A stretch of 46,067 nt of DNA from Arthrobacter sp. H5. Lineage in GTDB: Bacteria; Actinomycetota; Actinomycetes; Actinomycetales; Micrococcaceae. Below the pieces are notes generated by a model. The model was not told the origin of the DNA. It searched no databases and saw only the letters and a list, made by a program, of their open reading frames with translations. Location: contig NZ_KI914989.1 in assembly GCF_000520595.1 (NCBI RefSeq), forward strand, positions 225,312 through 271,378. Reading direction: 5' to 3'. The position numbers were made by a program, and so were the translations under genes. Below, in pieces: positions 1 to 46,067 of the stretch (the stretch's first letter is position 1; each line of letters opens with the position of its first letter).

Positions 1-324
1 GGTCCAACTGCCGCGGCCCGCGGACTCAATGTGGATGCGGCCGTCCGGTTCCGGCAAAAGCGCCCAGGCCATGCCGTAGAGCAGGAGACCGATGCCGCCG
101 AAGACCGCGAGCACCACAAAGATTCCGCGCACCAGAATGGGGTCGAGCCCGGTGCGGGCGGATATCCCGGTTGCCACCCCGCCGATCCAGCGGTCGCCGC
201 CCCGGCTGATGCCGAGGCCGCGGATCCAGGTGAAGAAGCCGTTGCTTGACGATGGTTGTTCCTGCGGCGCGGCGGCCGGCTGACCGCTTTCCGATGCGGC
301 AGGAGGGTCCTGTTGCGAGTTCAT
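1..324 (-). CDS. PspC domain-containing protein, partial (C-terminus off window)
   Basis: The reading frame starts at the ATG complementary to 322-324 and stays open to the window edge, so 108 residues are visible and the end is missing. After a Gln/Pro/Ala-rich cytoplasmic-looking start there is a PspC domain at about residues 35-95, with 'GGDRWIGGVATGISARTG' and then a hydrophobic helix containing 'GGIGLLLYGMAWALLPE'. PspC-type proteins are inner-membrane stress sensors in the phage-shock family. It is divergent from a sensor kinase that carries its own N-terminal PspC domain, so the two probably work in the same envelope-stress circuit. That functional link is inferred from position and shared domain. 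Confidence 0.85.
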   Translation of the reverse strand, partial: MNSQQDPPAASESGQPAAAPQEQPSSSNGFFTWIRGLGISRGGDRWIGGVATGISARTGLDPILVRGIFVVLAVFGGIGLLLYGMAWALLPEPDGRIHIESAGRGSWT

Positions 325-448
325 AGGATCATCCTGACAAAGCATCGGGGGCACAGCTATCGGGGCCTACCCTGAACCGTCCCTGACTGATGGCTGAAAT
401 ACCCTCAAAGGCGGTTCGGAACAACGCGGCGCGTGTTTGGATTAACGC

Positions 449-1702
449 ATGAAGGCTCCTCTGCTCCGTTCCAACGACGCCGTGATAGCCGGCGTATGTG
501 CGGGGCTTGCGGCCCACCTGGGCATCTCCATCCGTGCAACACGGATTGGCATGGCGGCGCTCTGCCTCGCGGGCGGCGCGGGCGTGCTCCTCTATGGCTG
601 GCTGTGGCTGCTGGTACCCACCACGGAAGAACGACGACGGCGGGGCACGTCTTCGCCAGGGCTGCGGTTGGGAACCACTGGACTCGCCGGGGCGGCGGTC
701 GACACCGCTCCCGAGGTTACAGCCCGGGCGCGTGCCGGCAGACGTGAGGCGTTGATCGGTGCTGCGCTCCTGGTGGTAGCCGCAGCGTTTGTGGCGCAGC
801 AGCTAGGCGCCAGTATTCAGTGGGGCTGGGTGCTGCCGGTGGGAGCGGTGGCGGTGGGAGCCGTGCTTGCGTGGTCCCAGATTGACGAGTCGCGGCGTGC
901 GGGCCTGATGGACAGGGCAGGCGCCATCCAGGCCGGCGGTATGGCTCGTCTGATTTTAGGATTGGTCCTTGTGATGGTGGGTGTGCTCATCATGGTGTCG
1001 GGATCGATCTCCTGGAGTCTCACCTGGTCTACGCTGCTTGCAACCGGGGCCGTCCTGGGCGGCGTAGGTCTGGTGCTGGCTCCCTGGGCGCTGAAGTTCT
1101 GGAAGGACCTCGAAGCCGAGCGCGCGGGACGCATCCGCGAGACGGAGCGCGCCGAGATCGCAGCCCACCTGCATGACTCGGTGCTGCAGACCCTTGCCCT
1201 CATTCAGAACAGGGCTGGCTCCGAGCACGATGTGGTGCGGCTGGCACGGGCCCAGGAGCGGGAGCTGCGCAGCTGGCTGTACGCGGACACCGCGCGGCAG
1301 ACCGGCAACTTCGCAGACCGGATCAAGGCAGTGGCAGCAGAAATCGAGGACAGCTACGGCCACCCCGTAGACGTTGTGTCGGTGGGGGACATACCGATGT
1401 CACCCCGCCAGGAGGTGATGGCGCAGGCAGCACGGGAAGCGGTGCTGAATGCGGCCAAGCACGCGGGCGGCACCATCTCCGTGTACCTTGAGGCGGGCCC
1501 GTTTGGTTCGGAGGTCTTTGTCCGGGACCGCGGCCGGGGATTCGATGTGGACGCGGTGCCGGCGGACAGGATGGGAATCCGTGAGTCCCTGTACAACCGG
1601 ATGCAGCGCCACGGCGGCACAGTGATCATCCGGAGCAGCACAGAGGGTACCGAGGTTAAACTGAGGATGCCGGAAGAGAAATCAGGAGAACCGCGTGGCT
1701 GA
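449..1702 (+). CDS. PspC-domain sensor histidine kinase (NarL-partner type)
   Basis: A 417-residue membrane sensor kinase. Residues 1-57 are a PspC domain ('DAVIAGVCAGLAAHLGIS', then 'LLYGWLWLLVP'). Hydrophobic helices follow at about 100-117, 126-141, 167-185 and 194-213. The dimerisation/phosphoacceptor region has 'IAAHLHDSVLQTLA' with His242 as the likely phosphorylated residue, then an HATPase_c domain with N-box Asn334 in 'AREAVLNAAKHAG', G1 'RDRGRGFD' near 360 and G2 'MGIRESL' near 375. The layout is typical of kinases paired with LuxR-type regulators, and the next gene, overlapping by 8 bases, is one. No clear Shine-Dalgarno sequence precedes the ATG at 449. The stimulus is unknown; envelope stress is inferred from PspC. 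Confidence 0.93.
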   Translation: MKAPLLRSNDAVIAGVCAGLAAHLGISIRATRIGMAALCLAGGAGVLLYGWLWLLVPTTEERRRRGTSSPGLRLGTTGLAGAAVDTAPEVTARARAGRREALIGAALLVVAAAFVAQQLGASIQWGWVLPVGAVAVGAVLAWSQIDESRRAGLMDRAGAIQAGGMARLILGLVLVMVGVLIMVSGSISWSLTWSTLLATGAVLGGVGLVLAPWALKFWKDLEAERAGRIRETERAEIAAHLHDSVLQTLALIQNRAGSEHDVVRLARAQERELRSWLYADTARQTGNFADRIKAVAAEIEDSYGHPVDVVSVGDIPMSPRQEVMAQAAREAVLNAAKHAGGTISVYLEAGPFGSEVFVRDRGRGFDVDAVPADRMGIRESLYNRMQRHGGTVIIRSSTEGTEVKLRMPEEKSGEPRG

Positions 1703-2345
1703 GGAAATAAGCGTTGTGGTGGTGGACGATCACGCCATTTTCCGGTCCGGTCTGCGGGCCGACCTGGACCACAGGATTACGGTACTGGCAGAGGCAGCGA
1801 CGGTGGAGGAAGCAATCGCCGCCATTCACCAGCACCGTCCGAGGGTGGTGCTGCTCGATGTCCATCTGCCCGGAGGAATCGGAGGCGGCGGCGCAGAAGT
1901 CATTGCAGGCTGCACGCAGTTGCTGGGCGCCACCAGCTTCCTGGCGCTGAGTGTCTCGGATTCCGCTGAGGATGTGGTGACTGTGATCCGTGCCGGGGCT
2001 CGGGGCTACGTCACCAAGACCATCTCCGGCACCGAAATCTCCGCGGCCGTGTTCCGGGTAGCTTCCGGCGACGCCGTGTTCTCACCGCGGCTCGCCGGTT
2101 TTGTGCTGGACGCTTTTGGAACGGCAGCCGTGGCGTCCGTGGACAGCGAGCTGGACCGGCTGTCGGCCCGGGAGCTGGAGGTCATGCGGCTGATTGCCCG
2201 CGGCTACAGCTACAAGGAAGTGGCCAGGGAGCTCTTCATCTCCATCAAGACGGTTGAGACCCATGTGTCCGCAGTGCTCCGCAAGTTACAGCTCTCCTCC
2301 AGACACGAACTGACCAGGTGGGCGGCGGAGCGGCGACTCCTGTAG
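1695..2345 (+). CDS. LuxR/NarL-family response regulator
   Basis: A 216-residue two-domain regulator. The receiver domain occupies residues 1-120 with the acidic pair Asp11/Asp12, the phosphoacceptor Asp55 in 'VVLLDVHLPGG' and Lys near 105 in 'GYVTKTIS'. The C-terminal helix-turn-helix at about 156-212 has the LuxR signature 'LSARELEVMRLIARGYSYKEVA' (shortened here to the key part 'SARELEVMRLIARGYS') and 'SIKTVETHVSAVLRKL'. The GTG start at 1695 overlaps the kinase stop by 8 bases, so the two are translationally coupled and form a two-component system. A likely target is the divergent PspC gene upstream, which is inference. Its stop lies only 7 bases from the stop of the convergent aminotransferase gene, and no terminator is visible between them. 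Confidence 0.93.
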   Translation: MAEEISVVVVDDHAIFRSGLRADLDHRITVLAEAATVEEAIAAIHQHRPRVVLLDVHLPGGIGGGGAEVIAGCTQLLGATSFLALSVSDSAEDVVTVIRAGARGYVTKTISGTEISAAVFRVASGDAVFSPRLAGFVLDAFGTAAVASVDSELDRLSARELEVMRLIARGYSYKEVARELFISIKTVETHVSAVLRKLQLSSRHELTRWAAERRLL

Positions 2346-2352
2346 GGCGTAT

Positions 2353-3588
2353 TCACTTTGCCGTTGCGAGGAATTCCTGAAGACGGCGGACGCCCTCGGC
2401 AAGATCGGCATCCCCCAGCGCGTAGGAGAGGCGCAGGTAACCGCTTGGACCGAAGGCCTCGCCGGGCACCACCGCCACCTCCACCTTGTCGAGAATCAGC
2501 GCGGCAAGTTCGGCCGAGGTTGCGGGTTTGCTGCCGGCCAGCTCACGGCCAAGGAGATCCCGGACGTCGGCGTAGGCGTAGAACGCTCCGTGCGGAACAG
2601 GGCATTCAACGCCGTCGATCGCGTTAAGCGCGGACACCATAGCCCGACGACGGCGGTCAAAGGCAACCTTCATCTCCTCAACCGCGGTCAGAGGTCCCGA
2701 TACCGCGGCCAGCGCCGCCATCTGCGGGACGTTGGACACGTTCGACGTTGCGTGGGACTGGAGATTGGTGGCCGCCTTCACCACATCGAGGGGTCCGATC
2801 ATCCACCCCACCCGCCAGCCGGTCATCGCATAGGTCTTGGCCACCCCGTTGAGTACCACCACGCGGTCGCCGAGCGCAGGCACAGCCGTCGCGATCGAGG
2901 TGAAGGCGACGTCGTCGTACGTCAGGTGCTCGTAGATTTCGTCAGTGACCACCCATAGTCCCCTGGCGGCCGCCCATTCGCCGATCTCCCGCACCTGATC
3001 CGGGCTGTACACCGCGCCTGTGGGGTTGGATGGTGACACAAAGAGGAGCACCTTGGTGCGGGCGGTGACCGCTTCTTCCAGCTGTGCAACGTTGACCAGA
3101 TAGCCTTGCTCGGGACCTGCGAATACCTCCACCGGGACGCCGCCGGCAAGCCGAATGGCTTCCGGATAAGTGGTCCAGTACGGGGTGGGTACCAGGACCT
3201 CGTCTCCTGGATCCAGGAGCGTTGCGAACGATTCGTAGACGGCCTGTTTGCCGCCGTTGGTCACCAGCACCTGGCTGGGGTCCACATGGTACCCGGAGTC
3301 CCGCAGGGTCTTCTGCGCAATTGCCTCGCGCAGCTCCGGAAGGCCGCCGGCGGGGGAGTAGCGGTGGAAGCGGGGCTGCCGCGCGGCCTCGACGGCGGCG
3401 TCCACAATGTATTCGGGCGTGGGGAAATCCGGTTCGCCGGCCCCGAATCCAATCACAGGGCGTCCCGCTGCCTTGAGGGCCTTCGCCTTGGCATCAACGG
3501 CAAGAGTGGCGGATTCGGCTATGGAGCCCACCCGTTGCGAGACACGTCCCGCAGAGGAGTACTTCAATATGTCAGGGGAGGCGGTCAT
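2353..3588 (-). CDS. aspC: Pyridoxal-phosphate aminotransferase, aspartate aminotransferase type
   Basis: A fold-type I, class I aminotransferase of 411 residues, probably transferring an amino group between aspartate and 2-oxoglutarate in the cytosol. Visible motifs are '[14 protein letters not shown]' near 45-58, Tyr/Trp stacking 'PYWTTYPE' near 136, '[10 protein letters not shown]' with Asn188, 'VVTDEIYE' with Asp216, the PLP lysine Lys251 in '[16 protein letters not shown]', and a C-terminal carboxylate-binding Arg in '[10 protein letters not shown]'. The open frame extends to 3843 and would then run across tRNA-Trp, so that longer form is rejected. ATG at 3588 ('[10 protein letters not shown]') is preferred over ATG at 3603, which lacks a ribosome site. 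Exact substrate preference (Asp, Ala or aromatic) cannot be read from the sequence. Confidence 0.88.
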
Positions 3589-3700
3589 GGGGTTCCCGTT
3601 CATCGCGGCATTGGTGGGCCATTCCAGCTTAGGCGTTTGCCGCCGTCGCTGCCTGCCTTTACGCGCGTGCACGGCAAGTGAATGTCGGTTCCCCGCCCGG

Positions 3701-3730
3701 TTCGACGTGCGGGAGAGGATTGCGTAGACT
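3701..3730 (+). promoter_or_regulatory. Candidate sigma-70-type promoter for tRNA-Trp/secE
   Basis: TTCGAC (3701-3706), an 18-base spacer and TAGACT (3725-3730) would start a transcript about 70 bases upstream of tRNA-Trp. The -10 hexamer resembles those ahead of rpsL, infA and secY in this window. This is a pattern match only. Confidence 0.35.
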
Positions 3731-3806
3731 AGTTCCTCGGTGTTGAAATCGCCATGATGGTCCATGCCTTCAGTTAGGCAGGGGAATCGGGCGCAGTTCG
3801 ATCCAT

Positions 3807-3879
3807 AGGGTAGTGGCGCAATTGGTAGCGCAGCGGTCTCCAAAACCGCAGGTTGCAGGTTCGAGTCCTGTCTGCCCTG
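3807..3879 (+). tRNA. trnW: tRNA-Trp (anticodon CCA)
   Basis: A 73-base cloverleaf. Acceptor arms AGGGTAG and CTGCCCT pair with one G-U wobble; the anticodon stem GCGGT/ACCGC encloses loop CTCCAAA with anticodon CCA at 3840-3842; the T arm is GCAGG-TTCGAGT-CCTGT. The discriminator base is G at 3879, and the terminal CCA is not encoded. tRNA-Trp directly upstream of secE-nusG is a common actinobacterial order, so it may share their transcript. Confidence 0.97.
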
Positions 3880-3986
3880 CGCATAACCGTCAGTAGTTTC
3901 GGCGGCGGTGCGGCGATGAAATGTTCATGGGTGGCGGTCCGGTGAGGCCACGCTCAGAAATCTACACAGAATTGATGAGGTTGAAG

Positions 3987-4247
3987 GTGACCGATACAGC
4001 TGCGAGCAGCTCCAAGGGCAGCCCCGCCGGCAAGCAGACCCCCAAACGGGGTCCTATTGCCCGCATCATTCTGTTTGTACGTCAGATCATCGCCGAACTG
4101 CGGAAGGTGGTTGTACCCACCCGCCGCGAGCTGGTGCGGTTCACCATTACCGTCATGATTTTTGTGATCATCATGATCCTGATCGTGACGGGCCTCGATT
4201 TTGTTTTCGGTTCCGGTGCGGTGTGGCTGTTCGGCGGCGAAGGCTGA
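3987..4247 (+). CDS. secE: Preprotein translocase subunit SecE
   Basis: An 86-residue small subunit of the SecYEG channel. It has a polar N-terminus, the conserved amphipathic stretch 'AELRKVVVPTRRELVRFT', then a single long transmembrane helix 'VMIFVIIMILIVTGLDFVFG' near the C-terminus, which is the single-helix form of most bacteria other than enterobacteria. The GTG at 3987 is chosen because GAGG (3977-3980) lies 6 bases upstream and the length suits the family; an in-frame ATG at 3975 and a longer frame from 3921 are possible but lack support. nusG follows after 59 bases, the usual pairing. Confidence 0.9.
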   Translation: MTDTAASSSKGSPAGKQTPKRGPIARIILFVRQIIAELRKVVVPTRRELVRFTITVMIFVIIMILIVTGLDFVFGSGAVWLFGGEG

Positions 4248-4306
4248 CGTCCGTCCCACTGGCAGTAACCGAAAAGCGCAAGCAATCCCAGAAAGCAGGC
4301 AGCTAG

Positions 4307-5176
4307 GTGTCCGAGCAAGAACTCGAACGGCAGATCACAACCGAAGAGGATGATCTGGGCAGCGAGGATCAGGCAACTGAGACCGGTGTTGAGGAAACAC
4401 CGGCCGGTGCCGTCGTGTCCGATAATGACCAAAGCTCCGATGACACTCCACGTGGCGACGACACTCCAGGTGACGACGCCGCCCAGGGCGCGGGCGCCAC
4501 GGATGCGGAAGACGCTGACGCGGATGACGCGGATGTCACGGATGCGGAAGACGCCGAAGAGGCTCCGCCCGCAGTCGATCCCGTCGCGGAGTTCAAGGCC
4601 AAGCTGCGCCGCCAGGACGGCGACTGGTACGTCATTCACTCCTACGCGGGGTATGAGAACCGGGTTAAGGCCAATCTCGAAACCCGCATCCAGACACTGG
4701 ACATGGAAGAGCGTATCTTCGAAATCCAAGTGCCTATGGAAGAAGTTGTGGAGATCAAGAACACCACCCGCAAGATCGTGAACCGGGTTCGTATCCCGGG
4801 TTACGTGCTGGTGCGGATGGACCTTACCGATGAGTCCTGGGGTGCTGTCCGGCACACTCCAGGCGTGACCGGATTTGTGGGCAACGCGCACAATCCCGTG
4901 CCGCTCAGCCTGAATGAAGTCTTCTCCATGCTGGAGCACACGGTGGTCCACACCGATGCTGAATCGGGTAAGCCCATGAAGTCGCAGGTCACCCCGGCAA
5001 CGGTCAACTTCGAAGTTGGCGAACCGGTTACGGTCAATGAAGGTCCGTTCGAGACCCTCCAGGCAACCATTTCCGAGATCAAGCCTGAGTCCCAGCAGCT
5101 GGTGGTCCTGGTGTCCATTTTCGAGCGCGAAACTCCTGTGACGCTTTCGTTCAGCCAGGTCACCAAGCTGCAGTAA
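4307..5176 (+). CDS. nusG: Transcription termination/antitermination factor NusG
   Basis: A 289-residue RNA-polymerase-associated elongation factor. Residues 1-95 are a very acidic, Asp/Glu/Ala-rich extension typical of actinobacterial NusG. The NGN domain follows from about 105 ('[16 protein letters not shown]') through '[14 protein letters not shown]' and '[10 protein letters not shown]', and the KOW domain lies at about 233-289 ('[12 protein letters not shown]', '[16 protein letters not shown]'). NGN binds polymerase and KOW contacts Rho or S10. The start is GTG at 4307 with a weak purine-rich site upstream. The acidic region contains an exact 18-base direct repeat (see findings). Confidence 0.96.
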
Positions 5177-5221
5177 CAATTTTCGTCTGGCCCGGAGCCG
5201 CTTAGTCCGGAGCAGACGGCA

Positions 5222-5269
5222 GGCCACCACGCCATGGTGGCCAACCACCCACGGGACGCTCCTGTCCCG
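5222..5269 (+). promoter_or_regulatory. Two hairpins in the rplK leader
   Basis: The 123 bases between nusG and rplK hold GGCCACCA/TGGTGGCC (5222-5229 with 5235-5242, 5-base loop) and CGGGAC/GTCCCG (5252-5257 with 5264-5269). L1 represses the L11-L1 operon in several bacteria by binding leader RNA; these hairpins are candidates for that or for processing. The role is inferred. Confidence 0.4.
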
Positions 5270-5299
5270 GGGGACACAAAGTAAAAGAAGGACCCATCA

Positions 5300-5728
5300 A
5301 TGGCCCCCAAGAAAAAGGTCACCGGCCTGATCAAGCTGCAGATCAATGCAGGCGCTGCCAACCCGGCACCGCCAATTGGTCCTGCTCTTGGCCAGCACGG
5401 TGTCAACATCATGGAATTCTGCAAGGCATACAACGCCGCCACGGAGTCCCAGCGCGGAAACGTCATTCCCGTGGAAATCACGGTGTATGAAGACCGTTCA
5501 TTCACGTTCATTACCAAGACTCCGCCAGCAGCCGAGCTGATAAAGAAGGCCGCAGGCGTTCAGAAGGGTTCCGGTACGCCGCACACCGTCAAGGTTGCCA
5601 AGCTGACCCAGGCCCAGGTAGAGGAAATCGCCACCATGAAAATGGAGGACCTCAACGCCAACGATGTGAAGGCTGCTGCCAAGATCATCGCCGGTACCGC
5701 CCGCTCGATGGGTATCACTGTCGAGTAG
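5300..5728 (+). CDS. rplK: 50S ribosomal protein L11
   Basis: 142 residues, the usual length for L11. The N-terminal domain has '[20 protein letters not shown]' (proline-rich hinge helix) and '[16 protein letters not shown]'; the C-terminal rRNA-binding domain ends with '[18 protein letters not shown]'. L11 binds the GTPase-associated centre of 23S rRNA and is the thiostrepton target; the proline positions '[10 protein letters not shown]' are intact. The start ATG at 5300 follows AGAAGGA. It is co-directional with nusG upstream and rplA downstream, with structured RNA in both gaps. Confidence 0.98.
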
Positions 5729-5731
5729 CAG

Positions 5732-5813
5732 TTGAAGCGGCTTGCCGCTTCGAAAGACAAACAATCAAATAACGACGCCGGACTGACCACCTCAGGTGGG
5801 CAGGCGCCGTCGT
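5732..5813 (+). promoter_or_regulatory. Structured rplK-rplA intercistronic RNA
   Basis: The 141-base gap has a hairpin GAAGCGG/CCGCTTC (5734-5740 with 5745-5751, loop CTTG), then an imperfect nested stem with ACGACG (5772-5777) against CGTCGT (5808-5813) enclosing CCACC/GGTGG (5787-5799). A gap of this size between L11 and L1 is larger than in many bacteria. L1 binding, RNase processing or partial attenuation are all possible. Confidence 0.4.
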
Positions 5814-5869
5814 ACGTGGCAGGGCCGAGCGCGGTCCGCAGACCACAACTGCATAAGGAGAAAAAGCAG

Positions 5870-6577
5870 ATGGCAAAGCGCAGCAAAGCATATGAGGCAG
5901 CTGTAGCCAAGATCGAGGCAGACAAGCATTACGCCCCGCTCGAGGCAGTAGTTCTGGCGAAGGAAACCAATCCTTCCACGTTCGATGCAACCGTTGAGGT
6001 TGCGTTCCGTTTGGGCGTTGACCCGCGCAAGGCTGACCAGATGGTCCGCGGCACGGTCAACCTCCCGCACGGCACCGGCAAGACCAAGCGCGTCCTCGTC
6101 TTCGCGACGGGTGAAAAGGCAGAAGCGGCAATTGCCGCCGGCGCCGACTTTGTTGGTTCCGATGACATGATCGAAAAGGTTGCCGCCGGCTGGGTCGATT
6201 TCGACGCCGCCGTTGCAACACCGGATCTGATGGGTAAGGTCGGACGCCTCGGAAAGGTACTTGGTCCCCGTAACCTGATGCCCAACCCGAAGACCGGTAC
6301 CGTAACCGCTGACGTCACCAAGGCAGTCACCGACATCAAGGGCGGGAAGATCGATTTCCGCGTGGACAAGCACTCCAACCTGCACTTCATCATCGGCAAG
6401 GTCTCGTTCGATGTGCAGAAGCTCGCCGAAAACTACGCGGTGGCACTGGAAGAGGTTCTTCGCCTGAAGCCGTCGGCTTCGAAGGGCAACTACATACAGA
6501 AGGCAACGGTTTCCACCACCTTCGGCCCGGGAATCTCTGTTGATCCCAAGGTCACCAAGGTGCTGGCTGACGCCTAG
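5870..6577 (+). CDS. rplA: 50S ribosomal protein L1
   Basis: 235 residues, normal for L1. It begins '[20 protein letters not shown]' and contains the family core '[20 protein letters not shown]', '[20 protein letters not shown]', 'KTGTVTADV' and '[14 protein letters not shown]'. The open frame reaches back to 5732, but ATG 5870 is preceded by AAGGAG at 5855-5860 and matches family starts. L1 forms the mobile stalk at the E site and is a translational repressor of its operon in several bacteria. A hairpin terminator follows at 6600-6630. Confidence 0.98.
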
Positions 6578-6599
6578 GACTTAGCAAGCATTTGCCGCA

Positions 6600-6630
6600 G
6601 GGCAGGTACAGCGTCAGGCTGAACCTGCCC
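6600..6630 (+). terminator. Hairpin after rplA
   Basis: Stem GGGCAGGT (6600-6607) with ACCTGCCC (6623-6630), a 15-base loop, followed by CGTTGCATTT with only a weak T tract. It ends the secE-nusG-rplKA block. Confidence 0.6.
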
Positions 6631-6692
6631 CGTTGCATTTAAATGATATTTAGTCATTGGTATTTCTCAATCACTTGGATTACCATGGTGCC

Positions 6693-7790
6693 ATGACTAC
6701 CATGTCCATCACCATTGAGCGGCTTGAACTTCCGGAATCGCTGGACTCCGCAGGGGCAGCTGATTTCATTGCAGCTTCCAACCTGGGCAATCTCGTGGAG
6801 CGGCAGCTCTGGGGCCATGATGATTTTTTTCACAGTGTCCGGGAGCGCTTTGAGGCCGCACGGCCCAATCAGTTTGAGGACCGGGTCACCTTTGTGGCCA
6901 GGCACGGAGGCCGGGTTATCGGGAAGGCTGTCATCGATGTACCGCTGACGGACAACCTGGGAACCTGCTACGTGACTGTGCTGGTGCATCCCGACTTCCG
7001 GAGGCAGGGTCTGGGCGGGCGGCTGCACGCAGCTGTTGAGGAGGTGACCCGCCGTCTGGGCAGGACCACCATGATGTCCTGGTCCGACCAACCCGCCAAC
7101 GGCGTGCCCAATGGCCCGGGGGTGCTGGTCCCGGCCACAGGTGCCGGGGGATACCCGGGGAGCAGCGCCAGCGCCATCCTCGCGCTGCATTCGGGGTACA
7201 GCCTGGCGCAGATCGACAGGGCCAGCAGGCTGATGCTGGCAGAGGCGCTGCCGTCGGTCCCGGCTATGCACGATGCCGCCATGGCAGTGGCCGGACCGGA
7301 CTACCGGATGGTGGATTGGTTGGATGACTGTCCTCCTTCGCTGGTGGACCAGTACGCCCGGCTCCGTCAGGCCATGAGCACTGATGTGCCGATGGGTGAT
7401 CTTGTATGGGAAGAAGAGGTTTGGGATGCAGACCGCGTGCGTGAAAGTGAGCAGCGGATACGCAGGAGCGGCGGACGCCGCTTGATCCGCGCGGTGCTGC
7501 ACCTTCCCAGCGGAATCCTCGTAGGGCACACGATTCTGGACTATCAACCCAACAAGCCGGAGGTTGTCTCGCAGGAGGACACGCTGGTGATCACCGCCCA
7601 TCGCGGGCACAGGCTCGGCATGTGGCTCAAGGCCGCCAACCTGCTCGCGTTGAACACCGTCTGGCCTGCGGCGCAGCGCGTATACACGTGGAACGCGGAG
7701 GAGAATGCTCACATGCTGGCGGTCAACGTGGAGCTGGGTTTCAAGGCCGTGGGGTACACGGCGGCATGGCAGAAGAAGCTGGAAGGATGA
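6693..7790 (+). CDS. Two-domain GNAT N-acetyltransferase
   Basis: 365 residues with two GNAT-like halves, an architecture shared with mycothiol synthase and other actinobacterial acyltransferases. The first acetyl-CoA motif A is 'VLVHPDFRRQGLGGRL' near residue 100; the second half has 'ITAHRGHRLGMWLKAANL' and 'TWNAEENAHMLAVNVELGFK' near the C-terminus. Substrate unknown. ATG 6693 or ATG 6702 could be the start; no good ribosome site precedes either, and the frame continues to a TTG at 6657. The next gene is a paralogue overlapping its stop. The pair splits rplA from rplJ and is accessory to the ribosomal cluster. Confidence 0.85.
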   Translation: MTTMSITIERLELPESLDSAGAADFIAASNLGNLVERQLWGHDDFFHSVRERFEAARPNQFEDRVTFVARHGGRVIGKAVIDVPLTDNLGTCYVTVLVHPDFRRQGLGGRLHAAVEEVTRRLGRTTMMSWSDQPANGVPNGPGVLVPATGAGGYPGSSASAILALHSGYSLAQIDRASRLMLAEALPSVPAMHDAAMAVAGPDYRMVDWLDDCPPSLVDQYARLRQAMSTDVPMGDLVWEEEVWDADRVRESEQRIRRSGGRRLIRAVLHLPSGILVGHTILDYQPNKPEVVSQEDTLVITAHRGHRLGMWLKAANLLALNTVWPAAQRVYTWNAEENAHMLAVNVELGFKAVGYTAAWQKKLEG

Positions 7791-8767
7791 TTGTGAGATC
7801 GGCACTCGAAGAGCTTGTCGTTGAGCCGCTGGTAATTCCGGAATCGATTGATGTCCCTGAGGCCGGGGCCTTTCTCGCGGTGTGCCGCCTTGTCGATCAG
7901 GCGGAGCTGGAGCTCTGGGGCAATACCGACCGAGCGGCTACTTCCGCCCAGCGGCTGCGATCCTGGCGGAGCGACGAGTACAACGATCTGCGCATGTTCG
8001 TGGCCCGGCTCGACGGCGAAGTGGTGGGCCGGCTCTGGGTGGTCATGCCGCTCCGTGAGAACAAGGGCAAGGCGGAGCTTAACGTCCTGGTGGGCCAGCC
8101 GTGGCGCGGGCGGGGTATTGGCCGCGCGTTAATTGAGCGCGCGGAACAGATTGCAGCGCAGCAGGGCCGGACCATTCTGGAGGGCTACACGGAGCAGCCC
8201 GCCGACTTCGATCCGGATTCCGTTGCCTTGCTGGCACCGGTATCCGGCACCGGTGCCCTCCCCGCCGACTCGCGCGACGTGTTGTTTCTGCAGCGCAATG
8301 GATACACGCTTGAGCAGGTGGAGCGCTTCAGCGTGCTCCAGCTGCCACTCGATGAAGCCGAGGTGCAGGCGCTGGAGCGGACCGCCGCCGAAAGGTCAGC
8401 GGGCTACCGCATTCTCAGCTGGGTGGGCAAATGTCCTCAGCATCTGGTGGAGGAGTATGCGGGGCTCTGTGCGCGCATGGCAACCGACGCTCCAACGGCC
8501 GGACTCCACTATGAAGAGGAGATCTGGGATGAAAAGCGCGTTCGCTCCGACGAGGATGAAGCGATCGACGCGGGTTCCTCCCTGCAGGTGTCCGCCGCCC
8601 AGCATCTTGAGACGGGCCGCCTGGTCGCCTACACCGTCCTCACCAAGGCGGAGGGTAAGGACACCCTGGAGCAGGATGACACCTTGGTGGCGATGGGCTT
8701 CAGGCCCGCAGGGTGCGACGGCGAATGGCAGAAGAAGACCGACGACGACGGCGCAGTACCCCGGTAG
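7787..8767 (+). CDS. GNAT acetyltransferase paralogue lacking the second CoA motif
   Basis: 326 residues and clearly a tandem paralogue of the preceding protein: shared landmarks are 'PES.D...A..F', 'LWG', 'FVAR..G.V.G', 'WEEEVWD' versus 'YEEEIWD', and 'EDTLV' versus 'DDTLV'. The first motif A is intact ('VLVGQPWRGRGIGRAL'). At the C-terminus it runs from 'EQDDTLV' straight to 'AMGFRPAGCDGEWQKK', skipping the 47 residues that carry the second motif A in its neighbour. ATG 7787 overlaps the upstream stop (ATGA), but GTG 7793 has the better spacing from GGAAGG at 7781-7786. Substrate unknown; possibly only the first domain is catalytic. Confidence 0.82.
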   Translation: MIVRSALEELVVEPLVIPESIDVPEAGAFLAVCRLVDQAELELWGNTDRAATSAQRLRSWRSDEYNDLRMFVARLDGEVVGRLWVVMPLRENKGKAELNVLVGQPWRGRGIGRALIERAEQIAAQQGRTILEGYTEQPADFDPDSVALLAPVSGTGALPADSRDVLFLQRNGYTLEQVERFSVLQLPLDEAEVQALERTAAERSAGYRILSWVGKCPQHLVEEYAGLCARMATDAPTAGLHYEEEIWDEKRVRSDEDEAIDAGSSLQVSAAQHLETGRLVAYTVLTKAEGKDTLEQDDTLVAMGFRPAGCDGEWQKKTDDDGAVPR

Positions 8768-8784
8768 CCGTCAGCCGCCGTCGT
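8745..8784. terminator. Candidate hairpin between convergent GNAT and regulator genes
   Basis: ACGACGGCG (8745-8753) pairs with CGCCGTCGT (8776-8784) across the GNAT stop codon, with a 22-base loop and no T tract. It is the only terminator-like structure between these convergent genes. Confidence 0.35.
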
Positions 8785-8797
8785 GCGTCCTCCGTGC

Positions 8798-9508
8798 TTA
8801 GGAGCGCTGTTCTTCCAGGACGTAGGACCTCAGGTCATCGAGGGTCTGCTGCATGTGGGCGTCCATTGCCCCGCGCGAGCGCTCCGGGTTCCGCGATGCC
8901 AGGCTTTCCGCGATGTTCTGATGATGTCCGATCGCATTCTCTTGAATCTGGCGGATCTCAGAAGTCTGGGTGCGGCGTCGCTCCAGTATCCGGTGCAGAG
9001 GTTCAAATAGCACCGCCACAAAAACGTTCTGTGAAGCCTGCAGAATGATGTCGTGGAAGGCGAGGTCCGCCTCCACGAATGCTGCAACATCATTGACCTC
9101 GTGGGCAGAGCGCATTGCGGCGACGTGGCCAAACAGTGCCTGAACTTCGGCGTCGTCAATCCGACCAGCCGCCAATTCACATGCTCCGGTTTCGAGCATG
9201 CGCCGCAGCTCAATTAATTGAACGGCGGCAGCCGCGTCGTTTTTCCCTTCGGATGCAGCCCGAAGCACAGCCTCGAGGGACGCCCAGCGGTTCAGTGGGT
9301 TCACGAACGTGCCTCGGCCGCGCTCTACTCTCAGGATGCGTTGCGCTTCCAGGGTCTTCATGGCCTCGCGCACCGTCATCCGGCTGACCTCATGTTTGGC
9401 GCTGAGCTCCAGCTCACCGGGCACACTGGCGCCTGGCGGGAATTCCCCCATGATGATCCGGTCCAGAAGTTCGTCTGCCACCACTCCGACCAGTGATTTC
9501 CGTGCCAT
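8798..9508 (-). CDS. GntR-family regulator, FadR subfamily (FCD domain)
   Basis: 236 residues from ATG 9508; a GTG at 9523 is an alternative, and neither has a strong ribosome site. The N-terminal winged helix has 'GVVADELLDRIIMGEFPPG' and 'LSAKHEVSRMTVREAMKTLE' followed by the wing 'VERGRGTFVN'. The C-terminal FCD ligand domain has 'LIELRRMLETGACELAA', the metal-type Asp and His in 'EADLAFHDIIL' and further His residues near 'AIGHHQNI'. FadR-type regulators of this sort bind small organic acids. It is divergent from the acid-sugar kinase and dehydrogenase genes, and the gap holds two palindromes of the GT-N3-AC type, so it probably represses them until the sugar acid or a derivative is present. 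Confidence 0.92.
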   Translation of the reverse strand: MARKSLVGVVADELLDRIIMGEFPPGASVPGELELSAKHEVSRMTVREAMKTLEAQRILRVERGRGTFVNPLNRWASLEAVLRAASEGKNDAAAAVQLIELRRMLETGACELAAGRIDDAEVQALFGHVAAMRSAHEVNDVAAFVEADLAFHDIILQASQNVFVAVLFEPLHRILERRRTQTSEIRQIQENAIGHHQNIAESLASRNPERSRGAMDAHMQQTLDDLRSYVLEEQRS

Positions 9509-9535
9509 GCTACCCGCGTCCACTGTTGTTGCCTT

Positions 9536-9548
9536 AGATGTCTGACAA
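9536..9548. promoter_or_regulatory. Operator candidate 1 for the GntR/FadR regulator
   Basis: AGATGTCTGACAA contains the palindrome TGTC-T-GACA (9539-9547), which fits the FadR-subfamily core GT-N3-AC. It lies about 28 bases upstream of the regulator's own ATG. The same 12 bases recur in inverted orientation at 9601-9613. Confidence 0.6.
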
Positions 9549-9572
9549 TTCTACTTGCGCGTCTTTGTGCCG

Positions 9573-9601
9573 TGTGCAACACTAGCATTTGAAGTTATAA
9601 A
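9573..9601 (+). promoter_or_regulatory. Possible promoter of the acid-sugar kinase operon
   Basis: TATAAA at 9596-9601 is a good -10 candidate; the hexamer 17 bases upstream (TGTGCA, 9573-9578) is a weak -35. Operator 2 begins at the last base of the -10, a position that would block polymerase. Confidence 0.35.
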
Positions 9602-9613
9602 TGTCAGACATCT
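9601..9613. promoter_or_regulatory. Operator candidate 2 for the GntR/FadR regulator
   Basis: ATGTCAGACATCT holds the perfect 11-base palindrome ATGTC-A-GACAT (9601-9611) and is the reverse complement of site 1 over 12 bases. Centre-to-centre distance from site 1 is about 63 bases, roughly six helical turns, which would permit looping. Confidence 0.62.
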
Positions 9614-9658
9614 TACAAATATATTAGCCTCATAAGTCCTCACACAATGGAGTGCGCA

Positions 9659-11140
9659 ATGCCCGTTGAAGCAGATATCCTCGCCAACTTCCCGTCGGAA
9701 ATGCAGATTCCCGCTCAACTGGTGGCCGACGGCGTCGTCCTGGCTTCCAAAACAGCGCCCCGCGTGCTGGTGGTCCTCGATGACGATCCCACCGGAACGC
9801 AGTCAGTGTGGGACCTCCCGGTCCTCACGCGCTGGGAGGCGCAGGACTTCACCTGGGCGTTCGCCCAGGCAAAACCAGCCATCTACGTCCTGACAAACAG
9901 CCGCAGCCTGGATCCCGCAGAAGCAGCCGCCCGCAATGAGGAGGTGGTCCGGAATGCGCTGGCCGCGGCTGCGGCCGGGGGCTTGGGGTTGCGTGTCGGT
10001 TTCGTCAGCCGAAGCGACTCCACGCTTCGCGGCCACTATCCGCTGGAGCCGGATGTCATCGCGGCCACGGTCAGCGCGGTAAGCGGTGCTGCGACCGACG
10101 GCGTCGTGATTGTTCCAGCATTTCCCGACGCCGGCCGCGTCACCATTGGCGGTATCCACTACATGCGTGCCACGGACAGCCAGGAGGGTCAGCTTATTCC
10201 GGTTGCCGAGACCGAGTTCGCCAAGGACGCCACCTTTGGATTCACCAACTCCGAAATGGCCCGGTATGTGGAGGAAAAGTCCCAGGGCCGATTCAAGGCG
10301 GAAGCTGTGATCGTCCTGGACCTCACCATCATCCGGGCAGGTAGCGCCGTCAATGATCCGGTCGTTTCCGCCAAGGCGATCGCGGACGCTATCGAGCCTG
10401 CGACGGAATCGACGCCCATTGTGGCTGACATCGTTACCGAGAACGATCTGCGTGCCCTTGCACTAGGGCTTGAGGAGGCTGAAAGGCGCGGTAAGAAACT
10501 CCTCTACCGTGTAGGCCCGCCGTTTGTCCGTGCACGCATCGGCCAGGAGATCCGCGCGGAACTCAGCGCCGCGGAGGCTTTCTCAGGCAATACCCCATCA
10601 GAGGCCGGCGGAATGATCGTGGTCGGCTCGCACGTGGGTGTCACCACGCGCCAACTCAAGGTTCTCGTAGAGCAGCACAGTGCGGCCCGCATCGTGGAGA
10701 TCGACGTCGAACGGCTCCTCGCCGCAGACGCCGAGACGTACCTGGACCAGACCGTCGAAGCGGTTGTCGGTGCGCTCCGCAAAGGCGACGTGATCGTTCA
10801 CACCAGCCGCCAGCTGATCAAAACCGGCGACGCCGCCGCGAGCCTGAAGATTGCCCGCACAGTGTCCGCCGCCGTCGTCGCCGTTGTTAACCGGACGCTG
10901 AAAACGTACCCACCGCGGTTTGTCATTGCCAAGGGCGGCATCACCTCATCGGATGTCGCCGCACATGGTCTGGAAATCCGTCACGCGATTGTCCGTGGAC
11001 CAATGCTCCCGGGCATTGTCAGCCTGTGGGAACCCGTGGACGGCCCAGCGAAGGGGATTCCGTATGTGGTGTTTGCAGGAAACGTGGGCGACGACGAATC
11101 CCTGGCCCAGGTCACGCGGAAGCTGAGTAACACCTTCTAA
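9659..11140 (+). CDS. Four-carbon acid sugar kinase family protein (former DUF1537)
   Basis: 493 residues. The N-terminal domain starts with the family motif 'RVLVVLDDDPTGTQSV' (Asp41-Asp43) and has 'SRSDSTLRGHYPLEPD' near 118; the C-terminal nucleotide-binding domain has 'VIAKGGITSSDVA' near 422 and 'LPGIVSLWEP...GIPYVVFAGNVGD' (given in part). Members phosphorylate the 4-hydroxyl of C4 sugar acids such as threonate or erythronate; which one is used here cannot be read off. ATG 9659 is chosen over ATG 9647 because GGAG (9649-9652) lies 6 bases upstream. It forms a pair with the dehydrogenase downstream (46-base gap) under the divergent FadR-type regulator. Confidence 0.9.
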   Translation: MPVEADILANFPSEMQIPAQLVADGVVLASKTAPRVLVVLDDDPTGTQSVWDLPVLTRWEAQDFTWAFAQAKPAIYVLTNSRSLDPAEAAARNEEVVRNALAAAAAGGLGLRVGFVSRSDSTLRGHYPLEPDVIAATVSAVSGAATDGVVIVPAFPDAGRVTIGGIHYMRATDSQEGQLIPVAETEFAKDATFGFTNSEMARYVEEKSQGRFKAEAVIVLDLTIIRAGSAVNDPVVSAKAIADAIEPATESTPIVADIVTENDLRALALGLEEAERRGKKLLYRVGPPFVRARIGQEIRAELSAAEAFSGNTPSEAGGMIVVGSHVGVTTRQLKVLVEQHSAARIVEIDVERLLAADAETYLDQTVEAVVGALRKGDVIVHTSRQLIKTGDAAASLKIARTVSAAVVAVVNRTLKTYPPRFVIAKGGITSSDVAAHGLEIRHAIVRGPMLPGIVSLWEPVDGPAKGIPYVVFAGNVGDDESLAQVTRKLSNTF

Positions 11141-11186
11141 CACCATCAACATCGAACGAACAACGCAGCATTCAATGGAGAAAACC

Positions 11187-12086
11187 ATGATTGAAACCTA
11201 CAAAGTCACAGTCCTTGGCCTTGGCGCCATGGGCCTGCCAATGGCCACCCGCCTGGCAAGCAGGCTCGCAGTCCACGGCTTCGACATCGCCGAGCCCCGC
11301 CTGAAGCTCGCGGAAGAGGCCGGAGTCCAAACGTTTGCCTCGGCTCGCGAAGCAGTCCAGGACACTGACGCGCTGCTGCTGGCTGTGCGCAACAGTGAAC
11401 AACTGGGCGATGTGCTCTTCGGAGAGAGTGGTGTGGCCTCCGCGCTGAAGCCGGGCGCCGTCGTCATCCTGACAAGCACGGTAGGGACGGAAGTGATTCC
11501 GGGTACTGTGGCCCGTCTGGCCGAGTTCGGCGTAGCGCTCGTGGACGCACCGCTGTCCGGTGGTCCCAAGCGTGCAGGCGTTGGGGATCTGCTGATCGTG
11601 GTCGGGGCGGAGCCCGCGGCGCTTGAATCAGCGCGTCCGGTTCTGGAGTTGCTGGCATCTACCCTGACGGTAGTGGGCGACAGGCCCGGCGACGGCCAGG
11701 CACTCAAGACAGTCAACCAGCTCCTCTGCGGCATCCACATTGCTGCTGCGGCCGAAGCAATGGCCCTCGCGGATGCGCTTGGTCTGGACCAGGCCAAGAC
11801 CCTCGCCGCACTCGAGGCGGGTGCCGCCGGTTCATTCATGCTGTCCAACCGCGGCCCCCGCATCCTCGAGGCGTACAGCGAGGAAGGCGCCGAGGTGCTC
11901 AGCCGGCTGGACATCTTCGTCAAGGATATGGGGATTGTCGGCAAGGCCACCCGCGCCGCGGGCCTGGCGGCCCCGGTGGCCGCAGCCGCCGAACAGCTGT
12001 ACCTGCTCGGTCAGGCCCAGGGGCTTGCTGCGGAAGACGATTCTGCTGTCATCAAGGTGATAGCCCCCACTAAACGCACGCTCTAA
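11187..12086 (+). CDS. NAD-binding 3-hydroxyacid dehydrogenase, threonate dehydrogenase-like
   Basis: 299 residues of the beta-hydroxyacid dehydrogenase family. The Rossmann motif is 'VTVLGLGAMGLPMATRL' at residues 7-23; substrate-binding 'DAPLSGGPKRAGVGDL' is at 120-135; the catalytic lysine is Lys174 in 'ALKTVNQLLCGIH', and the C-terminal helical domain includes 'FVKDMGIVGKATRAAGL'. In characterised loci a dehydrogenase of this type oxidises L-threonate or D-erythronate to the 2-oxo acid, which the neighbouring kinase phosphorylates. ATG 11187 has GGAG 6 bases upstream; ATG 11175 does not. The isomerase and aldolase that complete the route are not in this window. Confidence 0.88.
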   Translation: MIETYKVTVLGLGAMGLPMATRLASRLAVHGFDIAEPRLKLAEEAGVQTFASAREAVQDTDALLLAVRNSEQLGDVLFGESGVASALKPGAVVILTSTVGTEVIPGTVARLAEFGVALVDAPLSGGPKRAGVGDLLIVVGAEPAALESARPVLELLASTLTVVGDRPGDGQALKTVNQLLCGIHIAAAAEAMALADALGLDQAKTLAALEAGAAGSFMLSNRGPRILEAYSEEGAEVLSRLDIFVKDMGIVGKATRAAGLAAPVAAAAEQLYLLGQAQGLAAEDDSAVIKVIAPTKRTL

Positions 12087-12397
12087 ACACCCTCAACAAA
12101 CCGACGACGGCGGCTCCCGCCATAGGCGATTTGGTCTCCAACTCGCCCATCCCGTAGTCTTGACTCACCAAAGACCGTCGGTCGATGCGTATCCCACAAC
12201 TGATGCCGGACCTGTTCCGTGTGATGTTGCCGGGTGAGCATCTGAAGGTTCCCGTAATGGGCGGCCAGCGCAGGTTAACGTAGCTTTCTTCCCTGAGGCA
12301 CTGTGTGCCTCAGTCTGGGAGATGCCCCGTGCAACCTGCGCGGGGCGTTTTTTATTGGAGCAGGCAGTACCGGCACCAATTCCCCGGAAGGAGGGTT
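12087..12397 (+). other. Intergenic region: rplJ promoter/leader
   Basis: No gene is seen in these 311 bases. TTGACT at 12160-12165 is a possible -35 element, but no convincing -10 follows at 16-18 bases. The 3' part is an L10-type leader with a 9-bp hairpin (12293-12313) and an intrinsic terminator (12324-12353) ahead of the ribosome site GGAAGGAGGG. Confidence 0.6.
12293..12353 (+). promoter_or_regulatory. rplJ leader attenuator: hairpin plus intrinsic terminator
   Basis: CTGAGGCAC (12293-12301) pairs perfectly with GTGCCTCAG (12305-12313). Then GCCCCGTGC (12324-12332) pairs with GCGCGGGGC (12338-12346, one G-U) around AACCT and is followed by GTTTTTTATT (six T at 12348-12353). This is the best intrinsic-terminator signature in the window, yet it sits 45 bases upstream of the rplJ start codon. 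It suggests premature termination of rplJL mRNA, perhaps controlled by L10-L12 binding to the leader. Confidence 0.7.
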
Positions 12398-13024
12398 ATG
12401 GCAACGCCAATCAAGGTATCGGCAGTGGAGGAAATCACCAATGATTTCAAAGACTCCAACGCTGCTGTCCTAACCGAATACCGTGGGCTCACCGTTGCGC
12501 AGCTGAAGGAACTTCGCCGTTCACTCGGCGCAGAAACCAAATACGCTGTCGTCAAAAACACCCTGACGGGCATTGCAGCCAAGGAAGCAGGCATCGACGC
12601 GTTCGATGGTCAGCTTGCCGGACCCACTGCAATCGCCTTCATCAAGGGTGACGCCATCGCTGCGGCAAAGAGCCTTACGGATTTCGCGAAGTCCAACCCA
12701 CAGCTCGTCATCAAAACCGGAATTTTTGAAGGCAAGACCTTCAATTCCGGTGAGGTTGCTGCCCTCGCGGCGCTCGAGTCGCGTGAGTTCCAGCTGTCCA
12801 GGGTAGCCGGTGTGCTGAAAGCACCCATGGCCACCCTTGCCCGCACCCTCGATGCCCTACGCATCAAGCTGGAGGAGAACGAAGGGGGATCTGCGTCAGC
12901 AGAATCTTCCGTCTCCGAAGATCCCGCTGCTGAAGAGGCCCCCGCTGCACCCGTTGCAGAGGAAGCCGCCGCATCCGCAGACGCTGCACCCGCAGAAGAA
13001 GCAGCCTCCCCCGAAGAGAAGTAA
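12398..13024 (+). CDS. rplJ: 50S ribosomal protein L10
   Basis: 208 residues against about 170-180 in many bacteria. The globular rRNA-binding part is residues 1-165 ('TEYRGLTVAQLKELRRSLG', 'YAVVKNTL', 'LAGPTAIAF') and the helix that docks L7/L12 dimers follows ('FQLSRVAGVLKAPMATLART'). The last 35 residues form an acidic Ala/Glu/Pro tail ('EEAPAAPVAEEAAASADAAP'). Start ATG 12398 has GGAAGGAGGG just upstream; the frame upstream of it crosses the leader terminator and is rejected. The 60-base gap to rplL and the shared leader indicate one operon in which L12 is made in excess. Confidence 0.97.
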   Translation: MATPIKVSAVEEITNDFKDSNAAVLTEYRGLTVAQLKELRRSLGAETKYAVVKNTLTGIAAKEAGIDAFDGQLAGPTAIAFIKGDAIAAAKSLTDFAKSNPQLVIKTGIFEGKTFNSGEVAALAALESREFQLSRVAGVLKAPMATLARTLDALRIKLEENEGGSASAESSVSEDPAAEEAPAAPVAEEAAASADAAPAEEAASPEEK

Positions 13025-13084
13025 TTTTCTTCATCCACCAAATCTCCCGGTGCACGCAGCACCACAAAGGAAGGATGCTTAGCC

Positions 13085-13462
13085 ATGGCGAAGCTCACCA
13101 ACGAAGAGCTCATTGAAGCTTTCAAGGAACTGACCATCATCGAACTCTCTGAGTTCGTCAAGCTGTTTGAGGAGACCTTCGAGGTCACCGCAGCAGCCGT
13201 AGCAGTTGCTGGCCCCGCCGGCGGCGGCGGCGAAGAGGCTGAAGCCGAGCAGGATGCGTTTGACGTAGTCCTCGAAGCTGCAGGCGACAAGAAGATCGCA
13301 GTGATCAAGGAAGTACGCGCCCTGACCTCACTGGGTCTGAAGGAAGCCAAGGATGTTGTGGACAGCGCACCCAAGGCTGTACTGGAAGGCGTAACCAAGG
13401 AAGCTGCTGAGAAGGCCAAGGAAGCCCTCGAGGCTGCCGGCGCAACGGTTACCCTGAAGTAA
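13085..13462 (+). CDS. rplL: 50S ribosomal protein L7/L12
   Basis: 125 residues, the usual length. The N-terminal dimerisation helix pair ('[20 protein letters not shown]') is joined by an Ala/Gly/Glu-rich hinge ('[17 protein letters not shown]') to the factor-binding C-terminal domain ('[20 protein letters not shown]', '[20 protein letters not shown]' region). It recruits translational GTPases to the ribosome. AAGGAAGG lies upstream of the ATG. A 14-bp perfect hairpin ends the transcript 14 bases past the stop. Confidence 0.98.
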
Positions 13463-13476
13463 TACGCTTCACACAG

Positions 13477-13513
13477 GAAGCCCCGCACTCCACCAAAGCG
13501 AGTGCGGGGCTTC
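13477..13513. terminator. Bidirectional terminator between rplL and the thiolase gene
   Basis: GAAGCCCCGCACTC (13477-13490) and GAGTGCGGGGCTTC (13500-13513) pair perfectly over 14 bp with a 9-base loop; TTCTTCTG follows on the plus side. It lies between two convergent genes and can serve both. Confidence 0.88.
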
Positions 13514-13527
13514 TTCTGCGTCTGGCG

Positions 13528-14730
13528 TCAGTTGCGGTACAGGAGGAGTGCCTCTCCCTGCCCGCCGCCGCCGCACAGCGAAACCGCGGCGCGCCCGGAA
13601 CCGCGCTTGTTCAATTCATGGGCGGCGTGCAGTGCCAGCCTTGCTCCTGAAGCTCCAATCGGGTGTCCCAGCGCAATTGCTCCGCCGTGGATGTTGCACT
13701 GGTCGAGGGGGACATTCAGCTCCTTCAGCGATTGGCAGGCCACCGAACCGAATGCCTCGTTGATTTCCACGAAATCCAGGTCCGGTGTGGACCAGCCCGC
13801 GCGCCCCAATGCCTGGTGAATGGCGTTGGCGGGCTGGGAGTGCAGGGAATTATCGGGGCCCGCCACCTGGCCGTGGTTCCCCACCACCGCAAGGATGTCC
13901 AGCCCGAGGCTCTCTGCATTCTCGCGGGATGTCAGTACAAGAGCTGCGGCACCGTCGGACAGCGGAGAGGAATTACCGGCGGTGATGGTGCCCGCCTTAT
14001 CGAACGCCGGGCGAAGTCCTGCAAGGGTTTCGACGGTTGTTCCGGGGCGGACGCCTTCATCTTCGGTGAGGATGACGTCGTCGCCCTTTCTCTGCGGCAC
14101 GGTGACCGGAACAATTTCCGCCTTGAACGCACCGGACTCCATGGCCGCGGCTGCGCGCTGGTGGGAGAACGCCGCCACAGTGTCCTGGGCGGTTCGTTCG
14201 ATGCCGAGCACGGCGTTCCCACGCTCCGTGGACGCGCCCATCGATTCATTATCGAAGGCATCCGTCAGCCCGTCATTGGCAACCGAGTCCACGGCCTGCA
14301 TGTTGCCGTACGTCCAGCCCTGACGCGACCCGGGGAGCAGATGCGGTCCGCGGGTCATCGATTCCTGACCACCGGCAACCACAACGGTTGCCTCCCCGCT
14401 GCGGATCAGGCGCGCTGCGTCAATGACGGCGGTCAACCCGGAGAGGCAGACTTTGTTGATGGTGACGGTGGGGACGTCCCATCCGATTCCCGCTTTGATT
14501 GCGGTCTGACGGGCAGGATTCTGGCCACATCCGGCCTGCACCACGTGTCCCATGATCAGGGTGTCCACGCGGTCTGCGGTAACCCGGGAGCGCTCAAGGG
14601 CCCCCGCGACGGCAAGGGCGCCGAGCTCGACGGCGGTGAATGCGGACAGTTGACCGTTCAACCGCCCCTGCGGGGTGCGAGCACCGCCGACGATCACAAC
14701 GTCGCCGGGATTCTTCTCGAGGATGTTCAT
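13528..14730 (-). CDS. Acetyl-CoA acetyltransferase (thiolase)
   Basis: 400 residues of the biosynthetic/degradative thiolase family. The acyl-accepting cysteine is Cys95 in 'INKVCLSGLTAV'; the catalytic His lies in 'NIHGGAIALGHPIGASGAR' and the second Cys in 'SLCGGGGQGEAL'; 'VEINEAFGSVA' holds the conserved Asn-Glu. It condenses or cleaves acetoacetyl-CoA in fatty-acid or polyhydroxybutyrate-type metabolism. It is single, on the opposite strand to the ribosomal genes, and separates rplL from rpoB. Upstream of the ATG there is only a weak GTGAG. The precise chain-length preference is not visible. Confidence 0.95.
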   Translation of the reverse strand: MNILEKNPGDVVIVGGARTPQGRLNGQLSAFTAVELGALAVAGALERSRVTADRVDTLIMGHVVQAGCGQNPARQTAIKAGIGWDVPTVTINKVCLSGLTAVIDAARLIRSGEATVVVAGGQESMTRGPHLLPGSRQGWTYGNMQAVDSVANDGLTDAFDNESMGASTERGNAVLGIERTAQDTVAAFSHQRAAAAMESGAFKAEIVPVTVPQRKGDDVILTEDEGVRPGTTVETLAGLRPAFDKAGTITAGNSSPLSDGAAALVLTSRENAESLGLDILAVVGNHGQVAGPDNSLHSQPANAIHQALGRAGWSTPDLDFVEINEAFGSVACQSLKELNVPLDQCNIHGGAIALGHPIGASGARLALHAAHELNKRGSGRAAVSLCGGGGQGEALLLYRN

Positions 14731-15067
14731 GGAAAGGGCTCACTTTCTTCATTGAATGGTGCTGGCACAAGGCTACCGGAGGCACGCGTGGTTTCAGCTA
14801 ATTGTCATTAACCGGGAGCCGGGAGTGCGTGGGTGTTTTATACCACACACGGTTGGACATTGCAGCCACCCTGGCGTACAGTAGATATTTGCGTCTTCCC
14901 TCTTAACCTCAGCCTTCATATAGCGGTGGGCTTTGCCTTGCATTGGTCATTTAACGGGATTTTCCGGATTTCCGGCTTCCGTTCAATGGCTGCGGGCAGC
15001 GGGTTGCACCATTCGGTGCAGGGACTCAAGCGCTGAATACGCCTGAAGGTCTGTGGAAGGATCCCTC
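14731..15067 (+). other. Intergenic region: rpoB promoter and long leader
   Basis: These 337 bases hold no gene. They contain the promoter of the divergent thiolase, the rpoBC promoter (14853-14882) and a leader of about 180 bases with a hairpin TGCACC-ATTC-GGTGCA (15005-15020) before the rpoB ribosome site. Confidence 0.6.
14853..14882 (+). promoter_or_regulatory. rpoBC promoter
   Basis: TTGGAC (14853-14858), an 18-base spacer and TACAGT (14877-14882) make a good housekeeping-sigma promoter about 180 bases upstream of the rpoB start. This is consistent with rpoBC being transcribed separately from rplJL, since the thiolase gene intervenes in the opposite direction. Confidence 0.65.
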
Positions 15068-18000
15068 TTGGTCGCCTCGAGCACCTCTAATAATGCAACC
15101 GCTACCAGCCAGGTCGACGCCGACGGCGCCGCACCCCGGCTTACATTCGCAAAGATTCACGAACCGCTGGACGTTCCCAATCTTCTTGCCCTTCAAACCG
15201 ACAGCTTTGACTGGCTGGTTGGAAACGAGCGCTGGAAAGCTCGCCTTGAAGAGGCGTTGGCAAAGAACCTCCAAGGCGTGGCAACCACGTCCGGTCTGGC
15301 CGACATCTTCGAAGAGATCTCTCCGATCGAGGATTTCCAGGGCACCATGTCCCTGAGCTTCTCCGAACCGGAGTTCGCCGATCCCAAATACACCATGGCT
15401 GAGTGTAAGGACAGGGACGCCACCTACGCGGCGCCGCTGTACGTCAAGGCCGAGTTCATGAACAACAACACGGGCGAGATCAAGCAACAGACCGTGTTCA
15501 TGGGTGACTTTCCGCTGATGACGGAAAAAGGCACGTTTGTTATCAACGGCACCGAGCGTGTTGTCGTGTCACAGCTGGTTCGCTCCCCGGGCGCGTATTT
15601 CGAGCGCACCGCTGACAAAACCAGCGACAAGGACATCTTCAGTGCGAAGATCATCCCGTCCCGTGGCGCCTGGTTTGAACTGGAGATCGACAAGCGCGAC
15701 CAGGTGGGAGTCCGCCTGGACCGCAAGCGCAAGCAGTCGGTCACCGTTCTGCTGAAGGCACTCGGCTGGACCGAGGGCCAGATCCTCGAGACCTTCGGTG
15801 AGTATGATTCCATCCGGGCCACGCTCGAGAAGGACGCCACCGAAACCCAGGAAGATGCCTTGCTGGACATCTACCGGAAGCTCCGTCCGGGAGAGCCACC
15901 CACGGTTGAGGCTGCCAAAACGCTGCTGGACAACCTGTACTTCAACGCCAAGCGTTATGACCTCGCCAAGGTTGGCCGTTACAAGATCAACCGCAAGCTG
16001 GGCATTGACAAGAACCTTGGCGACAGTGACGCCTCGGTCCTGAACATTGACGACATTGTCGCGATGATCAAGTTCCTGGTGGCCCTGCACGCCAACGAGA
16101 AAACCCTCACCGGCCGTCGTGACGGCGAAGACGTCGAGCTGCGCGTTGAGGTCGATGACATCGACCACTTCGGCAACCGCCGTATCCGCGCCGTGGGCGA
16201 GCTCATCGAGAATCAGGTCCGCACAGGTCTCTCCCGTATGGAGCGTGTTGTGCGCGAGCGCATGACCACCCAGGATGTCGAGGCCATTACGCCGCAGACA
16301 CTGATCAACATCCGTCCCGTTGTGGCAGCTATCAAGGAGTTCTTCGGAACCTCCCAGCTGTCGCAGTTCATGGACCAGAACAACCCGCTCGCCGGACTGA
16401 CGCACAAGCGCCGCCTGTCTGCGCTGGGCCCGGGTGGCCTGTCCCGTGACCGTGCCGGCATGGAAGTCCGTGACGTTCACCCGTCGCACTACGGCCGTAT
16501 GTGCCCCATCGAAACCCCTGAAGGTCCCAACATTGGCCTCATCGGTTCGCTGGCATCCTACGGACGGATCAACACGTTCGGCTTCATCGAAACCCCGTAC
16601 CGCAAGGCTGAGAACGGGATCGTCACCGAACAGATCGACTATCTGACGGCTGATGACGAGGTTGAGCGCCTGATTGCGCAGGCCAACGCTCCGCTTGACG
16701 CAAAGGGCAAGTTCGTTGAGGACATGGTTCTGGTGCGTACCCGTGGAGGCTCCGGCGAGCCTGTGCTCGTCGCGGCAGCCGAAGTTGAGTACATGGACGT
16801 TTCCCCGCGCCAGATGGTGTCGGTGGCAACGGCCCTGATTCCGTTCCTTGAGCACGACGACGCCAACCGCGCGCTGATGGGTGCCAACATGCAGCGTCAG
16901 GCTGTTCCGCTGCTCCGTTCCGAGCGCCCGTTGGTGGGCACCGGAATGGAAAAGTACGCAGCAGTGGACGCCGGGGACGCAGTCACCGCCGCCAAGGCGG
17001 GCGTGGTCAGCGAAGTTTCTGCCGATCTGGTTGCAGTGCTTAACGACGACGGCACAGAGACCAATTACCCGATCATGAAGTTCGCGCGCTCCAACCAGGG
17101 CAACGCGTACAACCAGCGGGTTCTGGTTGCTGAAGGCGACCGGGTCGAGTACAACACGATCATTGCGGATGGTCCGTCCACCGATCAGGGTGAGTTGGCC
17201 CTGGGCAAGAACATGCTGGTTGCGTTCATGTCCTGGGAAGGCCACAACTTCGAGGACGCCATCATCCTCTCGCAGCGCATCGTTTCAGACGACGTGCTTA
17301 CCTCCATCCACATTGAGGAGCATGAGGTTGACGCCCGCGACACCAAGCTTGGTGCCGAGGAAATCACCCGTGACATCCCCAACGTCTCCGAAGAGGTTCT
17401 TGGTGCGCTCGATGAGCGCGGCATCATCCACATCGGTGCCGAGGTTGAGGCCGGCGACATTCTGGTTGGCCGCGTTACCCCCAAGGGTGAAACTGAACTG
17501 ACCCCGGAGGAGCGCCTGCTCCGCGCGATCTTCGGTGAGAAGAGCCGCGAGGTCCGAGACACTTCGCTGAAGGTGCCCCACGGTGAGTCCGGAACGGTTA
17601 TCGGTGTGCGGATCTTTGACCGCGACAACGACGACGAACTGCCTCCCGGCGTGAACCAACTGGTCCGCGTCTATGTTGCACAGAAGCGTAAGATCACGGA
17701 CGGCGACAAGCTGGCCGGCCGCCACGGCAACAAGGGCGTTATCTCCAAGATCCTGCCGATCGAGGACATGCCGTTCATGGAAGACGGAACTCCCGTTGAC
17801 ATCGTGCTGAACCCGTTGGGTGTGCCAGGCCGAATGAACGTTGGCCAGGTCCTCGAGGTTCACCTCGGCTGGGTCGCGAAGCAGGGCTGGAAGATCGAGG
17901 GCAACCCCGATTGGCTCAAAAACCTGCCGAACCTTCCGCGCGAAATCGACACCACCACTGTGGCCACTCCCGTCTTCGACGGCGCCACCGAGGATGAAAT

Positions 18001-18577
18001 TGTTGGGCTGATGAAGTCCACCAACGTCACCCGCGACGGCGATCGCCTCATCGGCGAGTCCGGGAAGGCATGGCTCTTCGACGGACGCTCCGGCGAACCG
18101 TTTCCGGATCCAATCTCCGTTGGCTACATGTACATCCTGAAGCTGCACCACCTTGTTGATGACAAGATTCACGCCCGTTCAACCGGACCGTACTCCATGA
18201 TCACCCAGCAGCCGCTTGGTGGTAAGGCCCAGTTCGGCGGACAGCGCTTCGGTGAAATGGAAGTGTGGGCACTTGAGGCCTATGGCGCCGCCTACACGCT
18301 GCAGGAACTTCTGACCATCAAGTCGGATGACATCCATGGACGCGTGAAGGTGTACGAGGCCATCGTCAAGGGCGAGAACATTCCGGAGCCAGGTGTTCCG
18401 GAGTCCTTCAAGGTGTTGATCAAGGAAATGCAGTCGCTGTGCCTGAACGTGGAAGTCCTTTCCACCGACGGAACAACGATCGAGATGCGTGACTCGGATG
18501 AAGAAGTCTTCCGGGCCGCGGAGGAGCTGGGCATCGACCTTTCAAGGGCCGAGCCGAGTTCTGTCGAGGAAGTGTAA
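15068..18577 (+). CDS. rpoB: DNA-directed RNA polymerase subunit beta
   Basis: 1169 residues from TTG 15068, chosen because GGAAGG (15055-15060) lies 7 bases upstream and the resulting 'MVASSTSNN' start looks native; GTG 15053 in the same frame lies ahead of that site. The rifampicin pocket reads '[20 protein letters not shown]' then '[17 protein letters not shown]', with wild-type Asp, His and Ser at the commonly mutated positions, so sensitivity is predicted. Other landmarks are '[20 protein letters not shown]', '[14 protein letters not shown]', '[17 protein letters not shown]' and the C-terminal '[20 protein letters not shown]'. It forms the polymerase core with RpoC. rpoC follows after 196 structured bases. 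Confidence 0.98.
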
Positions 18578-18588
18578 GGCGACATCCG

Positions 18589-18683
18589 GACTTAGTCCGG
18601 CCCCAGCGCCTGGAGAAAGGCGGCTTTAAACTCCGAAGCGAGCTCTGCGAGCGAAGGAGTTTCGTTGCCGCCGTTCCAGGCGC
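18589..18683 (+). promoter_or_regulatory. Nested hairpin element between rpoB and rpoC
   Basis: A small stem CCGGAC-TTA-GTCCGG (18589-18603) is followed by four nested perfect stems: GCGCCTGGA (18606-18614) with TCCAGGCGC (18675-18683); GGCGGC (18619-18624) with GCCGCC (18667-18672); AAACTCC (18628-18634) with GGAGTTT (18656-18662); and GCTC (18642-18645) with GAGC (18649-18652). No T tract follows, so a simple terminator is unlikely; processing, ribosome-stalling relief or partial attenuation are possible. Confidence 0.75.
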
Positions 18684-18773
18684 AGGGCCGGGCACCCGGC
18701 CACCGTCGTCGTAATCCTCACCGCCCCCATCAGACTTCAAGAATTTAGAGAACAAAGAGAGAACAGGGACCAT

Positions 18774-22667
<3,894 letters not shown>

Positions 22668-22687
22668 CGCGTAAGGCAGTCCTGCCG

Positions 22688-22722
22688 GAGAACCCCTGGA
22701 TCCCTGTGATCCGGGGGTTCTC
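22688..22722 (+). terminator. Terminator after rpoC
   Basis: GAGAACCCC-T-GGATC (22688-22702) pairs with GATCC-G-GGGGTTCTC (22708-22722), 15 bp including one T-G pair, with a 5-base loop. No T tract follows, as is common for high-GC actinobacterial terminators. Confidence 0.8.
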
Positions 22723-22756
22723 TGCATTCGTGGACAGTGCGTAACCGATCTTCTGG

Positions 22757-22767
22757 TAGAGTTGACG
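22757..22767 (+). promoter_or_regulatory. Candidate -10 element of the str operon
   Basis: TAGAGTTGACGG starts at 22757; TAGAGT can be a -10 hexamer. The same 10 bases TAGAGTTGAC occur upstream of infA at 42203-42212. TGGACA (22731-22736) is upstream but 20 bases away, longer than normal; TTGACG (22762-22767) could alternatively act as a -35. Confidence 0.4.
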
Positions 22768-22815
22768 GTAATTGTTTGTGTGGCAGTGGATTGGCGTCGC
22801 GAGACGTATCTCCGG

Positions 22816-22946
22816 GTTGTAGGGAACTTGTACAACGAATGCCACATTTTCGCACGCCTACCGTCGTTTCGGCAGCTTCACAGCGTAGGCTCGCCAAACG
22901 ACTGACAACGCGACGCCGGCAGGCATCCTGGCTTTTGTAAGCCGGG
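22816..22946 (+). promoter_or_regulatory. Structured rpsL leader with possible pseudoknot
   Basis: GTTGTA/TACAAC (22816-22821 with 22831-22836). Then GCCTAC (22856-22861) pairs with GTAGGC (22885-22890) while GTCGTTT (22863-22869) pairs with AAACGAC (22896-22902): the interleaved order is that of an H-type pseudoknot or of two alternative folds. A further stem lies at 22927-22946. In enterobacteria S7 represses str mRNA at an intercistronic site; an autoregulatory role here is inference. Confidence 0.5.
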
Positions 22947-23006
22947 TTTCCGTGCGCGGCGGCGTAAGCAGAGATTTTTTCTCGAGACATTACGGAGAAC
23001 TAAGAA

Positions 23007-23381
23007 GTGCCTACTATTAACCAGCTGGTCCGAAAGGGCCGGTCACCTAAGGTCTCCAAGACCAAGGCGCCCGCATTGAAGGGCAGCCCCATGAAACGTG
23101 GCGTCTGCACCCGCGTCTATACCACCACCCCAAAGAAGCCAAACTCGGCGCTCCGCAAGGTTGCACGCGTGAAGCTCAACGGTGGCATCGAAGTAACTGC
23201 CTACATTCCCGGCGTTGGGCACAACCTGCAGGAGCACTCCATCGTGCTGGTCCGTGGTGGCCGCGTGAAGGACCTCCCCGGTGTGCGCTACAAGATTGTC
23301 CGCGGCGCCCTTGACACCCAGGGTGTGAAGAACCGCAAGCAGGCACGCAGCCGCTACGGAGCGAAGATGGAGAAGAAGTAA
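23007..23381 (+). CDS. rpsL: 30S ribosomal protein S12
   Basis: 124 residues, standard length, with GTG start after GGAGA. The decoding-centre loops read '[20 protein letters not shown]' and '[20 protein letters not shown]', so both lysines whose mutation gives streptomycin resistance are wild type and sensitivity at this locus is predicted. S12 monitors codon-anticodon pairing at the A site. It is separated from rpsG by a single base, so the two are translationally coupled, and the rpsG ribosome site lies within the end of this gene. Confidence 0.98.
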
Positions 23382-23382
23382 T

Positions 23383-23853
23383 ATGCCTCGCAAGGGTCCG
23401 GCCCCCAAGCGGCCGCTGGTAGTAGATCCCGTCTACGGTTCACCGTTGGTCACTCAGTTGATCAACAAGGTTCTGGTTGATGGCAAGAAGTCCACCGCAG
23501 AGCGCATCGTGTACGGTGCCCTGGAAGGTGCGCGCGTCAAGTCCGGCGGCGATCCCGTTGCCGCACTGAAGAAGGCTATGGACAATGTCAAGCCTTCACT
23601 CGAAGTCCGCTCGCGCCGTGTTGGCGGTGCAACCTACCAGGTTCCCGTCGAGGTCAAGCCGGGCCGTTCCATGGCTCTTGCCCTGCGGTGGCTTGTTGGC
23701 TACTCGAAGGTCCGCCGTGAGAAGACCATGACGGAGCGTCTCATGAACGAGATCCTTGATGCCTCGAATGGTCTGGGCGCCGCTGTAAAGCGCCGCGAGG
23801 ACACTCACAAGATGGCCGAATCCAACAAGGCCTTCGCACACTACCGCTGGTAG
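23383..23853 (+). CDS. rpsG: 30S ribosomal protein S7
   Basis: 156 residues, standard. It begins '[20 protein letters not shown]' and contains the family signature '[15 protein letters not shown]', '[15 protein letters not shown]' and '[20 protein letters not shown]'. S7 nucleates assembly of the 30S head and contacts tRNA at the E site; in enterobacteria it also represses its own operon. Translation is coupled to rpsL. fusA follows after 42 bases. Confidence 0.98.
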
Positions 23854-23895
23854 TCCGACTCCAACTTCTCCGAATCCAAGAATAAGGGAGACACC

Positions 23896-26010
23896 GTGGC
23901 ACAGGACGTGCTTACTGACCTCAACAAGGTCCGCAATATCGGCATCATGGCGCACATTGATGCCGGCAAGACCACTACCACCGAGCGCATCCTGTTCTAC
24001 ACGGGTGTCAACCATAAAATCGGCGAAACCCACGACGGCGCTTCGACGACCGACTGGATGGAACAGGAAAAGGAACGCGGCATCACCATCACGAGCGCCG
24101 CCGTGACCTGCTTCTGGGACAACAACCAGATCAACATCATCGACACTCCAGGCCACGTGGACTTCACCGTTGAGGTGGAACGTTCACTCCGCGTCCTTGA
24201 TGGTGCAGTTGCGGTGTTCGACGGCAAGGAAGGCGTGGAGCCACAGTCCGAGACTGTTTGGCGCCAGGCTGACAAGTATGAAGTTCCCCGCATCTGTTTC
24301 GTCAACAAGATGGACAAGCTGGGCGCCGACTTCTACTTCACAGTGGACACCATCATCAGCCGCCTCGGCGCCAAGCCGCTGGTTATCCAGCTGCCCATCG
24401 GTGCAGAGAACGACTTCGAGGGTGTTGTTGACCTTGTGGAAATGCGCGCGCTGACCTGGCGCGGCGATTCCAAGGGTGACGTCACCATGGGAGCCAAGTA
24501 CGAGATCGAAGAGATTCCGGCTGACCTCGTGGACAAGGCAAACGACTACCGGGCTCAGCTGCTCGAGGCCGTCGCTGAAGCCGATGACGATCTCATGGAG
24601 AAGTACCTCGCCGGTGAGGAGCCTTCCGTAGCAGAGATCAAGGCTGGAATCCGCAAGCTCACCATAGCTTCGGAAATCTACCCGGTCCTGTGTGGTTCGG
24701 CCTTCAAGAACCGCGGCGTACAGCCGATGCTTGATGCCGTCGTCGCGTACCTGCCCAACCCGCTGGATGTTCCCCCGATGATCGGTCACGATCCCCGGGA
24801 CGAGGAAGTTGAACTGACCCGCAAGCCGAGCACCGAAGAGCCGTTCTCGGCCTTGGCGTTCAAGGTTGCGACCCACCCGTTCTTCGGACAGTTGACCTTC
24901 ATCCGGGTTTACTCGGGTCAGGTCTCCGCAGGTACGCAGGTCGTCAACTCCACAAAGAGCAAGAAGGAGCGCATCGGCAAGCTGTTCCAGATGCACGCCA
25001 ACAAGGAAATTCCCGTTGAGGAAGCCCTTGCAGGCCACATCTACGCAGCTATCGGCCTGAAGGACACCACTACAGGCGACACGCTGTCGGACAGTGCCAA
25101 CCAGATTGTGCTTGAGTCGATGAGCTTCCCGGATCCCGTGATCTCGGTTGCCATCGAACCCAAGACCAAGGGTGATCAGGAGAAGCTGTCCACAGCTATC
25201 CAGAAGCTCTCGGCTGAGGATCCCACGTTCCAGGTTTCCCTCAACGTGGACACCGGCCAGACGATCATCGCGGGCATGGGCGAGCTCCACCTGGACATCC
25301 TGGTGGATCGTATGCGGCGCGAGTTCCGGGTTGAAGCCAACGTGGGTAAGCCCCAGGTTGCTTACCGCGAGACCATCAAGCGCGCGGTTGTCAAGCATGA
25401 CTACACCCACAAGAAGCAGACGGGTGGATCGGGTCAGTTCGCAAAGATCCAGATTGCCATCGAGCCGATGGAAGTTGAAGATGGCGTGCTGTATGCCTTC
25501 GACAACAAGGTCACCGGTGGACGTATCCCGCGCGAATACATCCCGAGCGTCGACGCCGGCATCCAGGATGCCCTCAACGATGGTGTGCTTGCCGGTTATC
25601 CGGTAGTCGGTATCAAAGCGATTCTGCTTGACGGCGCCTACCACGACGTTGACTCATCCGAAATGGCCTTCAAGATCGCCGGCCGCATGGCGTTCAAGGA
25701 AGCCGCACGGATGGCCAACCCTGTTCTGCTTGAACCGTTGATGGAAGTTGAAGTCCGCACACCCGAGGAGTACATGGGTGAAGTAATTGGCGACCTCAAC
25801 TCCCGCCGTGGTCAGATGCAGTCCATGGAAGATGCAAGTGGCGTGAAGGTCATTACTGCCCACGTGCCTCTTTCGGGAATGTTCGGATACATCGGTGACC
25901 TGCGGTCCAAGACCCAGGGACGTGCCGTGTACTCGATGAAGTTCGACAGCTATGCGGAAGTTCCAAAGGCTGTAGCCGACGAAATCATCCAGAAGACGCG
26001 CGGCGAGTAG
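23896..26010 (+). CDS. fusA: Elongation factor G
   Basis: 704 residues with GTG start after AAGGGAGA. The GTPase domain has P-loop '[16 protein letters not shown]', switch II '[20 protein letters not shown]' and '[11 protein letters not shown]'; domains II-V follow, including '[16 protein letters not shown]' (domain IV) and a C-terminal '[20 protein letters not shown]'. It is the canonical translocase and not a tetracycline-protection or fusidic-acid-resistance relative, judged by its place in the str operon and its length. Confidence 0.98.
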
Positions 26011-26159
26011 TTCGCAGATCGGCTGAGGGAACCACTACCGGGACCCGAAGCAAGCAGTAATTTCATCAAAGTAAAAGCCCCCAGTAGACTTGCATAGGTT
26101 TCAGCCGCGAAAAGCGCGGCTGGAAAGCAAATCTTCTCAAAACGTTCTAGGAGGAACCC

Positions 26160-27350
26160 GTGGCGAAGGCAAAGTTCGAGCGGACTAAGCCGCACGTTAA
26201 CATCGGCACCATTGGTCACGTTGACCATGGAAAAACCACGTTGACGGCTGCCATTTCCAAGGTGCTTTATGACAAGTACCCCACTCTCAACGAGGCACGC
26301 GACTTCGCGTCCATCGACTCGGCTCCCGAGGAGAAGCAGCGTGGCATCACCATCAACATCTCGCATGTTGAGTACCAGACCGAGAAGCGCCACTACGCAC
26401 ACGTAGACGCCCCCGGTCACGCTGACTACATCAAGAACATGATCACCGGTGCAGCGCAGATGGACGGCGCAATCCTTGTGGTTGCAGCGACTGACGGACC
26501 TATGGCCCAGACTCGCGAGCACGTTCTGCTGGCCCGCCAGGTTGGTGTTCCCTACCTGCTGGTTGCACTGAACAAGTCGGACATGGTTGACGATGAGGAA
26601 CTGCTGGACCTCGTGGAAATGGAAGTTCGTGAGCTGCTTAGCGCACAGGGCTTCGACGGCGATGAGGCACCAGTGGTCCGCGTTTCAGGGCTCAAGGCCC
26701 TCGAAGGCGACGCAGAGTGGGTCAAGTCCGTTGAGGAACTGATGGAAGCCGTTGACAACAGCGTTCCGGACCCAATCCGCGACAAGGACAAGCCGTTCCT
26801 GATGCCTGTTGAAGACGTCTTCACCATCACCGGCCGCGGAACCGTTGTTACGGGCCGCGCCGAGCGTGGAACCCTGAAGATCAACTCGGAAATCGAAATT
26901 GTGGGTATCCGCCCGATCCAGAAGACCACGGTCACCGGTATCGAGATGTTCCACAAGCAGCTTGACGAAGCATGGGCAGGCGAGAACTGTGGTCTCCTGC
27001 TCCGCGGCATCAAGCGCGAGGACGTAGAGCGTGGCCAGGTTATCGTCAAGCCGGGTTCCATCACCCCGCACACCGATTTCGAGGCCAACGTCTACATCCT
27101 GGCCAAGGATGAGGGCGGGCGTCACAACCCGTTCTACTCGAACTACCGCCCGCAGTTCTACTTCCGCACCACGGACGTAACCGGCGTCATCACCCTCCCC
27201 GAGGGCACTGAAATGGTTATGCCTGGCGACAACACTGAGATGACCGTTGCGCTCATCCAGCCAATCGCTATGGAAGACGGCCTCGGCTTCGCCATCCGTG
27301 AGGGTGGCCGCACCGTTGGCTCGGGACGCGTCACCAAGATCATCAAGTAA
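26160..27350 (+). CDS. tuf: Elongation factor Tu
   Basis: 396 residues; GTG start with an excellent AGGAGG site 4 bases upstream (after AAAACGTTCT). GTPase motifs are '[14 protein letters not shown]', '[20 protein letters not shown]' and '[11 protein letters not shown]'; domains II and III contain '[18 protein letters not shown]' and '[14 protein letters not shown]'. It delivers aminoacyl-tRNA to the ribosome. A 149-base gap after fusA could hold a separate promoter, as tuf needs high expression; a small stem around GCCGCGAAAAGCGCGGC sits at about 26104-26120. A strong terminator follows. Confidence 0.98.
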
Positions 27351-27366
27351 CTCACTTCGAGTTTCT

Positions 27367-27408
27367 GGAGGAAGGGCCCCGCTGCACGTGCAGCGGGGCC
27401 CTTCCTCT
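27367..27408 (+). terminator. Terminator after tuf
   Basis: An almost perfect palindrome centred at 27387/27388: GGAAGGGCCCCGCTGCAC (27370-27387) against its reverse complement (27388-27405), extending to about 20 bp with AG/CT flanks, then CTCTTTGGG. It is the longest stem in the window and isolates tuf from the accessory gene downstream. Confidence 0.9.
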
Positions 27409-27730
27409 TTGGGCATGGGGAAGCAAATTGTGCCGCGGTGCCGTGCTGATAGTGGCCTTGCCTGGTACCGCGGCTCCTGCCCGGTGTCGGTCACGGTGCG
27501 TGCCCGCGGTGGCCGCGCCACTTGTCGGCGGGCGCACCTCATTCCGTTGCCCGCACCCTGAATAGCGGGGGCGTCTGCGGTTTTCGGGTGCGCTCGCCGG
27601 GAACGGGCACGACGACGGCGCCACCCCTTTATGCGCCTGACCGCCTAAGTAGAGCGTGGTGCCCCTGAACTTATCCACATACGCGCATTGAAGCCTCCAT
27701 GACCAACTCCTGCGGGACAGGCTTGTACGC
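27409..27730. other. Gene-free stretch between tuf and the AbiEi-like gene
   Basis: No convincing gene. Open frames here are short and their composition is not coding-like. A perfect DnaA-box consensus TTATCCACA occurs at 27671-27679, 52 bases before the next gene, with no second box near it. Confidence 0.5.
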
Positions 27731-28576
27731 ATGAGCAGAATGAGGGAATTGCGGGCCCATTTGAGGTCCTCGGCCGAGTTGAGCGTTCAGGGCAGGGACC
27801 CGGGGGAGCTCCTGCGTTTGTGCAAATCGGGAAAGCTGGTCCGGGTCCGGCACGGGATATATGCGGAGCGCGAGCTGTGGGACGAGCTGGATCCGTGGGA
27901 TCGGTACCGTTTGCGCATCCTGGCGGTAAACGACACCGCCCGAAATCCGCCGCTGTTTTCACACGAGAGTGCCGCCGTCGTTCTCGATATTCCCATCCTT
28001 GGTATCCCGGCGCGTGTGCACGCGCAGCAGGAAGGCGACCGGGTGGCCCGGTCCCGAAACGATATACGCCGGCACTTTTCCAGTGGGTACGTTCCCGAGA
28101 AGATCAGCCTCGATGGACTCCGGCTAACGGGGTTAAATTCGACGCTGGTGGCACTTGGTGCGGAATCGTCGTTTGGAAGTGGCGTCGTGGCAGTGGATGC
28201 GATGCTGCGTAGGAAACGCACGGATATTGCCGCCATGAGCGACGCCGCGGGATGGATTGGTTCCGGAGCGGTCCGCCAGCGGCTGAACAGGGTTCTCGAG
28301 TTCAGTGATGCACGGTCGCAATCGCCGGGCGAGTCCGCCAGCCGGGCGTACATGCACCTCTTCGGGTTCCCGCCCCCTCAACTCCAGGCCGAGTTCCGCG
28401 ACGAACGGGGGTTCATCGCCCGGACCGATTTCTATTGGCCCGAACTTGGGCTGATCGGGGAGTTTGATGGCCTCGTGAAGTATCAGAAGGCTGAGTACAT
28501 GAAGGGGCGAACCGCTAGCCAGGTGGTTGTCGCCGAGAAGAAGCGTGAAGATCGCCTTCGTGCCAGCCGGTTTTGA
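27731..28576 (+). CDS. AbiEi-type winged-helix / DUF559-like nuclease-fold protein, probably C-terminally truncated
   Basis: 281 residues. The N-terminal part 'DPGELLRLCKSGKLVRVRHGIY' looks like the AbiEi antitoxin winged helix. The C-terminal part resembles a small endonuclease fold of the DUF559/PD-(D/E)XK type, with Glu201, Asp233 in 'FIARTDFYWPELGLIGEFDG', Glu244/Asp246 and Lys250 as possible catalytic positions. The protein stops at 'KKREDRLRASRF', whereas relatives I recall continue with 'LG...VRWTW' and some 30-40 further residues. No continuation is visible in other frames. No toxin partner is adjacent. It splits the str and S10 genes, has its own terminators upstream, and is accessory. 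Function unknown. Confidence 0.75.
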   Translation: MSRMRELRAHLRSSAELSVQGRDPGELLRLCKSGKLVRVRHGIYAERELWDELDPWDRYRLRILAVNDTARNPPLFSHESAAVVLDIPILGIPARVHAQQEGDRVARSRNDIRRHFSSGYVPEKISLDGLRLTGLNSTLVALGAESSFGSGVVAVDAMLRRKRTDIAAMSDAAGWIGSGAVRQRLNRVLEFSDARSQSPGESASRAYMHLFGFPPPQLQAEFRDERGFIARTDFYWPELGLIGEFDGLVKYQKAEYMKGRTASQVVVAEKKREDRLRASRF

Positions 28577-28622
28577 GTGCGTGAACCGGGAAACGGGTGC
28601 GTAGGGCAGGGGAGAGGGTGGC

Positions 28623-28738
28623 ACGTCGGCCGGTGGCGCAGGCTGTGACAGTGTGACACCGCGGCGGTGACAGTGCGGACGCCGGGCAACCCACGCGGGG
28701 CAGAAAGTACGTCGGCCGGTGGCACGTCCGCCGGTGAC
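28623..28738. repeat. Short GC-rich 15-base repeats
   Basis: Two identical copies of ACGTCGGCCGGTGGC (28623-28637, 28709-28723) and one copy differing at two bases (28724-28738), directly abutting the second. They lie just past the truncated AbiEi-like gene. Confidence 0.75.
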
Positions 28739-29090
28739 CGCCCGCGCGTAAGGGAATGTACGACGACGTCGGTCCGCCTGCACCCGATTCGCAATCGCCG
28801 GGGTTATCTGGCAGACTAGGTGAGTTGTTCAAGCGCTTCTGCGCGCGGTTTGAGACGTAGTCCCGGTCAGGATAATGCCTGGTGCAGGGTCGGCGTACGC
28901 CGCGTGGCTTAGCCCAAATATAACCCACCCTTATCCAGCTGGTCTGGAATCGCGGGATGACCATGTAGGGAATCCGCGACACGCCCGAGCGCGGGGGTCG
29001 GTGCCTCGACAGAGTGAGGAACCCGGAATTGTCCGGATTCAGTCTGTTGGAGGAGCGTCACACAACAGGCGCAGACAGAGTACGCACAGG

Positions 29091-29119
29091 GAAGGCCGTC
29101 GGATACGACGGCAGCCTTC
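29091..29119 (+). promoter_or_regulatory. Hairpin in the rpsJ leader
   Basis: GAAGG-CCGTCG (29091-29101) pairs with CGACGG (29106-29111) and, past a CAG bulge, CCTTC (29115-29119), with loop GATA. It ends 23 bases before the rpsJ ATG, overlapping the region upstream of the ribosome site. L4-mediated control is known for the enterobacterial S10 leader; here it is only a possibility. Confidence 0.5.
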
Positions 29120-29142
29120 ATAAGAAAGAGAGTCGAGACGCC

Positions 29143-29451
29143 ATGGCGGGACAAAAAATCCGCATCCGGCTGAAGTCATATGACCACGAGGTCATTGACG
29201 TATCAGCCCGGAAGATCGTTGAGACGGTGACGCGCGCAGGCGCCACGGTGGTTGGCCCCGTGCCCCTGCCGACGGAGAAGAACGTTTACTGCGTTATTCG
29301 CTCACCGCACAAGTACAAGGACAGCCGTGAGCACTTTGAAATGCGGACTCACAAGCGTCTGATCGACATTATTGACCCCACGCCCAAGGCCGTCGATTCG
29401 CTGATGCGTCTCGATCTGCCCGCGGACGTGAACATCGAAATCAAGCTGTAA
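29143..29451 (+). CDS. rpsJ: 30S ribosomal protein S10
   Basis: 102 residues, the standard length from ATG 29143; the longer open frame back to 29014 runs through the leader and is rejected. It has '[20 protein letters not shown]' and '[20 protein letters not shown]'. S10 is in the 30S head and, as NusE, binds the NusG KOW domain, coupling transcription and translation. It is first of an uninterrupted run to rpsQ. AAGAAAGAGAG precedes the start. Confidence 0.98.
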
Positions 29452-29468
29452 GGGAGAGCGGATACATT

Positions 29469-30125
29469 ATGTCTACTTCACTTACGCGTCAGGTAAAGGG
29501 CCTGTTGGGCATCAAGCTCGGCATGACCCAGGTTTGGGATGCGGATAACCGGTTGATTCCGGTGACCGTTGTCCGGGCCGATTCCAACGTCATCACTCAG
29601 CTGCGCGCAGCGGACACCGACGGCTACACCGCGGTTCAGATCGGCTTCGGCCAGATCGACCCACGCAAGGTGACCAAGCCTCTGGCTGGCCACTTCGACA
29701 AGGTCGGCGTCACACCTCGCCGCCACCTCGTGGAACTGCGCACGTCCGATGCCGACAGCTACTCGCTGGGCCAGGAGCTCTCCGTTGAGACCTTCGAAGC
29801 CGGCCAGCTGGTCGACGTCGTTGGTACCACCAAGGGCAAGGGCTTTGCCGGTGTCATGAAGCGTCACGGTTTCCACGGCGTTGGAGCCTCACACGGCGCG
29901 CATAAGAACCACCGCAAGCCAGGCTCGATCGGTGGCGCTTCGACCCCCAGCCGCGTCTTCAAGGGCATGAAAATGGCAGGCCGTATGGGTGCCGTTCGCC
30001 AAACCACGCTGAACCTCACCGTTCACGCAGTGGATGCTGAGAAGTCGCTGCTGCTGATCAAGGGTGCCGTTCCAGGTGCCCGCGGACAGGTCGTCTTTGT
30101 ACGAACCGCCGTGAAGGGAGCATAG
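29469..30125 (+). CDS. rplC: 50S ribosomal protein L3
   Basis: 218 residues. It opens with '[20 protein letters not shown]' and has the central extension '[20 protein letters not shown]' and '[20 protein letters not shown]', which reaches the peptidyl-transferase centre. L3 is an early assembly protein of the 50S subunit. AAGGGAGAG precedes the ATG, 17 bases past rpsJ; rplD starts 4 bases past its stop. Confidence 0.98.
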
Positions 30126-30129
30126 CTAG

Positions 30130-30774
30130 ATGGCTACCAAAACTGTGAAAGTTGATTTCCCGGCGGAAATCTTCGACACCCAGACCAACGTGCCGTTGCT
30201 GCACCAGGTTGTCGTGGCCCAGCTTGCTGCTGCCCGTCAGGGTACGCACAAGACCAAGACCCGCGCCGAGGTGAGCGGCGCAGGCCGCAAGCCGTTCAAG
30301 CAGAAGGGAACCGGACGTGCCCGCCAGGGTTCAATCCGCGCTCCCCACATGACCGGCGGTGGAGTTGTCCACGGACCCACTCCCCGCGATTACAGCCAGC
30401 GCACACCCAAGAAGATGAAGGCCGCCGCACTCCGCGGAGCGCTTTCGGACCGGGCGCGCAACGGCCGTATCCACGTACTGGAATCCCTGGTGAAGGGCGA
30501 AAAGCCTTCCACCAAAGCAGCACTCGACACGCTTCGCGGCGTTTCGGAGCGGGCACACCTGCTCGTTGTTATTGAGCGCGCAAATGATGTTGCAGCACTG
30601 TCGGTGCGCAATGTTCCGCAGGTCCACGTGCTGTACGTCGATCAGCTCAACACTTACGACGTGCTTGTGTCGGACGACGTGATCTTCACCAAGGCCGCTT
30701 ATGACGCATTCATCGCAACGGCCAAGGCCGCTGGCGCCGATAGCGACAGCACAACTGAGGAGGATGCCAAGTGA
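30130..30774 (+). CDS. rplD: 50S ribosomal protein L4
   Basis: 214 residues. The tunnel-lining loop reads '[20 protein letters not shown]' and '[20 protein letters not shown]'; residues altered in macrolide-resistant strains ('[12 protein letters not shown]') are wild type. The tail has a few extra acidic residues ('[11 protein letters not shown]'). In enterobacteria L4 also regulates the S10 operon. Its TGA stop overlaps the GTG start of rplW. Confidence 0.98.
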
Positions 30775-31076
30775 GTGGCTCCATCGCAAAGGATCCTCGC
30801 GACGTCGTCATTGCACCCGTCGTTTCGGAAAAGAGCTACGGCCTGATCGACGAAGGTAAGTACACCTTCCTGGTTGACCCGCGCTCCAACAAGACAGAGA
30901 TCAAGCTGGCCGTGGAGAAAATTTTCTCCGTCAAGGTCGACTCGATCAACACGCTCAATCGTTCGGGGAAGCGCAAGCGGACCCGCTTTGGCTGGGGGCA
31001 GCGCAAGGACACCAAGCGTGCCATTGTGACCCTCAAAGAAGGAACGATCGATATCTTCGGCGGTCCGCTCGGTTAG
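30771..31076 (+). CDS. rplW: 50S ribosomal protein L23
   Basis: 101 residues, GTG start overlapping the rplD stop by 4 bases (GTGA). It has '[20 protein letters not shown]' and '[20 protein letters not shown]'. L23 lies at the exit tunnel and is the docking site for trigger factor and SRP. Coupled translation with L4 fits the tight block. Confidence 0.97.
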
Positions 31077-31107
31077 GGCGGAGACCACTTTAACGAGGAA
31101 CTGAAAA

Positions 31108-31947
<840 letters not shown>

Positions 31948-31959
31948 GAGCCTGGAGAC

Positions 31960-32241
31960 ATGCCACGCAGCCTGAAGAAAGGCCCCTTCGTCGATCAGCA
32001 CCTTTTCGTAAAGGTGGCTCGTGAGAATGACAAGGGCACCAAGAACGTCATCAAGACGTGGTCCCGCCGTTCAATGATCGTCCCCGACATGCTCGGGCAC
32101 ACGATCGCCGTGCACGACGGGCGCAAGCACATTCCGGTGTTTGTCACCGAGTCGATGGTCGGGCATAAGCTCGGCGAATTCGCTCCAACGCGGACCTTCC
32201 GCGGCCATGTGAAGGACGACCGCAAGGGCAAGCGCCGCTAG
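31960..32241 (+). CDS. rpsS: 30S ribosomal protein S19
   Basis: 93 residues, standard. '[20 protein letters not shown]' and '[20 protein letters not shown]' with '[20 protein letters not shown]' are the family signature. S19 forms a complex with S13 in the 30S head. GGAGAC lies close to the ATG, 12 bases past rplB. Confidence 0.98.
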
Positions 32242-32279
32242 GCGCCTGTCTTTACGGCTAAGACGAGAGAAGGAAAGCA

Positions 32280-32645
32280 ATGGAAGCCAAGGCTATTGCG
32301 CGTCACTTGCGCGTTACGCCTATGAAGGCCCGGCGCGTCGTCAACCTGGTTCGTGGCAAGCAAGCGAATGAGGCTCTGGCAATCTTGAAGTTCGCCCCAC
32401 AGGCGGCTTCAGAGCCGGTATTCAAGGTAGTTCAGTCAGCAGTTGCCAACGCCCGCGTCCTCGCGGACCGCGACGGCATCGCGTTCGACGAGGGCAACCT
32501 CATCATCAGCGAAGCATTCGTTGACGAAGGCCCCACAATGAAGCGGTTCCGGCCGCGTGCACAGGGCCGGGCATTCCGCATCAACAAGCGGACCAGCCAC
32601 GTCACTGTTGTAGTAGCTACCCCTGAGAAAGTGGAGGACCGCTAA
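32280..32645 (+). CDS. rplV: 50S ribosomal protein L22
   Basis: 121 residues. The globular part ('[20 protein letters not shown]') and the beta-hairpin reaching into the exit tunnel ('[20 protein letters not shown]') are intact; no duplication of the hairpin, a known macrolide-resistance change, is present. AAGGAAAG precedes the ATG. rpsC begins directly at the next base after the stop. Confidence 0.98.
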
Positions 32646-33509
32646 GTGGGACAGAAAGTAAACCCGCATGGGTTCCGACTCGGCATCACCACTGACCACA
32701 GGTCACACTGGTTTGCTGACAGCAACAAGCCGGGACAGCGTTACAAGGACTTTGTCCGCGAGGACATCAAGATCCGCCAACTCATGTCCACGGGCATGGA
32801 CCGCGCCGGCATCGCCAAGGTAGAGATCGAGCGCACCCGTGACCGCGTCCGTGTGGATATCCACACGGCACGTCCGGGCATCGTCATCGGCCGCCGCGGC
32901 GCCGAAGCGGACCGCATCCGCGGCGAGTTGGAGAAGCTCACCGGCAAGCAGGTTCAGCTGAACATCCTCGAGGTCAAGAACCCCGAGATGGAAGCCCAGC
33001 TGGTTGCGCAGGGTGTTGCTGAGCAGCTTTCTTCACGCGTGGCTTTCCGCCGTGCAATGAAGAAGGCCATGCAGTCCGCTCAGCGCGCCGGGGCCAAGGG
33101 CATCCGTGTCCAGTGCTCCGGTCGTTTGGGTGGCGCTGAAATGAGCCGTTCGGAGTTCTACCGCGAAGGCCGTGTGCCCCTGCACACCCTCCGTGCGAAC
33201 ATCGACTACGGTTTCTTCGAAGCCAAGACCACCTTCGGCCGCATTGGCGTGAAGGTCTGGATCTACAAGGGCGACATCACTGCCAAGGAACTTGCCGCCC
33301 AGGCTGCAGCCGCACCTTCACGTGGCCGCGGCGCCAGCAGCGACCGACCGGGCCGTGGCCCAGCCGGTGCTGAACGCGGCGGTGACCGTGGCGGTGACCG
33401 CCGTCGTCGTAGTCCTGAACGCGCCGCCGCTCCTGCTGAAGCATCCGCTGCTCCGGCAGAAGCTGCTCCCGCAGAGACTGCAGCACCAGCTGAAGGAGGG
33501 CAGGCTTAA
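32646..33509 (+). CDS. rpsC: 30S ribosomal protein S3
   Basis: 287 residues, longer than the 233 of E. coli. The KH domain has the GxxG loop in '[20 protein letters not shown]'; the C-terminal domain has '[20 protein letters not shown]' and '[14 protein letters not shown]'. After about residue 220 there is a tail: an Arg/Gly/Ser-rich part ('[20 protein letters not shown]') and an Ala/Glu/Pro part. Such tails are common in actinobacteria; function unknown. GTG start abuts the rplV stop with GGAGG inside rplV. Confidence 0.97.
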
Positions 33510-33926
33510 ATGCTTATCCCACGTCGAGTCAAGTTCCGTAAGCAGCACCACCCGGGTCGTTCCGGCGCTGCAACGGGCGGCACCCAGGTCAGCTTTGGCG
33601 AGTGGGGCATCCAGGCGCTGAGCCCGGCTTATGTCACCAACCGCCAGATTGAATCTGCCCGTATTGCCATGACCCGCCACATCAAGCGTGGCGGCAAGGT
33701 CTGGATCAACATCTACCCGGACCGTCCGCTGACCAAGAAGCCTGCCGAAACCCGCATGGGTTCCGGTAAGGGTTCACCTGAGTGGTGGGTGGCAAACGTC
33801 AAGCCCGGCCGTGTTCTCTTTGAACTCTCCGGTGTAACAGAAGAGGTAGCGCGCGAGGCATTGCGCCTGGCAATCCACAAGCTGCCATTGAAGGCACGCA
33901 TTGTGCGTCGTGAGGGTGGTGAATAG
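33510..33926 (+). CDS. rplP: 50S ribosomal protein L16
   Basis: 138 residues, standard. '[20 protein letters not shown]', '[20 protein letters not shown]' and '[20 protein letters not shown]' identify it. L16 binds the A-site side of the 50S subunit and the arginine in '[10 protein letters not shown]' is the classical hydroxylation site. It begins directly after the rpsC stop, with AAGGAGGG inside the end of rpsC. Confidence 0.98.
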
Positions 33927-33928
33927 TT

Positions 33929-34267
33929 ATGGCAATTGGTTCAAAGGAACTCGTTACCGATCAGCTGGACGGTTTTGACAAGGATCGCCTGACGGAGGAA
34001 CTCCGCAAGGCCAAGGAAGAGCTGTTCAACCTTCGCTTCCAGTCGGCTACCGGCCAGTTGGAAAACCACGGCCGCCTGCGCTCAGTCAAGCGTGACATTG
34101 CACGTATCTACACGGTGTTGCGTGAGCGCGAGCTGGGCATCCGCCCCGACGTTGTTGCTCCTGTAGAGGAAGCAAAAACAGAGAAGGCCGGTAAGAAATC
34201 CAAGAAGGCCTCCACCAAGGACACCAAGTCCGAGGACACAGAGGTTTCTGAGGAGGACGCCAAATGA
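33929..34267 (+). CDS. rpmC: 50S ribosomal protein L29, extended
   Basis: 112 residues against about 65-70 in most bacteria. Residues 1-75 form the two-helix L29 core ('[20 protein letters not shown]', '[20 protein letters not shown]'). The rest is a Lys/Glu/Thr-rich tail ('[20 protein letters not shown]') without predicted fold. The family normally sits at the exit tunnel next to L23, so the tail may project there. Its stop overlaps the rpsQ ATG (ATGA). Confidence 0.96.
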
Positions 34268-34563
34268 GTGAAGAGAAAAGCGAACAAGTGAGCACCACGA
34301 GTGAAACCGCTGTACGCGGCCAGCGTAAGACCCGCCGCGGCTTTGTTGTGTCGGACAAGATGCAGAAGACCATTGTTGTGCAGGTTGAGGACCGCGTAAA
34401 GCACGCTCTCTACGGCAAGGTTCTCCGCCGCAGCACCAAGGTCAAGGTCCACGACGAGCAGAACATCGCCGGCATCGGCGATCACGTTCTGATCAGCGAG
34501 ACCCGCCCGCTGTCCGCTACCAAGCGGTGGCGCCTGGTAGAAATTCTCGAAAAGGCCAAATAG
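34264..34563 (+). CDS. rpsQ: 30S ribosomal protein S17
   Basis: 99 residues, with about 15 extra N-terminal residues relative to compact members. The OB-fold core has '[20 protein letters not shown]' and '[20 protein letters not shown]' followed by '[18 protein letters not shown]'. S17 is an early 16S-binding protein. The overlap with rpmC shows coupling. Two hairpins follow and end the S10 block. Confidence 0.97.
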
Positions 34564-34662
34564 GCCCCACGGCCTACCCTGGATTCCGCTCTGCGGAATC
34601 AGGGGAACCCTGGCCGCGTGGGCCCATGACGGGCGTTCCGGTGGTTATCCACCGGGACGCCC
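34563..34662 (+). terminator. Two tandem hairpins at the end of the S10 block
   Basis: The first is an extended imperfect structure with GGCCC..CACG (from 34563) against CGTGGGCC (to 34624) enclosing GATTCCGC-TCT-GCGGAATC (34582-34600). The second is GGGCGT-T-CCGGTGG (34631-34644) with CCACCGG-G-ACGCCC (34649-34662), 14 bp including one T-G pair, loop TTAT. Neither has a T tract. Confidence 0.7.
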
Positions 34663-34939
34663 CTTGGCTGTTCCACCGGCCGGCGGGAACTCCCGCAGAC
34701 CGATTTCTTTTACACAGTGCTTTCGCGATAAGATGAAAATCTTGTCTGTCCGGTGGGGTAGAGGTATGAGCTTCCACACCGGCGATTCAGGACAAAAGCC
34801 CGATAATCTTGTTCAGCACACACCGCAGGCGCTTTCGGGCGCCTCCGTCTGTGTGGTGAGTACCAGTATTACGGGGCCCACCCATATCCGTTCCGCAAGG
34901 CTCAGCTCATGAGAACCGGCGCGACGACAGGAGTAATAA
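34564..34939 (+). other. Intergenic region between rpsQ and rplN
   Basis: Besides the two terminator hairpins, these 376 bases hold a possible promoter TTCTTT-18-TAAGAT (34705-34734), and a leader stem CACACA (34817-34822) with TGTGTG (34850-34855) around AGGCGC/GCGCCT (34827-34844). No gene is seen. Confidence 0.5.
34705..34734 (+). promoter_or_regulatory. Candidate spc operon promoter
   Basis: TTCTTT (34705-34710), an 18-base spacer and TAAGAT (34729-34734) after the terminators suggest that rplN onward has its own transcript with a leader of about 200 bases. Confidence 0.35.
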
Positions 34940-35308
34940 GTGATTCAGCAGGAGTCGCGGCTTAAGGTCGCCGACAACACGGGTGCCAAGGAAATCTTGA
35001 CCATCCGCGTTCTCGGGGGATCCGGGCGCCGCTACGCAGGCATCGGCGACGTTATTGTCGCCACAGTCAAGGACGCCATCCCGGGCGGCAACGTCAAGAA
35101 GGGCGACGTCGTCAAGGCGGTCATCGTCCGCACCAAGAAGGAACGCCGCCGCGCGGACGGTTCCTATATCAAGTTTGATGAGAACGCAGCTGTGATCCTC
35201 AAAGCCGACGGGGACCCACGTGGTACCCGCATCTTTGGGCCGGTTGGCCGCGAACTGCGCGACAAGCGGTTCATGAAGATCATCTCGCTGGCGCCGGAGG
35301 TGCTGTAG
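34940..35308 (+). CDS. rplN: 50S ribosomal protein L14
   Basis: 122 residues, standard, with GTG start after ACAGGAGTAATAA. '[20 protein letters not shown]', '[20 protein letters not shown]' and '[20 protein letters not shown]' are the L14 signature. L14 takes part in an intersubunit bridge. It is the first gene of the spc block; rplX begins 4 bases after its stop. Confidence 0.98.
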
Positions 35309-35311
35309 TCC

Positions 35312-35692
35312 ATGGGACAGACCAATGTGAAATTCAAGATCAAGAAGGGTGACCTGGTTCAGGTCATCAGTGGTGCCAGGCAGGACCGCGGGGGAGACCG
35401 CGGCAAGCAGGGCAAGGTTCTGAAGGTATTCCCGGACACCAACCGCGTTCTCGTGGAGGGCATCAACCGGATCACCAAGCACACCAAGGTTGGACAGTCG
35501 CAGCGCGGCACCAAGACTGGTGGCATTGAGACCGTCGAGGCACCCATCCACATCAGCAACATTGCCGTGGTGGACCCCGAGACCAAGAAGCCAACGCGTG
35601 TTGGCTACCGCACCGAAACCGTTGAACGCGACGGCCGGGAGCGCACGGTCCGTATCCGCGTTGCCAAGGCATCAGGGAAGGATCTGGCATGA
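35312..35692 (+). CDS. rplX: 50S ribosomal protein L24
   Basis: 126 residues, slightly long for L24 because of the C-terminus. The KOW motif is in '[20 protein letters not shown]' and '[20 protein letters not shown]', followed by 'RITKHTKVG'. L24 initiates 50S assembly near the exit tunnel. Its TGA overlaps the ATG of rplE (ATGA). Confidence 0.97.
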
Positions 35693-36264
35693 CTACCGAA
35701 GCAGTGGAAGCAAAGATCGTCCCGCGTCTGAAGAACCGTTATGCAGCGGAAATCAAGACCACTCTGCTGGAGGATTTCAGCTACAGCAACGTCAACCAGG
35801 TTCCCCGCCTGGTGAAGGTTGTTGTCAACATGGGTGTTGGAGATGCCGCAAAGGACTCCAAGCTCATTGACGGCGCCGTCCGCGACCTCACACAGATCAC
35901 CGGCCAGAAGCCGCAGGTCACCAAGGCACGCAAGTCCATCGCGCAGTTCAAACTGCGTGAGGGAATGCCCATTGGTGCACACACCACGCTTCGCGGTGAC
36001 CGCATGTGGGAATTTGTGGACCGCCTGGTCAGCCTCGCGCTGCCCCGTATCCGCGACTTCCGCGGTCTCAGCGGCAAGCAGTTTGACGGCAACGGCAACT
36101 ACACCTTCGGTCTTACGGAGCAGTCCATGTTCCACGAGATCGACCAGGACAAGATCGACCGCGTACGTGGCATGGACATCACAATTGTCACCACGGCAAA
36201 GACCGACGACGAAGGCCGCGCGCTGCTCAAGGCGCTTGGCTTCCCGTTCAAATCCGAAGACTAA
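35689..36264 (+). CDS. rplE: 50S ribosomal protein L5
   Basis: 191 residues, standard. '[20 protein letters not shown]', '[20 protein letters not shown]', '[20 protein letters not shown]' and '[20 protein letters not shown]' identify it. L5 binds 5S rRNA and forms a bridge to S13. Start overlaps the rplX stop. After it, rpsH follows directly at a 93-base gap: rpsN/rpsZ (S14), usual here in many bacteria, is missing. Confidence 0.98.
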
Positions 36265-36357
36265 TCAACTACGTTCCAGGTCCGCTCCGGACAGGATAAG
36301 GCGCATGCCGGATCCTGACGGAATCCGGAAACCGTTACGAGGAAGGGCAAGAGCCCA

Positions 36358-36756
36358 ATGACAATGACAGATCCTGTGGCAGACATGCTTACACGTCTGC
36401 GCAATGCAAACTCGGCATACCACGACACCGTGTCAATGCCGTACAGCAAGCTCAAGGCACGAGTTGCCGACATCCTGAAGGCTGAAGGCTACATTGCCGG
36501 CTGGAAGGAAGAGGAAGCGGAGGTCGGCAAGAAGCTGACCCTCGACCTCAAGTTCGGTGCCGACCGCCAGCGTTCAATAGCGGGAATCCGCCGCATCTCC
36601 AAGCCGGGCCTGCGTGTATACGCGAAGTCCACCAACCTGCCGCACGTTCTGGGCGGTCTTGGAATCGCGATCCTGTCCACATCCTCCGGTCTGTTGACAG
36701 ACCGCCAGGCAGCGAAGAAGGGCGTGGGTGGGGAAGTCCTCGCCTACGTCTGGTAG
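36358..36756 (+). CDS. rpsH: 30S ribosomal protein S8
   Basis: 132 residues. '[20 protein letters not shown]', '[20 protein letters not shown]' and 'VLAYVW' are the S8 hallmarks. ATG 36358 and ATG 36364 are both possible; GAGGAAGGG lies upstream. In enterobacteria S8 represses the spc operon by binding near rplE; the 93-base gap ahead of this gene could hold such a site, but a clear mimic of the 16S site was not recognised. Confidence 0.97.
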
Positions 36757-36774
36757 CGGGAAAGGGAAAGAATA

Positions 36775-37311
36775 ATGTCACGTATTGGACGTCTCCCCAT
36801 CACCGTACCTGCAGGCGTTGAGGTCAAGGTGGATGGCAGCATAGTTTCAGTCAAGGGTTCCAAAGGCGAGCTGAGCCACAGTGTGCCCAGCCCGATCGCG
36901 GTCTCCCTTGAGGAAAACACGCTGACCGTCTCCCGCCCCAATGACGAGCGTGAGTCACGCTCGCTGCATGGCCTGACCCGGACCCTGATCTCCAACATGA
37001 TCACCGGCGTCACCGACGGTTACAAAAAGGATCTCGAGATTGTGGGCACGGGTTACCGTGTCCAGGCCAAGGGATCCGACCTGGAGTTTGCGCTCGGCTA
37101 CAGCCACCCGGTATCCGTCAAGGCACCGACCGGCATCACGCTGACCGTTGCGGGACCTACCAAGATCTCCGTCTCCGGCATCAACAAGCAGCAGGTCGGC
37201 GAAGTCGCCGCGAACATTCGTAAACTTCGCAAGCCCGACCCTTATAAGGGCAAGGGCATCCGCTATGCGGGCGAAGTTATCCGCCGCAAGGTCGGAAAGG
37301 CTGGTAAGTAA
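36775..37311 (+). CDS. rplF: 50S ribosomal protein L6
   Basis: 178 residues, standard two-repeat RRM-like protein. '[20 protein letters not shown]', '[20 protein letters not shown]' and '[20 protein letters not shown]' identify it. L6 sits near the sarcin-ricin loop. The ATG is 18 bases past rpsH and rplR begins 2 bases past its stop. Confidence 0.98.
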
Positions 37312-37313
37312 TC

Positions 37314-37697
37314 ATGGCAATCAGCATCAATAAGAAGCGGAGCTCCAAGAGTAAATCCGCACAGCGCGGTCGCCGCCACCTTCGCGTTCGCAAGCGGATC
37401 ACCGGCACCGCGTTTCGTCCGCGGCTGGTGGTCAACCGTTCAGCACGCCACATGTTCGTGCAGGTTGTTGACGACTCGAAGGGCGTTACCGTAGCTTCGG
37501 CGTCAACACTGGAAGCCGATCTCCGGTCATTCGACGGCGACAAGACGGCAAAGGCCAAGCGCGTGGGCGAACTGATCGCCGAACGCGCCAAGGCAGCCGG
37601 CATCGAGGCAGTTGTGTTTGACCGTGGGGGCAACAAGTACCACGGCCGCATCGCCGCAATCGCAGATGGCGCCCGTGAAGGTGGGCTGGCACTGTGA
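37314..37697 (+). CDS. rplR: 50S ribosomal protein L18
   Basis: 127 residues. '[20 protein letters not shown]', '[20 protein letters not shown]' and '[20 protein letters not shown]' are family motifs; 'EGGLAL' is the typical end. L18 delivers 5S rRNA to the large subunit together with L5. Its stop overlaps the rpsE GTG (GTGA). Confidence 0.98.
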
Positions 37698-38446
37698 CTG
37701 AAGCAAATAAGGAAAAGGAATCTGTGGCAACTGATCAGCCTGCGACCGAAGCTCCAGCAGCACAGGCGACCGAGTCTGCGCCGGCGACCGACGATCGTCG
37801 TGGCGGAAGCCGCGGCGAACGTGGCGGCGGCGCCGCGGGCGGCGGCGGGCGCGGTGGCCGTGATGGCGGCCGTGGCGGCCGTGACGGTGGACGTGGCGGC
37901 CGTGACGGCGGCCGCGGAGATGATAAGGACAAGTTCATTGAACGCGTTGTTGCCATCAACCGTGTCTCCAAGGTGGTCAAGGGTGGGCGTCGCTTCAGCT
38001 TCACCGCCCTGGTAATCGTCGGCGACGGCAACGGCATGGTCGGTGTTGGCTACGGCAAGGCCAAGGAAGTTCCCTCGGCTATCGCCAAGGGCGTTGAAGA
38101 AGCCAAGAAGACCATGTTCAAGGTTCCCCGCATTGGCGGCACCATTCCGCATCTGGTTCAAGGCGAAGCAGCAGCCGGAGTAGTCCTCCTGCGTCCGGCT
38201 TCTCCTGGTACCGGTGTTATTGCCGGTGGCCCGGTGCGCGCCGTACTGGAATGCGTTGGCATCCATGATGTGCTCTCGAAGTCGCTCGGCTCTTCAAACG
38301 CCATCAACATTGTTCACGCAACCGTTGACGCGTTGAAGCGTCTCGAAGAGCCTCAGGCCGTGGCTGCACGCCGCGGACTGCCGCTCGACGAGGTTGCTTC
38401 CACGTCGATGCTGCGCGCAATGCAGGATCAGAAGGCAGGTGCGTAA
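37694..38446 (+). CDS. rpsE: 30S ribosomal protein S5 with glycine/arginine-rich N-terminal insert
   Basis: 250 residues against about 166 in E. coli. The S5 fold starts near residue 77 ('[20 protein letters not shown]') and includes '[20 protein letters not shown]' and '[17 protein letters not shown]'. The first 75 residues are an Ala/Thr-rich start followed by a Gly/Arg/Asp tract containing three perfect 'GGRGGRD' units at 37844-37906. Length fits other actinobacterial S5 proteins with such tails. GTG 37694 overlaps the rplR stop; GTG 37724 is an alternative. Its stop shares one base with rpmD (TAATG). Confidence 0.96.
37844..37906 (+). repeat. 21-base tandem repeat inside rpsE
   Basis: Three in-frame 21-base units (37844-37864, 37865-37885, 37886-37906) encode GGRGGRD each time. 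Synonymous differences show that the peptide repeat, not only the DNA, is maintained. Confidence 0.85.
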
Positions 38447-38664
38447 TGACTGCGATTACACCAAAGCGTGTGGTGGTCAGCTCCGCGAAGCTGGAAATCA
38501 CTCAAATCAAGTCCGTCATTGGCGGCAAGCAGAACCAGCGCGACACCCTTCGCTCGCTCGGTCTGAAGCGCATCGGCCACACAGTGGTCCGCAGCGCCGA
38601 CGCCGTGACCGTGGGTATGGTCAACACGGTTCCGCACCTCGTGAAGGTTGAGGAGGCCAAATAA
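38446..38664 (+). CDS. rpmD: 50S ribosomal protein L30
   Basis: 72 residues, about 10 more than the compact form. '[20 protein letters not shown]' and '[20 protein letters not shown]' with '[14 protein letters not shown]' are the signature. Its ATG overlaps the rpsE stop by one base and its own stop overlaps the rplO ATG in the same TAATG fashion. Confidence 0.97.
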
Positions 38665-39227
38665 TGGCAGAGAAGAAGACTGCGGAAACATCCGCGGCAG
38701 ACACAAAGTCAACGCCTGCGCGCAAGCCGGCCTCAAAGACTGCAGCCGCCAAAAGCGCTGCTGCAGTTGAGACCGTCGAGCGTGTGCAGACGCTGAAGGT
38801 TCACCACCTGCGTCCAGCCCCTGGAGCCAAGACAGCACGAACCCGCGTGGGCCGTGGTGAAGGTTCCAAGGGAAAGACTGCGGGCCGTGGCACCAAGGGC
38901 ACCAAGGCGCGTTACCAGGTCAAGGCCGGCTTTGCTGGCGGTCAGCTGCCGTTGCACATGCGGCTGCCGAAGCTGCGTGGATTCAAGAACCCATTCCGGG
39001 TTGAATTCCAGGTAGTCAACCTCGACAAGCTGAACGAGCTCTTCCCGGAAGGCGGCGAGGTGTCCGTGGACAGCCTGGTTGCCAAGGGAGCTGTTCGCAA
39101 GAACCAGCTGGTCAAGGTTCTGGGTACCGGTGACATCAACGTCAAGGTCGATGTTAAGGTACATGCCTTCTCGGCCTCCGCTGCGGAGAAAATTTCCGCA
39201 GCCGGCGGGTCCGTCTCCGCGCTCTAA
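38664..39227 (+). CDS. rplO: 50S ribosomal protein L15, N-terminally extended
   Basis: 187 residues against about 145-150. The first 40 residues are Ala/Lys/Thr-rich ('[20 protein letters not shown]'). The core begins '[20 protein letters not shown]' and contains '[20 protein letters not shown]' and '[20 protein letters not shown]'. ATG overlaps the rpmD stop. Two hairpins follow; this ends the spc block before secY. Confidence 0.97.
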
Positions 39228-39240
39228 CTGCCTCACCTGA

Positions 39241-39325
39241 GTAGGTCACACAGATGTCGACTGTGATCTACCTCATTTAGCAACTAGACTCTTGGTGGAT
39301 CGGATGTTTCCGGTCCACCAAGAGT
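39241..39325 (+). terminator. Two hairpins after rplO
   Basis: GTAGGTCACA (39241-39250) pairs with TGTGATCTAC (39262-39271), one T-G pair. Then ACTCTTGGTGGA (39288-39299) pairs perfectly with TCCACCAAGAGT (39314-39325), with an inner CGGA/TCCG giving about 16 bp, followed by TTGTCTGG. Confidence 0.8.
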
Positions 39326-39383
39326 TTGTCTGGCTTAATGAGCCGCATTACTTTTCCGGTGCTCATCTACCGGTTTCAACCGT

Positions 39384-39389
39384 TAGACT
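39384..39389 (+). promoter_or_regulatory. Candidate -10 element of secY-adk-map
   Basis: TAGACT at 39384-39389, 52 bases before the secY start and after the rplO terminator, resembles other -10 candidates here. No good -35 hexamer was found 16-18 bases upstream. Confidence 0.35.
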
Positions 39390-39440
39390 CGGTTGTTGTG
39401 TATTGTCCGCGATGGACAACCAAGACTTTCAGGAGGACGC

Positions 39441-40754
39441 TTGCTAAGCGCTATTGGCCGGGCTTTCCGGACGCCAGACTTGCGGCGCAAGCTGTTGTTC
39501 ACGCTGGGGATCATCACAATCTTCCGACTGGGTGCTTTTATTCCTGCCCCCGGTGTTGATTACGGCAACGTGCAGCAATGTTTGCAGCTCGGCAATACAG
39601 AGGGCGGCCTCTACCAGTTCGTCAACCTCTTCAGCGGCGGTGCACTGCTGCAGGTTTCCGTATTTGCTCTCGGAATCATGCCGTACATTACTGCCAGCAT
39701 CATCACCCAGCTTCTACGGGTGGTCATTCCACGCTTCCAGGAGCTCCATCAGGAAGGCGCACAGGGGCAGACGCAACTGACCCAGTACACCCGCTACCTG
39801 ACCATTGCACTCGGTCTGCTCAACGCCACGACACTGGTGTCGCTGGCGCGCTCCGGAGCACTCCTGGGTGACTGCCCCGTGCCGATCATTCCGGACGACA
39901 GCCTGATCACCATCGCGCTGCTCATCGTCACTCTGACAGCGGGAACCGGCCTCATCATGTGGATGGGCGAGCTTGTGACCGAGAAGGGCGTCGGAAACGG
40001 CATGTCCCTCCTCATCTTCACCGCCATCGCCGCAGGCTTCCCCACTTCGCTGGGTGAGATCCTCCGCACGCAGGGTTGGAACGTGTTCCTCGGAGTGCTT
40101 GCCATCGGCTTGCTGGTGGTTGTGCTCGTGATCTTCGTGGAGCAGTCCCAGCGACGGATCCCGGTGCAGTACGCCAAGCGGATGGTGGGCAGGCGGACGC
40201 TCGGCGGCAGCAGCACCTACATCCCCATCAAGGTCAACATGGCCGGCGTGATCCCCGTGATCTTCGCTTCCTCCATGCTCTACCTGCCATCATTGATTGC
40301 CCAGTTCAATACCCCGACGGACGGTCAGACACCGCCGCCGGAATGGGTCAACTTCATCACCACGTATCTGGCAAACGGCGACCACCCCCTCTACATGGGG
40401 CTCTACTTTGCCATGATCGTGTTCTTCACCTACTTCTACGTTGCCATCACGTTCAACCCGGACGAGGTGTCGGAGAACATGAAGAAGTACGGCGGATTCA
40501 TTCCCGGCATCCGGGCCGGCAAGCCGACTGCGGAGTACCTGCAGTACGTGCTCTCACGCATCACTCTTCCCGGTGCGCTGTACCTGGGCTTTGTGGCGCT
40601 GATTCCACTGATTGCACTGGTGGCCGTCGGCGCCAACCAGAACTTCCCGTTCGGCGGTACCTCAATCCTCATCATGGTGGGTGTTGGTCTTGAGACGGTA
40701 AAGCAGATTGATGCGCAGCTTCAGCAGCGTCATTACGAAGGGTTGTTGCGATGA
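39441..40754 (+). CDS. secY: Preprotein translocase subunit SecY
   Basis: 437 residues with ten transmembrane helices, the pore of the Sec channel. TTG 39441 is chosen because AGGAGG (39431-39436) stands 4 bases upstream and 'MLSAIGRAFRTPDLRRKLLF' matches family starts; the frame runs back to 39393. Landmarks are helix 1 'LFTLGIITIFRLGAFIPAPG', plug-region 'NLFSGGALLQVSVFALGIMP', 'YITASIITQLL' and the C5 cytoplasmic loop 'GGFIPGIRAGKPTAEYLQYV'. Its TGA overlaps the adk ATG. Confidence 0.97.
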   Translation: MLSAIGRAFRTPDLRRKLLFTLGIITIFRLGAFIPAPGVDYGNVQQCLQLGNTEGGLYQFVNLFSGGALLQVSVFALGIMPYITASIITQLLRVVIPRFQELHQEGAQGQTQLTQYTRYLTIALGLLNATTLVSLARSGALLGDCPVPIIPDDSLITIALLIVTLTAGTGLIMWMGELVTEKGVGNGMSLLIFTAIAAGFPTSLGEILRTQGWNVFLGVLAIGLLVVVLVIFVEQSQRRIPVQYAKRMVGRRTLGGSSTYIPIKVNMAGVIPVIFASSMLYLPSLIAQFNTPTDGQTPPPEWVNFITTYLANGDHPLYMGLYFAMIVFFTYFYVAITFNPDEVSENMKKYGGFIPGIRAGKPTAEYLQYVLSRITLPGALYLGFVALIPLIALVAVGANQNFPFGGTSILIMVGVGLETVKQIDAQLQQRHYEGLLR

Positions 40755-41323
40755 CAAGAATGCTGATTATTGGTCCTCCGGGGTCCGGCAAGGGCACGCA
40801 GGCGGCACGCATCTCCGAACGGCTTGGCGTTGTTGCCATCTCCACCGGCGACATCTTCCGGGAAAACGTCAAGAACGAAACACCGTTGGGCATCGAAGCC
40901 AAGAAGTACATGGATGCCGGAGACTTTGTGCCGGACAGCGTCACCAACAGTATGGTGCGGGAACGGCTGAAGGCCGACGACGTCCAGGAGGGCTTCCTAC
41001 TGGACGGCTACCCGCGCACGGCGGCCCAGGTCGCCGAGCTGGACGACATCCTGAGGGAAACGGACCTCGATCTGGACGTGGTGCTTCAACTCACCGCCCA
41101 GGATGAGGAACTGATCCGCCGACTCACGGGCCGGGCAACGCTGGACGGCCGCTCCGATGACAACGAAGCTGTCATCAAGCACCGCCTGGACCTGTACCAC
41201 CAGCAGACCGAGGCCGTGGTCTCCCAGTACGAGGCACGCGGAATCGTTGCCAAGGTGGACGGGATCGGCGTGATCGACGAGGTCACCGAGCGGGTCATGT
41301 ACGCCATCAAGGTCACGCAGTAG
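40751..41323 (+). CDS. adk: Adenylate kinase, short-lid form
   Basis: 190 residues. P-loop 'LIIGPPGSGKGTQAARISER', AMP-binding 'ISTGDIFRENV' and 'GFLLDGYPRTAAQ' are intact; the lid is the short type with 'RLTGRATLDGRSDDNEAVIK' and no zinc cysteines. It interconverts ATP, ADP and AMP. The ATG overlaps the secY stop (ATGA); map begins one base past its stop. Confidence 0.98.
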   Translation: MTRMLIIGPPGSGKGTQAARISERLGVVAISTGDIFRENVKNETPLGIEAKKYMDAGDFVPDSVTNSMVRERLKADDVQEGFLLDGYPRTAAQVAELDDILRETDLDLDVVLQLTAQDEELIRRLTGRATLDGRSDDNEAVIKHRLDLYHQQTEAVVSQYEARGIVAKVDGIGVIDEVTERVMYAIKVTQ

Positions 41324-41324
41324 G

Positions 41325-42149
41325 ATGTTCCGGCAGCAACGGGTCGAGTACAAGACCACCAACCAGATCCGTGTCATGCGCAAGGCGGGCCTGGTGCTTT
41401 CCAGGGCGCTGGATGAGACTGTTGCGGCAGCCGCCGTCGGGCTGTCCACGCATGACCTGGACGGAGTCTTCGCCGCCGTGCTGAAAAGCGAGGGCGCCAC
41501 GTCCAACTTCCTCGGTTACCACGGCTTCCCGGCCAGCATCTGCGTCTCGGTCAACGAGGAAGTGGTGCACGGCATCCCGGGGGACAGGATCCTGCAGGAC
41601 GGCGACATCCTGTCGATCGATGGCGGCGCCATCGTGGACGGCTGGCACTCGGATTCGGCCAGGACCGTGATCGTTGGCACACCACGCCCCGAGGACCAGC
41701 GGCTGTCGGAGGTCACCGAAGAGGCAATGTGGCATGGCATTGCAGCGCTGCCCAAGGGCAGGTTCGTTGGCGACATCGGTTGTGCAATTGACGATTATGT
41801 TTCCGGGGTCCATGGAGCGCCCCTGGGTATCCTCCGGGACTATGTGGGTCATGGAATCGGCACGCAGATGCACCAGTCGCCGGATGTGCTGAATTACCGC
41901 ACCAGCCACCGGGGCCCAAAGATCAAGCCAGGACTCTGCCTTGCCATTGAACCCATGCTGGTACTCGGCGGCCTGGAAACGGCGGTTCTCGAGGACGACT
42001 GGACCGTGGTCACCACGGACGGCAAGCGTTCCTGCCAGTGGGAGCAAACGGTCGCAGTGCACGACGGCGGCATCTGGGTTCTCAGCGCTGAAGACGGCGG
42101 TGCCTCCCGGCTTGCTGCCCACGGCGTTACTCCCGTTCCGCTGGTCTGA
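41325..42149 (+). CDS. map: Methionine aminopeptidase type I
   Basis: 274 residues. Metal ligands are visible as Asp99, Asp110, His175, Glu208 and Glu239 in 'LSIDGGAIVDGWHSDSARTV', 'VGHGIGTQMH', 'AIEPML' and 'WEQTVAV'; His82 in 'VVHGIPG' is the substrate-binding histidine. It removes the initiator methionine from nascent proteins. The last 25 residues ('SAEDGGASRLAAHGVTPVPL') are a short tail. It is coupled to secY and adk, an order common in Gram-positives. Confidence 0.96.
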   Translation: MFRQQRVEYKTTNQIRVMRKAGLVLSRALDETVAAAAVGLSTHDLDGVFAAVLKSEGATSNFLGYHGFPASICVSVNEEVVHGIPGDRILQDGDILSIDGGAIVDGWHSDSARTVIVGTPRPEDQRLSEVTEEAMWHGIAALPKGRFVGDIGCAIDDYVSGVHGAPLGILRDYVGHGIGTQMHQSPDVLNYRTSHRGPKIKPGLCLAIEPMLVLGGLETAVLEDDWTVVTTDGKRSCQWEQTVAVHDGGIWVLSAEDGGASRLAAHGVTPVPLV

Positions 42150-42152
42150 CCG

Positions 42153-42173
42153 CCGGCATAGTGCGCCGGGTTT
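42153..42173 (+). terminator. Weak hairpin after map
   Basis: CCGGC (42153-42157) pairs with GCCGG (42165-42169), followed by GTTTCCTG. The stem is only 5 bp, so termination may be partial. Confidence 0.4.
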
Positions 42174-42179
42174 CCTGAT

Positions 42180-42208
42180 TTAACTTTAGCCGCGCCTTAG
42201 CGTAGAGT
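42180..42208 (+). promoter_or_regulatory. Promoter candidate for infA
   Basis: TTAACT (42180-42185), a 17-base spacer and TAGAGT (42203-42208). The -10 and next four bases (TAGAGTTGAC) are identical to those ahead of rpsL. It would give a leader of about 125 bases before infA. Confidence 0.5.
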
Positions 42209-42340
42209 TGACTGTTGGTTGTCTCTACTTCTGTGCCCATTTCCGGGCTTTTCCGCGTCAGCGGATCATGGCGGGTTAGGCAATCAAAACCCCAAACCCG
42301 TCCGCCGTACAAACGGTGGGCACTTACGTTAGCGGAGGAT

Positions 42341-42562
42341 ATGGCCAAGAAAGACGGTGTCATTGAGATAGAAGGCACTGTGAACGAGGCACTGCCCAAC
42401 GCGATGTTCCGCGTTGAGCTGGCCAACGGACACATTGTTCTCGCCCACATCTCAGGAAAGATGCGCCAGCACTACATCCGAATCCTTCCTGAGGACAGGG
42501 TAGTCGTGGAACTGAGCCCTTATGACCTCACACGGGGTCGTATTGTCTACCGCTACAAATAA
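42341..42562 (+). CDS. infA: Translation initiation factor IF-1
   Basis: 73 residues, the standard S1/OB-fold protein: '[20 protein letters not shown]', '[20 protein letters not shown]' and '[20 protein letters not shown]'. It occupies the 30S A site during initiation. ATG 42341 is preceded by GGAGGAT; the frame extending back to 42215 crosses the promoter and is rejected. rpmJ follows 85 bases later, starting the alpha block. Confidence 0.98.
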
Positions 42563-42647
42563 GCACAATTGATCAAAGCCCGGCCATTCTCCAGCAGAAT
42601 GGACGGGTGCCTACACAGCACAATCTGCAACAACGCAAAGGAAAACC

Positions 42648-42761
42648 ATGAAGGTACAGCCGAGCGTGAAGCGGATCTGCGACAAGTGCCAGGTGGTTCG
42701 CCGCAAGGGCAATGTACTCGTGATCTGCGAAAACCCGCGCCACAAGCAGCGTCAGGGCTAG
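42648..42761 (+). CDS. rpmJ: 50S ribosomal protein L36
   Basis: 37 residues, easily missed because of size. '[20 protein letters not shown]' with zinc ligands Cys11, Cys14, Cys27 and His32 ('[13 protein letters not shown]'), so this is the zinc-containing form. AAAGGAAAA precedes the ATG. The gap of 167 bases to rpsM holds small stems such as TCTCC/GGAGA and CCCCGG/CCGGGG. Confidence 0.97.
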
Positions 42762-42928
42762 ATCTCTCCTCTTGGAGAATTCAACCCACGCGCAGTAAAT
42801 CCATATAGGCAAAGCAGGATCCAACGCATTACGGATTCACACCCCCGGGCACCGAGGCCGGGGACCAGGAAACCTCCTGGGCACGCTTTGTTTCAGACCT
42901 CCGGTATCACCAAAGGAGAACAGCCACT

Positions 42929-43306
42929 ATGGCACGTCTCGCTGGCGTAGACATTCCCCGCGAAAAGCGGGTAGTGATAGCGCTTACCTACATTTACGGC
43001 GTGGGCAAGACCCGTGCGGATCAGACAATCGCGGAAACCGGGATCAGCCCGGATACGCGCGTCAAGGATCTCACTGACGCTGAGCTGTTGCAGCTTCGTG
43101 ACTACATTGAAGGCAACTACAAGGTTGAGGGTGACCTCCGCCGTGAGGTGGCCGCCGACATCCGCCGCAAGGTGGAGATCGGCAGCTACGAAGGCATCCG
43201 GCACCGCCGCGGCCTTCCCGTGCGCGGACAGCGCACCAAGACCAACGCGCGCACCCGCAAGGGTCCCAAGCGCACCGTCGCAGGCAAGAAGAAGGCCGCC
43301 CGCTAA
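42929..43306 (+). CDS. rpsM: 30S ribosomal protein S13
   Basis: 125 residues. '[20 protein letters not shown]', '[20 protein letters not shown]' and '[20 protein letters not shown]' with the Lys/Arg-rich end '[16 protein letters not shown]' are typical. S13 contacts L5 across the subunit interface. AAAGGAGAA precedes the ATG. A 116-base gap with a small stem CTTAGC/GCTAAG (43325-43346) separates it from rpsK. Confidence 0.98.
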
Positions 43307-43422
43307 TCCTTAATCGCCCCCTAACTTAGCTCGCAAGCTCGCTAAGCCAGGGAACCCGGCGATCATGGGCCCACTGGCCCGGTCTGCCTTAGACCCTCAA
43401 CCAAAACTTTGTAGGAGAAGCA

Positions 43423-43824
43423 ATGCCCCCCAAGACTCGTGGAGCGGTGCGCAAGCCGCGTCGCAAGGATAAGAAGAATATTGCGTTTGGACAGGCGCAT
43501 ATCAAGAGCACGTTCAACAACACTATTGTCTCCATCACGGATCCTTCAGGAGCCGTCATTTCATGGGCTTCCGCCGGTGAAGTTGGATTCAAGGGTTCGC
43601 GTAAGTCCACCCCATACGCTGCGCAGACCGCAGCCGAGGCCGCAGCGAAGCGCGCTCAGGAACACGGCGTCCGCAAGGTTGACGTCTTCGTGAAGGGCCC
43701 AGGCTCCGGACGCGAAACCGCCATCCGTTCGCTCCAGGCTGCAGGCCTCGAGGTTGGCTCCATTCAGGACGTCACCCCCAGCGCCCACAACGGCTGCCGC
43801 CCCCCGAAGCGCCGCCGCGTCTAA
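43423..43824 (+). CDS. rpsK: 30S ribosomal protein S11
   Basis: 133 residues. '[20 protein letters not shown]', '[20 protein letters not shown]' and the C-terminal '[16 protein letters not shown]' identify it. S11 lies on the platform at the E site. GTAGGAGAAG precedes the ATG. The gene that often follows, rpsD, is absent; rpoA follows after 167 structured bases. Confidence 0.98.
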
Positions 43825-43834
43825 TTAGCTTTAT

Positions 43835-43897
43835 GGCGTTGAAGTGCCGCCCTGCAGTGCAACCGGTCTCCGGACACTGGGGGCGGCCTTTGACGCC
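43835..43897 (+). promoter_or_regulatory. Nested hairpin between rpsK and rpoA
   Basis: GGCGT (43835-43839) with ACGCC (43893-43897), enclosing GCCGCCC (43846-43852) with GGGCGGC (43881-43887). It lies 95 bases upstream of the rpoA start and could be a processing or attenuation site; CTTTG follows the inner stem. Confidence 0.5.
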
Positions 43898-43991
43898 ACA
43901 TACCCAAGCTAATGAGCTTTGGCTTGCTAGCTGTCCCTTTCCACCATTTGTGTTGCGTCATATAGCGGATGCTCCCTGAAAGGAAATGTAA

Positions 43992-45005
43992 GTGCTTATT
44001 GCACAGCGCCCCACCCTGACCGAAGAAGTAGTAGCCGATAACCGGTCACGGTTTGTCATTGAACCGCTGGAGCCCGGTTTCGGCTACACACTCGGAAACT
44101 CACTTCGCCGCACCCTGCTGTCCTCGATTCCCGGAGCCGCTGTCACCAGCATCCGCATCGACGGCGTGCTGCACGAGTTCACCACGGTTCCAGGTGTCAA
44201 GGAAGATGTCACCGAGATCATCCTGAACATCAAGAACCTTGCGGTCTCCTCCGAGCATGACGAGCCAGTGGTTGCCTACCTGCGCAAGCAGGGACCCGGC
44301 GTCGTCACCGCTGCGGACATCGCACCGCCGGCCGGTGTGGAATTCCACAACCCGGACCTGCACATTGCCACGCTGAACTCGAAGGGCAAGTTCGAGCTTG
44401 AACTGACCATCGAGCGCGGCCGCGGCTACGTTTCGGCTTCACAGAACAAGTCAGGCGACTCGGAGATCGGCCGTATTCCGGTTGACTCCATTTACTCGCC
44501 TGTTCTGAAGGTGACCTTCCGCGTGGAAGCCACCCGTGTTGAACAGCGCACCGACTTTGACCGCCTGATTGTCGACGTCGAAACCAAGGACGCCATTGCA
44601 CCGCGCGACGCCGTCGCCTCAGCAGGCACCACCCTGGTGGAGCTGTTTGGGCTGGCCCGCGAACTCAACACCGCAGCCGAGGGTATTGAGATTGGCCCGT
44701 CGCCAACCGACGCCGCTCTTGCGGCTGACATGGCACTGCCCATTGAAGACCTTGAGCTGACCGTGCGGTCCTACAACTGCCTCAAGCGCGAGGGCATCCA
44801 CACAGTGGGTGAGCTCGTTGCACGTTCCGAGGCTGACCTGATGGACATCCGTAACTTCGGTGCCAAGTCCATCGACGAGGTCAAGGCCAAGCTGGTGGAA
44901 CTCGGGTTGTCCCTCAAGGATTCCCCTCCAGGGTTTGACCTTGCAGCCCGCGCCGCAGCCATCGAAGAGGACGACGACGCCGCCTACGGCGACGAAGAGC
45001 TCTAA
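43992..45005 (+). CDS. rpoA: DNA-directed RNA polymerase subunit alpha
   Basis: 337 residues. The N-terminal assembly domain has '[20 protein letters not shown]', '[20 protein letters not shown]' and '[17 protein letters not shown]'; the C-terminal domain that contacts UP elements and activators begins near 250 with '[20 protein letters not shown]' and '[14 protein letters not shown]'. An acidic tail '[13 protein letters not shown]' closes it. The start is GTG 43992 after AAAGGAAA. Confidence 0.98.
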
Positions 45006-45068
45006 CACCAGATCCGCCTGTCCGCCGCTGGGAAGCGGCGGCCAGGACCACTAAGAGGAGAAACAATC

Positions 45069-45863
45069 ATGCCCACACCAACAAAGGGCCCACGTCTCGG
45101 AGGCGGTGCGGCGCACGAGCGCCTGATGCTCGCCAACTTGGCCGCCTCACTGTTTGAGCACAAGCGAATCACCACCACCGTCACCAAGGCTAAGCGGCTC
45201 CGTCCCTACGCCGAGCGGCTGATCACCTTCGCGAAGAAGGGCGATCTGGCATCGCGCCGTCGTGTCCTGGGTGTCATCAGCAGCAAGGGCATTGTCCACG
45301 AGCTGTTCACCGACATTGCCCCTGCTGTGGCAAACCGCAACGGCGGCTACACCCGCATCACCAAGATCGGCAACCGCAAGGGCGACAACGCTCCCATGGC
45401 CGTCATCGAACTGGTGCTGGACGCTGTCTCAGCGAAGCAGGCTGTAGTTGCTGAAGCTGACAAGGCTGCGGAACTGGCTGCTGCAAAGCAGGCCGCAGCA
45501 GCCGCACCAGTGGCATCCGCTGAATCCGCAGACTCACCGGAATCCGCAGACTCACCGGAATCCGCAGACTCCGCTGATTCACCGGAATCGGCTGACTCAG
45601 CAGAGTCCGCTCCTTCCGCGGACGAAGCTGCCACCGAAGATACGGCCAACGCCTTCGAGGGTTCGGTTCCAGCGCGTGAAGACGGCGAAGCCCCTGAGGG
45701 CTACGAGGTCAAGGGCAACGTGAACTCCATGAAGTTCCACGTACCCGGGTCCCACTGGTACAACACCACCGTCGCTGAAGTATGGTTCAAGTCAGCGGAG
45801 GATGCCGCAGCTGCAGGGTTTGTTCCTGCCGGCGGCGAAGATGCGCAGACGGTCGAGTCCTAA
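45069..45863 (+). CDS. rplQ: 50S ribosomal protein L17 with acidic linker and extra C-terminal domain
   Basis: 264 residues, about twice the usual length of roughly 120. Residues 1-120 are L17 ('[20 protein letters not shown]', '[20 protein letters not shown]'). Next comes an Ala-rich then acidic linker with repeated 'ESADSP' units, and residues about 212-258 form a compact extra domain '[20 protein letters not shown]', '[20 protein letters not shown]'. Similar C-terminal segments exist on other actinobacterial ribosomal proteins, and I recall the name sunset domain for this type, unverified. Function unknown. GAGGAG precedes the ATG. Confidence 0.96.
45522..45575 (+). repeat. 18-base tandem repeat inside rplQ linker
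   Basis: GAATCCGCAGACTCACCG occurs at 45522-45539 and 45540-45557 exactly, and a third partial copy starts at 45558. Each unit encodes ESADSP. Further degenerate copies follow. Confidence 0.88.
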
Positions 45864-45892
45864 CAGCCCCACCGTGGCTGCCTGAGGATTGT

Positions 45893-46067
45893 ATGACTGA
45901 ACAGAAGCCCGCTGTCCCGTTGGGGGATGGCGGGCTTCTGCGTGTCCGGCTGGACCTCGCCTATGACGGCGCTCCTTTTTCCGGCTGGGCGATCCAGCCC
46001 ACGCTGCCCACTGTGCAGGGCGTCATTGAAGCTGCGCTGCGGCTCGTGATCCGCCGGCCGGTGAGAC
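45893..46067 (+). CDS. truA: tRNA pseudouridine synthase A, partial (C-terminus off window)
   Basis: 58 codons are visible. After a 16-residue lead the TruA start appears: '[20 protein letters not shown]' and '[12 protein letters not shown]'. The catalytic Asp of the family lies beyond the window. TruA makes pseudouridine at tRNA positions 38-40 and often follows rplQ. GAGG (45884-45887) 5 bases before the ATG supports this start. The first codons overlap an 11-bp terminator-like inverted repeat. Confidence 0.93.
45902..45940 (+). terminator. Terminator-like hairpin inside the 5' end of truA
   Basis: CAGAAGCCCGC (45902-45912) pairs perfectly with GCGGGCTTCTG (45930-45940), loop 17 bases, placed 38 bases past the rplQ stop and within codons 4-16 of truA. 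There is no T tract. Confidence 0.55.

Follow-up and report, generated by a model that had tools for sequence, protein, structure and literature searches.

Organisation of the L17 gene

The window, i.e. the whole stretch of 46,067 nucleotides analysed here, ends with rpoA, the gene encoding ribosomal protein L17, and the start of one more ORF. The rpoA gene (positions 43992-45005; 651 bits with NF003514, cut-off 434) lies directly before rplQ, an ORF on the forward strand (45069-45863) encoding a 50S ribosomal protein L17 of 264 amino acids. The identity of the L17 core is given by matches above the cut-offs of TIGR00059 (124.6 bits) and PF01196 (133.1 bits), and by the place of the gene after rpoA. 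L17 had a single match in the genome at E ≤ 1e-10.

The encoded protein consists of an L17 core, a linker and a folded C-terminal domain, all on the forward strand. The core comprises residues 1-116 (45069-45416); PF01196 matches residues 20-116 and puts its end at about residue 116, close to the residue 120 estimated in an earlier, sequence-only reading of this DNA. The linker, delimited by the AlphaFold2 model and by composition, covers residues 117-195 (45417-45653) and is rich in Ala, Ser, Asp and Glu, with 29 Ala, 13 Ser, 9 Asp and 9 Glu among its 79 residues and a net charge of -15. Within it, a repeat search detected an 18-base tandem repeat encoding ESADSP at 45522-45571, in 2.8 copies with 100% matches, as expected from the earlier description of an Ala/Glu/Ser linker with such repeats. 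The C-terminal domain, delimited by NF051437, alignment and AlphaFold2, spans residues 196-258 (45654-45842).

Identity and predicted fold of the sunset domain

The C-terminal domain belongs to a family already catalogued by NCBIfam as the sunset domain. The window L17 matches NF051437 (sunset domain) with 73.3 bits (cut-off 27) at residues 214-255 (45708-45833, forward strand), covering all 42 profile positions, and NF051448 (L17, sunset domain variant) with 339.9 bits (cut-off 280) over profile positions 1-229, which is the whole model. It is thus a member of both, and the NCBIfam row states no function. NCBIfam also lists sunset domain variants of L4, L20, S2 and ArfC. Similar to the window L17, these carry the domain at the C-terminal end; they differ from it in the host protein, and therefore in the place on the ribosome or membrane. 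Dedicated sunset variant models for the S16, L22, NusA and NuoC hosts described below were absent among the matches listed. Pfam gave no match to the sunset domain of the window at E ≤ 1, nor again at E ≤ 10.

Structure prediction, which had been proposed earlier as a check, gave a confident fold for the tail. The 68-residue tail alone, modelled with AlphaFold2 together with 57 relatives, reached a mean pLDDT of 88.1 and a pTM of 0.75. In the model of the full-length L17, core and tail were confident, a helix was predicted at residues 122-145, and residues 150-189 had a pLDDT below 50. According to these models the folded part would start at about residue 196, so that the compact, separate C-terminal domain of the sequence-only reading stands, and its start at residue 205 is probably placed too late. 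The conservation noticed at that time was also found: twelve positions (K215, G216, N217, S220, H224, T234, A236, E237, W239, F240, A246 and G250) are invariant in 58 aligned copies, comprising the window and 57 of 78 distinct segments from L17, L4, L20, L22, S2 and S16, which places the block far from chance.

The L17 tail is therefore a new member of a catalogued family. Literature searches, judged mostly from result entries, returned no paper on the sunset domain, and a full-text search with the phrase "sunset domain" gave a sole, unrelated match on medical library competencies. Searches on L17/rplQ extensions, ArfC and actinobacterial ribosome structures, likewise judged by result entries, revealed nothing on the domain beyond the Cutibacterium acnes case described below. 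The earlier statement that the role is not described agrees with these searches, although the sequence family itself was already in NCBIfam.

The sunset domain is also present in a determined ribosome structure. Residues 241-294 of uL4 of C. acnes (PDB 8crx, chain e) match the sunset profile with an E-value of 2.2e-24, and a matching uL4 was found in 8crx and five more C. acnes 70S entries. The ribosome paper describes the uL4 extension as solvent exposed and 100 residues longer than that of E. coli, with its density absent and the extension called likely disordered (PMC10085706). By profile match, the end of this extension is a sunset domain, the same as at the end of the window L17 but on L4. 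A leashed domain would be expected not to show in an averaged map, in line with the absent density.

Host proteins and their distribution

A profile search for host proteins, another of the checks proposed earlier, revealed many hosts across actinobacteria. They include the ribosomal proteins L17, L4, L20, L22, S2 and S16, as well as NusA, NuoC, ArfC, other short membrane proteins, LGFP-repeat proteins, nucleases and secreted proteins. Hosts were identified from the ORFs around the hits in the genome contigs; family scans confirmed NusA, S16 (3 loci), L22, S2, L20, ArfC, LGFP and SNase (L020), and the remaining labels were assigned by eye. The NuoC host remained below the cut-off of its subfamily model (98.4 of 122.45 bits). 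Among the best 80 of at least 566 confirmed loci in named genomes, which stand closest to the query and do not form a census, and of which at least three look like contaminated assemblies, we found 40 L17, 28 L4, 6 L20, 3 S16, 1 L22, 1 S2 and one fragment with no identified host.

The NuoC-like protein (L042:1812-4448, reverse strand) bears a sunset domain (43.6 bits) within an acidic tail of considerable length; its genome (G094) also encodes a sunset domain on L20 (L003). A secreted-looking protein (L313:894-1790, forward strand) combines a GmrSD_C-like domain (25.6 bits, cut-off 23) with a sunset copy containing two cysteines.

Among the 197 genomes of Micrococcaceae, 63 bear the sunset domain on L20, 43 on L17 and 12 on L4. 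These family-wide counts cover L17, L4 and L20; one of the 12 genomes with L4 (probably G404) and one of the 43 with L17 (probably G297, with L124 as its sunset-bearing L17) were named by inference. Altogether 115 of the 197 genomes carry the domain on at least one of these proteins, 112 of them on exactly one and three on two. L17 and L20 never carry it in the same genome (13.8 such genomes would be expected if they were independent), neither do L20 and L4, and L17 and L4 do so in three genomes. Counted by genus, the probability of no overlap between L17 (7 genera) and L20 (12 genera) among 31 genera is 0.019, a value uncorrected for kinship. Most carriers in Micrococcaceae thus use one ribosomal host per genome, which is a pattern and not a test, because the genomes are related by descent.

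Genomes with two or more hosts outside the family also argue against a strict rule of one. Nocardioides jensenii carries the domain on L4 and S2 (L229 and L256). In genome G110 the domain is present on NusA (L033:1404-2924, forward strand), L4 (L032) and L22 (L007), and a two-cysteine copy is found on a small anchored protein (L036). Janibacter sp. HTCC2649 carries the domain on L4 (L207), and its second host, S16 (L258), is a further exception to the single-host pattern.

These distributions bear on the role suggested in the sequence-only reading, namely that the domain, owing to the place of L17 near the tunnel exit, could be a tether to nascent chains, the membrane or a binding partner. In favour of this reading, the positions of L17 and L22 are at the exit or close to it. 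However, S2, S16 and NusA, which are not known as exit proteins, bear the same domain, and in relatives of the window genome it resides on L20 and L4 in the numbers given above. With a domain found at several different sites, a tunnel-exit role is improbable, and a role specific to L17 finds no support in a family in which nearly all carriers use just one of L17, L20 and L4.

In the ArfC- and LGFP-type hosts, a hydrophobic segment is followed by Arg or Lys residues and then by the sunset domain, as seen by eye. According to the positive-inside rule, the side of a membrane segment flanked by Arg or Lys faces the cytosol, so the sunset domain of these membrane hosts is probably cytosolic in our reading of their sequences. 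Sunset domains could bind each other, pairing ribosomes as disomes or in a resting state, or tying ribosomes to membrane proteins with the same domain. Such homotypic contacts would fit the cysteine-free copies that we read as cytosolic tails of membrane proteins, and also the tandem copies that exist in an L17 (L239, two copies by eye) and in two membrane proteins (L294 and L136). Nevertheless, 29 of the 43 L17 carriers of Micrococcaceae show no sunset domain besides the L17 tail at E ≤ 0.001, which would leave contact between ribosomes as the sole homotypic option there, and we consider this explanation unlikely.

Relationship with the Ada metal-binding domain

Profile comparisons related the sunset domain to the metal-binding domain of Ada through intermediate forms. 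The ribosomal sunset domain matched a two-cysteine form with 99.5% (E 1.9e-22) and a zinc-type form with 97.5% (E 5.2e-12); the score of the latter match was 57.0, compared with a maximum of 15.1 in 100 column shuffles. The zinc-type form in turn matched the Ada profile, which was built from five of the eight loci read, with 97.8%. Three zinc-type relatives were tried against PF02805 and all passed its cut-off of 23 bits (40.1, 30.0 and 48.1 bits). In distant Actinomycetota (L028, L030 and L044), Ada-type zinc domains stand at protein ends as intermediates between Ada and sunset; by eye, the hosts in L030 and L044 are nuclease-like and that in L028 is membrane-anchored. The direct match of sunset and Ada was weak (14.3%, score 20.5; maximum of 16.4 in 100 shuffles).

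In structural comparison, the first PDB match of the sunset model in Foldseek was N-Ada (1u8b), with a probability of 0.47, an E-value of 0.86 and a TMq of 0.53, which is not significant alone; the link becomes strong only by way of the intermediate forms. Ranks two to four (DNA ligase IV twice and a lipase) had E-values of 5.6-9.8 and were rejected, and the structure entry 3e0r (E 1.3) was considered a chance match. A VIA comparison with Ada yielded Z scores of 3.8 and 3.1 among 13 chains, where 3.8 can reflect a common arrangement.

The Ada metal-binding domain uses four cysteine ligands. In contrast, cysteine is absent from all 128 distinct ribosomal or NusA sunset sequences and from the domain of the window, which is outside the reach of the Pfam model of Ada. 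Linked to PF02805 by the zinc-type relatives, the sunset domain resembles an Ada-type domain whose metal site has been lost. Retention of an Ada-like function as a sensor of metal or of an alkylating agent appears very improbable: in our reading of the alignment, the invariant His224 corresponds, by way of the zinc-type forms, to the first cysteine in the C-x3-C motif of Ada, but the other three ligand places are occupied by S228, A254 and E257, and the copies on ribosomal proteins and NusA are cysteine-free throughout.

The two-cysteine form shares with sunset a pattern of K-G-N, H-P-G and T, and was found at the C-terminal end of secreted nuclease-like and wall-type proteins of actinobacteria. 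It differs from the domain of the window in its two cysteines, its basic charge and, judged by eye from the N-termini, its mostly exported hosts. Three of its pieces tried against Pfam gave no match. Each of 29 copies, whose hosts seem to be exported, nuclease-like or anchored by the N-terminus, contains two cysteines, and among the remaining non-ribosomal hosts 17 copies are cysteine-free and one has a single cysteine. The mean net charge is -2.45 for L17 (64 sequences), -1.62 for L4 (26) and -2.43 for L20 (30), compared with +2.38 for the 29 two-cysteine copies and -4.53 for the 17 cysteine-free copies on other hosts; these cysteine and charge counts required 40 bits, which excluded the weakest copies. 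There look to be two forms, one mostly outside the cell and one cytosolic, as far as composition and host type indicate.

The domain could also bind nucleic acids and thereby keep ribosomes close to mRNA or DNA, DNA binding being known for the related Ada domain. Besides the link with Ada, the occurrence on an SNase host and on NusA points in this direction. We regard this reading as unlikely, as the ribosomal copies are acidic and it is the two-cysteine copies that are basic.

Gain, loss and selection

In the genus of the window genome, 36 of 38 genomes matched the L17 model, and the window genome was the only one above the cut-off of the sunset variant, with the other 35 of the 36 below it. 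Among 29 genus-mate L17 proteins that were read, none possessed a sunset domain, and in the ten genus mates included in the family sample the domain was not found anywhere in the genome at E ≤ 0.001. Most of these proteins (28 of 29) have 197-225 amino acids and end in KK, and 22 of the 29 contain at least two repeat words like those of the window linker (ESADS, DSVDS, etc.), so that linker repeats of this kind are usual for the genus. No sunset remnant was seen behind the L17 stop in 25 of the 29 downstream translations. Some L17-model matches in genus mates ran through one stop, and in one genome of the genus (L092, genome G502) the usual stop after DEKK is missing and L17 runs to 300 amino acids.

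A tree of the rpoA-side and L17-core DNA with the tail excluded (82 rows) placed the window genome inside its genus, among non-carriers; the grouping of its rpoA side and L17 core inside the genus had SH-aLRT values of 97 and 98. The tree was obtained with a quick method, and six of 88 wanted loci, five of them carriers, were omitted as their L17 start was not found. We rejected the idea that the entire operon had been exchanged for one of another genus, since the core and the rpoA side group inside the genus and the linker resembles those of the genus mates; the tail alone is foreign. A contaminated assembly is unlikely, given the contig of 285 kb and the same grouping of rpoA side and core. 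A phage origin found no support either: viral contigs searched with an alignment of the domain gave 23 pattern matches with no relatives at E ≤ 1e-3, and PHROGs gave weak matches only (best E 0.0018). The nearest copies found, on three L17 proteins, share 34 of 42 residues with the sunset domain of the window.

The carrier label needs nine changes on this tree, at least eight of them by starred branches, and such change counts do not separate gain from loss. For the genus of the window, it is simpler to assume that the window lineage acquired the tail late.

In two other genera with sunset on L17, selection could be estimated from 11 sequences each. Pooled pN/pS was 0.199 for the core, 0.434 for the linker and 0.190 for the sunset domain in one genus, and 0.139, 0.382 and 0.140, respectively, in the other. 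Pooled ratios keep the pairs with dS ≤ 0.02 or saturated, whereas medians exclude them and used 54 (core), 49 (linker) and 46 (sunset) of 55 pairs in one genus and 51, 42 and 44 of 55 in the other. In these genera the sunset domain on L17, unlike the linker, is under a constraint as strong as that of the ribosomal core; the estimates apply to these two genera, as the genus of the window has a single copy.

Absence from close relatives had been taken in the sequence-only reading as a point against a real domain. Such absence was indeed found in the genus, but because the domain is under constraint where testable, it suggests to us a patchy, mobile domain. For the same reason we doubt that the domain is a tolerated mobile tail with no function, spread by recombination. 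The gains or losses forced on the tree and the close relationship of carriers and non-carriers would suit such a tail, while a constraint equal to that of the ribosomal core in two genera would not.

Proposed role of the L17 tail

We propose that the L17 tail is a docking module on a leash and is recognised in trans, and give this reading a probability of roughly 0.45. The disordered acidic leash would hold the sunset module on the ribosome and give it reach, and a cytosolic or membrane-surface partner would recognise the sunset domain itself. The ribosomal site differs among lineages while the domain stays the same, from which we infer that it works in trans. By this recognition the partner might hold the ribosome at a place, or bring a factor to it, and a sunset domain on the cytosolic tail of a membrane protein, on NusA or on NuoC would bring the same partner there. 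Because the genome of the window gave a single L17 match, every ribosome of this organism should bear the handle unless it is cleaved. We are much surer of the anatomy, i.e. the fold and the leash, than of this mechanism.

A wider and more doubtful extension is that these proteins belong to an undescribed ribosome-recruitment system of actinobacteria. There, a leashed domain, mostly one per ribosome, would be read by a conserved partner on any carrier, and lineages would move the handle among L17, L4, L20, L22, S2 and S16, with NusA, complex I and cytosolic membrane tails as further carriers. If the domain does recruit ribosomes or factors, this would be a novel means of positioning translation within the cell.

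Ribosomal proteins are usually taken as fixed parts, and here a constrained domain switches its carrier between genera of one family. Whereas the family was already known from NCBIfam, the several hosts, the patchy gain and loss, the constraint and the link with Ada are new, as is the window genome with a sunset L17 in a genus otherwise devoid of it. Also new is the assignment of the C. acnes uL4 extension, which brings the domain to a skin bacterium where it had been set aside as a disordered tail.

Occurrence beyond the family

In the class (246 genomes), 42 genomes encode a sunset domain at E ≤ 1e-12; most genomes are devoid of it, so that the domain can be dispensed with over evolution. 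In 17 of the 42 genomes the host is a ribosomal protein, L4 in ten (two copies degenerate) and L17 in seven, and none has two ribosomal hosts; host reading required 35 bits here, and the second match of genome G628 (L321), which lies below this value, was left without a host. The degenerate copies, on L4 of genomes G695 (L320) and G679 (L325), do not have the full KGN / H motif and are perhaps being lost. In the phylum (296 genomes), 31 genomes had a sunset match at E ≤ 0.001.

Sunset-bearing L4 or L17 proteins that resemble those of Micrococcaceae by eye were found in L189 (a Sporosarcina record) and in L192 and L216 (Acidobacteria MAG), which are probably contaminated assemblies. Bacillus subtilis, used as a control genome outside the phylum, had a sunset match above the domain cut-off, and the sunset family thus reaches beyond Actinomycetota.
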